A stretch of 64,000 nucleotides of DNA from Cyanobacteria bacterium FACHB-471 (lineage in GTDB: Bacteria > Cyanobacteriota > Cyanobacteriia > Elainellales > Elainellaceae): the NCBI GenBank assembly GCA_014695345.1, contig JACJOC010000058.1, forward strand, positions 1 through 64,000, given 5' to 3'. Shown in pieces: positions 1 to 64,000 of the stretch; within the stretch, counting starts at the first letter, position 1, and each line of letters starts with the position of its first letter. The position numbers and the translations under genes are program-made. The notes beneath the pieces were generated by a model that saw only the letters and a list, made by a program, of their open reading frames with translations, ran no database searches and was not told the origin of the DNA.

Positions 1-102
1 TACGGCAACCAGCATCTATCAACTCAAGAGCAGACTGTTATCCCACTATTTGATTGGGCAACTCAAATCACCCACTCTTGCTATGAAGTTGGGCTAAGCT
101 GA
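1..102 (+). CDS. possible C-terminal end of a gene cut by the window edge
   Basis: Frame 1 is open from the first base to a TGA at 100-102 and encodes 33 residues ending in CYEVGLS. The fragment has an ordinary protein-like composition, but it is too short to assign to a family. It could be chance open sequence. No start is visible because the frame runs off the left edge. Confidence 0.25.
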   Translation, partial: YGNQHLSTQEQTVIPLFDWATQITHSCYEVGLS

Positions 103-169
103 CCACCACATTTAGTACATCTGCGTAAGTCCTGTACTGATTAAAAAGTCCCTCAAGGAGAACAGTTCC

Positions 170-478
170 ATGCAGTTTTCTCACTATTTCAACCTGTTTC
201 AATCGATTCTTGCTCAAGGTTTCCAGTCCGATTCAACCGCAGCCAGCGAAGAAGCTTTGGGCGATCGCCTCACCTATCGAGGTGTTTCCTATCGTCGCCC
301 TGCAGCATCGGCAAAAGATATATCATTTGCAGCCAACGGAACCTATCGTGGTAGCACCTGGATCTCTCAGTCCCAATCTTGGGTTCCAAACGCAATGGTG
401 GTTTTGCGTGACAAGCTTAAGTTCTTGCTTAAAAGCCTAAACCCCGATTGTTTGGTATGGGTTTCAAAGGCACACTGA
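170..478 (+). CDS. DUF4278-like small protein
   Basis: This is a 102-residue protein. An AAGGAG site at 155-160 lies nine bases before the ATG. The segment LTYRGVSYRR (about residues 34-43) and the later TYRGSTW are the repeated YRG signature of DUF4278, a cyanobacterial family of unknown function. The N-terminal 30 residues resemble the leader of other members. The C-terminal part (VVLRDKLKFLLKSLNPDC) is less typical. The gene stands alone, followed 130 bases later by another small gene on the same strand. The family call rests on the repeated motif only. The role is unknown. Confidence 0.6.
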   Translation: MQFSHYFNLFQSILAQGFQSDSTAASEEALGDRLTYRGVSYRRPAASAKDISFAANGTYRGSTWISQSQSWVPNAMVVLRDKLKFLLKSLNPDCLVWVSKAH

Positions 479-606
479 ATTCAGTTTCTAGAATAGCTGA
501 GCCGCAACACCGCCAAGGCTAAACCTTGAACTAACCTCCAGCTAGCTCTTTTAGTTAGTAGCCCTCTGAGGGTTTCCCCCCATCTCTCAATCAAGGAGTT
601 CAAATC

Positions 607-795
607 GTGCAGCTAGAATATCGTCACCAACCTACTTCGGAAAACATTTCCATCCCCGATCGCGTCGGCACTTCAGACCTTCACTCAAAACTCATTTCAA
701 CTCACTACATCTCATCAAGAAAACCTAATTTAACCGCACAGTGGATCGTTGAAGACGGAAAACTGGTTTGTAAGTGGATCGTGAATCAGCCCTGA
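607..795 (+). CDS. small hypothetical protein, GTG start
   Basis: This is a 62-residue reading frame starting at GTG, with a strong AAGGAG site at 593-598 that fixes the start. The N-terminus (MQLEYRHQPT) is polar. The C-terminus, AQWIVEDGKLVCKWIVNQP, resembles the end of many short cyanobacterial proteins. It ends about 70 bases before the convergent histidine kinase gene. I do not recognise a domain. The good ribosome binding site and codon use including HIP1-like GATCGC argue that it is real. Confidence 0.5.
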   Translation: MQLEYRHQPTSENISIPDRVGTSDLHSKLISTHYISSRKPNLTAQWIVEDGKLVCKWIVNQP

Positions 796-863
796 TACTG
801 CTGAAATATCTCGTAGAGCAAGTAGGTGACTTAACTAAACGTCAAAAAAGTGCGGGTTGGGTA

Positions 864-2600
864 TTACTCCAATGGCAATTTCACAGTTACAGTTGTTCCC
901 TGTCCTTCCTCACTCTCGATCGCCCATTCTCCCCGGTGCAATTCAACACAGGTTTTCACTACTGCTAAACCTAATCCTGTACCAGCAACATCACCTACGT
1001 TGCTGCCACGAGAGAAGGCTTCTTGAATTTGGGCTTGCTCTGCAACTGGAATACCAATACCGCGATCGCAAATTTCTACGATTGCGGTTTGGTGATCACA
1101 ACGCAAAATCATCTGCACGGACAGATTGTTAGGGGAATACTTAGCGGCATTAAAAAGCAAGTTAGTGAGTAGCGATCGCACCAGTTTCTTATCCCAGAAT
1201 GCCTTCATGTTTTGACAATGGCTAGTCAAGCTAACGCGTTGATGGATACTATCTTCTAGTTCCTCAAGAACTTGCTGACAAAAAGGTTCTACTTCTAATA
1301 GCTCTGGGTTAAACTCCAGTTTGCCGACTTCTGCCCGCGTTAACGTCAACAAATCCGTAATCTGTTGACTCATTCGTTTTGCAGTGAGATAAATACGCTG
1401 AATGTTGTTTTGTTTTTGAGCTTCGGACAATTCGTCGCGGTTCAGTTGTAACGACTCTGCCGACAGCAGAATGGTGCTGAGCGGCGTGCGAAGTTCATGC
1501 GATGCCATTGAAAAAAACCGCAGTTTCAGGTTGTTTAACATCTTTTCCTGAGTCAACTCACGATTTAAGTTACTCAAAAAAAGCACTAGGCTGGCAGTCA
1601 GCACCAGTCCCACAAAAAGGGTGGTAGGTGCGCCATAGTTCAGATTAAACGGATAATTACCAGATGGTGAAAAGATGACTTGCCATTGGCGTTGTCCGAC
1701 CGTGAGGGTACGGCTACAGTGAGTGGCTGTGGAGCATAGAGAGTGGGATGGGCGATCGCGCTCATTGGTCATCACCTGCTGAACAACGGCATCATATCGT
1801 CTCAAAAACCGCTGGTCGGCACTAGCATTCTGGTCATATAAAACAAAGTCAATTTCGTATCCCAAATCCTGGAGTGATTCTTCAACCACATTTGAGACTC
1901 GAAAAACACCGAGCAAAAATCCTTCAAACTGCTCAGGTCGGCTGGATACAGCAGGAAGTGTAACCGTTTGATATAACGGCAAAAAGACCAGAAAACCAAA
2001 CTGATCGCGTTGTTCTTGCACCAAACGGATACGTCCCGTTGCCGTAATCTTTCCCTGATCTCTGGCAAACTCTATAGCAACAGCACGAGCCGGATTAGAG
2101 TTCAAATCAAACCCAAATGCGGCTTCATTATTGGCGAACGGAACAACATAAGTAACGGGAATGTAATAGGGGCGATCGCCTGCTCTAACGAGCCGATTGT
2201 CACTCGTCAACTCAGTAATTTGAAAGTTTGGATAGCCTTCTGCCTGGATCGCTTGTTCAAAAGCTAAACGATCTGCCTGCTGCACCAAGGGTGCCCACTC
2301 TAGCGCCTGAATGCCAGGATACGTGTTGAGCGATCGCGCCACATAGTCAGAAAACTCTTGCCGCTCAACTTGCCCTTGAGTGACAACATAGTAATCTCCC
2401 AAAAACGCCAGCACATCGGTATAGCGATTCAGACTCCGCTGCAAGGCTGTTGCCAAACTCTCGATCTGTCTTTGAAACCGAGTTTGCTGGTTAGAAACTT
2501 CCCACCGCCCCACAAATAAAGCCGCGAGGATAGATAAACCTACCCCTACTCCTAGCGTCAGTCTTAAAACAACGGGGTGACTGACAGAAAGCTTAGCCAT
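864..2600 (-). CDS. CHASE-domain sensor histidine kinase
   Basis: This is a 578-residue membrane histidine kinase. Residues about 10-31 form the first membrane segment. The following extracytoplasmic region contains a CHASE sensor domain (ALEWAPLV near residue 85), which in known members binds small ligands. A second membrane segment lies near residues 320-345. The dimerisation/phosphorylation helix has SMASHELRTPLS with the phospho-accepting His near residue 369. The ATPase domain follows, with an N box, CDRGIGIP and GTGLGLAVV, ending in KLPLE. There is no PAS or receiver domain and no response regulator next to it, so the partner is not evident. The neighbours are unrelated. The ligand cannot be told from the sequence. 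Confidence 0.93.
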   Translation of the reverse strand: MAKLSVSHPVVLRLTLGVGVGLSILAALFVGRWEVSNQQTRFQRQIESLATALQRSLNRYTDVLAFLGDYYVVTQGQVERQEFSDYVARSLNTYPGIQALEWAPLVQQADRLAFEQAIQAEGYPNFQITELTSDNRLVRAGDRPYYIPVTYVVPFANNEAAFGFDLNSNPARAVAIEFARDQGKITATGRIRLVQEQRDQFGFLVFLPLYQTVTLPAVSSRPEQFEGFLLGVFRVSNVVEESLQDLGYEIDFVLYDQNASADQRFLRRYDAVVQQVMTNERDRPSHSLCSTATHCSRTLTVGQRQWQVIFSPSGNYPFNLNYGAPTTLFVGLVLTASLVLFLSNLNRELTQEKMLNNLKLRFFSMASHELRTPLSTILLSAESLQLNRDELSEAQKQNNIQRIYLTAKRMSQQITDLLTLTRAEVGKLEFNPELLEVEPFCQQVLEELEDSIHQRVSLTSHCQNMKAFWDKKLVRSLLTNLLFNAAKYSPNNLSVQMILRCDHQTAIVEICDRGIGIPVAEQAQIQEAFSRGSNVGDVAGTGLGLAVVKTCVELHRGEWAIESEEGQGTTVTVKLPLE

Positions 2601-2701
2601 ACAAATATCTGAGCACTAATTGAGCCTCAAACAGATCTAAAGCGATCCTGAATCGTTCCATCGTTCAAAAGGCTACAGAAAGGTGAGGCAATCGTGCCGT
2701 T

Positions 2702-3424
2702 CTAGACAAGGTGGTTGGATTCTGGGCTTCTCGAAATCTGTAGAAGCTGATTGCCGCCGCGCTGAAATTCGTAAGAGACAGGTTTAATTTCTAACAAATA
2801 TCCTTGCTGCGGCAATTCTTCCAGCACAATTGGCAGAATGGGTGAAGTTTCCCCAGAAAGGTCAAGAATTGGAAAAATCCGGACTTCTTTGGCGACTCGG
2901 CAAAGTTCTTGGATGGCGCAGAGGTGAAACTCGGTTGAAAGTTGGTCAGAGTAAGTGAAAAGTAAATGTCCGCATAGCGCCAAATCAAACTGCCCTGTGT
3001 GAAACGATAGCGTAGGCAACTGATCCACGACATAACGCCCCAACTGGAATCCTGCCGGAAAATCTACTAGAAACCGACGCATTGCCATTAGGCGAATTTC
3101 TCCTAACTGTTCTGGGGACTGAATCGTGCGCCAGACATAGCGATCGCGATTTGCCCGAACGCCTTCCACAATGGGGGCATAGGTTGCCTGAACGCGTTGC
3201 TCAATCTCACCCACAGAAAACTGATAGACGGGATCGCAGGAAATCACGGAGTAGCCTCTGTCAGTCATCTCAGCGTTGAAGCTAGCGGGACCACCCCCAC
3301 AGTCCAAGATTTTTCGCTGTAAGTCGGCAGGCGATAGGGCAAACATGCCAATGTATTCATCAAGCGATCGCCCCCAAGGTACAACGCTTTCCAGTTTTAA
3401 TCCCAAAGAATGTCCTTTTATCAC
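2702..3424 (-). CDS. SAM-dependent methyltransferase-like protein
   Basis: The protein has 240 residues. The segment ILDCGGGPASFNAEM (about residues 40-54) is a glycine-rich motif I of the class I Rossmann methyltransferase fold. It is followed by VISCDPVY, where the acidic residue would bind the S-adenosylmethionine ribose. Near residue 140 a run QFDLALCGHLLFTYSDQL fits the post-motif strand. The gene is transcribed leftward, 100 bases upstream of the histidine kinase, with no sign of coupling. Members of this type are common in cyanobacteria. The substrate is unknown, and catalytic residues cannot be assigned. Confidence 0.78.
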   Translation of the reverse strand: MIKGHSLGLKLESVVPWGRSLDEYIGMFALSPADLQRKILDCGGGPASFNAEMTDRGYSVISCDPVYQFSVGEIEQRVQATYAPIVEGVRANRDRYVWRTIQSPEQLGEIRLMAMRRFLVDFPAGFQLGRYVVDQLPTLSFHTGQFDLALCGHLLFTYSDQLSTEFHLCAIQELCRVAKEVRIFPILDLSGETSPILPIVLEELPQQGYLLEIKPVSYEFQRGGNQLLQISRSPESNHLV

Positions 3425-3590
3425 ACCAATTGACTAAAAACAACTAAGTTATTGTACTCAGATTTAACTTGTCGTGATAGCCCACGTTTTTGCGAAAAGA
3501 CTTAAATCTTTCAAACTACAGAAAAGCTTGAAATTTTCAAAAAATTCGTTTAGTTAAACTATTTGAATCAATCTAATTAGAAATAAACAA

Positions 3591-3669
3591 AGCGAGTTGT
3601 GAAAGATACTTTCCAGAACTCGCTCAAAAACCTTCTATCAATAAAATTCATCGTTTGAATGAATTTTAT
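3591..3669 (-). terminator. two adjacent stem-loops after the 87-residue gene
   Basis: The first hairpin pairs AGCGAGTT (3591-3598) with AACTCGCT (3617-3624). The loop can pair further through GAAAG/CTTTC, and on the minus strand TTTGTTT follows, as in an intrinsic terminator. The second hairpin pairs ATAAAATTCAT (3641-3651) with ATGAATTTTAT (3659-3669). Both lie just downstream of the leftward gene ending at 3702. Confidence 0.55.
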
Positions 3670-3701
3670 CGATACATCATTCAACGTAACTCAGGTTAAG
3701 G

Positions 3702-3965
3702 TTAGCGATAATAGCGCTGTTCTAGCCAAACTCTTACTTCACTGCTAGAACCAAAGCTAGTAGAGTCTTTTGTAACTGGATCATAAACGCGCCAGTACAC
3801 GTTGCCTGCGCGATCGCTGACCTGCCAAATCTGCACTTCATGAGTACCTGAAATCAGTTGAATCAACTGCTTACCAAACTGCTTCAACGCCGATAAAAAG
3901 CGATTGAAAACTGTCAACGATTGAACATGAGACGGCTTTAAGGCTAATGGAGTAGAGAGCTTCAT
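3702..3965 (-). CDS. small conserved-type hypothetical protein
   Basis: This 87-residue soluble protein has a helical N-terminal half (HVQSLTVFNRFLSALKQFGK). Its C-terminal half is rich in aromatic residues and strands (VQIWQVSDRAGNVYWRVYDP, then VRVWLEQRYYR). The C-terminal pattern is familiar from small cyanobacterial proteins of unknown function. The ATG at 3965 is preceded by AAAGCTCC rather than a clear Shine-Dalgarno site, so the start is moderately certain. Two stem-loops follow the stop. No function can be offered. Confidence 0.55.
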   Translation of the reverse strand: MKLSTPLALKPSHVQSLTVFNRFLSALKQFGKQLIQLISGTHEVQIWQVSDRAGNVYWRVYDPVTKDSTSFGSSSEVRVWLEQRYYR

Positions 3966-4172
3966 CTGGAGCTTTTCGCCTCTTAAAAACTGAATGCACT
4001 CTACTTTCTGCCATTTAGATAGTAATGAGAAGGTACAAATTTCCTGACTTTAACTGATACAGTTTCAAGCACAAATAAACTGTTCTACTAAAACTTTCAA
4101 AAACTGTACTAGGTGAAAGAATAAGGAATCGCTTATATTGCAAACTATGATGTGATTTAACCCTGTCCTGCC

Positions 4173-5630
4173 GTGAAGATTCCTCTTGATCGCCGTTCAC
4201 CGGAGCCTGTGTACTTGCAAATCCGCGATCGCATCAGTCGCCTGATTCAATCTGGAATTTTGAAACCGGGCGATCGCCTCCCCTCGATTCGAGTACTAGC
4301 AGAGAATGCTCAGGTCAACAAGCTGACGGTCATTGAGGCATACGGCGTTCTAGAAGCAGATGGTTTAATCTATGCCCGTGCAGGATCAGGTTATTTTGTC
4401 AGCGCTGAAACCATTCCTTCACCCAAAGCTGCATCTACCTTTGCCCCCCAGCAAGAGGTAATCATTCCTGAGCAGGGCGAGATGTCTTACTTTGACATTT
4501 ACTCCGCCTCAGTTCAGGCACAGCAGCAGGGCGAGATGATCAACTTCAGCTCCGGCTTTCCTCGCGCTACTGGGCTGGAAAATCTTCAACGGGTGGCGCG
4601 TCGGGCGGTTAAAGGCGTCAGCGACACGCTGTTTAACTACAACATTCCTCAGGGACAGCTAACTCTGCGTAAGCAAATCGTGCAACTGCTGGTTCAGCAA
4701 GGGTTAGAGGTTTCTCCAGAAGACCTGATCATTACCAATGGTTCCATGCAGGGAATTTCTCTGGCTGCTCACTACTACCTTCAGCCAGGAGATTGGGTAA
4801 TTGTTGAATCTCCTAGCTATCACGGTGCGCTAGCCCTATTCCAACAAGCAGGCGCAAGAATCATTGGGATTCCGATGACCAATGAAGGAATGAATTTGAC
4901 GCTGCTGGCAAAATATCTACACAGCCATCGTCCTAAACTAATTTATACGATCAGTACGCTTCAAAACCCAACAGGAATTACAACCTCACAGGCACATCGT
5001 CAACAGCTTCTACAATTAGCCTCTGAGTATAACTGTCCCATCTTGGAAGACAACGCTTATGAGGGGTTGAGCTTTGGTATCGTACCGCCTCCGATCAAGG
5101 CCCTAGATCGTTCCAATTTAGTAACTTATGTGGGTACTTTTACCAAAACTTTGATGCCAGGGCTACGGTTGGGCTACATGGTCGTTACTGGGCAGCACTA
5201 CCGGGCAATACTGGAGCGAAAGCTGCTGCGAGACCTCAGCGTTTCCACCGTTTCTCAGGCGATCGTCAGTGAATACCTGGCAGCTGGTTACTATCGCCAC
5301 TATTTAAACCACTTGCGAAATAACCATTTGCATAGCCGTAATGTAATGCTGCAAGCGTTGGAGCAACATTTCCCTGAGTCCGCATCCTGGACAGTTCCCA
5401 ATGGCGGTTTATTTCTATGGGTGAAACTGCCAGATGAGTTGCCGCTGCAAGCGATTTGCCATGAAGCCGCTCAGCAAAAAGTCCTGATCATCTCAGGGTC
5501 ATCTTTCTTCCCTAATCAGCAGGGCTATCCCGCGTTAAGACTCAACTTTTCAATGCTGCCGGAGGAGATTGAGCGGGGAATTGCGGTTTTAGGAAAACTA
5601 CTCAGAAAATACAGCAGTCAAAGCTTATGA
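4173..5630 (+). CDS. MocR-type regulator (GntR wHTH + class I aminotransferase domain)
   Basis: The protein has 485 residues and starts at GTG. Residues about 1-75 form a GntR winged helix (PVYLQIRDRISRLIQSG, GDRLPSIRVLAE, KLTVIEAYGVLEADGLI). Residues about 110-485 are a fold-type I PLP domain. TFTKTLMPGLRLGY carries the PLP-binding lysine, and LHSHRPKLIYTISTLQNPTG is the typical cofactor-site strand. MocR proteins bind DNA as head-to-tail dimers and sense PLP or an amino acid. The sequence also resembles 2-aminoadipate transaminase-like enzymes, so enzymatic activity is possible. The 3' end overlaps the convergent small gene by six bases. No obvious target gene is adjacent. A paralogue lies at 16946-18394. 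Confidence 0.92.
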   Translation: MKIPLDRRSPEPVYLQIRDRISRLIQSGILKPGDRLPSIRVLAENAQVNKLTVIEAYGVLEADGLIYARAGSGYFVSAETIPSPKAASTFAPQQEVIIPEQGEMSYFDIYSASVQAQQQGEMINFSSGFPRATGLENLQRVARRAVKGVSDTLFNYNIPQGQLTLRKQIVQLLVQQGLEVSPEDLIITNGSMQGISLAAHYYLQPGDWVIVESPSYHGALALFQQAGARIIGIPMTNEGMNLTLLAKYLHSHRPKLIYTISTLQNPTGITTSQAHRQQLLQLASEYNCPILEDNAYEGLSFGIVPPPIKALDRSNLVTYVGTFTKTLMPGLRLGYMVVTGQHYRAILERKLLRDLSVSTVSQAIVSEYLAAGYYRHYLNHLRNNHLHSRNVMLQALEQHFPESASWTVPNGGLFLWVKLPDELPLQAICHEAAQQKVLIISGSSFFPNQQGYPALRLNFSMLPEEIERGIAVLGKLLRKYSSQSL

Positions 5631-5918
5631 AGTCTTCGTCAGTGTGAGCAATGATTGGTTGAGCGATCGCCACTCATCAAAGCTGAGCAAATCTGACTCA
5701 TACCAATCTCGCAACAGGTTAGCCAGAGAGTAACAAACAAGACGCTGATCAATTAGCTTTCTCGCTGCCCGTAGTGCTTCAAAGTCATGTGGATGAAGAG
5801 TGCGATCGCTAAGTTGCTGCCTAGATGGAGAATAACAAACCATCCTAAAGCCACCTTCTTCCTGTGCAACCTCAATCAGCCAATCCTGATAAAAGTCTGT
5901 GAGAGATGTATCCTTCAT
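5625..5918 (-). CDS. small hypothetical protein convergent with the MocR gene
   Basis: This is a protein of about 97 residues from the ATG at 5918. A GTG at 5933 would add five residues, and neither start has a clear ribosome binding site. It is soluble, with a WLIEVAQEEGGFRMVCYSP strand region, a helix-rich middle (DFEALRAARKLIDQRL) and a conserved-looking DWYESDLLSFDEWRSL segment. This pattern is common in short cyanobacterial proteins of unknown function. The last six bases overlap the end of the MocR gene on the other strand. Confidence 0.5.
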   Translation of the reverse strand: MKDTSLTDFYQDWLIEVAQEEGGFRMVCYSPSRQQLSDRTLHPHDFEALRAARKLIDQRLVCYSLANLLRDWYESDLLSFDEWRSLNQSLLTLTKTS

Positions 5919-5933
5919 GAGTTTTACTACCAC

Positions 5934-6457
5934 AGGCTAATTCAGTTGACAGATTCTTCAGCTAATCAAGGTTATAAAACCAAATTGTTAAAAGCTTGAG
6001 CAACATGGCGTAATTGCCACTACAAAACTTCAGCAATCTGCTGAGAGATTTGTTGAGTCACTTTTTGTCTCACTTTTTCAAGAAATAGTACGGTTTGTTA
6101 CAGAAGCCCCCTCAGGCTAAATCTTCTCAAAGTCTTTCCCCTAAAGGCTTAGAAGCTTTTGGATAACTTACTCGTAAAATCGAAGTCGTTAAATCTTCTT
6201 GCAGACCTGGTTGGACTGATGAATCGATACGCTTGAATGGACATAATAGATTTCAAAGCCTCTCGTTCAATTGGAAGTGAGATCAAAAGCCTTACAGATC
6301 TGAACGGTAGAAATCGGGCTAATAGAAGGTGTGCACCTCGACTCAGTTTTCGAGAACTCGCTGTAAAGCCGAAATTGAGCAAGAGGACAATCTGCACACT
6401 GTCTAATCTTTTGTCGGACTCATGCTGCCGAGCGTAATTCTGCAAACTCTGACACTT
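5934..6457. other. 524-base stretch without a supported gene
   Basis: Short frames on both strands cross this stretch, but they have skewed composition (Ser/Arg/Leu-rich), no ribosome binding sites and no recognisable motif. I see no tRNA, repeat array or convincing terminator here. The end nearest 6458 holds the upstream region of the next rightward gene. Confidence 0.4.
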
Positions 6458-6742
6458 ATGAACTGGTACTCACAGATAACCCAACTCATTCTTGACTTTT
6501 ACCGAGAAGACTTAACTGAGCTTAAGCAACTAGATGCACTTCCGAGGTGTCATGTCTCTCGACGCTGGGGAGTCCTGCGAGTCAACTGCCGCACCCAGGA
6601 AGCAGCCAGTGCCCTATACACCGCCAGGGATATCTTAAGAGAGCCAGTCGCTCAACTGCGACTGGCCCAGCAAATCAAAATTTTGCTCAATGGCACTTTA
6701 GTAGCGGCTTTGCCAGTTAATCCTTCAAAGCTAACCAAATAA
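6458..6742 (+). CDS. hypothetical protein, about 94 residues
   Basis: I place the start at ATG 6458 (MNWYSQITQLILDFYRED), because the longer version from 6422 only adds an unlikely MLPSVILQTLTL prefix. The protein is small, soluble and probably alpha/beta. A helix is followed by WGVLRVNCRTQEAASALYTA and then LRLAQQIKILLNGTLVAALP. The pattern resembles short conserved cyanobacterial proteins, but no domain is recognised. It ends 37 bases before the convergent DoxX gene. Confidence 0.5.
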   Translation: MNWYSQITQLILDFYREDLTELKQLDALPRCHVSRRWGVLRVNCRTQEAASALYTARDILREPVAQLRLAQQIKILLNGTLVAALPVNPSKLTK

Positions 6743-6779
6743 AGCTAGCCACTAGATCGGTAACTCACTGACACACCTA

Positions 6780-7349
6780 CTACTTTGAAACAGCTTCAGT
6801 AGATTTGTAGGAAGTTTCTAGAGACTCAAGCCGCTGCTCCTGGTTACTGCGAGTAACTGCATTGAGCCAACCTGCAAGCAAAGCATCTACGGAGAACAGC
6901 CCTCCCCCATTCACTAGATAAAACAGAAAACAGGCTGCATAAAGAGCAGAAAGCTCAAGGTATGGAATGCTAAAGCCTGCTACCAAGATGTGATGGTACA
7001 TGGCTACGAGCATGGTTGAAAACAACCCAGCTGCAGCGGGACGGGTTAGCAAACCTAAAGCTAAAAGAGGTGCACCAATTAACTCGGTATAGGCAGCGCA
7101 GTAGCTAAAGAAGATGGGAAAGGGTAAACCGATTACGGAAACGTAAGCTTGGGCAAAGCTCTCAATGTTAGACAGCTTGTCGAGACCGTTGTGAATCATC
7201 ACGATCCCAGCAACAATCCGAAGGACTGCCCAGGCAGCCTGAGATAGGTAGTTGGGTGCGAGATTGGGTCTCAGTGCTGCCACCAGGAAGGCCGTAAAGC
7301 GCTGAGTAGTATTCACGGAAAAAATCCTTAAAGGTGAGATATGTATCAA
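6780..7349 (-). CDS. DoxX family membrane protein
   Basis: This 189-residue integral membrane protein has four hydrophobic segments, starting with LRIVAGIVMIHNGLDKLSNI (about residues 43-62). That segment carries the family's early His-Asn-Gly/Asp-Lys pattern. AAYTELIGAPLLALGLLTRP is the usual second segment with a conserved Glu, followed by MYHHILVAG and YAACFLFYLVNGGG. DoxX proteins are small quinone- or redox-linked membrane proteins of unsettled biochemical role. The first 35 residues are an extra soluble lead with an alternative start possible. The gene is alone between unrelated genes. Confidence 0.85.
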   Translation of the reverse strand: MIHISPLRIFSVNTTQRFTAFLVAALRPNLAPNYLSQAAWAVLRIVAGIVMIHNGLDKLSNIESFAQAYVSVIGLPFPIFFSYCAAYTELIGAPLLALGLLTRPAAAGLFSTMLVAMYHHILVAGFSIPYLELSALYAACFLFYLVNGGGLFSVDALLAGWLNAVTRSNQEQRLESLETSYKSTEAVSK

Positions 7350-7602
7350 TGTTAAGGATCATAACAATTAGTAAAGTATTAAGCAATGTAAATGCCGCTC
7401 ATACAGTAATACTGATGGGTTGAAGGTTATGCCGTTTCTACAGGAAGCTGCTACGTTTTGGAGAGTGCCTCACATCCGCAGAGTACGCTTCAAAATGTGT
7501 AGCCTTAAAAAGAATTGGCATTAGGAACACAGGTTTTGCCTGTGCCTCTAAGTCGCAACTCTTTTGAAGATCAAACAAAATTTCCATCTTTGCTAAGAGC
7601 TA

Positions 7603-8517
7603 TCAGTTGGTATCTTCTCCAAGGCAAAAACGACGGCAGGTGAGAACAGGAGAATCCTCTATGCCATTCATGGGACAGTCTCTAGTGATGCAATTGACGC
7701 AGTTAGCTTGAGCTGGCAAAAACAGATCGGAAGCTGCATACAAGCTGATTCCTTGACTGATAAAGCCTCGGGCTTCCAGGTCGGACACTGCATCACAGAT
7801 TAGAATTGCCTTTGGGATGTCAAGCTGGTTGCGGCAGTAGTTGATCTTTTCGAGGGTTTCGCTAAAGCTCTGGAGTCCAGTTTTGATTTCGACTAACACC
7901 TGCTGCGTCTGGCTTTGGAAACAGCAAGGCTTTTCCTGGCTGAAGTAGTCTTTGTATTGAATCGTATAGCTGCCATTGGGGTAGCGCAGGGTGCGAATCA
8001 GCCGTAGAAATGGGACATTAGGGTTTCCATCCGCGTCGAGCGTGTACCACCAGGATTTATGGCAAGCTTCGTAAGACAAGCTGAGAATTTCATCGACCTG
8101 TCGAGATAAAAATCCTACCTGTGTCAAGAGCGACAGTGCTTGTGCTAGCGAAACGCTCTGTCCTAAGTTGCGGGTTTCCGACTCGCAGCGAGTTAGCTTT
8201 TGATACTCTTTTTGCTTAATTGTTTGATTGGTGTAGGGAAACAGGCTGTGTTCGGCTTCAAATTCAGGTGGAGCAAGGGCACAGTGAATAGATTCGTATT
8301 GAATAATGCCGTCAACTGCAGTTTGAGGGGCGATCGCCACGCCAATGCTGGAGCTAACCGTTCCGATGAGAGACGGACGGGCGATCGCGGGGGTGCAGTT
8401 CACCAGTAGCGATTTGAGAATGTTGTCATCGGCGATCGCCAGCGCAATCTGCACCTGATCGTGAGTCGAAGGCGATTGCTGCTGAATTGGACAAGTCAGG
8501 ACATTGAGCATGAGCAT
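7603..8517 (-). CDS. unknown 304-residue protein with a C-terminal cysteine cluster
   Basis: I do not recognise the family. The first 100 residues look like variable soluble sequence. Residues about 120-250 are well structured (SLAQALSLLTQVGFLSRQV, ACHKSWWYTLDADGNP, RLIRTLRYPNGSYTIQYKDY), and ILICDAVSDLEARGF resembles a Rossmann-like strand-helix. The last 35 residues hold five cysteines in NCVNC...DCP...TCRRFC, a likely metal or Fe-S site. Starts are possible at ATG 8517 or ATG 8511. The gene is transcribed away from the LpxB-like gene. It could be a restriction-like or DNA-related cyanobacterial protein, but this is a guess from the charged core. Confidence 0.6.
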   Translation of the reverse strand: MLMLNVLTCPIQQQSPSTHDQVQIALAIADDNILKSLLVNCTPAIARPSLIGTVSSSIGVAIAPQTAVDGIIQYESIHCALAPPEFEAEHSLFPYTNQTIKQKEYQKLTRCESETRNLGQSVSLAQALSLLTQVGFLSRQVDEILSLSYEACHKSWWYTLDADGNPNVPFLRLIRTLRYPNGSYTIQYKDYFSQEKPCCFQSQTQQVLVEIKTGLQSFSETLEKINYCRNQLDIPKAILICDAVSDLEARGFISQGISLYAASDLFLPAQANCVNCITRDCPMNGIEDSPVLTCRRFCLGEDTN

Positions 8518-8748
8518 GACCTGGAGAGTGACCTGGGCTTTAGCGTTTTACGCCTATTCAGGATATTGTGGTGGCTCGATCAGCATAGACGGGCAGGATT
8601 TGTTGTTCTCTTAAGAAAGGCTTTATTTTGCTTGTTCTTGCCTGACCAAACTTCGCGTTTGTTTGAAAAAAGCAACAATCTTGAGTTCTTTTTCTTCCAT
8701 TAAGGTGTTACACAATGACATGATGATTAGATCTCATCGTCAATTCGC

Positions 8749-9984
8749 ATGAAGCTACTTTGCCTGAGTAACGGTCACGGAGAAGATGCGATCGCCCTTC
8801 GCATTTTGCAAGCCCTGCAACAGCATCCCAGCCATCCTAAGCTGGCGGCCCTACCCCTTGTGGGAGAAGGACGCGCCTACATTCAGGCAGGCATTCCGCT
8901 GATTGGGCAAGTGAGACAGATGCCTTCAGGTGGCTTCATCTATATGGACAGCAGGCAGTTGGCGCGAGACCTAAAAGGCGGACTGCTGCAACTCACGCTG
9001 TCTCAACTTAAGGCAATCAAAGATTGGGTTAAGACAGGCGGCTCGATTTTGGCGGTTGGCGACATTGTGCCGCTGCTGTTTGCCTGGTGGAGCGGTGCCC
9101 CGTATGCCTTTGTCAGCACTGCCAAGTCAGAATATTACCTGCGCGATGAGGCGGGCTGGTTGCCGCGCCCTTCCTGGTTTGAGCAACTTGAGGGTTGGTC
9201 AGGTTCCGTTTACCTCCCCTGGGATCGCTGGCTGATGAGCCGCCGTCGCTGCAAGGCTGTTTTCCTGAGAGACAGGCTGACAACAGAGGTTTTAAGCAAG
9301 TGGGCGATCGCCGCTCACGATCTGGGCAACCCGATGATGGACGGGCTGGAGCCTAAAGGAATTCAACTTCACGCATCCGAAGCAGACTTTGAGGCTGAGC
9401 GACCGCTAACGTTAGTTCTGTTACCTGGTTCTAGAGTGCCAGAGGCATATCAAAACTGGCAGCACATTCTACAGGCAGTACGCGGTGTGCTGACTCTATT
9501 TAGACGGCGAAAGTTGCTGTTGTTGGGAGCGATCGCCCCCAGCCTGGAACTTTTGCCGCTGCAACAGGCTCTAGAAGCTCAAGGTTGGCGACAGCAGGCT
9601 GCTGATCCTGACCTCAAGTTCGTCCAACACAGTGCGACGCTGATTTTGACTCAGTCGGCATTTGAGGATTGTTTGCACCAGGCAGATTTTGCGATCGCCA
9701 TGTCAGGCACCGCCACCGAACAGTTTGTCGGCTTGGGTAAACCTGCCCTGATTCTTCCAGGTGAAGGGCCGCAGTTCACCCCTGCTTTTGCCGAGGCCCA
9801 AACTCGATTGCTTGGACCATCCGCCATTCTGGTAAAACAGCCCACTAGAGTAGCTGAGGTGATTGACTCCCTCTTACAAGATCCCGATCGCCTTCAATTA
9901 ATCAATGAAAATGGTCGTCGTCGCATGGGACAACCAGGAGCAGCACAGCGGATTGCTAAAGTTCTGTTGGAGCAGTTGAGGTAG
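8749..9984 (+). CDS. lipid-A-disaccharide synthase-related glycosyltransferase
   Basis: The protein has 411 residues with the LpxB-like GT-B fold found throughout cyanobacteria. The N-terminal MKLLCLSNGHGEDAIALRIL is the first Rossmann strand and glycine loop of the acceptor domain. VLLPGSRVPEAYQNW (about residues 224-238) is the donor-domain loop, and FAIAMSGTATEQFVGLGKPA the nucleotide-sugar binding region. True LpxB makes lipid A disaccharide. This branch is only related, and its substrate is not established by the sequence. The membrane-associated role is inferred from the family. It is a single gene with its ATG supported by conserved start residues. Confidence 0.83.
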   Translation: MKLLCLSNGHGEDAIALRILQALQQHPSHPKLAALPLVGEGRAYIQAGIPLIGQVRQMPSGGFIYMDSRQLARDLKGGLLQLTLSQLKAIKDWVKTGGSILAVGDIVPLLFAWWSGAPYAFVSTAKSEYYLRDEAGWLPRPSWFEQLEGWSGSVYLPWDRWLMSRRRCKAVFLRDRLTTEVLSKWAIAAHDLGNPMMDGLEPKGIQLHASEADFEAERPLTLVLLPGSRVPEAYQNWQHILQAVRGVLTLFRRRKLLLLGAIAPSLELLPLQQALEAQGWRQQAADPDLKFVQHSATLILTQSAFEDCLHQADFAIAMSGTATEQFVGLGKPALILPGEGPQFTPAFAEAQTRLLGPSAILVKQPTRVAEVIDSLLQDPDRLQLINENGRRRMGQPGAAQRIAKVLLEQLR

Positions 9985-10445
9985 GGGAGTTAGGGGTTTA
10001 GGAGCTAGGGGTTAGGGTTGGACGCTAGAGGATAGAGTTTTGCAGTTTTGTAGAACGCCTCTGCCAGGTAGCTCAATAGCCTAAGCATCCTTACATTCAA
10101 GTAGTACCAGAATTGCTATATCAAGGGGATCATGCCAAATTTGGACTAATTCTTCAAAATTAACGTTATGAATATAGAAATCAGTTGGCTTTTCTAGCAA
10201 TTTGCAGGAGATACAGAGATAATTTGCACAACTACTTTGGGTTAATTTGTCACCTGTCACTCGTTATTTGTGATTCACTATATTGTTTACACTAATGACC
10301 CCTGACCGATGATCAATGCCCCCTATCATCCATAGCTCCACCTTCTTTTAATCTTCCTGAGTCGATCGTTTTTCCTTATTAAATTCCTCTCGAAATGTGA
10401 CCGCTGATTTGTGCTGAATTGAATTAATGTTGCAGGGTTGCAATT
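9985..10445. other. 461-base intergenic stretch with short G-rich direct repeats
   Basis: The first 50 bases hold imperfect copies of a TTAGGGG/CTAGGGG word (about 9989-10020), typical cyanobacterial spacer sequence. The rest is AT-rich and has no supported gene. The last part is the upstream region of the STAND gene. No clear promoter can be assigned. Confidence 0.4.
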
Positions 10446-13400
10446 ATGATGCAAGAAACTCAGGAGAATCTTTTGGAGCAATCCAGGCAGGGCGATCCAG
10501 AGGCGATCGCCGCCCTGATTGACCGCTCTCTGCAACCCAAGGGCATTCGGACTCAAGCAGAAATTGACGAAGACTGTCTGCATCTCTTTCTTGAGGCAAA
10601 TCAGGCTCCACCTCAGGCACAACTAGTTCCTTTTATTCGGAATGGCTTGACTAGCTTGGGCGTTGAGTCGATTCGGATGGTGAGAATTTATGGGCGACAA
10701 AAGGGACAACGTCAACCGATTTGGCAGGAGGCAGTTGACCTTAACCCAGCCAATGCCTTTTCTGTTGCAACGGTGCAGCAAAGGCTCTCTACTCTATATC
10801 AGCCCTCAAGCAATACCAGCGGACTGAATAGAGGGTTGGATGAGTTAGGGTTAGAGCCATCAGACAACTCCGGGAATGGCACTGTCCTGCAACAAGAGCC
10901 AATTGGAGGGGTGGTCAATGGTCACCATGGAGCAACTCTAGTTCAGCCTGGTAATGCTGATGGCTCAGAGCCATACAGTGGTAGACCTGGCGTTGGGCAG
11001 CAGATTGCGATCGCCAACAAGGTCATGCACCTGACGGACTACGGTGGGGTGATCGACACCACACAAACCGGCGGTTTACGAAACTTGAAACTGCGTCCGG
11101 TTCCTACACCTCAGCGCTATTGCCCACCTTTTCCTGAGTTGTTGGGGCGACAGGTAGAAGTTGAGGCAGCGATCGCCAATCTGCGATCTGCTACATCAGT
11201 TGAGTTTTGGGGTGAAACGGGCTTAGGAAAAACGTCGCTATTGCAGGCGATCGCCTACGCCCCGGGCTTGGCGAACACCTTTCCCGATGGCATCGTCTAT
11301 CGTCATGCCTACCGACAGACCGTGCCAGATCTGCTGCAAACTTTGCTAACAGATTTTTGTGAATACGAAAGCAGCCTTCCCATTAAAGCGACAGAGACAG
11401 AAATTCGGGATGCACTGCAAGACAAAAAGGCCCTGATTCTGCTGGACGATGTGCAGATATCGCGGGAGGAAGTTGAAAACCTGCTCAACGCCTCACCCAA
11501 TTTGACGTTTCTACTAACTGGTTTGGAACGCCACCTTTGGAGCGAAGGACAAGCAATTCCGATACCAGGCTTACCGCTGGACGATGCTCTGACGCTGCTA
11601 GAACGAGGTCTGGGCCGGCCGATTGAGGCGCAGGAGCATACCCCGGCTGCGAAGATCTGCAACGTATTGGGCGGGCACCCGCTGCGAATTCTCCAGGTTG
11701 CGTCACTGGCAAGACATCAGGCAGTCGATGTAAATCGACCGTTTGATGAGCCCCTGAATCAACTGGAGGTAGATCATCAACCCGTCGATCGACAGCCGTT
11801 TGAATCATCGCCTCTAGTCGCGATCGCCCAGCAGTTGCAGGACAGCCCCTCTCCAGAAGCGATGGTGTTAAAAGCGTCTGCGAGTCTACCGCAGGCAGAG
11901 CGGCAGGCTTTGGCGGCGCTGAGTGTGCTAGGCGGTGTGCCTGCCCGTCCAGAAAATTTGGCTGCTGTGACCAGACTGCCCGATGTTGAAAATACACTGC
12001 GATCGCTATCTAGTCGAGGGTTAGCACTAACCGATGGCAACCGCTACAGCATTGCTCCAAACTTGCTTGCCCCCCTCCAACGAGTTCCCAAGCGCGACCA
12101 GTGGATCAATCGGATATTAAGTTGTTTCACCACTTGGGCGGAGCAACATGGGCAGGTGACAGAACTTGCTCAAGAAAGCAATGTGTTGCTACGAATGATG
12201 CAGCTTGGGATCGAAACGCAGCGCTGGCCAGAAGTGCTGCGGCTAGCAAAAGCGATTGATCCTGCTTTGACGCTGAGTGGTCTATGGGGAGCCTGGGAAC
12301 AGGCATTGCAGTGGGCATTGCAGGCAGGGCAGGCATTGGGCGATCGCGCTTCCGAAGCCTGGGCAATGCATCAGCTAGGCACTCGCGCACTGTGTCTAGA
12401 AGATTCGTTTGCAGCTCAATCCTGGTTGACGCAGGCATTAGAACAGCGTGAATCTCTGGGCGACCAGCCTGGGACGGTAGCGACACTACACAATCTAGGG
12501 CTGCTTTTGCCTCCTCTTACTCAGGTAGAGCCACCCATTCCAGTGCTTGAGCCGGAGCCGGAGCCAATTGCTGCACCGATACCTACGCCGACTCCCCTTC
12601 CTACGATTAGTTCAACCTCGACTCCTGCACCGCCCTGGTTAAAGTGGGCAATTTTGGCAGGTCTGTTTGCCGCTTTAGGCACGCTGTTAGCCCTGCTGTT
12701 TACCTCTAATCGCAATTCCGATCTGTGGTTGAGCCGCGATCGCCTGGATTTTGACAACCAGGAGCAAAACACCGTCAGCGCAGTTGAGACGGTGGAGTTA
12801 GAAAATCGCGATTTAGCGCCTTTACAATTTAGCCGCGTTGCCCCGACGGGGGCTGATTCTGAAGACTTTGAAGTCAGTGAAAACTGCACTGCTGCCCCAA
12901 TTCAGCCAGCGGCAGGCTGTACAGTTGAGGTCAGCTTTGTACCAACCGACACGGGCAACCGTCGGGCTAATTTAACTTTCTATGATGCTCAGGGCGATCG
13001 CATACAGTCCATTCCCCTACGCGGTTCCGGCGAAGAGCCAAACAATCCACTGATCAGTTTCAACCCCAACCGACTCAACTTTGAGGCACAGGACGTTGGT
13101 ACTCAAACGCCAGTCCAGGTGATTACATTAGAGAACGTCAGTGCAGCTCCGGTCACCTTTGAGCGTATTGAGCTGGCCGGCCCGGCACGAGCAGACTTTC
13201 AGGCTACTGAAAACTGCACTGGACTGCCGATTCAACCAGGCGTGACATGCACAATTGAGGCGAGCTTCGCCCCAACCGCAGTCAGCGATCGCGCTGCCAG
13301 TTTAGTGATTCAAAGCAATACGAGCGATCGCCCCTGGGCGGTGCCATTGCGTGGGTTTGGCAATGAATCGGCTGCCGCAGGTTCCCCTCAGCAGGGCTTT

Positions 13401-14921
13401 AGCGGCAGCACAACCAATCTGGGAGTAAATCCTGACAGTGTGGACTTTGGGGAACTGCGAGTCGCTGGCGCAAACGTTGCGCCTCAACGGGTAACGGAAA
13501 CGATTACCCTGAATAATCCCGGTTCTGCCCCAATCGTGATGCAGGAACTTAGCCTGGGCGGGCAGAATGTAGACGATTTCCAATCTTCCACTAATTGCAC
13601 CAACAATACAGTTGCGCCCAACTCAAGCTGCACTGTTGAAATTAGCTTCGCTCCTGGTGCGGCAGGCGAGCGGGTTGCCGATCTGCGGATCGTCAGCAAT
13701 GCCCCAAATAGCATCGTAAGTGTGCGGCTGGGCGGCACTGGAGTTAACGCAATTCCCCGCGTGCCGCGCATTGCCCTCACTCCAGACGAACTCACCTTTG
13801 ACGCGCAAGAAACCGACCCTAATGGCAAAGTCATCACCATCAGAAACGACGGTGCAATTGATTTGCGAGTTGGCAATATTGCGATCGCAGGTAACGATCC
13901 CAACTATTTTGCTCTGGCAACGCGAGATAACTCAATCAACTGCGCTAACACCGTCTTGGCTCCTGGCGAACGGTGCGATGTGGCGATCGCCTTTCGAGGC
14001 TCAGGCAGCGATCGCACTGCCGAGCTAACCGTTTCCAGCAATGCCCCCAATCGCATCCCTAGTATTCGGTTAATTGGACGGGGCAGCGGAACCAGTGGTG
14101 GCGACAACGGCAGTGCTAGCAGCGGTGCTGGCAGCGGTGGCGGCAGCGGCACTCCGCAAGCTCCCAGAATTAGCGTCACACCCGCAAACCTTACCTTTAA
14201 CACCGCAAATAGCGAAGCAGCCATCTCAGTCACCAACAACGGCACTGCCGACCTAAGACTTGGCAACATTGCCATCACCGGAAACAATCCCGACTCTTTC
14301 TCCAGCGCCGAAGATAATGGCTTAATTAGCTGTTCTAATACTGTTTTAGCTCCTGGCGATCGCTGTGACATCAGCATCTTGTTCGCTGGTTCAGAGAGCG
14401 ATCGCGCTGCCCGACTGACCATTCCCAGCAATGCCTCCGACCGTCCGATCGCGGTGAATCTGATCGGCGTTGGAAGTAGCTCAGGTGAAACTCCGGGCGC
14501 AACTCCAAGCGCGACTCCGGGTGAAACTCCAGCCGGTAATTCGTCTTTGTCGCTCAGTTCTCCAAATCTTAATTTTGGCACTCAGCCGTTGCTCGTCACA
14601 GCTGACCAACAGGTTTTAACCCTAACAAACACAGGCTCAAATCCTTTAGAAATTGGCAATATTGCCTTTACGGGTGATCCTGATTTTTTTGCGCTCTCGG
14701 CTAGCTCGGGCGACACTTTGGAGTGTTCCTACCAATCTCTTGAACCGGGAAGCAGTTGTCAGCTTACTCTTGGCTTTACGCCTTTTGCGGCAGGCGATCG
14801 CACTGCCCAACTCACCATTCCCACCAACGCTCCCGATGGTCCAGTTAGCGTCAGCCTTAACGGTTCTGGGGAACCTTCTGGAAATGCTGCTGTCCCAAGC
14901 TACACTCCCTACGGCCGTTAA
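10446..14921 (+). CDS. membrane-anchored STAND/NB-ARC ATPase with six choice-of-anchor-D repeats
   Basis: This 1491-residue protein has a clear domain order. Residues 1-100 are a cyanobacterial N-terminal domain of unknown role (EAIAALIDRSLQPKGIRTQA). Residues about 230-430 form a STAND nucleotide-binding domain with Walker A GETGLGKTS (about 256-264), Walker B ALILLDDVQ (about 331-339) and a GGHPLRILQVASLA motif. A winged-helix-like and TPR-like region follows to about 690, then a Pro/Glu-rich linker. One membrane segment is at about 731-755 (WAILAGLFAALGTLLALLF). Six Ig-like choice-of-anchor-D (ASH-like) repeats fill the rest, each with a Cys-X10-Cys pair. STAND ATPases are signal-activated oligomerising switches. 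The topology suggests outside repeats and an inside ATPase. The repeats, cysteines and Walker motifs are seen; the signalling role is inferred. Confidence 0.9.
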   Translation: MMQETQENLLEQSRQGDPEAIAALIDRSLQPKGIRTQAEIDEDCLHLFLEANQAPPQAQLVPFIRNGLTSLGVESIRMVRIYGRQKGQRQPIWQEAVDLNPANAFSVATVQQRLSTLYQPSSNTSGLNRGLDELGLEPSDNSGNGTVLQQEPIGGVVNGHHGATLVQPGNADGSEPYSGRPGVGQQIAIANKVMHLTDYGGVIDTTQTGGLRNLKLRPVPTPQRYCPPFPELLGRQVEVEAAIANLRSATSVEFWGETGLGKTSLLQAIAYAPGLANTFPDGIVYRHAYRQTVPDLLQTLLTDFCEYESSLPIKATETEIRDALQDKKALILLDDVQISREEVENLLNASPNLTFLLTGLERHLWSEGQAIPIPGLPLDDALTLLERGLGRPIEAQEHTPAAKICNVLGGHPLRILQVASLARHQAVDVNRPFDEPLNQLEVDHQPVDRQPFESSPLVAIAQQLQDSPSPEAMVLKASASLPQAERQALAALSVLGGVPARPENLAAVTRLPDVENTLRSLSSRGLALTDGNRYSIAPNLLAPLQRVPKRDQWINRILSCFTTWAEQHGQVTELAQESNVLLRMMQLGIETQRWPEVLRLAKAIDPALTLSGLWGAWEQALQWALQAGQALGDRASEAWAMHQLGTRALCLEDSFAAQSWLTQALEQRESLGDQPGTVATLHNLGLLLPPLTQVEPPIPVLEPEPEPIAAPIPTPTPLPTISSTSTPAPPWLKWAILAGLFAALGTLLALLFTSNRNSDLWLSRDRLDFDNQEQNTVSAVETVELENRDLAPLQFSRVAPTGADSEDFEVSENCTAAPIQPAAGCTVEVSFVPTDTGNRRANLTFYDAQGDRIQSIPLRGSGEEPNNPLISFNPNRLNFEAQDVGTQTPVQVITLENVSAAPVTFERIELAGPARADFQATENCTGLPIQPGVTCTIEASFAPTAVSDRAASLVIQSNTSDRPWAVPLRGFGNESAAAGSPQQGFSGSTTNLGVNPDSVDFGELRVAGANVAPQRVTETITLNNPGSAPIVMQELSLGGQNVDDFQSSTNCTNNTVAPNSSCTVEISFAPGAAGERVADLRIVSNAPNSIVSVRLGGTGVNAIPRVPRIALTPDELTFDAQETDPNGKVITIRNDGAIDLRVGNIAIAGNDPNYFALATRDNSINCANTVLAPGERCDVAIAFRGSGSDRTAELTVSSNAPNRIPSIRLIGRGSGTSGGDNGSASSGAGSGGGSGTPQAPRISVTPANLTFNTANSEAAISVTNNGTADLRLGNIAITGNNPDSFSSAEDNGLISCSNTVLAPGDRCDISILFAGSESDRAARLTIPSNASDRPIAVNLIGVGSSSGETPGATPSATPGETPAGNSSLSLSSPNLNFGTQPLLVTADQQVLTLTNTGSNPLEIGNIAFTGDPDFFALSASSGDTLECSYQSLEPGSSCQLTLGFTPFAAGDRTAQLTIPTNAPDGPVSVSLNGSGEPSGNAAVPSYTPYGR

Positions 14922-15012
14922 TATTTTGCGAGCACTTTGCTAACCTTTCACTAGAATCCGCCTATCGATTAGTCTGCGTTGTGTCACTATCCAAATTAAC
15001 CCCTCCTCCATC

Positions 15013-15294
15013 ATGGATACTGCCCAAGATCCCTTCTGCCAAGCCAACTACTTTCTAAGAAAAGCTGCTTATGATCGCTGGCACCGACAGCAGAGCAAAC
15101 AACACATATTGCGATCGCAACTGGGCTTCACCGACGTTAGCCCCTCTCGCCCCAAAGCCTGCCAGCACTGCGAACACTATCACGGCATTGCCTACGGCTA
15201 CAACCGCGCCAACCGCACTGTATTAATTTGTGGCTTTCACCCCTTCGGCTGGCAAGGAGACATTTGCCCCGACTGGAGTGAACTTAAAGATTGA
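15013..15294 (+). CDS. small Cys/His-containing hypothetical protein
   Basis: The protein has 93 residues. The C-terminal half has ACQHCEHYHG (about residues 54-63), LICGFHPFGW and DICPDWSE. The four Cys and nearby His could make a small zinc or Fe-S site. The N-terminal half is helical and charged (YFLRKAAYDRWHRQQSKQH). Short proteins with this CxxC...CGxHP pattern are widespread in cyanobacteria and have no known function. The ATG at 15013 has no obvious ribosome binding site. It follows the STAND gene by 90 bases on the same strand and might be read with it. Confidence 0.6.
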   Translation: MDTAQDPFCQANYFLRKAAYDRWHRQQSKQHILRSQLGFTDVSPSRPKACQHCEHYHGIAYGYNRANRTVLICGFHPFGWQGDICPDWSELKD

Positions 15295-15648
15295 ACACCC
15301 AAACAGTGAACTACTTGATGTCCAATACAGACAATTTAAGATTGAGCATCAGACAGTTGCTCAAATAAAGTATTGATTGCAGTTAGGGCAAACATGAGAT
15401 TCATAGATCTATTCATAGATCTATGAATCTCGTCGAGCGAATTCTTGTTATAACGAGGTCGTCCAACTCTCACAAGCGTGATTTTTGCCCAGTTTTACAA
15501 ACCAATTTTAACCAGAAAAATAATTTGCAGACGATTAAACTACTTAGAAGTCTTCAAAAATAGCTACGTAATATTAGGACTTACATTGAAATTTTCAGCG
15601 TAACTAAAGTGTTGGTGAACAAACGCGCTACTAAGAAGGGTCGATATC
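15295..15648. other. 354-base spacer before the foreign-looking gene
   Basis: This AT-rich stretch has no supported gene. It contains the perfect 17-bp inverted repeat at 15396-15431, listed separately. An AAGAAGGG ribosome binding site for the next gene lies near 15632-15639. Confidence 0.45.
15396..15431. repeat. perfect 17-bp inverted repeat, 2-base spacer
   Basis: GAGATTCATAGATCTAT (15396-15412) is followed by TC and then its exact reverse complement (15415-15431). It lies 220 bases upstream of a gene that looks horizontally acquired. There is no T-run, so an intrinsic terminator is unlikely. It may be a protein-binding palindrome or the scar of a mobile element. Confidence 0.7.
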
Positions 15649-16500
15649 TTGGGCATCGAGCATACAAATCCTGAAGATCCGGACATGGCATCCCATTTTG
15701 AATGGGAGTTTCGCAATGAAGCCTATATTTGGAACGCTGACGACATTGTCGGCATCAACTTCCATCCAACTGCAACTGAGTTTCAGAAGTGGCTAAAGCA
15801 AGAAGGAAACTTTTCAGTTTTCTCAGAGCGCACTGCTGAAGATGCGTTCACGAACCCGCACACTTATCAAGCGTCGGCTCTTGCCGGAGTCATGAGTCAT
15901 GTAATCAATGACTCGCATTCAATCTCAACGAGCCAAGAGCCCATAGATGCTCTCGATGCCGAGATTCAACGGATCCAAAGCTACAATGAGCTAGTTCTTT
16001 ATGTCGCGAGGTTATGCGAAGCACTCATCAAGCAACTAGCTTTTTGTACACAGATTCCGAAACACTACTACTTCAAAGCGAGCCTTGGTGCATTGCTTGC
16101 TACAGATTGTAAGGAGTGCCGACGGGAGAAAAAGCCAGCGCACAAGATATCAATTTTGGGTTCGCTTGCTCATAGATACGGGCATTGCCTCAAATACGAA
16201 CACTGTCTGAAGGATCACTTACGGATTGCGGGAAGATGCCGAAACGGTGAGGCTGCACACTCCGGTATACCAGATCTGCAAATTCGGACGGCAATTGAAT
16301 CGAGGTCCAAGCTGCATCACGACGCGTATGAGATTGGAACGGATCTCGTTCACATGCTAGAACATATCAGCGAACTGGAAATCGAGATGAAATCTGAGCT
16401 TGAGCGGAGAGCACGTCGGAAAACACTTGGAAAATTGATATTTCTCCCCGGTAAGGGCATACGCCTTGAAATAGACGCCGAAAAAGAGGCGAACGGATAA
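15649..16500 (+). CDS. hypothetical protein of foreign appearance
   Basis: The protein has 283 residues, starting at TTG with AGAAGG about nine bases upstream. An ATG at 15685 is the alternative. It is a soluble, mostly helical protein. The middle has repeated Cys (ATDCKECRREKKP, YGHCLKYEHCLKDHLRIAGRC), and the end has AIESRSKLHHDAYEIGTDLVHM and a basic helix ERRARRKTLGKL. The gene contains no GCGATCGC site although HIP1 is frequent in nearly all long genes here, and its codon use differs from its neighbours. This suggests recent acquisition. No domain is recognised. Its position between a spacer with an inverted repeat and an antitoxin-like gene fits a small accessory patch. Confidence 0.55.
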   Translation: MGIEHTNPEDPDMASHFEWEFRNEAYIWNADDIVGINFHPTATEFQKWLKQEGNFSVFSERTAEDAFTNPHTYQASALAGVMSHVINDSHSISTSQEPIDALDAEIQRIQSYNELVLYVARLCEALIKQLAFCTQIPKHYYFKASLGALLATDCKECRREKKPAHKISILGSLAHRYGHCLKYEHCLKDHLRIAGRCRNGEAAHSGIPDLQIRTAIESRSKLHHDAYEIGTDLVHMLEHISELEIEMKSELERRARRKTLGKLIFLPGKGIRLEIDAEKEANG

Positions 16501-16689
16501 GACAACAGTGAGCCACTGCCCCAAAGTTACATTTCAAGTCCTTTGTTAAGACGGTGCCTGAAAGCTTATTTGTCAGTATTCGGGATTAGGAAAACTTAAA
16601 ATTGTTGTTGGGGAAGTGTTTTGAGGTTGATGATAGGGCGATCGACTGTGCGAGAGAGCCTGGTTAAGCATCAGCATGAGGTTTTCCCT

Positions 16690-16926
16690 ATGCCTCAAGC
16701 CTTGAAAGCAATTTACTGTAATGGTAAATTTATCCTCCAAACAGCTTTTGAGTTGCCTGAAGGGACTGAAGTCGAGTTGTTAATTGAATCTACTCAAGTT
16801 CTGTCACCGCCAATTGCTGATGTAGAAACCAAGCGGCAGTTTTTGGAATGGCTGATTGAGCGAATGCAGCAAAACCCAATTCCAACGAATACCCCCGATT
16901 CCCATGAGATACGTTGCATGAACTAG
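16690..16926 (+). CDS. AF2212-type (DUF104-like) antitoxin, apparently without its toxin
   Basis: I choose ATG 16690 (MPQALKAIYCNGKFILQ), which has a GAGG about nine bases upstream. The reading frame is open from 16621, but the extra residues do not belong to the family. The 78-residue protein has the swapped-barrel pattern AIYCNGKFILQTAFELPEG-TEVELLIES of AF2212-like antitoxins, which neutralise PIN or similar toxins. The C-terminal helix RQFLEWLIERMQQNP would be the toxin-wrapping tail. Directly overlapping its end, another frame reads ATG AGA TAC GTT GCA TGA (16907-16924), a likely remnant of a toxin start. No toxin gene follows, and the next gene is on the opposite strand. Confidence 0.65.
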   Translation: MPQALKAIYCNGKFILQTAFELPEGTEVELLIESTQVLSPPIADVETKRQFLEWLIERMQQNPIPTNTPDSHEIRCMN

Positions 16927-16945
16927 GAATTGCCAACCGCAGGTG

Positions 16946-18394
16946 CTACGCAGTCCGAGCGATCGCCCCTGCCAACTGCCCTAAAACATTAACAGCTTGC
17001 TCCACTTCGCGTGACCAGGGATAGCCGCAGTTCAACCGAATGCAGTTTTGATATTTCTGTGTGGTTGAGAAAATTGGACCGGGGACAATGCTGATATTTT
17101 GCTGCATTGCTTGCCGGTATAGCTCCAGAGCATCAACGGTTTCAGGTAACTCCACCCACAGCAAAAAGCCGCCTTGGGGTCGGGTAATCTTAGTCCCTTT
17201 TGGGAAGAACTGGCTGACTGCCTGACTCATTCGCTGTACCTGAATCGCATAAGCCTGACGCAGTTGCCGCAGATGGTGGTCATAACTGCCGCTTTGAAGG
17301 AATTCGGCGATCGCCAATTGCAGCAAAACTGGATTTGAGAGCGTGTTGGCATATTTCAGCCGCTCGACCTGGGGTTGAAATCGTCCCGCCGCTGTCCAGC
17401 CCAGACGATATCCAGGAGCTAACACCTTAGAAAAAGAAGAACACAGCAGCACCATTCCTTCTCGATCAAAGGCTTTGGCAGGCTTGGGGCGATTGGCATC
17501 AAAATAAAGATCCCCAAAAACATCATCCTCAATCAGCGGAATCTGTGCCTGAGCCAGCATTTCAACCAATTGCTGCTTGTTTTCCTCCGGCATACAGCTT
17601 CCCAATGGATTACTGAAGGTTGGGGTCAGGAGACAGGCTTTTACCGGATGAGTGCGAATGGCAGCGTCCAGCGCTTCCAGGCTAACGCCATCTCTAGGAT
17701 GGGTGGGAATTTCCAAGGCTTTCATTCCCAGGCTTTCTAAAATTTGTAGAAATCCGTAAAAAACAGGCGACTCCACCACGATCACGTCCCCTGGCTTTGC
17801 TACCGCTTTAAGGCAAAGATTGAGCGATTCCATACAGCCGCAAGTGGTGACAATTTCTTCAGCGGTAAGGCTACCTCCCCAAGTGAGCGATCGCCGCGCA
17901 ATCCGTCGTCGCACATGCTCGTTTCCGGGTGGCAGATCATAAACATTGCTGTTAACATCCGCATGACGAGCAATTTTTGCCAAAACGCGATTCAGCTTCA
18001 GCGTGGGTAACAAGGCAGGACTGTTTACCGATGCCCCCAACGGAAACATCTCTGGGTTTCGTGCCGCAGCCAAAATTTCAGAAACCAGTGAGCCAACTCC
18101 GACGGGTGTGGCGATCGCCTCTGGCGCAGAAATTGATGGCTCCGGCGGCAAATCCTGCTGTTGGGACCGCACATAATAGCCCGATTGGGGACGAGCTTCT
18201 ACTAAGCCCTCACTCTCCAGCAACCGATAGGCTTCTAGCACCGTCGTCACACTAACGCCAAGCTGAGAACGAAGCTGGCGCACCGAAGGAATGCGATCGC
18301 CCGTCTGTAAGGTGCCTTGCTGAATCAATCGAGCAACCTTAGCGGCAACCTGTTCATAAAGCGGACTCGACTTAAGCGATTTGCTCTCATTCAT
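16946..18394 (-). CDS. MocR-type regulator (GntR wHTH + aminotransferase domain)
   Basis: I take ATG 18394 (MNESKSLKSSPLYEQV). The frame is open 14 codons further, but that extension is not typical. The protein has 482 residues. The winged helix covers residues about 8-75 (VAAKVARLIQQGTLQTGDRI, VTTVLEAYRLLESEGLV). The PLP domain follows, with GCMESLNLCLKAV, VVVESPVFYGFLQ, LTPTFSNPLG and the lysine motif SSFSKVLAPGYRLGW. The last part, NCIRLNCGYPWSREVEQAV, is typical. The gene is divergent from two acetyltransferase genes about 190 bases away, which makes them candidate targets. The distant paralogue at 4173 shares the architecture. Confidence 0.92.
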   Translation of the reverse strand: MNESKSLKSSPLYEQVAAKVARLIQQGTLQTGDRIPSVRQLRSQLGVSVTTVLEAYRLLESEGLVEARPQSGYYVRSQQQDLPPEPSISAPEAIATPVGVGSLVSEILAAARNPEMFPLGASVNSPALLPTLKLNRVLAKIARHADVNSNVYDLPPGNEHVRRRIARRSLTWGGSLTAEEIVTTCGCMESLNLCLKAVAKPGDVIVVESPVFYGFLQILESLGMKALEIPTHPRDGVSLEALDAAIRTHPVKACLLTPTFSNPLGSCMPEENKQQLVEMLAQAQIPLIEDDVFGDLYFDANRPKPAKAFDREGMVLLCSSFSKVLAPGYRLGWTAAGRFQPQVERLKYANTLSNPVLLQLAIAEFLQSGSYDHHLRQLRQAYAIQVQRMSQAVSQFFPKGTKITRPQGGFLLWVELPETVDALELYRQAMQQNISIVPGPIFSTTQKYQNCIRLNCGYPWSREVEQAVNVLGQLAGAIARTA

Positions 18395-18585
18395 GCAGCC
18401 ATCTTGCCCGAAGTAGGAGCCAATAGACAGACACAATTTCCGTTACAACTAACAGTACAGTTAATCTCAGAATAAAACTGTTAGGGTACAAATCCGATTA
18501 ACTGCATCTGTTTGTGGCGTGAAGGCTAGCTTAAAATTTGGCCGAGTCTTGTCTCTACAAATTCTTCTCCATTCTGGGCTAGCTA

Positions 18586-19083
18586 ATGCCAACTATACAG
18601 ACTTACACATCCGAATATTGTGACCAGGTAATTGACTTAATTCGACGTGTTCAGCAAGATGAATTTGCAGCACCGATCAAAATTGAGAACCAGCCCGACC
18701 TGCTCAAAATTCCTCAGTTTTATCAAGTTAAAAAGGGAAACTTTTGGATTGCTACTGAACAAGAAAGAGTAGTAGGTACGATCGCCTTAATTGATATCGG
18801 TAATAGTCAAGCTGCGATCCGAAAGATGTTTGTTGGTCAAAACTATCGAGGCAAGCATATTGGGGTTGGTCAACAGCTTCTCAACACTTTATTAGATTGG
18901 GCTGAAATCCACTCTATCTCAGAACTTTATCTGGGCACGATTGAGGTCTTTAAAGCTGCCCATCGCTTTTACGAAAAGAATGGTTTTCTACAGATCAACC
19001 AAGCTGAATTGCCTTCTACATTTCCCGTCATGCAAGCAGATACTCGATTCTACAAGTACGTTCTTTCAACCCTAAACGGTTAG
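18586..19083 (+). CDS. GNAT family N-acetyltransferase
   Basis: The protein has 165 residues. The acetyl-CoA pyrophosphate loop is seen in RKMFVGQNYRGKHIGVGQQL (about residues 86-105, the R-x-x-G-x-G type motif A). LYLGTIEVFKAAHRFYEKNG is the usual motif B helix ahead of the last strand. The N-terminus IQTYTSEYCDQVIDLIRRVQ is the standard first strand and helix. The gene is 11 bases upstream of a second acetyltransferase on the same strand, so the two are probably one transcript. Both diverge from the MocR gene. The substrate is unknown. Confidence 0.87.
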   Translation: MPTIQTYTSEYCDQVIDLIRRVQQDEFAAPIKIENQPDLLKIPQFYQVKKGNFWIATEQERVVGTIALIDIGNSQAAIRKMFVGQNYRGKHIGVGQQLLNTLLDWAEIHSISELYLGTIEVFKAAHRFYEKNGFLQINQAELPSTFPVMQADTRFYKYVLSTLNG

Positions 19084-19094
19084 GAGATGTCCTT

Positions 19095-19598
19095 ATGCAG
19101 TCAACCAGTGGTATTCAAGTTGAAATTAAAGGATATACTCCCGGCACGATTGGTCGCATTACCGAACTTCATGCCATTTACTACAGCCAAAATTGGGGCT
19201 TAGACGTAAAGTTTGAAGCCGAAATCGCGACTCAGCTATCAGAATTTTTGCTTCGCTTTGAGCCATCTCACGATGGCATTTGGACAGCAAATTTGAATGA
19301 GGAGGTTGTGGGGGCGATCGCCATTGACGGCAGTAAAGCCAAATCTAAAGGTGCCCGATTAAGATGGTTTATTCTTTCACCCGAATATCAGGGCTATGGT
19401 ATTGGTCAACTGCTGTTAGAGAAGGCGATCGCTTTTTGTAAACAGGCTCAGCTCAATCAAATTTATCTTTGGACTTTCTCAGGATTAACTGCCGCTCGAC
19501 ACCTCTATGAAAAGTTTGGGTTCGTCGTTGACGAAGAATACACAGACAATGCTTGGGGCAACGCAGTAACTCACCAGAAATTTAACCTAAAGCTTTAG
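19095..19598 (+). CDS. GNAT family N-acetyltransferase
   Basis: This 167-residue protein is a second acetyltransferase. Motif A reads LRWFILSPEYQGYGIGQLLL (about residues 94-113), and motif B LTAARHLYEKFGFVVDEEYT. The N-terminal GYTPGTIGRITELHAIYYSQ resembles the acetyltransferase half of MarR-GNAT fusions, here without the MarR part. AGGAG sits in the short gap before the ATG. It follows the first acetyltransferase by 11 bases and probably shares its mRNA. It is not a close duplicate, because the two sequences differ outside the motifs. The substrate is unknown. Confidence 0.87.
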   Translation: MQSTSGIQVEIKGYTPGTIGRITELHAIYYSQNWGLDVKFEAEIATQLSEFLLRFEPSHDGIWTANLNEEVVGAIAIDGSKAKSKGARLRWFILSPEYQGYGIGQLLLEKAIAFCKQAQLNQIYLWTFSGLTAARHLYEKFGFVVDEEYTDNAWGNAVTHQKFNLKL

Positions 19599-19644
19599 GA
19601 TGAGGAGCATTTTTCACTCTTTAAACTCTCTTCAAACCGTCAAT

Positions 19645-20088
19645 CTAATCTAGCTCTGGCAAGAAATCAGGATTGATCGTTTGTTCAACTGTATAAGGAC
19701 AAACTTCTGGAAAAATTTGTTCTCCCAGCTGAGTTTCCCGAATTGCTAAAGCTAAGCCTAACTCATAAGCAGCAAAGAAAATTTCAGCCAGATAAGATTT
19801 CAAACTAGGACTATCTTTCAAAAGCAGCTTAATCTGAATCCTCTGTTCACGAATTGTTCCTAGCCAGCTATTGTTGCGTTTTTCAGATTGGAATTGCCAC
19901 TTCAACAGATGTCCCAATAGAATACCTAATCGATTTCTTAACTCTTGGCGCTCTTTTCTGCCCAAAGTTTCAATTTCTTCAATCAAGTTTGCTGCATCTA
20001 ATTGTTCCCATTGATGCGCTTTGAGCAAACCAATCTGCTCCTGCGTCCAGGCATAGAAATCTATTTCATACAGGTGAAGGGTATCCAT
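19645..20088 (-). CDS. DUF29 domain protein
   Basis: The ATG at 20088 (MDTLHLYEIDFYAWTQEQ) matches the usual N-terminus of this family. An upstream TTG at 20106 is less likely. The protein has 147 residues. DUF29 is an all-helical cyanobacterial family, recognised here by YEIDFYAWTQEQIGLLKAHQ, LIEEIETLGRKERQEL, LLGHLLKWQFQ and SWLGTIREQR, in the expected order and spacing. Many cyanobacterial genomes carry dozens of copies. The function is unknown. It ends 47 bases from the end of the convergent acetyltransferase gene. Confidence 0.9.
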   Translation of the reverse strand: MDTLHLYEIDFYAWTQEQIGLLKAHQWEQLDAANLIEEIETLGRKERQELRNRLGILLGHLLKWQFQSEKRNNSWLGTIREQRIQIKLLLKDSPSLKSYLAEIFFAAYELGLALAIRETQLGEQIFPEVCPYTVEQTINPDFLPELD

Positions 20089-20119
20089 CTGTTTTACCTT
20101 TGACAAAGCGAATGCTAAA

Positions 20120-20150
20120 CGCAGGAGCGTTTCCTAGAAACGCTCCTGCG
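20120..20150 (-). terminator. perfect 14-bp stem-loop with 3-base loop
   Basis: CGCAGGAGCGTTTC (20120-20133) pairs exactly with GAAACGCTCCTGCG (20137-20150) around CTA. On the minus strand the stem is followed by TTTAG. It lies eight bases after the secreted-protein gene that ends at 20158, and probably terminates it ahead of the DUF29 gene. Confidence 0.6.
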
Positions 20151-20157
20151 CAATGGG

Positions 20158-20478
20158 CTATAGTTCTGTGCCAACCGCAGGTCCGTTGTCCGAGTCGATA
20201 ATAATCAGCTCTTGCGGTAGTCCTAGCTCACCGGGTGGACGAATAATATTGGAACGATTTGAATCCTCGTCAAAGACAGTTTGGTTAATGTTGTTTTCTA
20301 GAGTGTTGAGGCGATCGCCATCATATTCAAATTCTTCAGGCTCTTGTTCGGGGAGTAAAAGCTGAGATGCATTACCTTGAGGAACACCAACTGACTCAGT
20401 TTCCAGAGTGTTAGCCCAGGCAGAAGTGGCTCCAACAACGCTTAGAAGTGTTACCGCAGTTAGAAGAATGAGTTTCAT
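20158..20478 (-). CDS. small secreted acidic protein
   Basis: The protein has 106 residues. The first 22 residues are a clear Sec signal peptide (MKLILLTAVTLLSVVGATSAWA), with cleavage after AWA. The mature part of about 84 residues is strongly acidic and poor in predicted structure (LPEQEPEEFEYDGDRLNTLE, IIIDSDNGPAVG). It has no cysteine and no known domain. It is presumably periplasmic or exported. The short stretch EFEYDGDRLNTLENNINQTV resembles small exported cyanobacterial proteins of unknown role. A strong stem-loop follows. Confidence 0.65.
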   Translation of the reverse strand: MKLILLTAVTLLSVVGATSAWANTLETESVGVPQGNASQLLLPEQEPEEFEYDGDRLNTLENNINQTVFDEDSNRSNIIRPPGELGLPQELIIIDSDNGPAVGTEL

Positions 20479-20636
20479 AGTTTGCCCTCTCGTCTTGTCT
20501 CAATAGCGAACTCGATCAAGCTACTTCAAAACCGAAAACGGGCGCTGCCCATTACACCAGCTACCTCAAGAGTAGCCCACAACCCCCAAAGGATTGCTAT
20601 ATGATCGAATTTTAGGCAGGAAAACCTGGAGGAATT

Positions 20637-21236
20637 CTGACAGCTTACACACGCCCTCTAGCTCGTCTCATCGAGCAGTTTCAGCGATTACCTGGTGTTG
20701 GTCCCAAAACAGCCCAGCGTCTCGCGCTGCACATCCTCAAGCGCCCTGAAGAAGAGGTCAAAGCGCTGGCTCAAGCCCTGATGGAAGCTAAGCAGCAAGT
20801 TGGCTTCTGTTCTGTATGCTTTCACCTATCTGCTGAACCTGTCTGCGAAATCTGTAGCGCTCCAAACCGCGATCACAACACTATTTGCGTGGTTGCCGAT
20901 TCCAGAGATGTGATTGCCTTAGAGCGAACCCGTGAATACAAGGGAAAATATCACGTCCTGGGCGGATTGATCTCACCTATAGACGGCATCGGTCCGGACC
21001 AACTTCACATCACACAGCTTGTGCGACGGGTCAGTCAGCAGAGCATTAAAGAAGTGATTTTGGCAATTAGCCCCAGCGTTGAAGGCGAAACAACCACCCT
21101 TTATGTTGGGCAGTTGCTTAAACCCTTTACGCGAGTCACCCGAATTGCATTCGGCTTGCCCATGGGCGGCGATTTGGAATATGCCGATGAAGTAACTCTG
21201 GCACGCGCTCTGGAAGGCAGACGAGATTTAGATTAG
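20637..21236 (+). CDS. recR: recombination protein RecR, apparent non-AUG start
   Basis: This 199-residue protein acts in RecFOR-dependent gap repair. It has the helix-hairpin-helix [18 protein letters not shown] (about residues 17-34), four Cys of the zinc finger (CSVC...CEIC, residues 58, 61, 70, 73) and a Toprim domain from [16 protein letters not shown] onward. Length and ends match the family. In-frame codons between the TAG at 20613 and the ATG at 20781 include no ATG, GTG or TTG. Starting at 20781 would delete the DNA-binding hairpin. Cyanobacterial RecR begins with M followed by a few residues and [10 protein letters not shown]. Here CTG (20637) or ATT (20634) precedes [17 protein letters not shown] lies at 20628-20632. 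CTG is the better choice by spacing. Confidence 0.92.
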
Positions 21237-21247
21237 GAACTGTTGGA

Positions 21248-21802
21248 CTACTTCAGCTTTTGCTTAATAAACGTTAGAAGCTGACCCATTTGTTTCTTCA
21301 GCGTATCGATTTCACCCTGCATCTTGGCGATTTTTTGGTTGAGTGCCTCCACTTCGGCTGAGCTAACGCTGGTGGCAGTGCCAGCGGGTGCTCCGACACC
21401 AGCTACAGGTTGAGGGCGGCGAGGCAGGCGGGCCTTTGCCATCGCTGCCTTGATCGCCTCAATCAGCTGCTTTTGCTCAAACGGCTTCTCAATAAATTCA
21501 AAAAACTCAAAGGGTTCTGAAATCTTTTCGGTGACCTCTTCTCGCCGACCAGACATCATCACGAGAGGAATGCTTTGCAAATCAGTCTGCCCTTGAATTT
21601 GCTGGAAAACTTCCCAACCGCTCATGCGGGGCAGTAGGAAATCCAACATAATCAAATTGGGGCGTTCTTGCCGAATCGCATCAAGTCCTTCAATCCCATC
21701 TTTGGCTTCCAGGACTTGGAAGTTACCTTTGGGCAACATGTCCCTTACCATGTTGCGGATAACTCTGCTGTCATCAATGACTAGGATTTTGTGACTTGCC
21801 AC
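21248..21802 (-). CDS. CheY-like response regulator with C-terminal coiled coil
   Basis: The start GTG 21802 is set by an AAAGGAGT site about seven bases upstream. The protein has 184 residues. The receiver domain covers residues 1-120, with DD at 10-11, the phospho-accepting Asp54 (NLIMLDFLLPRMSG) and Lys106 (FIEKPF). A flexible Ala/Pro linker (about 121-145) leads to a coiled coil (VEALNQKIAKMQGEIDTLKK) at the end. There is no DNA-binding domain, so it probably acts through protein contacts or dimerisation. Its stop is 11 bases from the convergent recR stop. No kinase is adjacent. Confidence 0.88.
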   Translation of the reverse strand: MASHKILVIDDSRVIRNMVRDMLPKGNFQVLEAKDGIEGLDAIRQERPNLIMLDFLLPRMSGWEVFQQIQGQTDLQSIPLVMMSGRREEVTEKISEPFEFFEFIEKPFEQKQLIEAIKAAMAKARLPRRPQPVAGVGAPAGTATSVSSAEVEALNQKIAKMQGEIDTLKKQMGQLLTFIKQKLK

Positions 21803-22286
21803 AATGGACTCCTTTGGTGTGACTCGAAGGAACAAACGAAGGGTGTATTTTGTCGAACTACCTGCTCTGTAGGGACATGAAACTGACCCATAACAAAAGC
21901 TTGAGAACGCTCAGGAAAAATAGACTATTGCCTTGCATCATCTGCTATGCAACGTCTATTGTGTCATGGACTAGTGTAGCCTCTGATCTACGGAATAGCT
22001 TGCATTTTAGCCAGACATCGCTGTTTGCGGCAAAACAATTTTCTAACTATTCGCTAAGTTGAGGCGTTTAGTTGAATCTTCTGGCAAGTCTTTACTCTCC
22101 AGAATCAGGATTTAACTGCATCACCCCTACTTCATTTAGCTATCCCAAATCTTATCGTCCTCTACACAAAAAAGTCTTTGCGGATTTGACACTCCGCTAT
22201 AGCGCCAACAGAGCCGTTTTACCGGGAGGAGACGATAGAATCGGTAGCATATTGGCTCTGCCGGGTAGTGGTGGGATGGGGAGAAT

Positions 22287-23225
22287 ATGCCTTTAGACGT
22301 GGATCAAACCTCAAATCGAGTTGCGGAGGAGGACGTAGAAGTAGGAGTAAGGCGATCGCCCTCTCCTTTGCCAACTTGGCTGCGTCGTCCCATCGGTAAA
22401 GCCAGCGAAATCTCCACGGTGCAGCAAATTATTAAGCAGCGGCAAATTCACACAATCTGTGAAGAAGGGCGTTGTCCCAATCGAGGCGAATGCTATGCCC
22501 AAAAAACGGCCACCTTTTTACTGATGGGTCCGACCTGTACTCGTGCTTGCGGCTTTTGTCAGGTCGATAAGGGCCATGCTCCAATGCCGCTAGATCCAGA
22601 GGAACCCCAAAAAATCGCTGAGTCAGTCCGACTGTTGGGGCTGCGCTATGTGGTGCTGACTTCAGTAGCACGGGATGATCTGCCTGATCAAGGAGCGGGA
22701 TGGTTTGCCCAAACGATGGAAGCCGTCCGCCAAGTCAATTTTGGAACCCAGATTGAAGTGTTGACTCCCGATTTTTGGGGTGGCACAGAGGGAGATATTG
22801 CTCAGCGACAGCGCATTGCTACAGTTGTACAGGCTCAGCCTGCTTGCTACAACCACAATGTGGAAACGGTGCGCCGCCTTCAAGGTCCGGTGCGTCGAGG
22901 GGCAAAGTATGAGCGATCGCTTCAAGTGCTGCAAATCGTCAAAGAACTTGAGCCATCGATTCCCACGAAATCTGGACTGATGTTGGGGCATGGGGAAACG
23001 CAAGCTGAGTTAGTTGAAGCGATGCAGGACTTGAGAGCGGTGGGCTGCGATCGCCTCACTCTAGGACAATACATGCGCCCATCGCTAGCACATTTGCCAG
23101 TACAGAAATATTGGACACCAGAAGAATTTGAGGAATTGGGGGCGATTGCCCGTGATCTGGGATTTGCTCACGTTCGTTCTGGCCCACTCGTCCGTAGCTC
23201 ATACCACGCAGGAGAGAGCGAGTAG
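22287..23225 (+). CDS. lipA: lipoyl synthase
   Basis: This 312-residue radical SAM enzyme inserts two sulfurs into octanoyl-protein to make the lipoyl cofactor of pyruvate and glycine dehydrogenase complexes. The auxiliary cluster motif is complete ([12 protein letters not shown], Cys58, 63, 69). The radical SAM motif is CTRACGFC (Cys84, 88, 91). The C-terminal Ser ligand is expected in [29 protein letters not shown] and VLTPDFWG are further family motifs. A GGGAG lies before the ATG. Many cyanobacteria carry two lipA copies; only one is in this window. It is followed by a small membrane-protein gene. Confidence 0.97.
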
Positions 23226-23375
23226 GACTTAGGTCGCAGGTGAAGCCAAATTAGCCATAACCGCAGAATTAATATTGAGTTCTGTCAATTGGGTGCTGTG
23301 CTTTGTCATCCGACAGTTAATAATTAATTTAGGTTTGAGTTCACATGTAAAGTTACTCATAAGGAATTGATTCCC

Positions 23376-23516
23376 ATGACTTCTAAACAAGCAAGACTGA
23401 AAGAAAACGTTGCTACTTCAGGGAACCCTCCCTACCCCTATCGCACGCTTTGGGCAATTATTCTGCTGGCGGGCAACTTCTTGGTTGCAGCCTTCTACTT
23501 TGGCATTCTTAAGTAA
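23376..23516 (+). CDS. 46-residue single-span membrane protein
   Basis: The frame starts at ATG 23376 with AAGGAA about ten bases upstream. The protein has a polar, basic N-terminus (MTSKQARLKENVATSGNPP), then YPYRTLWAIILLAGNFLVAA, a single membrane helix of about 20 residues, and a short end FYFGILK. Size and design are like the small subunits of thylakoid complexes. I cannot match it to a named subunit with confidence. It lies 150 bases downstream of lipA on the same strand with its own ribosome binding site. Confidence 0.7.
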   Translation: MTSKQARLKENVATSGNPPYPYRTLWAIILLAGNFLVAAFYFGILK

Positions 23517-23740
23517 TTTCTACGCAAGCAGCTTGCTCTAGCCAAGCTGACAAATACAAAATCTTTGGCTGTGAGTTGAGGGCTGTGGATTCAATCCAAG
23601 GTCTTCAACTTACAGCCATTGTCTTTGTTGATGGTAGCTGTCTATTCTAAGACCTGCTGCAAAGTTTGAGTTCAGGCAGAATATCGTCGCTGACGGCCGC
23701 TATTCTCAGTTTGGCTGTTGTCGGTTATGGACTAAAGTAA

Positions 23741-24607
23741 TCAAATTGTGCCTCGGAACAGCCCTTGGGGGCGAATCAGCAAAACCAGAATCATGATGAA
23801 TAAGGCAACTCCCAGCTTGTATTCTGTGGGGAGCCAGTAGGTGCCAACTTCCTGGGCAATGCCAATGACGAAGGCTCCGGCGATCGCTCCATAAGGATTG
23901 CCGATTCCACCTAAAATCACCGAGGCAAACATCGGCAGGATTAAGAACCAGCCCATATTTGGGCGCACTGCCGTAATCAGCCCGTACATACCACCCCCCA
24001 AGGCGGTTAGTCCCGCAGCAATTACCCATGTCCAGATGACGACCTGATCAACATTGATGCCGGAGACACGCGCCAAGTCAATATTATCTGCGACTGCCCG
24101 CATTGCCTTACCAATCTTGGTGTTTTGCAGCAGGTAATGAAGTCCTAAAATTGCCAGGATAGCAAGTGCCACAACCACAATTCGGTAGTAGGCAATCTTG
24201 ATGCCAAAGATATCAAGCGCAGTGGCGACGGGCAGGTTATAAGCCTGGTTGTCTCCTCCCCAAAATAGGATGATGCCGTTGCGGATAAATAAAGCTAAAC
24301 CGATCGAAATAATGATCAGCGTGGTGGAGGTAGCCCGGCGATCGCGCATGGGCGACCACAGTAGCTTTTCGCTAACAAGGGCTGCTCCTACTGTTGCTAC
24401 CGCTCCGACAATCATCGAGAGCCAAATATTAGCTCCATTAGCGTTGATCAATAGGGTCAGGTAAGCTCCGAGCGTCATTAAATCGCCATGAGCAAAGTTT
24501 GCGAGTCGCAAAATTCCGTAGGTTAACGTCAACCCGACTGCGGCCAGAGCAATAATGCTGCCAGTCGCAATCCCGTTTACCAACAGTTGAATGAGTTGTT
24601 GATCCAT
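23741..24607 (-). CDS. branched-chain/neutral amino acid ABC transporter permease (LivH type)
   Basis: This 288-residue integral membrane protein has about eight membrane segments. The N-terminus LLVNGIATGSIIALAAVGLT and YGILRLANFAHGDLMTLGAY are the LivH hallmarks. GKAMRAVADNIDLARVSGIN is the cytoplasmic loop that contacts the ATPase, and the end LLIRPQGLFRG is typical. In cyanobacteria this family includes NatD of the N-I neutral amino acid transporter, whose subunit genes are usually scattered. The binding protein, second permease and ATPases are absent here, in line with that. NatD is the likely identity but not proven by the sequence. Confidence 0.9.
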   Translation of the reverse strand: MDQQLIQLLVNGIATGSIIALAAVGLTLTYGILRLANFAHGDLMTLGAYLTLLINANGANIWLSMIVGAVATVGAALVSEKLLWSPMRDRRATSTTLIIISIGLALFIRNGIILFWGGDNQAYNLPVATALDIFGIKIAYYRIVVVALAILAILGLHYLLQNTKIGKAMRAVADNIDLARVSGINVDQVVIWTWVIAAGLTALGGGMYGLITAVRPNMGWFLILPMFASVILGGIGNPYGAIAGAFVIGIAQEVGTYWLPTEYKLGVALFIMILVLLIRPQGLFRGTI

Positions 24608-24738
24608 ACCTACCTTATGTGACCCCTGAGCAACAGTTTATTTGATCTGCCATTCCTGGAAACAATTGTCTAAGAACAATTCCAGTTCGAAAGTTCAAAC
24701 TGCACCAAATTTCAGATTGTATACCCAAAAGCAAAGAA

Positions 24739-26514
24739 TTAGCCGTCAGAGATTGTAATGCAGTTCGCATCAATGATAGTCAAGTTTCTTTCAGATAAAA
24801 CTGAGCATTGATCTTGAAACCTCTGCAAAACAGGCTTTTCTCCTCGTTCAAGCCAAGCAATTGCCTCAAGCACAACTGGCTGAAAAGAACTATGGATTAA
24901 CCATTTTTTCTCTTTAAGAAACTCGGACTGAAAAGAGGTATTTTCTACCACAAAGAAATCAATCCCATAGGATTGAATCACTTCCTCAACTTTCTTAGAA
25001 TCAGAACTGTATAGCGCATAGATAGTATCAATAGTGTGTTGCTTAAATTGATTGTAATAGCTTGGATGATAGGCAAATGCAAATTCTTCTCCAGCTAAAA
25101 TCGAACGCTGGGAAAATGCAGGAAAAGAATTGGCTTCCTTAGCTAAAGAAGCAATGAGTGTATCTTTTGGTTGATTGGCAAAAAAATTATAGATCTCTGG
25201 ATAACGCCCAACTACCCACTGTTGACGATTTAAGGCAACAGCAGGCAAAGCAAAGGTAACTAAACACAGAATAAATAGCGTTCCTATCATCCCTATTGCA
25301 GCATAATGTTTGACCTTATATCTTGGTTTAGCAAAGGAACGAACGGGATTGATTTGACCTGATGCGTTTACCGCTCTATTTTGCTGTAACCAACGCCAAC
25401 TTGCATGAAACAAAATTGTAAGAGCGATCGCAGCCGCTATTGGCATCACAAATCGCAAACTGTGATAAGTATATCGACTGGGAAAATACAATTTCAACAA
25501 CACTTGATGAGCTAGAAGAAACACTCCCAGAGAAGCAAATAATATTTGCCATAAAATACGAATTTCTCTCGTAACACTCCTAACTAGTGGCAGTTGAGAT
25601 TTTAATATTATTGGCAAACTTAAACTAATCCAGTTGACGTAAGGCATGTCAGGAGCACGCAAGCCGCTAGAGCCTGACAATATAAATGAAAGAGGATCGA
25701 CACCAAAATACTTGCTTCTCCCTTCCGAACCAAATTCAGGCATTGCTTTCATCTGTGAAGCTGTTACAACTTCCCCAAACCCTGAAAAACTTTGCGTAAA
25801 TGGAAGTACGACAAGAGCAGCGACCCCTAAACCGAGTAACCAAACGATGTAATGATGCTTCTCCTGAGTTAACCGAGGTAATCCATTTTGCCAATTGATT
25901 AAACGAACGGTGAGAATCGTAATTTCTACAAGCAGAAGTTGGGGAAAAAATAGTCCTTGGAGAGCGATTGTGATTAAGCAAGGAACTAGCGATCCCCGCA
26001 ACAGATAATATAAGAAAGCAGCAAAAAGGGGATAGACAAAAGCTCGGGGGGTTGCCGAGGCGATATCATCCTTTAACCAGAAAGTTTGATTGAGCAGTAA
26101 AACAGCTAGAAAAGCACCAGCCGGAATTGGCAAGAGACGTAGATAAGCTTTGAAGATGTAAGCAGAAGTGATTAGTGCCAATATTACAGGCAAAATCTTA
26201 GCTAATAGAAGCGGCTCAATCCCTAATTTTGCCATCATCCAATAGAGGGATCGAAATCCAGCAGGAGCCAGGGCTTGAAAGTAATCTGCAATTAAGTCAT
26301 TCGGAAAAAGTTGAGGATCGATATACCGCTGTAACCAAACAACGTGATGTCTAGCATCATCTTGCACAACATTTTCAGCGCTGAACGCACGTTGAAGAGA
26401 TAATAATCCGAAGTAGAGCGGAATCATTAAACTTAGACACAACCAGATAAATTCATAGTGTTTGTTTGGTTGTCCTGATGATGCCTTGAGTTTTAGGAGG
26501 TTTTTAATACGCAT
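24739..26514 (-). CDS. polytopic membrane protein, GT-C-like, unknown substrate
   Basis: This 591-residue protein has about ten to eleven membrane helices in residues 22-450 and a soluble C-terminal domain (about 455-591). After the first helix comes AENVVQDDARHHVVWLQRY (about residues 46-64). An acidic pair in the first outside loop is the usual catalytic position of GT-C glycosyltransferases. The C-terminal part has YPEIYNFFANQPKDTLIASL and AFAYHPSYY. These features suggest a lipid-linked sugar transferase, but no characterised family is recognised. It lies 65 bases downstream of the DUF2079 gene on the same strand, so the two are probably co-transcribed. Confidence 0.72.
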   Translation of the reverse strand: MRIKNLLKLKASSGQPNKHYEFIWLCLSLMIPLYFGLLSLQRAFSAENVVQDDARHHVVWLQRYIDPQLFPNDLIADYFQALAPAGFRSLYWMMAKLGIEPLLLAKILPVILALITSAYIFKAYLRLLPIPAGAFLAVLLLNQTFWLKDDIASATPRAFVYPLFAAFLYYLLRGSLVPCLITIALQGLFFPQLLLVEITILTVRLINWQNGLPRLTQEKHHYIVWLLGLGVAALVVLPFTQSFSGFGEVVTASQMKAMPEFGSEGRSKYFGVDPLSFILSGSSGLRAPDMPYVNWISLSLPIILKSQLPLVRSVTREIRILWQILFASLGVFLLAHQVLLKLYFPSRYTYHSLRFVMPIAAAIALTILFHASWRWLQQNRAVNASGQINPVRSFAKPRYKVKHYAAIGMIGTLFILCLVTFALPAVALNRQQWVVGRYPEIYNFFANQPKDTLIASLAKEANSFPAFSQRSILAGEEFAFAYHPSYYNQFKQHTIDTIYALYSSDSKKVEEVIQSYGIDFFVVENTSFQSEFLKEKKWLIHSSFQPVVLEAIAWLERGEKPVLQRFQDQCSVLSERNLTIIDANCITISDG

Positions 26515-26579
26515 AAAGAAATAAATTGACTTGCCAACTAAATTGGCTACAAGAATTTGATTGTCTTGTCAAAAAATTG

Positions 26580-28217
26580 TTATGGAGAAGCTTCGTCGCT
26601 AAAGATAGGAGCTAATTCTTGTTGGTAGGTTGTCCACGCATTTAGAGCTGTCCGATTAGAATTTGCTCCATTTTGCAGAAGAACAACTCTATCTTCGAAA
26701 CCAATCAGTCCGTACTGACGCTCTATAAGAGTATTGGTAGCATCAATCATTGACTTGAGACTTTCGCGGTAGCTCTCAAACGCCGGTTCATACTGTTGCA
26801 GATACCAAAGATCGGCGATCGCATACTCTACCGATACACTCTCGTCCAAATCATTTCGCAATTGGAAGCTGGGAAACCGCAGTGCCTCTCGCCGACTCGA
26901 CAAATGAGAAACGATTTGATCTGTGGCGGTTACACTAGCATCACTTGGAATTTGGGCAAAGAGCGATCGAACTGCCTGACTATGCTGCCATTGTTGTGGC
27001 GGAGACACATAAACCCAAGGTTGGAAAGAATCTGGAATTGCCCAAGACAGCGCATGACTGGGGTTCGCCGTCAGAGTGAAGAATAGCGAGAGCCCAATAC
27101 AGGCAGTCCAGAAGAACCGAAACTGACGAGTGAAGCGATCGGGATGCTTTGCCCACCAGAGAATAGTTCCGTAAAACAACCCCGGAACCAAGGACATCGC
27201 ATAGCGCCAGTGTGGGGATAGAGCGGTGACTTCTGCCTTTAGTAGCAGAATTTTGAGCAGTGGAAATCCAGCTAATGCCCAAGCTTCAGGAGCAACTAAC
27301 GGCGCAAAAGCGAGTGGCACCCAATGCCCTAACAAATAACTGATCGTCTTCCCCACGGGTGTCACAATTTCAACAATCAATTGTCCAGGGTTACGAGCGA
27401 TCGCCCACAGCACGTCTAGTGTTGAGGCTTCTTCATTGTCAACGAATTGCCCAAACTGTTCCACCATGAACCGCTGAGAGATGTCTTGAGAAAACAGCGG
27501 CATGATCAGGTTTGTGACGATGAGGATGTAAGCCAAGCTCAACAGACACAACCCGACCCCAATACGGGGATAGCGACGGCTGATCACCAGGTAAAACCCA
27601 ATGCTGAACAAAATTATGCCACTGTCTTCCCGAACCAGTAGAAGCAAGATTGCCAGAATTCCAACTATCCACCACCTGCGTTTTTCTAATGCCAGGAGTA
27701 ATCCAAAACCATAAAGTGGGATCTGACAAATGTCGTGAAAATTAGCAACAGTGGGTCCAATGACAGCGATCGCACCAAAATAACTCACCACTATCAAACT
27801 CGATAGCTGAGGCGAGTGGTAGTGTCGCGCCAACGCATACAGTACAAATCCTGCTGCTGTAACTAGCGTCACTTGTAAAATGGACAGCCCAGCAGGTGAT
27901 TGAAACAAAGCATAGAAGGGTAGCCACAGCAGCAGGGCAGGCGTAAAATGCTGTCCCAAACGACGATAGGATACATCTGGAATGTCGCCCTGCATGACGC
28001 TTGCCGACTCAGTAGACGATAAGGAACTTTCAAATAGCCGACCGTGCAAACTATTCCAAAAAACTTGGTTGAAGATTCCTTGATCAAAGGAAACGTAAGT
28101 TAAGGAAAAATTGTAGTATCTGTGCAACACCAAGATGCAGCATACTCCCCAGAAAAGGATAGCAACGCCGATCACAAACTGGAGTTGAGGCGACTTAAAA
28201 GCTTTTTGCCAGATCAT
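26580..28217 (-). CDS. DUF2079 polytopic membrane protein
   Basis: The protein has 545 residues, with about ten membrane helices and a soluble C-terminal segment. SFDQGIFNQVFWNSLHGRLF (about residues 40-59) is the hallmark of DUF2079, with an Asp after the first helix as in GT-C enzymes. RLGQHFTPALLLWLPFYALF, SPQLSSLIVVSYF and NFHDICQIPLYGF are further conserved segments. The C-terminal part (IPSDASVTATDQIVSHLSSR) is the usual soluble strand region. The family is predicted to transfer sugars at the membrane, but no substrate is known. It is the upstream gene of a leftward pair with the 591-residue protein, and both may serve cell-surface glycans. Confidence 0.85.
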   Translation of the reverse strand: MIWQKAFKSPQLQFVIGVAILFWGVCCILVLHRYYNFSLTYVSFDQGIFNQVFWNSLHGRLFESSLSSTESASVMQGDIPDVSYRRLGQHFTPALLLWLPFYALFQSPAGLSILQVTLVTAAGFVLYALARHYHSPQLSSLIVVSYFGAIAVIGPTVANFHDICQIPLYGFGLLLALEKRRWWIVGILAILLLLVREDSGIILFSIGFYLVISRRYPRIGVGLCLLSLAYILIVTNLIMPLFSQDISQRFMVEQFGQFVDNEEASTLDVLWAIARNPGQLIVEIVTPVGKTISYLLGHWVPLAFAPLVAPEAWALAGFPLLKILLLKAEVTALSPHWRYAMSLVPGLFYGTILWWAKHPDRFTRQFRFFWTACIGLSLFFTLTANPSHALSWAIPDSFQPWVYVSPPQQWQHSQAVRSLFAQIPSDASVTATDQIVSHLSSRREALRFPSFQLRNDLDESVSVEYAIADLWYLQQYEPAFESYRESLKSMIDATNTLIERQYGLIGFEDRVVLLQNGANSNRTALNAWTTYQQELAPIFSDEASP

Positions 28218-28329
28218 TACCGAGAAAAATTCATGGACGGGGGAGTAAGCATTAGTGCGCTTTAGCTTACCATTCCTCTTAATCTAGTGTCAGCAATTTT
28301 CGGATGGGTAAGCCATAGGGTGTGCCCAT

Positions 28330-29304
28330 TTACCGTTTGCCCTGAATGTAAGGAATGCCCAGTGCGGTTGGAGTTTGGTCACGGATGCGGCGACTCACCA
28401 ATACCAGCAGCGTTAGCAGGTAGGGGAGCATCAGCAGAAATTCGTAGGGCAAGGTTTCCGATCCCAATGCTTGAATTCGAAATTGGATTGCGTCGGCAAT
28501 TCCGAATAGCAGTGCGCCGAATAGTGCCAGTCCGGGTTGCCAGCGGGAGAAGAACACGAGGGCGATCGCAATCCAACCTCGCCCAGCCGTCACTCCTTCA
28601 ATAAATAAATTGAGCTGTACCACCGTCAACACAGCCCCACCAAACCCAGCCAGGGCAGAACCAGCCAGGGTGCAAAGATAGCGGATAGTGATGACACTTA
28701 GCCCAGAAGTGTCTACGACGGCTGGATGTTCCCCGGTTGCCCGAATCTGAAGTCCCCAGCGGGTGCGGTACAGCAAAAACCAGCAGAGCATCACGAGCAG
28801 AGCACTCAAATAAACCACCAGGCTGTGATTAAACAGCACATCACCTACTACTGGAATTTGGGAAAGTCCTGGAATCGGCAAGGGAGCCAGTCCAGTAACG
28901 CGAGCTTTGCCCAAAGCAGGATATTCTCGGTAGAAATAAGTCGTCAGGCTTTGCCCCAGGAGAACCAGTGTAATTCCGGCGATGACCTGGTCAGTACGGC
29001 AGGTAATCGAGAGAATTGCCATCACCAGCCCCATCAACATTCCGGCTAGCAGTCCCGCCAGCAACCCCAGCCAAATAGACAGTTCAGTCAGTCCTGTTGT
29101 CTGTTGCAACGCATAGGTGGTCGCGAATCCAGCTAATCCACCAACCAGCATTATGCCTTCCAATCCCAAATTCATCACACCGGATAGCTGGGTAATGATT
29201 TCGCCTAAAACAGCCAGCAGCACGGGCACGGCAAGCCGAATCCCGGCGGTGAGAATGGCAATCAGAAAGGTGGTTGTTAAGATTTGATCCCAGGGCATAA
29301 ACAA
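28330..29304 (-). CDS. nucleoside-type ABC transporter permease 2 (NupQ/YufQ-like)
   Basis: This 324-residue membrane protein has eight to nine membrane segments. GEIITQLSGVMNLGLEGIML (about residues 34-53) is the family signature. Together with RATGEHPAVVDTSGLSVITI, the ATPase-contact loop, it identifies the second permease of BMP-family nucleoside transporters. It ends in a short basic tail. The gene is 12 bases downstream of the first permease gene and on the same strand, closing the transporter set with ATPase and binding protein. Known relatives import guanosine, cytidine or other nucleosides. The exact substrate here is not shown. Confidence 0.92.
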   Translation of the reverse strand: MFMPWDQILTTTFLIAILTAGIRLAVPVLLAVLGEIITQLSGVMNLGLEGIMLVGGLAGFATTYALQQTTGLTELSIWLGLLAGLLAGMLMGLVMAILSITCRTDQVIAGITLVLLGQSLTTYFYREYPALGKARVTGLAPLPIPGLSQIPVVGDVLFNHSLVVYLSALLVMLCWFLLYRTRWGLQIRATGEHPAVVDTSGLSVITIRYLCTLAGSALAGFGGAVLTVVQLNLFIEGVTAGRGWIAIALVFFSRWQPGLALFGALLFGIADAIQFRIQALGSETLPYEFLLMLPYLLTLLVLVSRRIRDQTPTALGIPYIQGKR

Positions 29305-29316
29305 AGAAGAAATAAG

Positions 29317-30375
29317 TTAAGCAGTGGGTTCTCGTTGGGCGATCGCCTGTCCAGCCAGCACACCCAGCACCAGTAGCGCCTGTAGTACGCCAGCAACCGC
29401 CGCTGGAATTTGCAGAGACACATTTAAGCTCTGTGCGCCGACCTCCAGAGCCGAAAACAGCACGGCGGCAACTAGTACACCAACGGGATGCAGTTGCCCT
29501 AACAGCGCTACCAAAATGCCGGTGAAGCCGTAGCCATCAGAAATGCTGGGTTTTAGACGGGTGTAAGTAGCGCTGACCTCGATCACACCTGCCAACCCTG
29601 CCAATGTGCCGCTGATCAGCAGAGCGGTAAGAATGCTTCGTCCGGTTTTGATACCGACCCATTCCGCGACGCTGAGCTTTGCACCTACTGCCCGCAGCCG
29701 AAAGCCCAGTGTAGTACGCCACAGCAGCACATAGGCTAGACCGACCAGGATCAACGCCAGCAAAACGCCGATGTGAAGCCGACTATCCCCCAGGCGGGGC
29801 AAACGTGCTGCCGCCACAAATTTGGCAGATTCGGGCAAAAAGCCTTTGGGGTCGCGCAATGGAACTCGTGCAGCATACTGCACCAACAGAATGCCAATAT
29901 AGTTCAGCATTAAGGTGCAGATGATCAGGTTGACTCCTCGCTTCAAATGCAGCAACCCAGCCAATCCGCTCCACAATAAACCGCCTAGCCCGCCTGCAAT
30001 CAGCATTAGAGGAATCAGCAAAATAGCAGGTAGTGTTGGAAATGTCAGGGCAATCCAGCCACCTAGCAAAGCTCCAATGTGATACTGTCCCTCTGCCCCA
30101 ATGTTCCAAACTCGTGCTTTGAAGGCGATCGCCAACCCCAAAGCGATGATCAAAATAGGCGTAGTTTTGAGCAACGTCTCAGTAATTTGACGCGATCCTC
30201 CAAATGCACCGGAGAGCAATTCCTGGTAAGCTTGCAGCGGGTTAGCTCCGCTAAGCGCCAGCAAAATGCTGCTGAATAACAGTGCTATGAGAATTCCTAG
30301 CACTGGAGCTAAAGGTTTCAGCCTTTGCAGCGGGAATTGCTTGACCGAGTTAGATGCAACAGAATTAGAAGTCAT
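29317..30375 (-). CDS. nucleoside-type ABC transporter permease 1 (NupP/YufP-like)
   Basis: The protein has 352 residues. Its first helix lies at about residues 21-42, after a basic N-terminus. ANPLQAYQELLSGAFGGSRQ and ALAIAFKARVWNIGAEGQYH (about residues 80-99) are hallmarks of the first BMP-transporter permease, and RAVGAKLSVAEWVGIKTGRS is the ATPase-contact loop. The start overlaps the end of the ATPase gene by four bases (ATGA type), indicating coupled translation. With the second permease it would form the membrane channel. Confidence 0.92.
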   Translation of the reverse strand: MTSNSVASNSVKQFPLQRLKPLAPVLGILIALLFSSILLALSGANPLQAYQELLSGAFGGSRQITETLLKTTPILIIALGLAIAFKARVWNIGAEGQYHIGALLGGWIALTFPTLPAILLIPLMLIAGGLGGLLWSGLAGLLHLKRGVNLIICTLMLNYIGILLVQYAARVPLRDPKGFLPESAKFVAAARLPRLGDSRLHIGVLLALILVGLAYVLLWRTTLGFRLRAVGAKLSVAEWVGIKTGRSILTALLISGTLAGLAGVIEVSATYTRLKPSISDGYGFTGILVALLGQLHPVGVLVAAVLFSALEVGAQSLNVSLQIPAAVAGVLQALLVLGVLAGQAIAQREPTA

Positions 30376-31919
30376 GAAGTTTGGAGCGATCGCTTCTCAC
30401 TCATCATGGGGTCATCCGTAACTTGAGTCTTGCCTGCCATCAGCAGTCCCAGATGATTGACATCTGCTGTCGCTGCGTCTATCAAACCGACAATCTGACC
30501 TTCATAGAGAACGGCGATGCGATCGCACAGGCGCAAGATTTCATCCAGTTCTGTTGAAATCAGCAAAATTGCTGCTCCTGCATCTCGCTGAGCCATCAGT
30601 TGAGCGTGAACATATTCCATCGCTCCTACATCTAGCCCTCGTGTCGGTTGGGCCGCGAGAATAACCGGGTGATTGCGATATAGCTCACGGGCAATAATCA
30701 CCTTTTGAGCATTGCCACCAGACAAAGTGCCGCTCGGCGTGTGAACCGAAGGAGTCCGAATCAGGTATTGCTGCACCAGGGCGATCGCCTGTTTCACCAT
30801 TTGCGCTGGACGCAGAAATCCTTTCTGGCTGAAGGGGAAACGATCGATATCGCGCAGCAGCAGATTTTCTGTCACCGAAAACTCCGGGATCAAGCCCATG
30901 CTGTAGCGATCGGAGGGAATATGAGCCAGTGTGCCGTTACGGTGGATTTGTCCTTGAGTGAGCGATCGCAGCCCAATTATTGCTTCCTCCAGTTCTCGCT
31001 GTCCGTTGCCATCGACCCCAGCGATGCCAACAATTTCACCTGGGTAAACCTGAAGATTAATATCCTGGAGAACCGGCAAACGGTGATGCCCTACCGTAGA
31101 AACTTGCTCCAAAGACAGTAGGGGAGAACGATCCGCAACTTCCACAACAACCCGATCTGGACGGTCTAGATTCACCTCTCGCCCCACCATTAGCTCGGTC
31201 AAATGATGAGCATCACAGTTAGCAACTTCAACAGAGCCAACTCGCTGTCCGTCTCGCAATACAGTGACGCGATCGCACAACGCCAACACCTCATTTAGCT
31301 TGTGGCTGATAAAAATAATGGCAGTCCCCTGAGCCGCCAAGTCTCGCAGAATGGTCATTAAACCTTTGGTTTCTTGCGGGGTCAAGACTGCCGTTGGCTC
31401 ATCCAGAATGAGGACATCAACTTGGCGATCGAGCGCCTTGAGAATTTCTACCCGCTGTCGTTCTCCAACAGACAGTTGCCAAACGGGTGCCGTCGGATCA
31501 ATTCCTAAACCATAATGAGCCGAAAGAGCCCTGAGTCGCTGATGGAGTGAGCGTGCATCGTCTCGCCAACCTCGTCCGGTTTGCCCTAGCGCAATATTTT
31601 CAGCGACCGTAAACCGCTCCACCAACATAAAATGCTGATGCACCATGCCAACCCCAGCAGCGATCGCATCGGCAGGACGCTGAAACCGCACTGACTGTCC
31701 TCGCAGCCAAATCTCCCCCTCATCTGGCTCATACAGCCCACAGAGGATATTCATCAGCGTGGTTTTTCCCGCCCCATTCTCACCCAGTAGTGCGTGAATC
31801 TCACCCGCTTGCACCACAAAATCGACCTGCTGATTTGCCATCACTCCCGGAAACCGTTTGGTGATGCCTCGCATATCAACCGCAGGTAGAAGGGTAGATT
31901 GTGAGGGTGAATGATCCAT
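30372..31919 (-). CDS. nucleoside-type ABC transporter ATP-binding protein (NupO/YufO-like)
   Basis: This 515-residue protein has two ATP-binding domains in tandem. The first has Walker A GENGAGKTTL (about 43-52), signature LSVGERQRVEIL and Walker B VLILDEPTAVL. The second has a degenerate Walker A region (GVDGNGQRELEE), a signature LSGGNAQKVIIARE and AAQPTRGLDVGA. The degenerate second site is normal for the RbsA/NupO group. It energises import of the ligand held by the BMP lipoprotein. The spacer upstream (187 bases to the binding-protein gene) contains six tandem repeats. The downstream permease overlaps by four bases. Confidence 0.94.
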   Translation of the reverse strand: MDHSPSQSTLLPAVDMRGITKRFPGVMANQQVDFVVQAGEIHALLGENGAGKTTLMNILCGLYEPDEGEIWLRGQSVRFQRPADAIAAGVGMVHQHFMLVERFTVAENIALGQTGRGWRDDARSLHQRLRALSAHYGLGIDPTAPVWQLSVGERQRVEILKALDRQVDVLILDEPTAVLTPQETKGLMTILRDLAAQGTAIIFISHKLNEVLALCDRVTVLRDGQRVGSVEVANCDAHHLTELMVGREVNLDRPDRVVVEVADRSPLLSLEQVSTVGHHRLPVLQDINLQVYPGEIVGIAGVDGNGQRELEEAIIGLRSLTQGQIHRNGTLAHIPSDRYSMGLIPEFSVTENLLLRDIDRFPFSQKGFLRPAQMVKQAIALVQQYLIRTPSVHTPSGTLSGGNAQKVIIARELYRNHPVILAAQPTRGLDVGAMEYVHAQLMAQRDAGAAILLISTELDEILRLCDRIAVLYEGQIVGLIDAATADVNHLGLLMAGKTQVTDDPMMSEKRSLQTS

Positions 31920-31920
31920 T

Positions 31921-32004
31921 AATGCAATTTAGGTAATGCAATTTAGGTAATGCAATTTAGGTAATGCAATTTAGATAATGCAATTCAGATAATGCAATTC
32001 AGAG
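31921..32004. repeat. six tandem 14-bp repeats
   Basis: The unit AATGCAATTTAGGT occurs at 31921, 31935 and 31949. Variants follow at 31963 (ends in GAT), 31977 (CAATTCAGAT) and 31991 (CAATTCAGAG). The three copies nearest the ATPase gene are identical and the outer ones have drifted. The array directly abuts the ATPase start (31919) within the transporter locus. Confidence 0.93.
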
Positions 32005-32074
32005 AACTGAATAGACTCGTGTAAGCGCAACGATATGGAATTAGGATATTTGGCGATCGCTCGACCTATCCACA

Positions 32075-32092
32075 GGCGAACGATCGTTCGCC
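32075..32092. repeat. 18-bp perfect palindrome GGCGAACGATCGTTCGCC
   Basis: The palindrome lies 15 bases beyond the stop of the BMP lipoprotein gene. GGCGAAC...GTTCGCC hairpins of this kind are dispersed in cyanobacterial spacers. It may act as a weak terminator or mRNA-protecting stem between binding protein and ATPase. No T-run follows on the minus strand. Confidence 0.6.
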
Positions 32093-32106
32093 CCTATCTG
32101 GAATTC

Positions 32107-33165
32107 CTAATTTGGCACAAACGGCACTTCTAATTCGCCTGCTGCAATCTGTTCCTTCGTCTCCTCCACAGATTTCAGCACCTCCTCACCGACCTCATCT
32201 TGGAAATCGGTTGGCACCTCAACCTGAATTACCCCTTCTGGAATTGCCAAATTATAGAACTGATCGGCAAAGGTATTAGCCGCCGTATCGTCCAGCATTT
32301 GCTGAAACAGCGGCTCCATATTCCAAATCAGGTTAGATGCAACCACTTCCGGACCCAAAGACGACATATCACCGACATAGCCAGTAGCGTATCCACTTGA
32401 CTCTTTTGCTGCTTCAATCTGTCCCAGCGTTGGACCCTGACCACAGCCAATCCAGAAATCCACCCCGGTTTCTGCTTGAGATAGTGCCGCTTCCTTAGCT
32501 TTGGCAACGTCATACCAATCGCCTACCGCCGCGCTGGTTAGCGTTGCACCAGGACGCACCTGCTGCGCACCAGCCAGCATTGCCTCTCCCATTGCATGAC
32601 AAACGGGAATGTCATAGCCATACAACGCACCTAGTTTCCCTGTTTCGCTTAGCTCAGCAGCCACTAACCCAATCAGGTATGCCCCTTGATAAAAGGGTTG
32701 GTCGTAGTCCGCCACGTTTTCTGCCGTTTCGCCAATGCCACCTGCCCAGGCAAAATTCACTTCTGGGAATTCTTCTGCCACTTCAAATACAGCATCTTGG
32801 TAGCTAAAGGAATGCGCCACAACCAGGTCATATCCTTCCTCTGCGTACTGGCGCAAAACGGCGGCGACATTCGCTGGATCAACCGCTTCTGAAACCGCTA
32901 CTTCAACCCCTTGTTCCTCTAGCTTTTGACCCGCTTCAAAGGCAGCCTGATCCCAAGATTGGTCAGTCGAAGAACCGCTCAGCACTAGTGCCATTCTAGG
33001 AACATCTGCTGAACCTTCTGCCTCAGTCGGGGATGCTGCCTCAGTTGGTTCAGCATCGGTGGAAGTCGTGCTTTGACCACAAGCACCTAGCACTAGGAGG
33101 GGAATGGAAAGCGATAGTCCCCATAGCGTTGGCAGCAACCGACGAAAGGTGAACGGTGTAGTCAT
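32107..33165 (-). CDS. BMP family nucleoside-binding lipoprotein
   Basis: The protein has about 352 residues from ATG 33165. An ATG at 33204 would add 13 residues but gives an unusually long signal. The signal peptide ends in a lipobox, LVLGAC, with the modified Cys near residue 29, so it is a lipoprotein on the outer face of the plasma membrane. A Thr/Glu/Ala-rich tether follows. RMALVLSGSSTDQSWDQAAF, VVAHSFSYQDAVFEVAEEFP and WIGCGQGPTLGQIEAAKESS are typical of the BMP fold. The charged ligand pocket cannot be resolved by eye. It lies upstream of the ATPase and permease genes on the same strand. Confidence 0.93.
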   Translation of the reverse strand: MTTPFTFRRLLPTLWGLSLSIPLLVLGACGQSTTSTDAEPTEAASPTEAEGSADVPRMALVLSGSSTDQSWDQAAFEAGQKLEEQGVEVAVSEAVDPANVAAVLRQYAEEGYDLVVAHSFSYQDAVFEVAEEFPEVNFAWAGGIGETAENVADYDQPFYQGAYLIGLVAAELSETGKLGALYGYDIPVCHAMGEAMLAGAQQVRPGATLTSAAVGDWYDVAKAKEAALSQAETGVDFWIGCGQGPTLGQIEAAKESSGYATGYVGDMSSLGPEVVASNLIWNMEPLFQQMLDDTAANTFADQFYNLAIPEGVIQVEVPTDFQDEVGEEVLKSVEETKEQIAAGELEVPFVPN

Positions 33166-33311
33166 TCTGAATAGTTGATTGAGTGATATTAAACCGGCAA
33201 TCATTGATCTAGCATTTTCTAGGCTGTAACCGTTGAAAACGCTAGATTCCCCTTCAGGACTTACATTGCCGGGTTAATAGATGGAGCGGTGAGAAGCCTT
33301 GAACCTTGTGG

Positions 33312-33341
33312 ATGTTGGGTTTCGCTTTGCTACACCCAACC
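33312..33341. repeat. dispersed cyanobacterial repeat (GTTGGGT...ACCCAAC)
   Basis: GTTGGGT (33314-33320) and ACCCAAC (33334-33340) flank TTCGCTTTGCTAC. This short hairpin word is a common dispersed repeat in cyanobacterial spacers. It lies between the oxygenase gene and the binding-protein gene. Confidence 0.6.
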
Positions 33342-33405
33342 TACGCGATAATTTTTGTCGGTCGATCAGGACGAATGGGTGTTACTACTTCATCCTTCTT
33401 ACTTC

Positions 33406-34368
33406 TTAGTAGGTTGCCTGTAGGCGGCTAAGCAGGTATTCGCCCGATGTCACGGGAGGGTATCGGGGTGGATTTTCTGAGGACTGACAACTGGGCAGGC
33501 AAACGATTTCAGCTTCAGCATCAGGTTGACAGAAGAAGGCAATCGAGTAGCGATCGCGTCCCACATTTTCCCCCTGAGGCAGTGCCACCCGATGTTTAGT
33601 CGAGCGAAACACATCATTGCTCCAGCGCTGGGTTAAATCCCCCGTATTAATCAAAACGGCATCAGGAATTGAGGGAGCTGAAATCCATCCACCCGCTGCC
33701 GTTTGCACCTCCAAGCCACCCACATCATCTTGAAACAGCAGCGTCAGCGTACCGTAGTCAGAGTGTGCTCCCGCCCGAATTTGTCCTGGCTTTGGTGGGT
33801 TCGCTAAAGGTGGGTAATGGAGTAGGCGGAGGGTATAGTTATGAGCCTGGTGTTTGTCAGAAATAAAGGATTCAGGCATTTGAAGGGCGATCGCAAACGC
33901 ACGAAATATCCGATCAGCAGCTTCCGTGCAAACTTCAAAAAACTCTGTCACCGCCTGCCGAAAGTCATCTTGACCAGCGGGCCACTGGTTTAGCATTAGA
34001 GCTGGATTCTCAGTTCCCACATCCTCAACAGACACTTCTTTGCCAACATTAAAAGCTTCTTTCAAATCACCAGGCTTTGTCTCGTCCAGTCGTTCTCGCT
34101 CAACGCCGACATAGCCACGATTGCTCATTTCGTTTGACCAGGCGATCGCCTGCTTTTCCTCATCTGGCGAGGCAAAAAACCGACGTGACTGGTCGAATAC
34201 GTGAGCGATCGCCTCTTGTGGAATGCCGTGATGAGTCAGATACAAAAAACCTACCTGATGACAAGCACGATAAATTTCTTGAGCAACTCGCTGTTTTCCC
34301 TCTAGGTCATCTGTGACAAAAGGAGAAAAATCAATGACTGGAATTTCAACACAAGCATCAACTAGCAT
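33406..34368 (-). CDS. 2-oxoglutarate/Fe(II) oxygenase, isopenicillin N synthase family
   Basis: I choose ATG 34368 (MLVDACVEIPVIDFSPF), where the family normally begins; the frame is open to 34416. The protein has 320 residues. The N-terminal DIOX_N region has RACHQVGFLYLTHHGIP. The iron site is HSD in AGAHSDYGTLTLLFQDD and the distal His in STKHRVALP. The Arg in DRYSIAFF is positioned to bind 2-oxoglutarate. Family members oxidise many small molecules, including nucleobases and plant hormones. The gene is upstream of, and on the same strand as, a nucleoside-type ABC transporter, which hints at a nucleobase or nucleoside substrate. That is inference. Confidence 0.92.
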   Translation of the reverse strand: MLVDACVEIPVIDFSPFVTDDLEGKQRVAQEIYRACHQVGFLYLTHHGIPQEAIAHVFDQSRRFFASPDEEKQAIAWSNEMSNRGYVGVERERLDETKPGDLKEAFNVGKEVSVEDVGTENPALMLNQWPAGQDDFRQAVTEFFEVCTEAADRIFRAFAIALQMPESFISDKHQAHNYTLRLLHYPPLANPPKPGQIRAGAHSDYGTLTLLFQDDVGGLEVQTAAGGWISAPSIPDAVLINTGDLTQRWSNDVFRSTKHRVALPQGENVGRDRYSIAFFCQPDAEAEIVCLPSCQSSENPPRYPPVTSGEYLLSRLQATY

Positions 34369-34498
34369 AATTTCTCTTAGCACGCTCAAGCAGGTGTAGC
34401 GATCGCCCAACTCCATCGATTAACGCCGATAGATGAACTCACCGCGGTATCGAAGATAACTGTTTATGTAGCGCTGGTCACTCCTGAAAACTAGTTTT

Positions 34499-36112
34499 CT
34501 AACTGCCTTCTTTTGTGATCAATATCCAATTCTCAGTTCCCTTTGACACATTGAGTATCGCTTTGGGCTGGAGCTTGAGATCTCTAAGAGCATTGGAGTC
34601 AAGCAAAAAATAGGGTTGAGGATTACTGTTCCAAAGTTCTAGAAGCCGTTCTTGAGAAGCAGGGATAACGCGGCGATCGCTATAGAAATTCAAGGACGGA
34701 CGATTGTATGGGTAGGACGTGTAAACACGCTGATCAGTCGGGACACCCTGCTGCACAATTTCAGCGACAGGTTTCACCGGATATGCCTCGGCTATTTCCC
34801 AGACCCAATGCTCAGAAGCCATTAGCAACAGCAGCGACAGATAGCTTCCCCAGATCAAAACAGAGAGAAACTGCGGATTTTGTCGTGCGATTAAAACAGC
34901 AACTGTGGTCATGGAAACCCCGACCGATGCCAGAATCACCTCCAGGTCAGGCTCAGGTTGCAGACTAAACTTGGCGAAATAAAGGCTCCCAACCCAACCT
35001 ACCACTGCAAATAAAGCAAATACTCCAATCCAAACCCGGGAATAAGTTGAACTGTGGGACTGCTTCATGCCAATAGGCTGACTTCCCCAAAATTGAGCAA
35101 GCTGAGCGCCAACAGCCAGAGCTAGAGCCGGGTAGAGCGGCAAAATGTACCAGGGCAGCTTGGTTGCCATGAGGGAAATCGCCATCAGGTAGACCCCACT
35201 CCAAACCAAAACCAGTTTTGCCCAACTCAAGGTTCGATTCTGCCAAACCCGCTTAAACGCTAGAGGCAAAAACAGCAGCCAAGGAAAGCCATATTTGAGC
35301 AGCTCTAAAATGTAGTACCAGGGCGGACCAATGTGATTCTCTACAGGTGTCCAGATACGACGAAAGGACTGGTCAACGACGCTAACGCCGAGAAACTGCT
35401 GTCCATACTGCAGCCATTGTGCTCCATACCAAAAGGCAACGGGTAAACTGCCAATGCCGATGCCAGCCCAAAGGTAGGGCAGAGTGATTAATCGCGGAGT
35501 ATCCCATAGTAAAAAGATTAGGGCGATCGCTCCCAGCAGCAAGCCCAACATCACACCTTTGGTCAGGCAAATCAAACCAAATCCGATGCCAATCCCCAAA
35601 CTGTAGCGACTGTCTCGGCGCGATCGCAGCAAACACCAGACCATCAGCAGCATAAAGCACAGCACTGCTCCATCCAGCATCGCCAATCGCCCATGTCGCA
35701 CTACAGGGAGAAACGTCAGGTAGACTAAAGCGGCAAAAACAGCAGGAATTCGTTGCCCAAAAGCTTCTCGTCCAATGCTGTAAAGCAGGGGCACCGAAAG
35801 CGCTGTGAGAAAAGCCCCTGGCAGTCTAGCTGACCACTCGTTGATGCCAGCGATCGCATAACTTCCCACAACCAGCAAATGCATCAGCGGCGGCTTATTT
35901 AAGTAGGGTTCACCCCAGTAAGTAGGATAGAGCCAGATTAAGGAATGGGGGGGCGATCGCCAAATCTCACGCGCCACTTGTGCCACTAGCCCCTCATCCC
36001 AATCTCGCAGGGGCAAGCCGCCCAAATTAATGCTGTATAGCAACATTGCTGCTGCAAAGAGCCCTAACAGCCACAGCCAATCCGTCAGACGATCATCCTG
36101 CTTAATTTTCAT
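34499..36112 (-). CDS. GT39-family (ArnT/PMT-like) membrane glycosyltransferase
   Basis: The protein has 537 residues with about eleven to twelve membrane helices up to residue 430 and a soluble C-terminal domain. LRDWDEGLVAQVAREIW (about residues 35-51) has the Asp-Glu pair of the first outside loop, the catalytic site of GT-C/GT39 enzymes. YLNKPPLMHLLVVGSYAIAG and NEWSARLPGAFLTAL are further hallmarks. Known relatives move a sugar from polyprenyl phosphate to lipid or protein. The acceptor here is unknown. Its start overlaps the end of the sugar-permease gene by 11 bases, so translation is probably coupled. It is the last gene of a packed leftward set. Confidence 0.9.
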   Translation of the reverse strand: MKIKQDDRLTDWLWLLGLFAAAMLLYSINLGGLPLRDWDEGLVAQVAREIWRSPPHSLIWLYPTYWGEPYLNKPPLMHLLVVGSYAIAGINEWSARLPGAFLTALSVPLLYSIGREAFGQRIPAVFAALVYLTFLPVVRHGRLAMLDGAVLCFMLLMVWCLLRSRRDSRYSLGIGIGFGLICLTKGVMLGLLLGAIALIFLLWDTPRLITLPYLWAGIGIGSLPVAFWYGAQWLQYGQQFLGVSVVDQSFRRIWTPVENHIGPPWYYILELLKYGFPWLLFLPLAFKRVWQNRTLSWAKLVLVWSGVYLMAISLMATKLPWYILPLYPALALAVGAQLAQFWGSQPIGMKQSHSSTYSRVWIGVFALFAVVGWVGSLYFAKFSLQPEPDLEVILASVGVSMTTVAVLIARQNPQFLSVLIWGSYLSLLLLMASEHWVWEIAEAYPVKPVAEIVQQGVPTDQRVYTSYPYNRPSLNFYSDRRVIPASQERLLELWNSNPQPYFLLDSNALRDLKLQPKAILNVSKGTENWILITKEGS

Positions 36113-36989
36113 CTCCTAAAATTCGGAGCTGTAAGTAAACAAACACTAGCGTTACCATCAACAGCACTGTAGCAGCCGCAGCCGCATAGCCAAAGTCAAA
36201 CTGAGCGAATGCTTGATTATAGATGTAAAAAACCAGCAGATTCGTCGAGTTTAACGGACCACCGCCGGTGATTACATAAGGTTGCTCAAAGCTGCGGAGC
36301 GTAAAAATTGCTGTCGTCACCGTTGCAAAGATTAGCGTCGGACGTAACCCCGGCAGTGTAATGTGCCAAAACTGCTGCCAAACATTTGCACCATCCAGCT
36401 CGGCCGCTTCATAACGATTGGCAGGAATGGCTTGCAACCCCGCCAAAAACACCACCAGGTTGAAGCCAAGCTGCTTCCAAATGCTCAACAAAATCAGCAC
36501 AGGCATTGCCCAGGTGACACTGCCCAACCAGGGAATTGGCTCTATCCCAACAGTGCTCAACAGCGCATTCACCGGACCATCGGTTTGAAATAGCCAGCGA
36601 AACCCAAGCCCTACGGCAACAAGAGAGGTAATTGAGGGAATAAAATAGGCAGTCCGCAGCAGCCCTCTAAACGCTACCGACCGATTTAGCAGCACTGCCA
36701 AGCCCAAGGGAATCACCAGACTGGGAATTACAGTAGCCAAGGTGAAATAAACCGTATTGCCGATAACTTGCCAAAAATCTGGAGTGAGGAATAGCCGCCA
36801 GTAATTTCTCAGCCCAACCCACTGAATTCCCGCACGGGTGAAGCTGCCTGATGTAAAGCTGAGATAGATCAGATAGGCAATCGGACCCAGTAGGAATGCC
36901 CCTAGTAAAATCAGGGCTGGAGCCAGGAATAACCAGGCAACTAGAACTTCGCGCTGCGGTTCATTTAGGGCATTTGGCGATCGCGTCAT
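36102..36989 (-). CDS. sugar ABC transporter permease (MalF/UgpA-like), orphan
   Basis: The protein has 295 residues and six membrane helices. LVAWLFLAPALILLGAFLLG is the first. EAAELDGANVWQQFWHITLP (about residues 194-213) is the EAA loop that binds the ATPase. YVITGGGPLNSTNLLVFYIY is a conserved C-terminal segment. Its partner permease, ATPase and sugar-binding protein are absent from the locus. Its start overlaps the preceding START-like gene by four bases (ATGA), and its end overlaps the GT39 gene. The missing partners are presumably elsewhere. The sugar is unknown. Confidence 0.9.
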   Translation of the reverse strand: MTRSPNALNEPQREVLVAWLFLAPALILLGAFLLGPIAYLIYLSFTSGSFTRAGIQWVGLRNYWRLFLTPDFWQVIGNTVYFTLATVIPSLVIPLGLAVLLNRSVAFRGLLRTAYFIPSITSLVAVGLGFRWLFQTDGPVNALLSTVGIEPIPWLGSVTWAMPVLILLSIWKQLGFNLVVFLAGLQAIPANRYEAAELDGANVWQQFWHITLPGLRPTLIFATVTTAIFTLRSFEQPYVITGGGPLNSTNLLVFYIYNQAFAQFDFGYAAAAATVLLMVTLVFVYLQLRILGDEN

Positions 36990-37666
36990 GACAAGCTAAA
37001 CAATTCATTAACCCGCTCACGAATCGCAACTAGATTCATCGCCAAATTGGTGCTGAGCCGACGTTCAATCAGTCCCACAGGCATTGCCATGCGAGGCAAA
37101 ACCAGAACGCTATAGCAAAGTTCTGTGCCTGTTTGATTCCCTAACATAATAGGTTGAAGCTGCCAGCTCCCAGAAAACACCTTGAAGTCTCCCTCAACCA
37201 TTTTGAAGTCAAGCCGTTGAGGAAAATTCTCAACCATATCAAGGACTACGCGCGCACAAAACTTGAAGTTAAGCAAACACTGAGTTCCTACTTGCTCCAG
37301 CCGAATACCGCCTTGCGGGTGAGGAATCTGTCTGCTCTTAGACAAGCTTGGAATAAAGTCTGAAAGCTTCTCGTAATCCGTGAGGATCTGCCAAACTTGC
37401 TCAGCAGGATAAGGAATTTGTACCTTTGCAGAAATTCGGCGCTGCCGCCCATCCAACCGTTCCGTCTCAACCTCTACATCCTCCAGCAGGGCTGGCTCAT
37501 AAGGCAGGTCAACGTTAACCAACTCAGGAGCTGCTGCATCCTGAGCGGCTAAAGGACTACGCTCCGAATTTAGGTTGTACACGTCGGTCACGGGTAACTC
37601 CAGTCGATCGGCTTCAGGATAAACAGGGAATTCAGAAGAAAAGAACTGAGGGTTAGCAGCTTTCAT
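36986..37666 (-). CDS. SRPBCC/START-like (polyketide cyclase-type) protein
   Basis: The protein has 226 residues. The first 85 residues are an acidic, variable extension. Residues about 88-220 form the helix-grip fold: ISAKVQIPYPAEQVWQILTD, YEKLSDFIPSLSKSRQI, GGIRLEQVGTQCL, FKVFSGSWQLQP and the C-terminal helix NLAMNLVAIRERVNELF. This subgroup resembles COQ10-like and cyanobacterial cyclase/dehydrase proteins that bind hydrophobic ligands. It lies 24 bases after the histidine kinase gene and overlaps the permease start by four bases. A lipid or polyprenyl-binding role in this set would be inference. Confidence 0.85.
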   Translation of the reverse strand: MKAANPQFFSSEFPVYPEADRLELPVTDVYNLNSERSPLAAQDAAAPELVNVDLPYEPALLEDVEVETERLDGRQRRISAKVQIPYPAEQVWQILTDYEKLSDFIPSLSKSRQIPHPQGGIRLEQVGTQCLLNFKFCARVVLDMVENFPQRLDFKMVEGDFKVFSGSWQLQPIMLGNQTGTELCYSVLVLPRMAMPVGLIERRLSTNLAMNLVAIRERVNELFSLS

Positions 37667-37690
37667 AGGTATCTATGCCCAATTTCTCAA

Positions 37691-39763
37691 TTAGATTAGG
37701 GTTCTGTCAAGGTCAGAGTAGGTAGAGTTCCCATGAACTACAGGTAGAGTTAAGGTAAAGCAAGTCTCCCAGGATTGGCTCTGCTCTAGGGGACGACTAG
37801 AGACGGCAATCGTTCCGTTGAGGTGTTCTACCAAACCTTTCGCAAGAGCAAGTCCCAGCCCAGTTCCCTGGATTGCTCTTTGAGTGACTCCCTGCCCCCG
37901 GCGAAATTTGTCAAAGATGTACGGCAATTCCTCCGGAGAAATTGCAGAGCCGACATTACTGAGTGTCAGGACCAAACAATTCTCTGAATGACTAAATTCA
38001 CGATGAGCGTTCAAGTGAATAGAACTACCGTAATCTGCATATTTTTCGGCATTTGTCAGCAGTTCTGTCAGAATGCGATTGAGGCTGTCTAAATCGGTAT
38101 GAACTGGCAAAGGTTGAGAAGGTAAATTGACAACTAGAGTTAATTTTTTGCTGGTTAGACTTACTTCAAAGGATTGGGTCAGGTCTTGAATGAAATCCTT
38201 GAAATCTATTTTCTGCCATTGAATAGTCGTTGAGTTTGACTCTAGTTTCTGCAATGCTAGCAGGTCATTGATCAAGCTTGTTTCTTGAGCACACTGCTGT
38301 TCCAAAATATCTAGGTATTTAGCTTGGCGCTCTGGTGGTAGGTCTGCCTGGCGCAACATTCGAATCGCTAGAGTCATACTGGTCAAGGGAGTCCGCAGTT
38401 CATGGCTGACTGTACTAAGAAATTCTTCCCGAATCTGGTGCAATCGGCGCAATTGTTCGACCTGTTGGCGGGTTTTTTCGTAAAGTTTTGCCTGTACTTC
38501 AAGGCTTCGCTTGAGTTGGGCAGTGCGCTCTTCGACTAATGCTTGTACCTGTCGCAGTGTCCGGGATTGAATGATGGCAGTGCTGAGTTGAGCTGCAACT
38601 AGTTTGGCAAAGATAATATCTTCTCGCTGCCAGGAACAAGGCTGAGAGTGCTGCAAAGTTAGGTAGCCCAGTACGGTGCCTTGACTTTCTAGCGGCATCA
38701 AAACTAGAGCTGGCATTGCTTCCAGGTTGAAGATTGGCGCAATACTTTTAGCAGGGGCGATAAAGTCAGCAGAAATAGGAGGGTTTAAGACATCGGTGGT
38801 AGCCGTGGAAATGACGACAGGCTCGGTACCATTGATAAATGCTTGCTGACAAAGTTGACAACTAGAAAGTTCAAAGGAGGTATTAGACCAAGTGCCTGTT
38901 TCTGAGTTGATGATTTCCTCAGAGCTTGAAGCAGTTGGAGAATTGAGCAGGTCACAAGCTCTGGGTGATTCACAAACAACCGTTACTTTAGCTTTTGGAA
39001 TTTGTAAGGTGCGGTTTTTGAGGGGGTGGTCAGAATATTTGAGCAACAAAACAGCACTGCGGCTAATCTGTAGCGCTGTAATTAATCCTTCTGTTACGAG
39101 TTGAAAGATTTGGGGTAGATCCCAAGCACTCCGGATAGCTCTAGTTAGCTGATCGATAAATGCTTGATACCTTACTTGCTGCTGCACTTGCCGCTCAAGT
39201 TGAGTTTGAGAGATGGCGATCGCAACTTGCTCTGATGCAGTTTCGAGTAGCTGAACCTCTTCCTGTGTCCATCGATGAGATTGCGATCGCATCACCATAA
39301 TGACTCCGTTGATTCGCCCCTGAAAATGGGTTCTTTTAGCCAAGACCGCTTTGATGGCTGGTGTTGGCACGTTTAGCAATAGTGGTTTATTTTTTTGGCT
39401 TTCTGGTATGTGTGATGAAGAAGGTTGAGATTGCGCTTCTCTCTGAAGCTCAGATGCTGCTTGGTGGTCAAGAAGAGCAGTCTGAATGTCAGCTAAAGCA
39501 ATCGAATGAGAACAATCAGATGTTTCTTCAGATCCTTTGAAGAGCCGTTTTTGCAAAATGATTAGTGAGGTAGGTTGATAGCGATGAAAAGTCGCTTGAC
39601 TTTGAGGAGTCCAGCAGACGGACTGATGGCTAGCTCCATCAGGATTAAGGGTGATCGCACAACAATCTGCCAAAAACGTTTCTCCAATCACCTGGCTCAA
39701 CGCCAACAGCGCTGATTGACTAGTGTCGCTTGTCAAAGGAATTTGAGCCAGTTTTTGCCGCAT
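37691..39763 (-). CDS. GAF-domain sensor histidine kinase
   Basis: The protein has 690 residues and no membrane segment. The first GAF-like domain covers about residues 15-195 (FLADCCAITLNPDGASHQ, HRWTQEEVQLLETASEQVAI). The second covers about 215-405 (LPQIFQLVTEGLITALQISR, MPLESQGTVLGYLTLQHSQP, REDIIFAKLVAAQLSTAI). A coiled coil leads to STVSHELRTPLTSMTLAIR, with the phospho-accepting His near residue 454. The ATPase domain has the N box LLTNAEKYA and GTGLGLALAKGL. The cysteines seen in the GAF domains do not include an obvious bilin-attachment motif. Its stop is 24 bases from the START-like gene, suggesting a common transcript. No response regulator is nearby. Confidence 0.93.
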   Translation of the reverse strand: MRQKLAQIPLTSDTSQSALLALSQVIGETFLADCCAITLNPDGASHQSVCWTPQSQATFHRYQPTSLIILQKRLFKGSEETSDCSHSIALADIQTALLDHQAASELQREAQSQPSSSHIPESQKNKPLLLNVPTPAIKAVLAKRTHFQGRINGVIMVMRSQSHRWTQEEVQLLETASEQVAIAISQTQLERQVQQQVRYQAFIDQLTRAIRSAWDLPQIFQLVTEGLITALQISRSAVLLLKYSDHPLKNRTLQIPKAKVTVVCESPRACDLLNSPTASSSEEIINSETGTWSNTSFELSSCQLCQQAFINGTEPVVISTATTDVLNPPISADFIAPAKSIAPIFNLEAMPALVLMPLESQGTVLGYLTLQHSQPCSWQREDIIFAKLVAAQLSTAIIQSRTLRQVQALVEERTAQLKRSLEVQAKLYEKTRQQVEQLRRLHQIREEFLSTVSHELRTPLTSMTLAIRMLRQADLPPERQAKYLDILEQQCAQETSLINDLLALQKLESNSTTIQWQKIDFKDFIQDLTQSFEVSLTSKKLTLVVNLPSQPLPVHTDLDSLNRILTELLTNAEKYADYGSSIHLNAHREFSHSENCLVLTLSNVGSAISPEELPYIFDKFRRGQGVTQRAIQGTGLGLALAKGLVEHLNGTIAVSSRPLEQSQSWETCFTLTLPVVHGNSTYSDLDRTLI

Positions 39764-40053
39764 CTGATCTGATATGTTGTTTACCTTGAGGCTGGGTGAT
39801 CTTGACTTGCTTCAGATTACACGTTGTCAAAGGCTTACAGTATCCGTGATTCCTCTACGATTCACTAAATCTTGTCTAATGTTTTTCAAAATTTGTGTGA
39901 GAGCCTTCCGCAATTCTCAGGGCTTGCACTAGTTATGCAATGTCTTGCAAGGTTAAGAAAATTCTTTAGGGCAAAGGTTACTAACCCATACTGAAGCTAA
40001 TACCTGCTATAACCGACAGGGAAAGGGCTTTACTCCCTCTGCATTTTGAATCT

Positions 40054-41757
40054 ATGACTTCAGTGACTTCAGCACCAGTTGCACTCTCCTCATCACAGAC
40101 GATCGGTACGGTTAAAGGTCCGGGGGAAGACGGAAATCAGTATGTTTTCATTACGGCAAATAACCGTCACGTTAAGATTGGTGAGTTTGTTTACTATGAA
40201 GTGCCTGCAGCGGAAGCCTTCCAAATGCCGCTACAGATTCTAGGTAAAATTTCAGCTCGTTGTTTAATTGATCATTTGCCTGATCGGATTTTTGCTGATA
40301 CCGAGATTAGCCCAGAGGCGATCGCTGCCTTAGTTGGTTTCACCCATCCCAGCCCTGAAATCTACGAAGTCACTGTGGATGTAATCGGCTACTTCCATCG
40401 ATCGCTGGGCTTTATGAACCCACGTAAAACGCCTGATCCAGGCGCAAAAGTATATTTAGCTGACGATGCTGGTTTGCAGCAGGTTTTGAATAAACGGCAA
40501 CCTGGAGAAGTCGGTTCAGCCCATATTGGTTCCCTGTTGCTGAGAGAAACTGCGTCAGTGCCGATCGCCCTGGATGTCAAAGAATTAGTCAGCACCCACA
40601 TGGCGATTTTAGCGGGAACCGGATCGGGTAAGTCCTATACGGCTGGGGTCTTGGTTGAGGAATTGCTATCGCCCCACAACCGAGCCGCAGTGCTGATTTT
40701 TGACCCGCATGGAGAATATGGGACGCTATCAGACATGCGAGGGCATCCGGATTTTACAGCCGCAGATGGTTATGCCCCTAAGGTTAAAGTCCTGACTCCA
40801 GACGATGTGCGGATTCGGGTTTCTTCATTGGATTACTACGATATTTTGACGCTGCTGCCAGAAATGAGCGATCGCCAGCAGTCAATTCTCAACAAAGCGT
40901 TCACTATTCTTAAGCGACACAAGCGGGGCGACTATCGCTGGGGCGTGAATGATTTGATTGCCGCGGTCTATGAAGCAGACCGAACGCAGGATGACGAAGG
41001 AAATGAAAAGACCGGATCTTCTGCTCCTGCGATTGAATGGAAACTCGACCGATTGGATCGATCAGCATATTTCCACTCAATTGATCACCTTGCTCCCAAA
41101 GATTTGTTTGAACCGGGACAAGTGACCGTGCTGCAAATGAATGAGATTAGCCAGGAAGAACAGCAAGTTATCTGTGCAGCAGTGTTACGACAAGCGAGCC
41201 ATGCACGCATGAATACGGAAAAGGGCAACATCACATCCGAGGATGAGAACTATCTGCCTTATCCCGTCTTTGTCCTGCTCGAGGAAGCTCATCGCTTTGC
41301 GCCTGCCCATGAGCCGTCTCGCTGCAAGATGATTTTGCGAACCATCCTGAGTGAGGGACGAAAGTTTGGCATGGGGGTAGGGCTAATTACCCAACGTCCC
41401 GGCAAGCTTGACTCAGATGTTCTATCTCAGTGCATGAGCCAGTTCATCATGCGGATCGTTAATCCTGTTGATCAGGACAGCCTTAAATATGGTGTAGAGG
41501 CAGCCGGACGGGACTTACTGAAAGAGTTACCCGCCCTTACCAAAGGGCAGGTGATTGTTGCAGGGGCTTGTGTCAATACGCCTGTTCTATGTCAGGTGCG
41601 ACAGCGCAGAACGGTTCATGGTGGTGAAACGTTAAATGCGCCTGAGCTATGGCAGAAGCATTTCCAGCAGCACCAAGTTAGAGCGAGAGAGATTGAGAAG
41701 GCTCCTGTGGCGGGGCGATCGCGGTCCCAAACTTTCCGAGGAGTCAGCATTGAGTAG
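40054..41757 (+). CDS. HerA-like hexameric DNA translocase/ATPase
   Basis: The protein has 567 residues. The N-terminal HAS-barrel covers residues about 15-80 (TIGTVKGPGEDGNQYVFIT, HVKIGEFVYYEVP). The ATPase core has Walker A LAGTGSGKSYTAGVL (about 188-202), LIFDPHGEYG, Walker B PYPVFVLLEEAHRFAP (about 408-423) and the C-terminal SEGRKFGMGVGLITQRPGKL with sensor and arginine-finger region. HerA acts with the NurA nuclease in end resection in archaea, and related bacterial ATPases work with varied nucleases, some in phage defence. No NurA-like gene is adjacent. The downstream convergent gene is of unknown function. Confidence 0.92.
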   Translation: MTSVTSAPVALSSSQTIGTVKGPGEDGNQYVFITANNRHVKIGEFVYYEVPAAEAFQMPLQILGKISARCLIDHLPDRIFADTEISPEAIAALVGFTHPSPEIYEVTVDVIGYFHRSLGFMNPRKTPDPGAKVYLADDAGLQQVLNKRQPGEVGSAHIGSLLLRETASVPIALDVKELVSTHMAILAGTGSGKSYTAGVLVEELLSPHNRAAVLIFDPHGEYGTLSDMRGHPDFTAADGYAPKVKVLTPDDVRIRVSSLDYYDILTLLPEMSDRQQSILNKAFTILKRHKRGDYRWGVNDLIAAVYEADRTQDDEGNEKTGSSAPAIEWKLDRLDRSAYFHSIDHLAPKDLFEPGQVTVLQMNEISQEEQQVICAAVLRQASHARMNTEKGNITSEDENYLPYPVFVLLEEAHRFAPAHEPSRCKMILRTILSEGRKFGMGVGLITQRPGKLDSDVLSQCMSQFIMRIVNPVDQDSLKYGVEAAGRDLLKELPALTKGQVIVAGACVNTPVLCQVRQRRTVHGGETLNAPELWQKHFQQHQVRAREIEKAPVAGRSRSQTFRGVSIE

Positions 41758-41785
41758 TTCAGCTAAAACAGTTCAGCTAAAACAT

Positions 41786-43201
41786 TTAGCTACTCAACTC
41801 TTCCTCACCCTCTTGAATGAGTGTCTCTAAGGTATCCTCTAAAGCTTCAGGTTCATCAGCTAAAGCCCCATTCCGCTTAAACTGAGAAAAAATTCGGCAG
41901 GCATCTAGGCTTAGTTTTGCTCGCTGAGGTGAATTGTGATTGTTCATGTCAACCAAATTGTATTCAACATTCTCAGCGTAGATTGCCATCGTAATATTGA
42001 AAATCTCAAAGAAGTTGACAACCCATTGACAGTCTTCTTCAGAAAAGCCCTCGTAGTATTTGATCAAATCAGCGATACGAGCTTCTAGGTGCGTACGTGC
42101 ATATTTGCAAACTAGAATGATCTTTAATAGGACAACTACCAGGGTCAGAGGATTACCTTGTGAAAGTAGCAATACAAAGAGAGAGGAAGGCTCTTGCTGG
42201 TTTTCAGTTGTGAGATACTCAATGACTCGATTAGAAGTCCGCAGCAGCAACGCATCAGTAATTACCTTGTCGTTGTGGGTGGTGTATAGCGCATCTAGTC
42301 TTTCCAACAGCTGCTTCTTAAACGTTGTCACAAAATCGTCATGCTCAACCGAAAAAAGCAGGTATTCCCCAAGGCTACGCTTGAAATCCTGATAGGTTAA
42401 AGTTCTAGTTTGATTAACAAAAATGTTAGCCAGGTTAGCGTAACTGAATTTCCCTCGTCTAGCTACAATCATTTTGATTAAACGCAAACCGTTATCACCC
42501 AAACTCGTTGGATTTTTGGGTAACTTTTCTTTAGGCGCAGCGGTTTCACAACGGGCAGTATAAAGAGCCAACTCAAATTTAAACTTATCTTTCAGTTGCC
42601 GTGATAATGCTCTTGCAGCTTCACGCTGCTCAATCGGATTTTTTAAGTTGATGTATTGTGGAACAAGTAAATAGGAAGTATATCGCTGGCTCCAGTGAAG
42701 TTCTTCCTGGTTTTCATATCTAGCAGCAAAAAGTTTAAGTTCTTGAAAATCTGGACTATCAACAAAATTTTTGAGCCAGATACGCAGCCTTTTCAGCGTT
42801 GGAGATAACGTATGGCGATTAAGAACTGGATCTGAAAAGAGTTGAATTAGCTGCTGAATTGATTTGTGGCTTCTAGCAATATCCCAGTTGTTAATCAGAA
42901 TGTAACAAGCTCGTTTGAGCGTATTCCGAAATTCCTGTTCTTGGTTGGCAAAAACAAGTTCATATAAAGCTGGCAGCGTATCTGAGCTAACAGTATCAAC
43001 ATGGTGAATAAAGAGATGTCTAAACTCTACTAAAACGTCTTCAGGCGACCATGTTTTAACAATCTCCAAGAGGTGATTGTAGATTATGTCTTGTGCCTGC
43101 GAGACGTCTCGCCGACTCCGATTTGATTTTGCTGGAGTCTGACCTTCTGTCAATCTATCCACAATCATCACATTACCCAAAGTGACTAGCGCTTCACTCA
43201 A
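41786..43201 (-). CDS. unknown 471-residue cytoplasmic protein
   Basis: The protein is soluble and mostly helical. Residues about 30-240 contain VSQAQDIIYNHLLEIVKTWS, EFRHLFIHHVDTV and AREALSRQLKDKFKFE-like charged helices. Residues 250-470 include MIVARRGKFSYANLANIF, YTTHNDKVITDALLLRTSNR and WVVNFFEIFNITMAIYAE. Its end is a very acidic tail. I do not recognise a domain, but the even conservation-like pattern and length suggest a cyanobacterial family. It is convergent with the HerA-like gene, 28 bases stop to stop, so pairing with it is only positional. A downstream start at Met12 is possible. Confidence 0.65.
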   Translation of the reverse strand: MSEALVTLGNVMIVDRLTEGQTPAKSNRSRRDVSQAQDIIYNHLLEIVKTWSPEDVLVEFRHLFIHHVDTVSSDTLPALYELVFANQEQEFRNTLKRACYILINNWDIARSHKSIQQLIQLFSDPVLNRHTLSPTLKRLRIWLKNFVDSPDFQELKLFAARYENQEELHWSQRYTSYLLVPQYINLKNPIEQREAARALSRQLKDKFKFELALYTARCETAAPKEKLPKNPTSLGDNGLRLIKMIVARRGKFSYANLANIFVNQTRTLTYQDFKRSLGEYLLFSVEHDDFVTTFKKQLLERLDALYTTHNDKVITDALLLRTSNRVIEYLTTENQQEPSSLFVLLLSQGNPLTLVVVLLKIILVCKYARTHLEARIADLIKYYEGFSEEDCQWVVNFFEIFNITMAIYAENVEYNLVDMNNHNSPQRAKLSLDACRIFSQFKRNGALADEPEALEDTLETLIQEGEEELSS

Positions 43202-43624
43202 AAAGTTGGCAATCTGTTGTGTTTACTGAGTATGTCTAGAAAATGGCAGTGCCTACCAGCCCAGACGAGTTAACGCTTAAAATGCTCTCCTCCCTAATCC
43301 TCAATCGTAATCTAGTCAATTCCGGCAACGAGAGTCAGATGTTGTGTCAATCATTGCATCTGCGTACCCACCGGCGTATCCGCCAGAAGGTTCTAGGATA
43401 CATTAAGGTTACCTATTAAGAGCAAGTACGGCTTTTTAGTCTAAAGTAGATTTGCATTTGTGACAGAAAATGCTGTAGGGGTACGCAGTTTTCAACCCAA
43501 CATGGCTTGCCAAGCAAAATTTAGGTGCCACAAATTTCGCTCATATCGCCTAGAAAAGCTTCAAGCTTGGCATCACTTGTGAAGAAGCTTCAGGAGTAGC
43601 GCTAAGGGAATATTTAGCTGAATA
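43202..43624. other. 423-base spacer between the unknown gene and tRNA-Leu
   Basis: There is no open frame of merit. The right part is the 3' flank of the leftward tRNA-Leu. It has no clear T-run terminator and no repeat array. The left part is the upstream region of the leftward 471-residue gene. Confidence 0.4.
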
Positions 43625-44077
43625 TGGGGGCGGAGGGACTTGAACCCTCACGACTTCAACAGTCAACGGATTTTCATCCTCTCGCAGCTTTCGCTACTGC
43701 CTTGAGCGATCTAGTGCTAGATCATTAGGCTTTGAGAATTGGACCCTCCCTTTACCCGCGCTCTGCGAAGCTTTTCAGCTGCCAACAAAACGTGTGGGTA
43801 GCTCCCGTCGGGCCTCTGCACCTTCCGATCAGGCTCAGAGTCTAGCACTTTGCCTTATCTGCTAATCGGCTTGGCTCAGGATTGCCTTGTCTAAGGCACA
43901 GGAAAGAGGTTGTGAGGTTGAGGACAACTGCTGATGCAGCTAATGCCTCACTCATAGAGCCTATTTCCGTTGCTTCAGATTTAGGTTTCCCTGAATTTGA
44001 GAGCTTCCACTTGATGGGTTTCCCCGTCAAGGCTCAGTTTTCTAAGTCCGCAGCGTCTACCATTCCGCCACGCCCCC
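43625..44077 (-). tRNA. tRNA-Leu(UAA) interrupted by a group I intron
   Basis: On the minus strand the 5' exon (44077-44044) begins GGGGGCG and ends GCGGACTT. The 3' exon (43674-43625) begins AAAATCCGT and ends CGCCCCC plus discriminator A. The exons form a 7-bp acceptor stem GGGGGCG/CGCCCCC, a D arm with GGCGGAATGGTAGACGC, an anticodon stem GCGGA/TCCGT with loop CTTAAAA (anticodon TAA), a long variable arm and the T arm GAGGGTTCAAGTCCCTC. CCA is not encoded. The intron splits the anticodon after its first base, as in other cyanobacteria and plastids. Confidence 0.95.
43675..44043 (-). other. group I intron in tRNA-Leu(UAA)
   Basis: The intron is 369 nt. On the minus strand it starts AGAAAACTGAGCCTTGACGG and ends with the required G (43675). 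The conserved core is visible: the P/Q region CAATCCTGAGCCAAGCCG and the R/S region GAAGGTGCAGAGGCCCGACG. It has no long reading frame. Known cyanobacterial tRNA-Leu introns that I recall are mostly about 240-300 nt, so this one is on the long side, probably through peripheral helices. It is expected to self-splice. Confidence 0.9.
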
Positions 44078-44617
44078 GTGATTCAACTTGAGGATTTTGA
44101 TTTACTCAGTCGATACTTGTCTATTCCATCACTATTTACGAGTCTACGCAACTTCTTTTGTGACACTAGTGCCAATAATGTTGCGGTAAGCCAAGGTACA
44201 GGGTTGTTAACGACGTTCCTCACTCTGCTTTGCAACAGGTTTTGCAATAGTGGGTTACGTGGTCAGCTTCGTTAGGAGGTTTGATTTTGCTGCAGCAGAT
44301 TCTTGTGGAGCAAGGAATCCCATGGAATTCAGACTTTTGTTACTTTGATTACATACCTTACAAGCATTTTGCTTTGATTAATAGCCTTCCTCAGTTGACT
44401 GAATGGATATTTACAGGCTAAGTACCTGTAATATTATTTAAGTATATAATATTTTAGAGCAAGTCAGTAATTTCACCACAAATTAGAATTAGTAATTTAT
44501 TTGATTGGTCGAGTTAATTGGCTTAAACAGTGCGATTTCCACAGCTAGCGGTAATATAGAGGGGATCTGCTCGGGACAGCACTGGGTAGTCAGGATTATT
44601 AATCAGCTGAGTTATTT
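44078..44617. other. 540-base spacer, upstream regions of tRNA-Leu and ndhL
   Basis: The left part holds the tRNA-Leu promoter region and the right part that of ndhL. Apart from two small hairpins at 44411-44453, I see no gene or repeat. The stretch is AT-rich. Confidence 0.4.
44411..44453. repeat. two consecutive small inverted repeats
   Basis: TTACAGG (44411-44417) pairs with CCTGTAA (44425-44431). AATATTAT (44430-44437) pairs with ATAATATT (44446-44453). The second is AT-only and followed by TTAG. They lie 165-205 bases upstream of ndhL and could be operators or chance. Confidence 0.4.
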
Positions 44618-44626
44618 GTGAAGGTT

Positions 44627-44848
44627 ATGTCAATTCCATTGGTTCCATTGCTATATCTGGGCTTGGGAGGAGCATATTTGCTGGTCATCCCGGCGATCAC
44701 CTTCTTTTACCTGCAAAAGCGCTGGTACATTGCTAGCTCAGTAGAGCGGGTACTAATGTACTTTTTTGTATTTCTGTTCTTCCCTGGGCTGGTACTACTT
44801 AGCCCGTTTCTCAACTTCCGTCCACAGCGGCGGCAAATTGAAACCTAG
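44627..44848 (+). CDS. ndhL: NDH-1 complex subunit L
   Basis: The protein has 73 residues from ATG 44627 ([15 protein letters not shown]). GTG 44618 would add MKV. Neither has a clear ribosome binding site. Two membrane helices are visible, [20 protein letters not shown] and [20 protein letters not shown], joined by [11 protein letters not shown], and the end [11 protein letters not shown] is the conserved tail. NdhL is a membrane-arm subunit of the thylakoid NDH-1 complex and is needed for inorganic carbon uptake and cyclic electron flow. The order ndhL, DUF3007 gene, trpA is conserved in cyanobacteria. Confidence 0.94.
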
Positions 44849-44998
44849 CGATTGAAACATAGCGATCCGTTGCGCTGGACTGTGGAACTAAGGAAATCTC
44901 CGTAAGGGCAAGCAGCAGTTTGCCCTTAGAAGCTATTTCCCTTAGACTCTTTGCTGCAACGGAAAATATTTTTGACAGATGACTCAGGTTGACCCTGG

Positions 44999-45364
44999 AT
45001 GCGACGAATTGACGTAATTGGTATTGGTATTGGTATTTTTGCGGCAGGCGGCTTACTCTACCTGATCTTGCAACGGGCTGGGCTGGATAGCGTCGATGCT
45101 GGTATTTGGAGTCAAGCTGCTTTAGTTGGTGGGTTAGTCGGCTGGCTGCTGACCTACCTGTTTCGAGCTGTAACTCAAAATATGACCTACAATCAGCAAC
45201 TTCAGGACTATGAGGATGCTGTTTTGCAGAAGCGCTTGGAAGAGATGACTCCAGAGGAACTAGCCAAGCTTCAGGCAGAAATTGAGCAGGAAAAACAGTT
45301 AGCTCAGGAGAAACAGTTAGCAACTGAGGAAGCCAGGCGATCGCAGACGACCAACGAGCCGTAG
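44999..45364 (+). CDS. DUF3007 membrane protein
   Basis: The protein has 121 residues. The N-terminal RRIDVIGIGIGIFAAGGLLY and the second helix AALVGGLVGWLLTYLFRAVT are two membrane spans. The family motif FRAVTQNMTYNQQLQDYEDA follows, then a charged coiled coil to the end (LEEMTPEELAKLQAEIEQEK). DUF3007 is found in cyanobacteria and plastids and has no firmly established role that I can cite. Its place between ndhL and trpA is conserved. Confidence 0.9.
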   Translation: MRRIDVIGIGIGIFAAGGLLYLILQRAGLDSVDAGIWSQAALVGGLVGWLLTYLFRAVTQNMTYNQQLQDYEDAVLQKRLEEMTPEELAKLQAEIEQEKQLAQEKQLATEEARRSQTTNEP

Positions 45365-45414
45365 AATGGGGAACGGTCATTTTTTAGCGAATCTACGGAG
45401 CGGCAAGGTCACAA

Positions 45415-46212
45415 ATGGGATTAGTTCTAGATTGCATGGATGCTCTGCGCGATCGCGGCCAGTGTGCGCTGATTCCCTTTATCACAGCGGGTGATCCTAA
45501 CTTAGAAACAACAGCAGAAGCGCTCAAGACCCTTGATCGCAGTGGTGCTGACCTGATCGAGCTGGGAATTCCTTACTCTGACCCACTCGCTGATGGTCCA
45601 GTCATTCAGGCAGCAGCGACCCGTGCGCTTCAGCAGGGAACCCGTCTGGAGCAAGTACTAGACGTAGTCCGGCAAGTTAGCCCTGAACTAAAAGCTCCGA
45701 TCATCTTGTTCACCTACTACAATCCCATTCTGAACCGGGGAATTGAGGCATTTTTGCAGCAGATTGCTGAGGCGGGTGCACGAGGGTTAGTGGTTCCCGA
45801 TTTGCCGTTAGAGGAAGTAGAAGGGTTGCTCAAGCCAGCGGCGGCAGCAGGGATTGACGTGACGCTGTTAGTGGCCCCGACTAGCCCAAAAGAACGAATC
45901 GAGGCGATCGCCACTCAATCTCAAGGCTTCATTTACCTAGTCAGCGTAACGGGTGTGACCGGAATTCGCTCTCAGGTCGAAACGCGAGTACAAGATTTGC
46001 TGCTAGATCTGCGGAACGTTACTGATAAGCCAATTGGGGTCGGTTTTGGCATCTCGCAACCGGAACAGGCTCGTCAGGTAAGAGAATGGGGCGCAGATGC
46101 AGTGATTGTCGGTAGTGCATTCGTGAAGCGACTGGCAGAAGGCACGCCTGCTCAAGGATTGAAGGCGATCGAATCATTTTGCCGTAGCTTAAAGATCGCC
46201 ATCAGTCAGTAA
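45415..46212 (+). CDS. trpA: tryptophan synthase alpha subunit
   Basis: The protein has 265 residues. It cleaves indole-3-glycerol phosphate to indole, which is channelled to the beta subunit. [13 protein letters not shown] (about 21-33) and [19 protein letters not shown] are hallmark motifs. Catalytic Glu49 and Asp60 fall exactly at the usual positions. [14 protein letters not shown] and [20 protein letters not shown] complete the TIM barrel. The start ATG 45415 has AAGG nearby. It is the last gene of the ndhL block. trpB and other trp genes are not in the window, as is usual for scattered cyanobacterial trp genes. Confidence 0.97.
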
Positions 46213-46230
46213 TGGCTCTGTTGTAATTTA

Positions 46231-46644
46231 CTACTGAATTTGCTTTTGAATTCGCTTTAGCTGAATAGAGCGGCTGGCGAGCGTTGCTTTCTCTGGCTCA
46301 AGCTGAACATAAACTTTACCCGAGAGAAACTTGCCTAACTCCGATCGCTCATACACCAGCAAGTCATCTGCCTCTGACTTTTGCTGATAGCCCATTTGAC
46401 CCAAAACGTTGTTCAAGTTCGATAGGAATGCCTTTTTGCCCTTGAACGTCACGGAGAGAGTAGTCGTCCGGTTGAAATATGCTCCCATCAGCCCAGCAGC
46501 CAGCCCGCCCATCAGTCCAACCTGCTGGGGAATTCCAGAGCCCATGCCTATTCCTAACGCCTGAGATGAGACAAGGGTGAATAGGACAGCAGTGCTAGTG
46601 AAGTAATACAAAAAGGTAACGCCGAAGCCGGGACCGAACTGCAT
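46231..46644 (-). CDS. cyanobacterial membrane-anchored hypothetical protein
   Basis: I place the start at ATG 46644 (MQFGPGFGVTFLYYFTSTAV); the frame is open to 46779, but that extension looks non-coding and overlaps a hairpin. The protein has 137 residues. Two hydrophobic stretches (about 8-30 and 42-58, with QQVGLMGGLAAGLMGAYFNR) precede a soluble alpha/beta domain (TTTLSVTFKGKKAFLSNLNN, LGQMGYQQKSEADDLLVYER, GKFLSGKVYVQLE). This pattern belongs to a conserved cyanobacterial family of unknown role. It is convergent with trpA, 18 bases stop to stop. Confidence 0.7.
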   Translation of the reverse strand: MQFGPGFGVTFLYYFTSTAVLFTLVSSQALGIGMGSGIPQQVGLMGGLAAGLMGAYFNRTTTLSVTFKGKKAFLSNLNNVLGQMGYQQKSEADDLLVYERSELGKFLSGKVYVQLEPEKATLASRSIQLKRIQKQIQ

Positions 46645-46714
46645 AGATTTGACCTGGTTGAACAAGTTCCGCGTAGGTAAGTTTATAGCAGTTCTTGGGT
46701 AGCTAAAGTACAAC

Positions 46715-46747
46715 ATACAGCAGTGGCGCGGTGCACCACTGCTGTAT
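46715..46747 (-). terminator. 12-bp stem-loop downstream of aroF
   Basis: ATACAGCAGTGG (46715-46726) pairs exactly with CCACTGCTGTAT (46736-46747) around nine bases. It lies 38 bases beyond the aroF stop on the minus strand. It has no long T-run, so it may be a dispersed palindrome or a processing stem rather than a strong terminator. Confidence 0.5.
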
Positions 46748-46784
46748 ACCGTGCAATTGAGAATTGCTATGTAACCCAAGTCCT

Positions 46785-47645
46785 TTAAACGAGTGAAAGC
46801 CGGGGCAAATTTCCGGCTTTCATAGGAATCGAGCGTCCTACAGCAGCAGCAACAGGTCTGAGACTTTGAACCAGGCTCACCATGTCATCGAGAGAAAGGG
46901 CTTGACGAGCATCAGAGACAGATTTTTCGGGTTCAGGGTGACACTCGACCATAATGCCGTCTGCCCCACAGGCAACAGCGGCTCTGGCAAGGTCGGCAAC
47001 TAATTCGCGTTTGCCTGCGGCATGACTGGGATCAACAATTACAGGCAAGTGAGTAATTTGCTTCAGGGCAACAACTGCTCCTAGGTCAAGCACGTTTCGG
47101 GTATAGGGGTCGAAGCTGCGAATGCCGCGCTCGCACAGGATGACGTTTGGGTTGCCGTGGCTGAGAATATATTCTGCGGCCATGACGAATTCTTCGATCG
47201 TGGCAGCTAGTCCACGCTTGAGGACGATGGGTTTGTCTACTTCACCAACGGCTTTGAGCAGGTCGAAGTTTTGCATATTGCGGCTGCCGATTTGTAGCGC
47301 ATCGGCGTGGGTGGCGATCGCCTCAATCTGCGAGATTGCCATCACCTCAGTAATTACAGGTAGTCCAGAGCGATCGCGAACAGATGCCAAAATTTCTAAC
47401 CCCTCTTGCCCCATTCCCTGGAATGCGTAAGGTGAAGTGCGAGGCTTGAATACACCGCCCCTGATTGCCTGAACAGGAGCTGTGACAAGGCGGCTGCCGA
47501 CTTCCTCCATTTGAGCCTGACTTTCGACCGAGCAAGGGCCGCCTACAATCAGCAAATCTTGTCCTCCGACTGCAATTTGTTCTGAAAGCTGAACGACGGT
47601 TTTATGGCTGGGATTAGCTTTAGCAGCGAGTTTAGCGTTTTGCAC
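46785..47645 (-). CDS. aroF: DAHP synthase (3-deoxy-7-phosphoheptulonate synthase)
   Basis: This 286-residue protein catalyses the first step of the shikimate pathway, joining PEP and erythrose 4-phosphate. LLIVGGPCSVESQAQMEEVG (about residues 32-51), GGVFKPRTSPYAFQGMG, LKRGLAATIEEFVMAAEYIL, CERGIRSFDPYTRNVLD and LPVIVDPSHAAGKRELV are the type I-beta (AroF/Bacillus-like) motifs. They include the metal-binding Cys of GGPCS and the His of DPSHA. There is no chorismate mutase or ACT extension, so allosteric control by such a domain is unlikely. The GTG start at 47645 has AAGGAG six bases before it. A leader with an aromatic-rich peptide and a terminator lies directly upstream, so control is probably by attenuation. 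Confidence 0.96.
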   Translation of the reverse strand: MQNAKLAAKANPSHKTVVQLSEQIAVGGQDLLIVGGPCSVESQAQMEEVGSRLVTAPVQAIRGGVFKPRTSPYAFQGMGQEGLEILASVRDRSGLPVITEVMAISQIEAIATHADALQIGSRNMQNFDLLKAVGEVDKPIVLKRGLAATIEEFVMAAEYILSHGNPNVILCERGIRSFDPYTRNVLDLGAVVALKQITHLPVIVDPSHAAGKRELVADLARAAVACGADGIMVECHPEPEKSVSDARQALSLDDMVSLVQSLRPVAAAVGRSIPMKAGNLPRLSLV

Positions 47646-47757
47646 TGGAGACTCCTTTAAAAAGAACGTAGTGGTGTGAACAAGGTGTGAATTGCGAGAA
47701 ATCGAACTGTGAGAGATTGAACTGTGAGAAACTCAACTGAGAAAAATCCAAGCCATT

Positions 47758-47789
47758 AAAAAACCCGGAACCGCCTGAAGTCCCGGGTT
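47758..47789 (-). terminator. intrinsic terminator of the aroF attenuator
   Basis: On the minus strand AACCCGG (47789-47783) pairs with CCGGGTT (47768-47762). GAC/GTT pairs can extend the stem to about ten base pairs, and a run of six T (47763-47758) overlaps and follows it. It lies 23 bases after the leader-peptide stop and about 110 bases before the aroF GTG. Its 5' arm ACCCGGG (47788-47782) is complementary to CCCGGGT at 47820-47814, the stop region of the leader, giving an alternative antiterminator. Confidence 0.85.
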
Positions 47790-47811
47790 GGTAGAAGATT
47801 GCATGACCATC

Positions 47812-47880
47812 TCACCCGGGTATTTCCCTGGACCAAAAAAAGTAAAAGCCGTAAAACCAGCTATTGAGATAGGTCAGCAT
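47812..47880 (-). CDS. aromatic-rich leader peptide of aroF (22 residues)
   Basis: The frame starts at ATG 47880 with AGGAAG five bases upstream (47891-47886) and stops at TGA 47814-47812. It encodes MLTYLNSW, then FYGFYFFW, then SREIPG. Nine of 22 residues are aromatic (Tyr4, Trp8, Phe9, Tyr10, Phe12, Tyr13, Phe14, Phe15, Trp16). The terminator 23 bases downstream and the CCCGGGT segment overlapping its last codons make it a classic attenuation leader. A ribosome stalled at the aromatic codons (47859-47833) would leave CCCGGGT free to break the terminator. One finishing at the stop would cover it. The layout is seen; the control is inferred. Confidence 0.85.
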   Translation of the reverse strand: MLTYLNSWFYGFYFFWSREIPG

Positions 47881-47926
47881 TTTTACTTCCTGAATGAATG
47901 GCTCGGAAAACAAACTCTGAAAAAGC

Positions 47927-47999
47927 AAAAAACCGCAGATTGTAGTCTGCGGTTCACCAGAGGTTCCATGCAAAGCTGGACTCACCCCAGGTGAACCTC
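47927..47999 (-). ncRNA. structured leader or small RNA ending in an intrinsic terminator
   Basis: On the minus strand AACCGCAGA (47954-47946) pairs with TCTGCGGTT (47939-47931) around CTACAA and runs into six T (47932-47927), an intrinsic terminator. Upstream, GGTTCACC (47997-47990) is fully complementary to GGTGAACC (47958-47951), which shares AACC with the terminator arm. The overlapping GAGGTT (47999-47994) is instead complementary to AACCTC (47965-47960). The pairings exclude one another, as in a riboswitch or attenuator. It could also be an independent small RNA. It lies 50 bases upstream of the leader peptide. Confidence 0.6.
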
Positions 48000-48298
48000 C
48001 ATAAACCAAAAATAAAAGTAAGAAGTTGAGTAAATCATGGCTGTTGCAGCGGTTTTTTGCTAATTTCCAACTGTCTTTCAACCGTAGCAGGCAAAACCTG
48101 AACGAGTCAAGAGTCCTTTCGGGTGATTTACGAATTCATTCCGCTTTAGGGAAAAACTCCATCAGAGTTAAAAAGTTTGGTGGTTTCGGTCATTAAGGCT
48201 ATTTCAGCTCTTAGAGAGGGGGTTCCAAAAGGGTAATAGTTTTTTGTTGGGCGGGCTAAATCTGCACAACAAAAAATTATTACCTAAATGCCACTACC

Positions 48299-48703
48299 TT
48301 AGAGATACTCACGGAGGAAATCGAAGGGATCATCCTCCCAACAAAGTTCAGGACTCATCCATTCCAGATTACGGAGAACATCGGCTTGAACTTCTTCTAT
48401 TTCTTCATGCTCAAACAATTCCTCTAGCGCCTCTAAATCTCTTCCTCTTAGAGCTGTTGAGGGCGAAGAGCCTCTGAGAGAACCTTGATGCGACTGAGGC
48501 TGATCTAGGTCAACCGGATCAATCGCCCAATCTGCTAATCGCGTATCAGGTTGAGTAGGAGCAGCGGCTAAGGGGTGAGGCGATCGCCCAATCTTTTTCT
48601 GCAACGATGCCTTGGAGTTATATTCAGGCAACTTCGTCAGAGACGAATTGCTGTTAGGGTCAGACGAAGTGACAAACATCAAATTTAAGTACCAGTCATA
48701 CAA
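48299..48703 (-). CDS. small acidic hypothetical protein
   Basis: The protein has 134 residues. The first 85 residues are low-complexity, rich in Ser, Pro, Gln and Asp. The C-terminal part is acidic and helical: LEALEELFEHEEIEEVQADV and LRNLEWMSPELCWEDDPFDF. Met9 (48679) is an alternative start. The acidic tail suggests protein binding, but no domain is recognised. It lies between the aroF leader and glmU on the same strand, and may be expressed on its own. Confidence 0.5.
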   Translation of the reverse strand: MYDWYLNLMFVTSSDPNSNSSLTKLPEYNSKASLQKKIGRSPHPLAAAPTQPDTRLADWAIDPVDLDQPQSHQGSLRGSSPSTALRGRDLEALEELFEHEEIEEVQADVLRNLEWMSPELCWEDDPFDFLREYL

Positions 48704-48895
48704 CAGGGACTCTCGGGCTAGGCCTTTATCCTGATAGTAAACCGACTAGTCGTTACTATTTGGTTCTATGCAGAACAGGAATTAATAAATTCCCAACAGC
48801 CGACCTTCTGCATGAAGCCCTTCACACTTGAGGTCTAGTAAATCGTTTCAAATGGTGCAACTTGCCTGTACCACTTGAGATTAGTACTGATTTTG

Positions 48896-50266
48896 TTATT
48901 GAGGAGGTTCTTCTGAGCGGGATTTAAGCCGCCAACCCGGTTTAACCACCTGACGAGCCCGGGCAATTACTAGACAATCATTGGGCACATCTTCGGTAAC
49001 GGTTGAACCCGCAGCAATGTTGACATCTGCACCAACCGTAATGGGCGCAACCAGGACGCTGTTTGAACCTGTTTTGGTGCGATCGCCAATTTGAGTGGGA
49101 TGTTTATTCACGCCGTCATAATTAGCTGTAATCGTTCCTGCACCAACGTTTACCCGTTCTCCAGTGGTCGTGTCGCCCAGGTAAGACAGATGAGCGACAT
49201 TGGTGCGATCGCCCAAAGTAGTTTTCTTCAACTCCACAAAGTTGCCGATGCGACAGCCATCTCCTACCTGCACCTGACCCCGCAAATGAGCATAGGGACC
49301 AATTCGGGTATTGGCTGCTACGGTGCTGTCTGTCACCACCGAATACAGCACGGTCACATTTTCGCCAATTTGACTATTTTCGATTAGGCTACCTGGTCCA
49401 ATGCGACTGCCTGCTTGAATTAAGGTCTTGCCTCTGAGGTGAGTTTGAGGCTCAACGATCACATCTGGCTGAAGCTGCACTGTGTCATCAATCGTCGTAC
49501 TATCGGGATCGATTAGCGTTACGCCTGCCTTCATCCAGTCATCTTTAACCCGCGTTTGTAGAATGCTGTAAGCATTGGCAAGCTGCTTGCGATCGTTGAT
49601 CCCTAAAATTTCCTGGTGATCTTCTACATCTACCGCCATCACGGGTTCCAAAATGCTAACGGTATCCGTCAGGTAATATTCCTGCTGGTCATTATTAGAC
49701 TGAAGCTGAGGCAGCACTCGTGACAGGTCAGCCCAGCGAAAGCAATAAACCCCAGCATTGATTCGGCGGTTTTGCTTTTGCGCAGCGGTGCAGTCCCGGT
49801 CTTCTACGATTTGCGTCACAATGTTTTGCCCATCACAAAACACGCGCCCGTAGCCCTTGGGGTCTGGCAACTGAGCCGTCAGAATTGTTGCTGCATTCTG
49901 CTTCGTTTGGTGGGTGTGCAACAGCGACTTCAGGGTTTGGGGACGCAGCAGCGGCACATCACCGTTTAGCACTAGCAAATCTCCCTCAAAGTCTACCAGC
50001 GGGGAAAGTAGCTGTTGAACGGCATGTCCAGTCCCCAATTGTTCCGTCTGTTCGACAAATTCTAAATCTGGGTAGGGGCTGAGTGCTTCCTGCACCAGAT
50101 CACTTCGATAGCCAACGATGATTAATTGGCGCGATGGTTGAATCTCTGCCAAACTTTGCAAAACTCGCTCAACCAGCGATCGCCCTCCTAGAGGATGCAA
50201 GACTTTGGGTAAGTGAGATTTCATTCGTGTCCCACGTCCCGCTGCCAGAATTGCTACCGCTACCAT
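48896..50266 (-). CDS. glmU: bifunctional GlmU (acetyltransferase/uridylyltransferase)
   Basis: This 456-residue enzyme makes UDP-N-acetylglucosamine for peptidoglycan and outer-membrane glycans. The N-terminal pyrophosphorylase has [20 protein letters not shown] (about residues 4-23), [26 protein letters not shown] and [10 protein letters not shown]. The C-terminal left-handed beta-helix has hexapeptide repeats from about 265 and the catalytic region [40 protein letters not shown]. The length is normal for the family. The gene is preceded by a 53-bp perfect palindrome that separates it from the HD-GYP regulator. Confidence 0.97.
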
Positions 50267-50324
50267 GTTTTCCCAACCTAATCCATTCTCACGGAGTATA
50301 CCTTGCTAGTGCTTTTTCCAAAAG

Positions 50325-50377
50325 GCTGTTTTGTAAGGAGGGTGCAGGCGACGCCTGCACCCTCCTTACAAAACAGC
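50325..50377. repeat. 53-bp perfect palindrome (26-1-26)
   Basis: The 26 bases at 50325-50350 (starting GCTGTTTTGTAAGGAGGG) are the exact reverse complement of 50352-50377, with a single A at 50351. It sits 30 bases after the stop of the HD-GYP gene and 58 bases before the glmU start, both leftward. It can terminate or insulate transcription, since TTTT follows the minus-strand stem. It may also be a mobile repeat. Confidence 0.9.
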
Positions 50378-50407
50378 TTCATTGAGCTGCGCAGCAATAC
50401 CATTTGC

Positions 50408-51460
50408 TCAGTTCAAATGCGTGAACAATTCAGCTTTTTCAACTTCCCCCTTCTCTGCCCCAGGTTGAGTCAGGACAAACTCAGAAAACAGTTGCATCAG
50501 CTTAGGATTTCGCCAACCCCTAGCAGTTTCTGCATTCATAATTTTGAGAGCTTCCTCAAACGAGAGGGCAATTTTATAAGGTCGGCTATGAGTTAGGGCA
50601 TCAAAAATGTCGATGATCTGAAATACCTGAGCCAGGTAAGGAATTTCATCGCCAACTAAACCGTCTGGGTAGCCAGAACCATCCCAACGCTCATGATGAT
50701 GGCGAATAATCGGGATGACTCCTTGCATCGTTCTTAGCGGCTGACAGATTTTTTCGCCGATTAGCACATGTTGTCGCATTAACTCCCAATCTTCTGGCGT
50801 GAGTTTGTCTGTCTTGAGCAAAACTGCATCAGGAATACCAACTTTGCCAATATCGTGTAGGTAACCACCCCACATTAAATCGCGAACCTCATTTCGGGAA
50901 AGGTTGAGAAATTCACCAAATGCTTTGCCTTGAAGAACCAGACGTTCACAGTGATTTCCGGTATTAGGATCACGGCTCTCAACAGCACGGGCAATTGAAA
51001 ATAAGACTTGACTGGCATGATCCAGATCTTCGTTGAGGCGTTTTTGCTGAACTAGAGATTTGACGCGAGCAGAAAGCTCAAGCTGGTCAAAAGGCTTTGT
51101 CAGAAAATCGTCTCCTCCGGCTTCAATTCCTCTTAAGCGGGCACGGCGATCGTTTAAAGCAGTAATAAAAACAATTGGAATTAAGCGGGTTCGTTCATCC
51201 TGCTTGAGTCGACGACAAACTTCAAATCCGTCTATTCCTGGCATCATTACATCTAACAGGATTAGATCTGGGTTAACGTCAACTACACAGCCTAAAGCAG
51301 TAGAGCCGCTGCTGGCTTCTAAAACTTCATAACCTTCTACTGCGAGAAGAGCAACAGCAGTCATCCGACTGGAGGGATGATCATCAACAACCAAAATTTT
51401 AGGTTTTTCTGAGTCAGGACAGTTCACAAGAAGGACTCGCTTTTTGTCGTTTGTTAGCAT
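50408..51460 (-). CDS. response regulator with HD-GYP c-di-GMP phosphodiesterase domain
   Basis: I choose ATG 51460 (MLTNDKKRVLLVN); the frame is open to a TTG at 51481. The protein has 350 residues. The receiver domain covers about 20-140, with LVVDDHPSS, the phospho-accepting Asp in LILLDVMMPGIDGFEVC and the Lys in FLTKPFDQ. The HD-GYP domain covers about 160-345, with HDIGKVGIPDAVLLK, HHHERWDGSGYPDGL (the HD, HH and GYP metal and specificity residues) and DIFDALTHSRPYK. Such proteins hydrolyse cyclic di-GMP when phosphorylated. A large palindrome separates it from glmU. The kinase partner is not nearby. Confidence 0.94.
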   Translation of the reverse strand: MLTNDKKRVLLVNCPDSEKPKILVVDDHPSSRMTAVALLAVEGYEVLEASSGSTALGCVVDVNPDLILLDVMMPGIDGFEVCRRLKQDERTRLIPIVFITALNDRRARLRGIEAGGDDFLTKPFDQLELSARVKSLVQQKRLNEDLDHASQVLFSIARAVESRDPNTGNHCERLVLQGKAFGEFLNLSRNEVRDLMWGGYLHDIGKVGIPDAVLLKTDKLTPEDWELMRQHVLIGEKICQPLRTMQGVIPIIRHHHERWDGSGYPDGLVGDEIPYLAQVFQIIDIFDALTHSRPYKIALSFEEALKIMNAETARGWRNPKLMQLFSEFVLTQPGAEKGEVEKAELFTHLN

Positions 51461-51481
51461 CACCTGATATCTGGCGTACAA

Positions 51482-51943
51482 AACTCGACAGCAACCTGCT
51501 CAATTAGTTGGGCTAGTTAACTTGGTAGGTCCGTGCAGCAGTGATGCAACGTCTGCAATACAGTTTTTGGACAGAGGAGCAAACGCTCGTTTGACAGTTA
51601 CCTATTGCCTTACTCATTAGACTTGGGCATTAATCTAGCCTATGATTCCCGGTATTCAGGTTTTATTGACAAGACAAGTGTTAATTTGAAGAAGTCTCTA
51701 ATCTTCTTCAGTACTAAGTTTGAAACGTCTTTAATCTTTTGCCCTCAGCACACATTTTCTTGCTGAAGTGCCCTTTAGTATAGCTTCAACAAGATTAGGA
51801 CTGAGAAACTTAATAAATCCGCAATTTAGCGCTATTAATCCATGTCGGCGAAATATTTCAATACAGCAAAAAATCGGGGACAAATTGCCCCGATTTAAGA
51901 AGTTATATCTGAAAGCAGATTGCCCCTGAAAGCAAGCCGACGG
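51482..51943. other. 462-base spacer with a terminator at its right part
   Basis: No gene is supported. It contains the terminator of the downstream-lying leftward gene (51865-51896) and the AT-rich upstream region of the HD-GYP gene. Nothing else stands out. Confidence 0.4.
51865..51896 (-). terminator. intrinsic terminator of the 76-residue gene
   Basis: AAATCGGGG (51871-51879) pairs with CCCCGATTT (51888-51896) around ACAAATTG. On the minus strand the stem is followed by TTTTTTGC. It lies 48 bases after the gene's stop at 51944. Confidence 0.85.
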
Positions 51944-52174
51944 CTAGAGAACTTGACGAGAGACAAATTTCTCGAAATTAGCCTGGGTCTGATGCAGCAG
52001 CAGCTCGCGGCTGTCAATGGTTTGCGTCAGGGTGGGAACTAGGTTACGAGCCTGTAACGCCATGTGAAGCTGTAGGTGAGCGACGTACTCGCTGAAGTCC
52101 TCTCGAAGTGCAGGATTTGAAAGTTGTTCGGATTGCGAAGCCAAAGTGTTCTTCCTCTCTAAACTCTGCGTCAA
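51944..52174 (-). CDS. small hypothetical protein
   Basis: The protein has 76 residues and is soluble and helical: FSEYVAHLQLHMALQARNLV, TIDSRELLLHQTQANFEKFV and an end SRQVL. It has no cysteine and no known domain. The ATG at 52174 is not far from GGAAGAA on the minus strand. A strong intrinsic terminator follows its stop, which supports it as a real transcription unit. The role is unknown. Confidence 0.6.
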   Translation of the reverse strand: MTQSLERKNTLASQSEQLSNPALREDFSEYVAHLQLHMALQARNLVPTLTQTIDSRELLLHQTQANFEKFVSRQVL

Positions 52175-52437
52175 AGGGTATCAAAGTCAAAGGATGTCAA
52201 AAGCTGACATGTAGAACGTATCATTTCAACGTTCCTTTGTTTTGCGTTTTGCAATGAAGTGTAATCCTTTTGGGATTAACTGTTGAGAAGTATAAACTTC
52301 ATTGAAATCTGGCGGCAAACTTTCCCAAAATTTGGGCGACCTTGCCTGAAGTATTTTCAGGTGCGATCGCCTCTCCACATTTGTCGCCTACCAGCATCCC
52401 TTACTCGTCAACATCTACTCTAAGGTTCCCACGCACT

Positions 52438-53292
52438 ATGAGCGACAAGCAGATTCTAACGCTGAACAGCCAATCTAATAATGACTTACCCTACCAGGCT
52501 GCCTATTCAGAGACAGGGCAAGGTCCAGTTGTCTTGTTTCTGCATGGCTTTATGGGCGAAGGAAGCTGTTGGCGATCGCTCACTCAACTGCTCCAGCCTC
52601 ACTATCGCTGCATCAGCTTAGACATGCTGGGGTTTGGTGCGTCGTCTAAACCCAAAATTCGCTATGACATCGCCAAGCAGGTTGCTTTTGTGCGGCAATT
52701 TGTGGAGACGCTCAATCTGGGTTCAGTGGCAATTGTGGGGCATTCGCTGGGTGGATGGGTCGCTTCAGCCTATGCGCTTGATTACGAGAACTCCGTCAGC
52801 GCTTTGATTTTAGCGGCTCCAGCTGGAATTCGAGACGACAGTTTTTGTGGGCGCTATGATGCGCTACGTCCGCTGCTGTGGCAAACCCCGCTGGTGGATG
52901 GAATGCTTTGGTTGGTAAAGCCCTTCGCTGGTGTTGTTGGACAGCAAGAAGGACTGGAGCGGATTAGCTGGTTTCGACGGGAGCTAAATGCTCAACCTGC
53001 GGCCCGATCATTTTTGGTCGATCGGCTCCGTCCTGAAGATGCGATTGACACAGTTGAGAAGGAAATTCATCGTTTGCGAGTGCCGACGCTGGTGATCACG
53101 GGCGATCGCGATGAAACGATTCCACTGTGGCACTCGCAGACCTACGCCTCCGAAATTTCGGGGGCTGAGATTGTAGTGATTCCCGGTGCTGACCACGCTT
53201 TACCTCAGGGTTATGCCTCCGAAATGGCTGAACTGATCCTGCCATTTTTGAGCCGTGTATCTACTGCTTCGCCTCATCAACCCTCACCATGA
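52438..53292 (+). CDS. alpha/beta hydrolase
   Basis: I choose ATG 52438 (MSDKQILTLNSQ); a TTG at 52342 would add 32 low-complexity residues. The protein has 284 residues. The oxyanion region is VVLFLHGFMGEGSCWRSL. The nucleophile elbow GHSLGG lies at VAIVGHSLGGWVASAY, the catalytic Asp in LVITGDRDETIP and the catalytic His in GADHALPQGYASE. The fold resembles 2-hydroxymuconate-type C-C hydrolases and acyl esterases. The substrate is unknown. The next gene, a membrane protein, starts 16 bases later with GTG and may be co-transcribed. Confidence 0.9.
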   Translation: MSDKQILTLNSQSNNDLPYQAAYSETGQGPVVLFLHGFMGEGSCWRSLTQLLQPHYRCISLDMLGFGASSKPKIRYDIAKQVAFVRQFVETLNLGSVAIVGHSLGGWVASAYALDYENSVSALILAAPAGIRDDSFCGRYDALRPLLWQTPLVDGMLWLVKPFAGVVGQQEGLERISWFRRELNAQPAARSFLVDRLRPEDAIDTVEKEIHRLRVPTLVITGDRDETIPLWHSQTYASEISGAEIVVIPGADHALPQGYASEMAELILPFLSRVSTASPHQPSP

Positions 53293-53307
53293 TAAGCAGG
53301 AGTTTCT

Positions 53308-54090
53308 GTGAAATACTTTGCCGTTTTAATTACGCTGCTGCGCGATCGCACGCTTTTTCTAGAAGAAATTCGTCAAGGTATTAAGATTGAAAGCAAGATC
53401 GTTTCGCTGCTGATCTCAAGCTCGATCTTTTTTGCAATTTATGGCGCAATTATTGGCGCAAACAGCAGCCTACCTCAAGTCATTTCATCGGCTGTAAAAC
53501 TTCCGGCTCTGTATCTAATTACGCTGATTATCTGTTTGCCGACGCTGTTTTTCTTTGACATTTTGTTTGGGTCTACACTGGCTTTCAATCAATATGCTGC
53601 TTTGATTCTGACAACAGTCTCAGTAATCAGTGTTTTGCTATTCAGCTTTGCTCCAGTCACTCTGTTTTTCCTAGTTTCAATTCGAGATTACGAATTCTTC
53701 CTGCTACTAAACATTGCTATCCTTGCACTCACTGGAGTAATTGGCGTGAAATTGTTTTATCAGGGAATGCAATTTGTTACGGAAGCAAATTACAAGACGT
53801 TCAAATCAAGAGAACCGTTGGTTAAACTGGACGAGGCAGAAAATCCGTCAGAAGATTTTGTTAGTGTGAAAGATGCGATTCCTGTAGAGGATAAAAGTCA
53901 AAGGATGCGAACAAGGCTGCTGCAATTTTGGTTATTCCTTTATGCTCTGGTAGGTAGCCAGTTGGGGTGGACGCTCAGACCCTTTTTTGGCGCACCTGGA
54001 GAGCCTTTTCAGCTATTTCGCAGTGAAATTGAGAGCAATTTTTATCAACAGGTGATTCGAATAATCTTCACTGTTTTGGGCCTTCAATAG
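53308..54090 (+). CDS. multi-span membrane protein, unknown
   Basis: The protein has 260 residues and starts at GTG after CAGGAG. Four to five membrane helices occupy about residues 30-165 (FFAIYGAIIGANSSLPQVIS, LYLITLIICLPTLFFFDIL, AALILTTVSVISVLLFSF). A soluble part follows and then FLYALVGSQLGWTLRPFFGA (about residues 215-235), which with FQLFRSEIESNFYQQV resembles the conserved end of a membrane family in several bacterial phyla. Those members are of unknown function. It lies between the hydrolase and another membrane-protein gene, all on the plus strand. Confidence 0.72.
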   Translation: MKYFAVLITLLRDRTLFLEEIRQGIKIESKIVSLLISSSIFFAIYGAIIGANSSLPQVISSAVKLPALYLITLIICLPTLFFFDILFGSTLAFNQYAALILTTVSVISVLLFSFAPVTLFFLVSIRDYEFFLLLNIAILALTGVIGVKLFYQGMQFVTEANYKTFKSREPLVKLDEAENPSEDFVSVKDAIPVEDKSQRMRTRLLQFWLFLYALVGSQLGWTLRPFFGAPGEPFQLFRSEIESNFYQQVIRIIFTVLGLQ

Positions 54091-54125
54091 TTTTAAGTGT
54101 TGCCAAGATTAAGAGCAGGTTACTT

Positions 54126-54827
54126 ATGCAGTCAGACCTGGAGGAACTGAGAATTACCCAAAAGGAATTGGAAAACTTATCAGGTCTAGATGTGAATGAA
54201 GTCTTTGTAGGTGGTGCATGGCGACCTTCGATTATTCGCTATCCCAAAAGGCTTCTTTCGTTTGTAATGACTGAAGTTTTTACGTTTGGGTTGATTCTAA
54301 TTTTTTGCTTGCCAATTGGCTTAATCATAGCTCGTAGCTTTGGTGGGCTAACGGGAGATGTTAGCAGCACTGCACAATTTCTACAGACTAGTTTTGGAGC
54401 GTCGGTGGCGAGCGCCTTGCTGTGGAACTTCTACATGTGGCAGAAAGGAAAAGGTATGAAAATACTGGCTCACTTGCTAGATGAAGTGGATAAACACAAT
54501 GAAATTATTGCAGCAGTTGATGTAATCGACGAACTCGGTTCGGTGAAAAACTCAACGATTAGCCTGATCGATCGGAAAGAAGTTTTAGCTGCCCTTACCG
54601 CTACAAGAGAAAGCTTAGTTTGTGCATTAATGACTGAAAAAATTTTGCGAAAACACAAGCGCTTTATTGCCCGTCGTCATGAGTTGTTCAACAACATCGA
54701 AACCAATTTAGCAGCACTGCAAAATTTGCAGGTGAATAACCAGGCAGATGAATATGGGCAGCTTTTGAATGAAGCGCTTGAGATTGGCATGAGTGTACAT
54801 CAGGAAATCAGAAAGTTTGAGCGATAA
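54126..54827 (+). CDS. two-span membrane protein with helical C-terminus
   Basis: The protein has 233 residues. Two hydrophobic stretches, VFTFGLILIFCLPIGLIIAR (about 53-72) and a weaker SFGASVASALLWNFYMWQ (about 90-107), are followed by a long amphipathic helical domain to the end (EIIAAVDVIDELGSVKNSTI, LVCALMTEKILRKHKRFIAR, DEYGQLLNEALEIGMSVHQE). This is not a recognised domain. The gene follows the multi-span gene by 35 bases on the same strand, and the two may form one unit. Confidence 0.65.
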   Translation: MQSDLEELRITQKELENLSGLDVNEVFVGGAWRPSIIRYPKRLLSFVMTEVFTFGLILIFCLPIGLIIARSFGGLTGDVSSTAQFLQTSFGASVASALLWNFYMWQKGKGMKILAHLLDEVDKHNEIIAAVDVIDELGSVKNSTISLIDRKEVLAALTATRESLVCALMTEKILRKHKRFIARRHELFNNIETNLAALQNLQVNNQADEYGQLLNEALEIGMSVHQEIRKFER

Positions 54828-54959
54828 GAGAATTGGGAACCGGGAGATTGCCTGGAATAGCCATAGACAAGCTATAGATAATATGTGAATCTTCCTACAG
54901 ACAGATGACAAGTTTTCGTGCCAGACTGTTGTAACTGATTTGTTGTCTGGCTCAAAGCT

Positions 54960-55199
54960 ATGCTGAGTGTGAATTGGAAAGTTGAACGCTGCCTGAACTG
55001 TTGCCATTTTGCGGTCAAGAGTCAGGATGAGTTTTTTGATTGCTTAAAGTGCCGAGAGCAATTGCTACACGACCAAATCACCAACTCGTTAGAAAGAAGC
55101 TGCGTATTTTGCGGGCAGCCCCTCATTCTTCTCATGGAATCCTGTTTACACTGTGGAAATCAGCCTAAATTACTCCAGATGGAGCTAGAAACAGACTGA
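54960..55199 (+). CDS. small double zinc-ribbon protein
   Basis: The protein has 79 residues with eight cysteines in four CXXC pairs: RCLNCCHF, FDCLKCREQ, SCVFCGQPL and SCLHCGNQPK. The pairing 1-2 and 3-4 gives two zinc ribbons. The short polar rest has no further domain. Such mini zinc-ribbons serve as protein or nucleic-acid binding modules, but no specific role is indicated. The gene lies 55 bases upstream of the TPR-glycosyltransferase gene on the same strand. Confidence 0.7.
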   Translation: MLSVNWKVERCLNCCHFAVKSQDEFFDCLKCREQLLHDQITNSLERSCVFCGQPLILLMESCLHCGNQPKLLQMELETD

Positions 55200-55254
55200 A
55201 AGAAGGGTAGAGCAGCACGCTCTAACTTCTCATCCTTCACCCCTCATTTCCTCA

Positions 55255-58200
55255 ATGGCTTCCCTCTCTGATGCACTGGCGATCGCCCACCAGCATTATC
55301 AATCTGGACGGCTAGCTGAAGCAGAACAGGCATATCGCCAAATTTTGGCAGAGCATCCTGACTACACCGAGGTCTGGCATTTCTTGGGAATGACGTTTCA
55401 CCAGGCAGGACGCTTGCTCGATGCGATCGCTTGCTATCAGCGAGCGTTGAGTTTCAAGCCTGACAATCCCTTTGTTCACAACAATTTAGGGGTAGCTCAC
55501 CGGGCGCAGGGGCAGTTTGATCTGGCGATCGCTCACTATCAACAGGCTTTGGCACTCAAGCCCAGCTATCCAGAAGTTCACAACAATTTGGGCAACCTGT
55601 TTCGCCAAACGGGTGATTTGGAGCAGGCGATCGCCCATTATCAGCAAGCCATTTCCCTTGCACCTCGCTATGCAGAAGCGCATAACAACCTGGGCATGGT
55701 GCGGCAGGATCAGGGCGAATTTGAGCAGGCGATCGCTCACTATCAGCAAGCCCTAACACTGAAACCAGACAATGCTGATATCCACAACAATTTGGGAAAT
55801 GCCCTCCAGGGGCTGAAGAAATTTGAGGCAGCGATCGCTTGCTACCAAAAAGCGTTGGCGTTGCAACCCGAAAATTTCACCTTCTACAACAACTTGGGGG
55901 CAGCCCTGCAAGAGTTAGGGCAGTTAACGAAATCGGTGCAGGTTTATCGGCAGGCGCTAACGCTGAAGCCTGACTATGCGGATGCTTATTACAACCTGGG
56001 CAATACGCTGAAAGATTTGAAAAAGCTGGATGAATGTGTCACCTGTTATCGTCAGGCGATCGCCCTCAAACCCAACTATGCGGATGCCTACAACAATCTA
56101 GGTTTAGCGCTATGCGAACAGGGCAAAATTGCTGAATCAGTTGCAGCCTATCAACAGGTAATTTCGCTTCAGCCTGACTATGCGGATGCTCACCTCAATC
56201 GGGGATTGTCACTGCTGCTGGCAGGCGAGCTAGCCCAAGGCTTTGAGGAATACGAGTGGCGCTGGCAGGTAAAAGGGCCAAACTTCAAGTCACTTCCTGC
56301 CTTCACTCAACCGATATGGGATGGGTCTTACCTGAACGGCAAAACAATTTTGCTGCACGCCGAGCAAGGCTTTGGTGACACGATTCAGTTTATTCGTTAC
56401 GCGCCGCTGATAGCTGAGCGCGGCGGGCGGGTGATTGTAGAGTGTCAGGAAGCGCTAATCAGGCTGCTGCAAACCGTTCCTGAAATTAACCAGGTAATTG
56501 CCAAAGGCACTCCCCTACCGGAATTCCACGTCCATGCGCCATTGCTCAGCTTGCCGCACATTTTCGGGACTACGTTAAATACGATTCCAGCTCAGATTCC
56601 CTACCTTAAAGCGCCTGCTTCTGATTTTCGCCTTGATGCACCGTCCGATCGCTTCAAAGTGGGAATTGTTTGGGCAGGCAGTCCCGATCATCGCAGCGAT
56701 CGAGATCGCTCCTGTTCTCTCAGTCAATTTATGAAACTGCTGGAAGTTCCAAACGTCCAGATTTATAGTCTACAAAAAGGCGCAAGAACAGCAGACCTGA
56801 CGCAGCTGCCAAACGCTAGTGCTATCCAAGATCTGAGCCCTCAGCTAAAAGATTTTGCTGACACTGCCGCTGCAATGATGCAGCTTGATTTGATTATCAC
56901 CGTTGACACCTCAGTCGGTCACTTGGCTGGAGCGCTGGGTCGCCCCGTTTGGGTGCTGCTATCTTTTGCTGCTGACTGGCGCTGGATGTGCGATCGCTCA
57001 GATAGCCCCTGGTACCCCACCCTTCGCCTGTTCCGCCAACCCACCCCTGGTGATTGGGATAGCGTCCTTACCGAAACCATTCAAACCCTAAAAACCAAAA
57101 CTCTAAGACCCCAATCCCCAACCCCTGATCCCCAACCCCCAGCTTCCACTCCCCAACCCTCAGCTCCAAGTCTCCACTCCATCGGCATCGGCTGGGAACT
57201 TAGCGCTGCCACGGGCTGGGGCATCTACGGCACCAATCTGACGCTGCAATTGCTTAAAACTCGCGAGTTCAAGCCGATTACTCTACTGCCTCCATTCACC
57301 TCGGCGGACTTCAACCCGTTGCATCAGGCACTTTTAAGTCCCCTATTTAACGAGCCGCAGCGAATTGAGCAGATTCTTCAGCAAAATCCTGGTAAAGCCT
57401 TGAAGGGAAACTTTTTGTTGCTGAAAGCTTTGGGCAACCAGTTTGAAACCACTCCAAAGTTGGAACGGGTCAGCGGAAAACATAATGTCGGCGTGATTTT
57501 TTTTGAAGATACGCAACTGAGCCAAACTGCACTGGCACGAGCAAATTCTTATGACCTAATCTTGGCAGGCTCAAGCTGGAATACTGAGGTGCTAAAGAGC
57601 TACGGCTGCAATCCTGTTTGCATGGTGCCCCAGGGAATTGATCCGACGATTTTTCATCCTGCACCTCGGTCGGGTGTGTTGGGCGATCGCTTCGTCATAT
57701 TTTCTGGGGGTAAGCTGGAATATCGCAAAGGGCAAGATATTGTAATTAAAGCCTTTCGCATCTTCCACTCACGTCACCCAGAAGCATTGCTGCTTACCGC
57801 GTGGCACAACTTTTGGCCACAAACCATGATTGAGTTAGAGCAAGCCGGACATGTAGCTGGCTTACCTAAAGCGAGTTCTGATGGACGATTACAAATTCAG
57901 AATTGGTTAGCCGACAATGGTATTCCAACCACCGCCTGCATGGATGTGGGACTAATTCCCAATCACCTGGTGGGACAAATTTTGCGAGAAGCAGATGTGG
58001 CTGTCTTCCCCAATCGCTGTGAAGGAGGAACAAACCTGGCGGCGATGGAAAGCCTCGCCTGTGGGGTACCAACAATCCTCTCTGCCAACACAGGACATTT
58101 AGATTTAATTGATGAAAACCACTGTTACTCACTTAAGACTCAAGGTGAAGTAAAACCAACACAGTCTTATTCAGGTGTTGCAGGATGGGGAGAGTCTGAC

Positions 58201-58350
58201 CCTGAAGAACTGGTTGAAGTATTGGAAGCGATTTATACAAACCGCCAGGAAGCTTACCAGCGAGGCATCAATGCCACTCACTTTATGCAAGATTGGACTT
58301 GGGAAAAGCAGGTAGGGCGATTGCTTGAAGTGATTAAACCTCTGTTGTGA
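55255..58350 (+). CDS. TPR protein fused to two glycosyltransferase-like domains
   Basis: This 1031-residue protein begins with about nine TPR units (residues 1-310), each near the pattern LKPDYADAYNNLG. A GT9-like domain follows (about 335-610) with ILLHAEQGFGDTIQFIRYAP, FKVGIVWAGSPDHRSDRDRS and VDTSVGHLAGALGRPVWVLL. A Pro/Gln-rich linker (about 615-640) leads to a GT4-type domain with ILAGSSWNTEVLKSYG, VPQGIDPTIFHPAP, FSGGKLEYRKGQDIVIKAF and FPNRCEGGTNLAAMESLACG. TPR plus GT9-like is common in cyanobacteria; the added GT4 half makes a double enzyme. It likely builds surface glycans, in keeping with the genes that follow. Its 3' end overlaps the convergent acetyltransferase by 17 bases. Confidence 0.9.
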   Translation: MASLSDALAIAHQHYQSGRLAEAEQAYRQILAEHPDYTEVWHFLGMTFHQAGRLLDAIACYQRALSFKPDNPFVHNNLGVAHRAQGQFDLAIAHYQQALALKPSYPEVHNNLGNLFRQTGDLEQAIAHYQQAISLAPRYAEAHNNLGMVRQDQGEFEQAIAHYQQALTLKPDNADIHNNLGNALQGLKKFEAAIACYQKALALQPENFTFYNNLGAALQELGQLTKSVQVYRQALTLKPDYADAYYNLGNTLKDLKKLDECVTCYRQAIALKPNYADAYNNLGLALCEQGKIAESVAAYQQVISLQPDYADAHLNRGLSLLLAGELAQGFEEYEWRWQVKGPNFKSLPAFTQPIWDGSYLNGKTILLHAEQGFGDTIQFIRYAPLIAERGGRVIVECQEALIRLLQTVPEINQVIAKGTPLPEFHVHAPLLSLPHIFGTTLNTIPAQIPYLKAPASDFRLDAPSDRFKVGIVWAGSPDHRSDRDRSCSLSQFMKLLEVPNVQIYSLQKGARTADLTQLPNASAIQDLSPQLKDFADTAAAMMQLDLIITVDTSVGHLAGALGRPVWVLLSFAADWRWMCDRSDSPWYPTLRLFRQPTPGDWDSVLTETIQTLKTKTLRPQSPTPDPQPPASTPQPSAPSLHSIGIGWELSAATGWGIYGTNLTLQLLKTREFKPITLLPPFTSADFNPLHQALLSPLFNEPQRIEQILQQNPGKALKGNFLLLKALGNQFETTPKLERVSGKHNVGVIFFEDTQLSQTALARANSYDLILAGSSWNTEVLKSYGCNPVCMVPQGIDPTIFHPAPRSGVLGDRFVIFSGGKLEYRKGQDIVIKAFRIFHSRHPEALLLTAWHNFWPQTMIELEQAGHVAGLPKASSDGRLQIQNWLADNGIPTTACMDVGLIPNHLVGQILREADVAVFPNRCEGGTNLAAMESLACGVPTILSANTGHLDLIDENHCYSLKTQGEVKPTQSYSGVAGWGESDPEELVEVLEAIYTNRQEAYQRGINATHFMQDWTWEKQVGRLLEVIKPLL

Positions 58351-58837
58351 CTTGGGTGTGAATTTGATTTTGATGTCGTTTGACCAAATAACGCTTGAAC
58401 TGTACACCCTGCCGTTCAACGATTTCAGTGTCATAAAGATGAAAACCAAATTTTTTGAACAGCCCTAAACTAAATTCGCTAGCTTCTGCATAAAGGCGTT
58501 GAATTCCGTTACGGCTAGCGTGATCGAGAATTACCTGCATCAGTGTAGAACCGAGACCTTGACGGATGCGATCGCTACGGACATAGGTTGATGCTATATG
58601 TCCATCCGCTGCAATGCCTGCAAAACCTAGAATCCCAGTGTTATCCACCACCACATAGGTAGTTGGCTGCAAAATGAGTTGGCGAAAGCGATCGGCATCA
58701 GTTGCTGTAGAAGCCCACGCTACAGTTTGCTCTGGAGTGTAGCGCTGAGGTGCGGTAGACAAAACAGATTGGTGAAACAACTCTGCCAGTTCTGCCAAAT
58801 CCGATTCTTGAGCAACTCGAACGTTCATCATGCTCAT
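58334..58837 (-). CDS. GNAT family N-acetyltransferase
   Basis: The protein has 167 residues. The N-terminus VRVAQESDLAELAELFHQSV is the usual first strand and helix. Motif A is STYVRSDRIRQGLGSTLMQV (about residues 83-102). YVVVDNTGILGFAGIAADGH is the beta sheet before it, and IQRLYAEASEFSLGLFKKFG the motif B helix. Starts at 58837 or at Met4 (58828, MNVRVAQ) are possible. It overlaps the end of the glycosyltransferase gene by 17 bases, convergent. The substrate is unknown. Confidence 0.86.
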   Translation of the reverse strand: MSMMNVRVAQESDLAELAELFHQSVLSTAPQRYTPEQTVAWASTATDADRFRQLILQPTTYVVVDNTGILGFAGIAADGHIASTYVRSDRIRQGLGSTLMQVILDHASRNGIQRLYAEASEFSLGLFKKFGFHLYDTEIVERQGVQFKRYLVKRHQNQIHTQVTTEV

Positions 58838-59103
58838 CTTCTTAGAAAGCTCCTAAAAGTCTCTGAAACAGCTAAATGGAGCAGCCCGTTAAAGCTTTTG
58901 TCTGAATACTCCGGAAGAACATTGAGAATTGTGAATTATTGAACTGGGGTGATCGTCCCTACAACTCTGTTCAGTTATTCACTGACGGTCCGACAAATCT
59001 GTTGAAGCAAGGAGATGAGGATTCAGACAGAAATTTAGCGTAACGTGGTCAACCTTATACCACGCTAAGTTCGTTGATTTAACAAGGGGCTCAACAGCTA
59101 GCA

Positions 59104-60321
59104 ATGAATGTATTAAAAGGTATCCTACCGCCAAAATTCTCAGGGCTGATTTTTTTAGGACTGTTCATTATCTACTCTGCCCTATTTTTGTTCTACGATC
59201 AGCTCCGTTTTCCGCTGATATGGGATGAGAAACACTTTTGGGAAGCAAGTTTACTGTTTAGCCAACGCCTTGTTCCTGACTTAAACCAGCTTAGAAACTA
59301 TGGAGCGCTCAACACACCACTACCATTTATTGTTTTTGGCGTGCTTGAGTATCTGTTTGGCAACGGCATCTTCACAGGTCGTTTGCTCAACCTAATTCTC
59401 TCATTGGTGATGGTTTGTCTAATTGTATTTCCACTTGCTCAAAAAAGCAAAAACGGCATACTAGCGGCTTGTGGACTACTAATTTTTCCGTATTATCTTT
59501 GGTTAAGTACTCATCTTTATACAGACATCATTGCTACCTTTTTTGTCTTTTTAGGATTCTGGCTCTATCTCCGCAACCAGCACTTGTGGAGCAGTGTATC
59601 GTTCATCTTGGCGATCGCATCCCGCCAATACATGCTGGCTTTTCCAGTAGCGCTAGCTGCCTATGAGCTAATGTCTTCCCTTAAAGCTGGATTTCAATTT
59701 CGTCCGCGACAGTTAGCACCCATAGCAGCAGCAGCAACGATTCTAGGATGGCTTTGGCTGTTTAAAGGCCTCGCACCAGAAGCAGCGATCGCCACCCAAA
59801 GCACACCCTCTGTACAACAGGCAACCTGGTCATTTTCGCTCAGTCCTAGCCTATACTTCCTGAGTTGCATCGGACTCTACTTTGTCATTCCAGAGTGGAT
59901 TTTGTTTAGCAGAAGCTTCAGCTTCAAACAAATTCTTAGCTTTAGAAATGTTGCTTTAATGCTTGGTTTGTTACCTGCCTTTGTATTTTTTCCGCCTCTA
60001 GAAGCACACGGATTACTCATTAAAATTGAGAATTTCTTGCCCGCTCCGTCAGTCATGCTGGCAGTATTTTATGTTTTGGCTTTTCTAACTTGTGTACGTT
60101 TTTCGCGAGCCAACCTTGCCTTCTGGCTGCTATTTGTCAACTGCGGACTCATGCTCAAAGCCTACCCTTGGGACAAATATACGCTGCCGTTGCTTGTAGT
60201 ATTTTGGTACTTCAAATCAACCAACATCCTGGATAGTAGATTTCAGAGTGCAGGAAATGATTCTCAAAAGGCTAAGACTGCTACTCCGGAAGATAGTGGT
60301 TTGTTTAGGCAATCTTTGTAG
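59104..60321 (+). CDS. GT-C-like polytopic membrane protein
   Basis: The protein has 405 residues and about ten membrane helices. RFPLIWDEKHFWEASLLFSQ (about residues 34-53) carries an Asp-Glu pair in the first outside loop, as in GT39-like lipid-linked sugar transferases. LNTPLPFIVFGVLEYLFG and YLWLSTHLYTDIIATFFVFL resemble the ALG10/ArnT group in placing the second loop. There is a short charged tail. I cannot name the subfamily. It lies between the TPR-glycosyltransferase gene and a GT2/Wzm/Wzt block, all on the plus strand, which supports a role in glycan assembly. Confidence 0.75.
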   Translation: MNVLKGILPPKFSGLIFLGLFIIYSALFLFYDQLRFPLIWDEKHFWEASLLFSQRLVPDLNQLRNYGALNTPLPFIVFGVLEYLFGNGIFTGRLLNLILSLVMVCLIVFPLAQKSKNGILAACGLLIFPYYLWLSTHLYTDIIATFFVFLGFWLYLRNQHLWSSVSFILAIASRQYMLAFPVALAAYELMSSLKAGFQFRPRQLAPIAAAATILGWLWLFKGLAPEAAIATQSTPSVQQATWSFSLSPSLYFLSCIGLYFVIPEWILFSRSFSFKQILSFRNVALMLGLLPAFVFFPPLEAHGLLIKIENFLPAPSVMLAVFYVLAFLTCVRFSRANLAFWLLFVNCGLMLKAYPWDKYTLPLLVVFWYFKSTNILDSRFQSAGNDSQKAKTATPEDSGLFRQSL

Positions 60322-60632
60322 TTCTAAAGTAAAAACACGGAGTTGTTTAGCAGTAGATAAAGAATAAATGAAGTCTGCACACTCTGCGACACAACTAATT
60401 GCAGGTAACGTATGATACTCATAAGTGATTCTACAGGGACTGCTACGTACTACCTAGAGCATTTACGGTTGTGCAGACTAATGAAAATAATTGATCCTGA
60501 TTGCCCCTGCACATTCCCTCAGTTAATCATTCAATTAATCGCTCTATAATCTGCAACTCAGAACTTGAAACCCAAGTTTTAAGCATTACTACCCCCAGCA
60601 AAGTCCCCCTTTGGTAGTTAAGGAATTCTTAG
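60322..60632. other. 311-base spacer before the GT2 gene
   Basis: No gene is supported. An NtcA-like GTA-N8-TAC occurs at 60405-60418, but the spacing to a -10 element is not convincing. The 3' part is the upstream region of the glycosyltransferase gene. Confidence 0.4.
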
Positions 60633-61730
60633 ATGAAAAGTGTTTTAACGGCTTCGCCTTTAGTTTCAGTCATCATTCCAGCATACAACGCAGAAGCTTT
60701 TATTCAGAGAACTCTCACTTCCGTTTTATCTCAAACCTACAAAAACCTGGAAGTCCTAGTCATTGACGATGGCTCCACCGATCGCACCATTGAAATTGTT
60801 CAAGCAATGGCTGAGGGCGATCGCCGCATTCACCTACTTCAGCAACCTAACTCCGGTGTAGCCGCTGCCCGTAACCTGGGCATCAAACATGCCAAAGGTG
60901 AGTTCATCGCTCCCCTCGATGCCGATGACATCTGGTATCCCCAAAACATTGAAAAGCAAGTTCAATGCTTTCTGACATCTGATGAAACTGTCGGACTAGT
61001 ATATTCCTGGTCAGTAGATATTGACGAGAAAGATGTTCCGACTGGCGAATTTAGAGCCGCAAACATCGGAGGATATATTTACAAAGCACTAATCTGTCAT
61101 AACTTTTTAGGGAATGCTAGTGCTTCTCTAGTCCGTCGAACTTGTCTGGAAAAAGTAGGCTACTACAATCAGGAGCTAAGAAAGCAAGGAGCTGAAGGTT
61201 GTGAAGACTGGGATTTGTATCTAAGAATTGCTGAATATTATCAATTTCGGGCTATTCCAGAATTCTTGATCGGCTATCGCAAGATTTCCAGCAGCATGTC
61301 AGGCAACTTTAAGAAGATGGCAAGATCTCATGCCTTGATGCTCCAAACAGTCCAAAACAAACATCCAGAAATGCCCACTCTGCTCTATCGACTCTCTAGC
61401 AGCAGTTTTTATATGTACCTTGCTCGGCAGAGCAGTCAATATGGCAATGACTGCGGTACTCTGTTTTGGCTTGTACAAGCTTTAAAGGCAGACTACATCA
61501 CTCCACTAATACGCTATGGACTATATATGCTTAGCCTAAAAAGTCTGTTAAGGCTAAGCATCCGATCCATGAAATCTATATTCTCCCTAAATAGTCCAGA
61601 TCAGATCTATCGCAGATCTGGACAAAGCCCCCATCTCATAAGCATCGCAGAGCTTCAATCCAGGCACTTTAGCATCAAATTCAAGCTGTTTGCTGGGCAC
61701 GTGCTACACCGCCTATTGTTGGCAATCTAA
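60633..61730 (+). CDS. GT2 family glycosyltransferase
   Basis: The protein has 365 residues. VSVIIPAYNAEAFIQRTLTS and VLVIDDGSTDRTIEIVQAMA form the GT-A nucleotide-sugar binding half. NSGVAAARNLGIKHAKGEFI and APLDADDIWYP supply the metal-binding DxD motif. ASLVRRTCLEKVGYYNQELR and CEDWDLYLRIAEYYQF, with its ED acceptor region, complete the domain (about residues 8-220). The last 140 residues are helical. It begins the plus-strand block ahead of Wzm and Wzt, 25 bases before Wzm, and probably adds a sugar to the exported polysaccharide. Confidence 0.92.
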   Translation: MKSVLTASPLVSVIIPAYNAEAFIQRTLTSVLSQTYKNLEVLVIDDGSTDRTIEIVQAMAEGDRRIHLLQQPNSGVAAARNLGIKHAKGEFIAPLDADDIWYPQNIEKQVQCFLTSDETVGLVYSWSVDIDEKDVPTGEFRAANIGGYIYKALICHNFLGNASASLVRRTCLEKVGYYNQELRKQGAEGCEDWDLYLRIAEYYQFRAIPEFLIGYRKISSSMSGNFKKMARSHALMLQTVQNKHPEMPTLLYRLSSSSFYMYLARQSSQYGNDCGTLFWLVQALKADYITPLIRYGLYMLSLKSLLRLSIRSMKSIFSLNSPDQIYRRSGQSPHLISIAELQSRHFSIKFKLFAGHVLHRLLLAI

Positions 61731-61755
61731 GGTTTAGTGAGAGGGAGAGAAAACC

Positions 61756-62565
61756 ATGGCATCTAGCCGATACATCAAAAAGTCTTTGCGCCGCGATCAA
61801 GTTCATCAGATTCAATACATTTACGATTTGATTCGTGAGTTGGTTGGTCGCGATATTAAGCTGCAATATAAGCGATCGATGCTAGGCATTGCATGGTCTT
61901 TTGTCACGCCACTAATGCAATTAGTGGTTTATTATTTCATCTTTCGCTTAGTTCTGTCCCTTGATATTCCCAATTATGCAGCCTTTGCCTTCAGCGGCAT
62001 GTTGGTGTGGACTTGGTTTCAAGCCTCTTTGTTCCGGGGAGCTAGTTCAATTACAGATGGTCGGGAACTGATTCGGCAGCCCGGATTTCCGGTTGCGATT
62101 CTACCGATTGTTGCTGTCACGACTAATCTTGTAAATTTTTTGTTATCTCTCCCGATCCTGCTCCTGTTTTTAGGAAATGAGGGAGGTTGGCTTAAGCCAG
62201 CATTTGCACTGCTTCCTATTCTCATCTTGATCCAGTTCTTACTGACTCTCAGCCTGACTTATCTGGTTGCTGCTATTAACGTCACGTTTCGCGACACTCA
62301 ACACATCTTAGGAGTTCTTCTTAATCTGGTCTTTTACCTAACTCCAATCTTTTATGACACGGATACGATTCCAGCCCAATACCTTCAAGCGTTTCATCTC
62401 AACCCGATGACTTATTTGATCGAGGCTTATCGTACTGTATTGCTTGAAGGAGCGCTGCCGGGCTTGCTACCACTTCTGTTCTTGACTTTGATGTCTCTGG
62501 GTCTTTTGTTTGGTACTTATCGGATCTTTCGACGAGCAAGCTACCGTTTTGCAGAGGAATTGTAA
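61756..62565 (+). CDS. polysaccharide ABC transporter permease (Wzm type)
   Basis: The protein has 269 residues and six membrane helices. The N-terminal DLIRELVGRDIKLQYKRSML and GIAWSFVTPLMQLVVYYFIF are the hallmarks of the ABC-2 exporter family. RQPGFPVAILPIVAVTTNLV and FYLTPIFYDTDTIPAQYLQA (the YLTPIF motif) complete the match. It moves undecaprenyl-linked glycan across the plasma membrane together with the ATPase encoded next to it. The stop codon is directly followed by the Wzt start (62566). The GT2 gene precedes it. Confidence 0.93.
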   Translation: MASSRYIKKSLRRDQVHQIQYIYDLIRELVGRDIKLQYKRSMLGIAWSFVTPLMQLVVYYFIFRLVLSLDIPNYAAFAFSGMLVWTWFQASLFRGASSITDGRELIRQPGFPVAILPIVAVTTNLVNFLLSLPILLLFLGNEGGWLKPAFALLPILILIQFLLTLSLTYLVAAINVTFRDTQHILGVLLNLVFYLTPIFYDTDTIPAQYLQAFHLNPMTYLIEAYRTVLLEGALPGLLPLLFLTLMSLGLLFGTYRIFRRASYRFAEEL

Positions 62566-63834
62566 ATGCAGCACGCCATTCTCGCGCAGGGCTTATACAA
62601 GCAGTTCACTCGATATCATGCAAATAAACCCACGACGCTGCAAGAAGCAATTTTGCGCGGACTGCGTCGCATGAAACCCATCGACCAGTTTTGGGCACTG
62701 CGTGATGTTAGCTTTAGCATTGAGCCGGGACGGATGGTGGGGCTAATTGGCCGCAACGGGTCGGGCAAATCAACGTTGCTCAGGCTTTTGGGGGGAATCG
62801 GGCGACCTGACAAGGGAAAAATCAGAACTTACGGCAAAGTTAGGGCTTTGCTCGACTTGGGTGTGGGATTACATCCTGACCTGACTGGGAGAGAAAATGT
62901 TTTTGTGAGCGGCGTGATATCTGGGCTAACGCGACGTGAGGTGCAGCAACGCTTTGACTCAATCGTGGGATTTGCAGAGCTAGAGTCTTCAATTGATAAT
63001 CCTCTACGTACTTACAGCACAGGGATGAGATTGCGACTGGGCTTTGCGATCGCTGTGCATACTTCTCCTGAAATTTTGCTCCTGGATGAAGTGCTCGCGG
63101 TAGGAGATCTCTCGTTTCAGCGAAAATGTCTGGACCGAATTAACCAGTTTAAGGCAGAAGGATGCGCCATCATCCTAGTTTCCCATGATGAGTCTCAAAT
63201 CCAGCAGCTTTGTGATGAAGTCATCTATTTGCGTGAGGGGCAATTGGTCGCGCATGGTGAACCCGAAATCGTGATCGGACAATATGTTGCCGAAATCAGT
63301 AATCGAACACATCAACGCACACCACAAGAACATTTAACTTCAACTACAGAGTCCGGCATTGAACTGAGGCTACACGAAAATCGCTTTGGTTCTCTGGAAA
63401 TGCAGATTACAAACGTGCAATTGCTAAGTGCAGCAGGGTTCACCGTTAAAGAATTGCACAGTGGTGACGCACTACAAATCGAGATTGAATATTCAGCGCC
63501 TCAGCCGATCGCTTCCCCCATCTTTGGAGTGACGATAACCCGTGAAGACCAACTTGCTTGTTACGACACAAACACAGCAGCAACTGGACAAGCGACACCA
63601 ACAATTCAGGGACAGGGGAAAATCACGCTTCACTTAAAGAGGTTGGATCTCAACAGCGGACAGTACTACGTCAACGTGAGCATTTATGAGTCGGAGTGGA
63701 ACTATGCCTACGATCACCATTGGCATGTTTATCCTTTGCTGATTCGGCAGAGTGGCTATGAGAAGGGAATATTGAGTGTGCCTCATCAGTGGGAGTTTGA
63801 CAATGCTCAAACCCTTGCACACAGAGGTCACTAG
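62566..63834 (+). CDS. polysaccharide ABC transporter ATP-binding protein (Wzt type)
   Basis: The protein has 422 residues. The ATPase covers residues about 1-245, with Walker A GLIGRNGSGKSTLLRLLGG (about 62-80), signature TYSTGMRLRLGFAIA and Walker B EILLLDEVLAVGD, plus H-loop LVSHDESQ. A linker leads to a C-terminal Wzt_C-like beta domain (about 265-410): EMQITNVQLLSAAGFTVKEL, EIEYSAPQPIASPIFGVTIT, LNSGQYYVNVSIYESEWNYA. That domain recognises the end of the glycan in O-antigen exporters. The gene starts directly after Wzm without a gap, so translation is coupled. The glycan type is unknown. Confidence 0.93.
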   Translation: MQHAILAQGLYKQFTRYHANKPTTLQEAILRGLRRMKPIDQFWALRDVSFSIEPGRMVGLIGRNGSGKSTLLRLLGGIGRPDKGKIRTYGKVRALLDLGVGLHPDLTGRENVFVSGVISGLTRREVQQRFDSIVGFAELESSIDNPLRTYSTGMRLRLGFAIAVHTSPEILLLDEVLAVGDLSFQRKCLDRINQFKAEGCAIILVSHDESQIQQLCDEVIYLREGQLVAHGEPEIVIGQYVAEISNRTHQRTPQEHLTSTTESGIELRLHENRFGSLEMQITNVQLLSAAGFTVKELHSGDALQIEIEYSAPQPIASPIFGVTITREDQLACYDTNTAATGQATPTIQGQGKITLHLKRLDLNSGQYYVNVSIYESEWNYAYDHHWHVYPLLIRQSGYEKGILSVPHQWEFDNAQTLAHRGH

Positions 63835-63917
63835 ACCAATCTAGTGAAACTGTTTCGAGACAAATCTGAAGTACGACGTGCATTAACTACGAGGCTGCCC
63901 GTGCTACCTATTGCGAG

Positions 63918-64000
63918 ATGACAGATATGGCTTACTCGACAACTTCTGAAAATCCGGCATCGAACAGCAACCTTCATCTCGTGGTCGTCGAGGCATATGA
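63918..64000 (+). CDS. start of a gene cut by the right window edge
   Basis: ATG 63918 (or ATG 63927) opens a frame to the last base. It encodes MTDMAYSTTSENPASNSN and then LHLVVVEAY, which begins like the first strand of a Rossmann-fold protein. It follows the Wzt gene by about 80 bases, and a glycosyltransferase would fit the context. It is too short to be sure. Confidence 0.4.
   Translation, partial: MTDMAYSTTSENPASNSNLHLVVVEAY

Follow-up and report, generated by a model that had tools for sequence, protein, structure and literature searches.

Classical attenuation is best known from proteobacteria and actinobacteria. For a DAHP synthase gene, ribosome-mediated attenuation has been described in C. 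glutamicum, where the leader aroR, which codes for Phe-Tyr-Phe, is located in front of the gene (Neshat et al. 2014, as reported in the excerpts available of PMC11802643 and PMC4046766). According to the same excerpts, transcription of aroR-aroF is increased under Phe limitation, and supply of Tyr is without effect. Judged by this example, mixed aromatic codons in the leader of a DAHP synthase gene are not unprecedented. Tandem leader attenuators are represented by mgtM and mgtP of Salmonella mgtCBR, which respond additively to ATP and proline and were called a singular example; the excerpt describes their stem-loops as unlike intrinsic terminators (PMC3641672). A third related element is the uORFC-13-1 motif of Acholeplasma, located upstream of aroF, in which a U-run uORF coding for at least one Phe adjoins a terminator stem; in the part of the source available, the motif comprises 24 unique sequences from one genus and environmental DNA (PMC8632094). 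A web database of predicted attenuators is also mentioned in an excerpt of PMC1173090. In the literature searched, whose coverage was partial and by which absence from print is not established, no described cyanobacterial example was found. In this report, we describe the leader region of aroF in Cyanobacteria bacterium FACHB-471, contained in a stretch of 64,000 nt which was analysed as a whole and is designated the window, and we compare it with orthologous loci of other cyanobacteria. Positions are those of the window, and the features of the leader region are located on its minus strand (-).

Organisation of the aroF leader region

The gene aroF (46785..47645, -) codes for a DAHP synthase of 286 aa (PF00793, E 2.1e-79; TIGR01361, E 1.7e-107). 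In the module adjoining it, leader ORF 2 (MLTYLNSWFYGFYFFWSREIPG; 47812..47880, -) is a conserved frame of 22 codons with 9 aromatic residues, which by direct reading of the sequence starts with the ATG at 47880 and ends with a TGA at 47812. Codons 8-16 (47833..47859, -) constitute the aromatic block Trp Phe Tyr Gly Phe Tyr Phe Phe Trp. Antiterminator hairpin 2 (47782..47820, -), which is backed by arm-swap permutations and covariation (see below), has the 5' arm CCCGGGT (47820-47814), composed of the last codons and the first base of the stop, and the 3' arm ACCCGGG (47788-47782), which is located within the 5' strand of the subsequent terminator. This intrinsic terminator 2 (47758..47789, -) lies 22 bases 3' of the leader 2 stop and consists of a stem (47789-47762) and six T (47763-47758). 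A preliminary description of the locus had claimed the 22-codon frame with nine aromatics, eight of them in residues 8-16, the terminator with six T, the complementarity of CCCGGGT and ACCCGGG and a DAHP synthase as the next gene, all of which are borne out. Its interpretation as a ribosome-mediated attenuator that reads the aromatic supply is supported as the best explanation, with the correction that there is a tandem of two attenuators and not one.

The attenuator missed at that time is located directly upstream of the leader 2 module (48038-47920, -) and is likewise complete, with a leader, an antiterminator and a terminator. Leader ORF 1 (MIYSTSYFYFWFMEVHLG; 47982..48038, -) has 7 aromatics among 18 residues, and its codons 7-12 (48003..48020, -) form the aromatic block Tyr Phe Tyr Phe Trp Phe. 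Antiterminator hairpin 1 (47951..47997, -), for which arm-swap permutations, covariation and folding speak, is composed of the 5' arm GGTTCACC (47997-47990), located inside the last codons of leader 1, and the complementary 3' arm GGTGAACC (47958-47951); the latter reaches into the base of terminator 1. Intrinsic terminator 1 (47920..47955, -) has a stem with the strands GAACCGCAGA-loop-TCTGCGGTTT (47955-47930) and a T-rich tail. In RNA letters, the arm pairs of the two antiterminators are GGUUCACC:GGUGAACC and CCGGGU:ACCCGG. Terminator-like sites numbered 4 in the window vs 1.0 in shuffles.

Distribution among cyanobacteria

Orthologous loci were collected from genomes of the same order, from named relatives including Nostoc, Anabaena, Brasilonema, Microcoleus and Oculatella (the best 80 of 310) and from 194 genomes drawn from the class, which yielded 160 loci with 136 distinct upstream regions. 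Three of these (L091, L097, L103) were left out as too short upstream, and 130 of the remaining 133 have both leaders. An alignment of cyanobacterial aroF upstream regions, proposed in the preliminary description as a check for a short Phe/Tyr/Trp-rich frame followed by a terminator, thus came out strongly in favour of its claim. The figure of 130 is made up of 120 loci recognised by an automatic pattern (120/136; an earlier, too strict version found both leaders in 86/136) and 10 loci whose leaders were placed by hand. Within the same order, a DAHP synthase match, either orthologue or paralogue, was present in 33 of 36 genomes, and all 30 orthologous loci retrieved had both leaders. The exceptions are L076, which is without leader 1, and L160 and L161, which share one family label and are without leader 2; the most divergent locus among those counted is L157. 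The start codon is ambiguous in a few leaders (e.g. L036-L038 and L067). At the place in L076 where leader 1 is absent (about -400 to -350 before aroF), short tandem repeats of the GGTGATGG type were observed.

Both peptides are conserved in composition and in geometry. Before the additions by hand, Phe, Tyr and Trp were all present in 121 of 124 leader-1 and 125 of 129 leader-2 peptides. Counted from the stop in 130 peptides each, residues -12 to -7 of leader 1 are aromatic in 82-98%, and residues -14 to -12 and -10 to -7 of leader 2 in 84-98%, with Gly at residue -11 of leader 2 in 74/130; the last residue of the aromatic block is -7 in either leader. Of the 130 loci, 72% have at least two frames with at least 6 aromatics in 9 residues, vs 1 of 1300 dinucleotide shuffles (0.08%; 450-nt upstream regions), and with at least 5 aromatics in 9 the values are 91% vs 1.6% of 1300 such shuffles. 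The paired aromatic frames are not due to chance. Downstream of either leader, a terminator was detected in 129 of 130 loci, a count made without a shuffle control, with median energies of -17.2 (leader 1) and -17.5 kcal/mol (leader 2) and T-runs at a median distance of 55 and 53 nt past the stop, respectively. Changes of aromatic codons between similar loci were mostly non-synonymous (leader 1, 209 synonymous vs 1115; leader 2, 275 vs 334); such counts were unhelpful as support for the aromatic codons, since non-synonymous changes prevail in both leaders.

Covariance models of the leader 1 (R1) and leader 2 (R2) modules were run over the 194 class genomes. Strong matches (E < 1e-5) were obtained in 71 genomes for R1 and 69 for R2, with 67 in common and 12 family labels represented; they are partly given by construction, because many of the 194 genomes supplied model sequences. 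In 67 of 69 genomes with a near-full-length aroF orthologue, R1 matched just upstream on the same contig and strand, and in the remaining two (G089 and G173) a divergent leader 1 is readable by eye (L157 and L145). Four genomes with a strong R1 match are without a near-full-length aroF: the gene runs off the retrieved stretch in G013 and is a broken remnant in G139, the contig ends just past leader 2 in G149, and the aroF match stops at the contig edge in G091. The filters of the 194-genome search were strict and few candidates were scored per genome, so that weak matches before other genes could escape. In G139, leader 1 stands before the broken aroF remnant without a leader 2 (L184, G139:C48), which reads as a decaying copy; the best DAHP synthase match of this genome (E 3.1e-83) is in the paralogue range. 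A second R1 match in the FACHB-471 genome (L186) was rejected because of its position within a coding frame. Leader 2 of this genome was not among the matches of R1, and the notion of leaders 1 and 2 as recognisable sequence duplicates is unsupported.

A search with Rfam release 15 (4227 models) yielded no match at gathering score for the leader region of the window, and a permissive search of 47600-48300 gave six sub-threshold matches only, one of which is located over terminator 1 on the opposite strand. The sole Rfam match in 15 related loci was a HEARO RNA (RF02033) at positions 801-1033 (-) of L121, upstream of the leader region of Microseira wollei aroF.

Mutually exclusive helices

In each module, the 3' arm of the antiterminator shares bases with the terminator, and the two helices are mutually exclusive. 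The leader ends pair better with the terminator 5' strand of their own locus than with those of other loci (n=129 each), the energies being -18.9 vs -16.9 kcal/mol for leader 1 and -17.1 vs -15.3 kcal/mol for leader 2, and 0 of 2000 arm-swap permutations were as good for either leader. Pairing of the ORF start with its own terminator 5' strand is far weaker (-6.2 kcal/mol for leader 1 and -5.4 kcal/mol for leader 2).

Covariation was evaluated after removal of identical sequences in two alignments, A3 and A4, with 118 and 126, respectively, of the 129 terminator-bearing loci per leader. The counted structures were drawn from one aligned sequence (L042) and are by this favoured over slid controls, and kinship among the loci inflates the contrasts with shuffles. 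Cells changed on both sides numbered 97 vs 32.7 in shuffles for antiterminator 1 (84.6% of cells paired), 27 vs 2.4 for terminator 1 (98.2% paired), 108 vs 54.8 for antiterminator 2 (95.0% paired in the outer helix) and 81 vs 19.2 for terminator 2 (93.6% paired). For antiterminator 2, two of five covariation measures were not above shuffles (307/500 and 323/500 as high), and for terminator 2 two measures were only modestly so (39/500 and 37/500 as high). Compensated arm pairs in A3 are GGTTCACC:GGTGAACC, GGCTCACC:GGTGAGCC, GGTTCACT:AGTGAACC and GTTCGCC:GGCGAAC. By these comparative counts, the antiterminator and terminator helices of both leaders covary, those of leader 2 less clearly. The folding energies of the window's own segments are -26.4 (antiterminator 1), -16.1 (antiterminator 2), -15.9 (terminator 1) and -17.3 kcal/mol (terminator 2). 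RNAalifold on whole segments was dropped, as the signal was too weak; the consensus energies of the antiterminator segments were -3.0 and -0.7 kcal/mol.

Putative transcription and translation signals of the leader region

A putative -35 box, TTGACT (48105..48110, -), and a putative -10 box, TACGGT (48081..48086, -), with a weak match to the consensus, are separated by a spacer of 18, the -10 box being located 42 nt before the leader-1 ATG. A strict sigma-70 scan of 47600-48350 gave no promoter. Among the 130 loci, 129 have a TTGAC in the 170 nt before the leader-1 ATG (mononucleotide shuffles, 17.5% expected) and 5 have one between the leaders, the latter stretch being shorter than 170 nt and the two rates not length-matched; the gap between T-run 1 and ATG 2 is at most 45 nt in 80 loci. 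A single promoter is likely located upstream of leader 1. Because TTGAC is found before leader 1 in nearly all loci and between the leaders in so few, its distribution suggests a single transcript carrying the two attenuators in series. Further upstream, between the neighbouring gene and the aroF promoter region, a near-perfect AT-rich inverted repeat (48230-48286) was observed, which is perhaps a bidirectional terminator and draws sub-threshold matches to miRNA models.

For leader 2, the good order of a Shine-Dalgarno sequence and start codon described previously stands in the window, where AGGAAG (47891-47886, -) is located ahead of the ATG; this core is not conserved among the loci. Shine-Dalgarno-like cores were found before leader 1 in 4/130 loci, before leader 2 in 14/130 (about 7 expected from shuffles) and before aroF in 98/130. 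Translation of the leaders, if it takes place as we assume, would not depend on a conserved Shine-Dalgarno sequence.

Predicted influence of the ribosome on folding

The influence of a ribosome on the two terminators was calculated for 129 loci per leader as the equilibrium folding of the ribosome-free RNA only. For leader 1, A-site positions -12 to -9 give mean terminator probabilities of 0.39 to 0.22, and the value increases from 0.22 at -9 to 0.48 at -8, 0.83 at -7 and 0.86 at the stop; the terminator is favoured (P > 0.5) in 86% of loci with the A site at -8 and -7. For leader 2, the mean ranges between 0.54 and 0.79 for A-site positions -14 to -7 (0.54 at -12) and reaches 0.96 at the stop, and the terminator is favoured (P > 0.5) in 57-82% of loci at -14 to -7. 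Under four footprint assumptions, aromatic codons remain below the stop in terminator probability. According to the model, a ribosome positioned at the aromatic codons would weaken the terminators, with strong relief in leader 1 (-12 to -9) and partial relief in leader 2. Since an antiterminator can form before the 3' strand of the terminator exists, the co-transcriptional order would allow more read-through than the equilibrium. The terminator probability for Trp in leader 1 varies from 0.42 to 0.79 with the assumed footprint, which suggests that under some footprints Trp would be sensed less well by leader 1.

The leader-bearing enzyme and other aromatic genes

The FACHB-471 genome has two matches to DAHP synthases of the aroF type. 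The leader-bearing AroF also matches NeuB (PF03102), and in a domain search the ferredoxin-like domain PF18152 was absent from it; the paralogue on contig C114 has this domain. In other bacteria, the ferredoxin-like domain of DAHP synthases is regulatory. We presume that the AroF isozyme without it is regulated by transcript attenuation in place of allosteric control. The upstream region of the paralogue in the same genome (L002, 55% identical) has no leaders, and among 22 paralogue upstream regions an aromatic frame was found in none at a threshold of at least 6 aromatics in 9 residues and in one (L166) at a threshold of at least 5. In L166, a single aromatic leader (MKNSQFWYSFTFRSATGVRHRSG) is located at -440 to -368 before a DAHP synthase of the paralogue type and is followed by a terminator-like GC-rich inverted repeat and a T-run; it is possibly an independent attenuator.

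No aromatic leader was found upstream of pheA, tyrA or the trpE match that scored best in this genome. L190 and L191, two weaker trpE-like matches that fall short of the family cut-off, are each preceded by one aromatic frame. The gene trpA (45415-46212, +) is located downstream of aroF on the opposite strand, so that the two are near neighbours without sharing a strand. Beyond it, a group I intron (RF00028; 43730-44053, -) was found whose 5' exon (about 44079-44042) reads as the 5' half of a tRNA-Leu; ARAGORN called no tRNA at this site, which would be expected if the gene is split.

Proposed mechanism and alternative explanations

Taken together, aroF is very probably under the control of a pair of ribosome-mediated transcription attenuators that act in series on a single transcript. 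With an ample supply of charged tRNA-Phe, tRNA-Tyr and tRNA-Trp, the ribosome would reach the leader stop and cover the 5' arm of the antiterminator (leader 1, positions -13 to -6 relative to the stop; leader 2, positions -6 to 0). With the antiterminator blocked, the intrinsic terminator would form and RNA polymerase would stop. Under shortage of one of these charged tRNAs, the ribosome would stall in the aromatic block, which ends seven codons before the stop, and leave the arm free to pair with the 5' strand of the terminator, so that the polymerase would read through. As two such gates lie ahead of aroF, the read-through probabilities should multiply. The probable benefit is that the enzyme would be made only when phenylalanine, tyrosine or tryptophan is scarce.

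The serial arrangement presupposes that leader 1 belongs to the aroF transcript. Instead, leader 2 alone might attenuate aroF from a promoter of its own between the modules, and leader 1 with its terminator would then be an independent gene for a small RNA or peptide. In favour of such a gene are the completeness of intrinsic terminator 1, the retention of leader 2 alone in L076 and the length of the spacer between stop 1 and start 2, which is up to 194 nt among 120 loci. This explanation is nevertheless unlikely in view of the occurrence of TTGAC before leader 1 in 129/130 loci and between the leaders in 5 (rates not length-matched), the gap of at most 45 nt from T-run 1 to ATG 2 in 80/130 and the loci L160 and L161 (one family label), which keep leader 1 alone before aroF.

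Two further alternatives accept the leaders as they are and change what they do. Trans activities of trp leader products are known in rhizobia, and by this precedent the terminated leader RNAs or peptides, the RNAs being expected in replete cells, could have their main role in trans, either as small RNAs that act by base-pairing or as small proteins, attenuation being a secondary function; conservation is, however, concentrated in the mutually exclusive cis helices and in the position before aroF, and we consider such a main role the least probable of the alternatives. Scarcely more credible is an arrest by the nascent peptide of the TnaC or Erm type, in which the signal would be a free aromatic compound bound in the ribosome tunnel and not the charging of tRNA. 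Conservation does go beyond the aromatic residues, leader 1 having for instance Val-His close to its end and leader 2 finishing with Ser-Gly, yet these residues are explained by RNA pairing because they are encoded in the antiterminator arms (GGTTCAC and TCCGGGT), and Phe, Tyr and Trp interchange within the block.

Beyond the serial attenuation of aroF as such, a wider interpretation appears to us evenly balanced between right and wrong. It holds that a serial double attenuator, possibly the first ribosome-mediated one described in cyanobacteria, is widespread in this group, that it combines mixed aromatic codons with multiplied read-through, leader 1 being perhaps tuned to Phe and Tyr and leader 2 to all three amino acids, and that it steeply regulates the one of two paralogous DAHP synthases which lacks the ferredoxin-like domain.

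Significance and comparison with known systems

The locus would place classical attenuation in photosynthetic bacteria at the entry of the shikimate pathway. It suggests that two DAHP synthases divide their labour, one having an additional ferredoxin-like domain and the other being apparently under transcript attenuation. The tandem offers a natural test of serial attenuators with respect to dynamic range and signal integration, and its conserved parts could serve the engineering of aromatic production in cyanobacteria.

The mechanism belongs to the class of classical attenuation, and among the systems covered by the sources available its nearest known case is C. glutamicum aroR-aroF, with which it shares a short aromatic leader ahead of a DAHP synthase gene. 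In contrast to the single Phe-Tyr-Phe leader of this actinobacterium, the cyanobacterial leaders occur in tandem, contain blocks of Phe, Tyr and Trp and extend over 12 family labels. With the enterobacterial leaders trpL, pheL and pheST (in part after excerpts of PMC11802643), they have in common a leader rich in the end product, a terminator and a competing antiterminator; unlike these, which are devoted to one amino acid each, they mix Phe, Tyr and Trp, are paired and stand before the common first step. The uORFC-13-1 motif likewise has a uORF beside a terminator stem upstream of aroF, whereas neither a tandem nor a Tyr/Trp block is mentioned for it in the available part of PMC8632094. Salmonella mgtM/mgtP, as far as the excerpt of PMC3641672 describes it, likewise has two short ORFs and two attenuators in one leader; the cyanobacterial tandem differs from it in that each module has an intrinsic terminator and both share the same class of codons.
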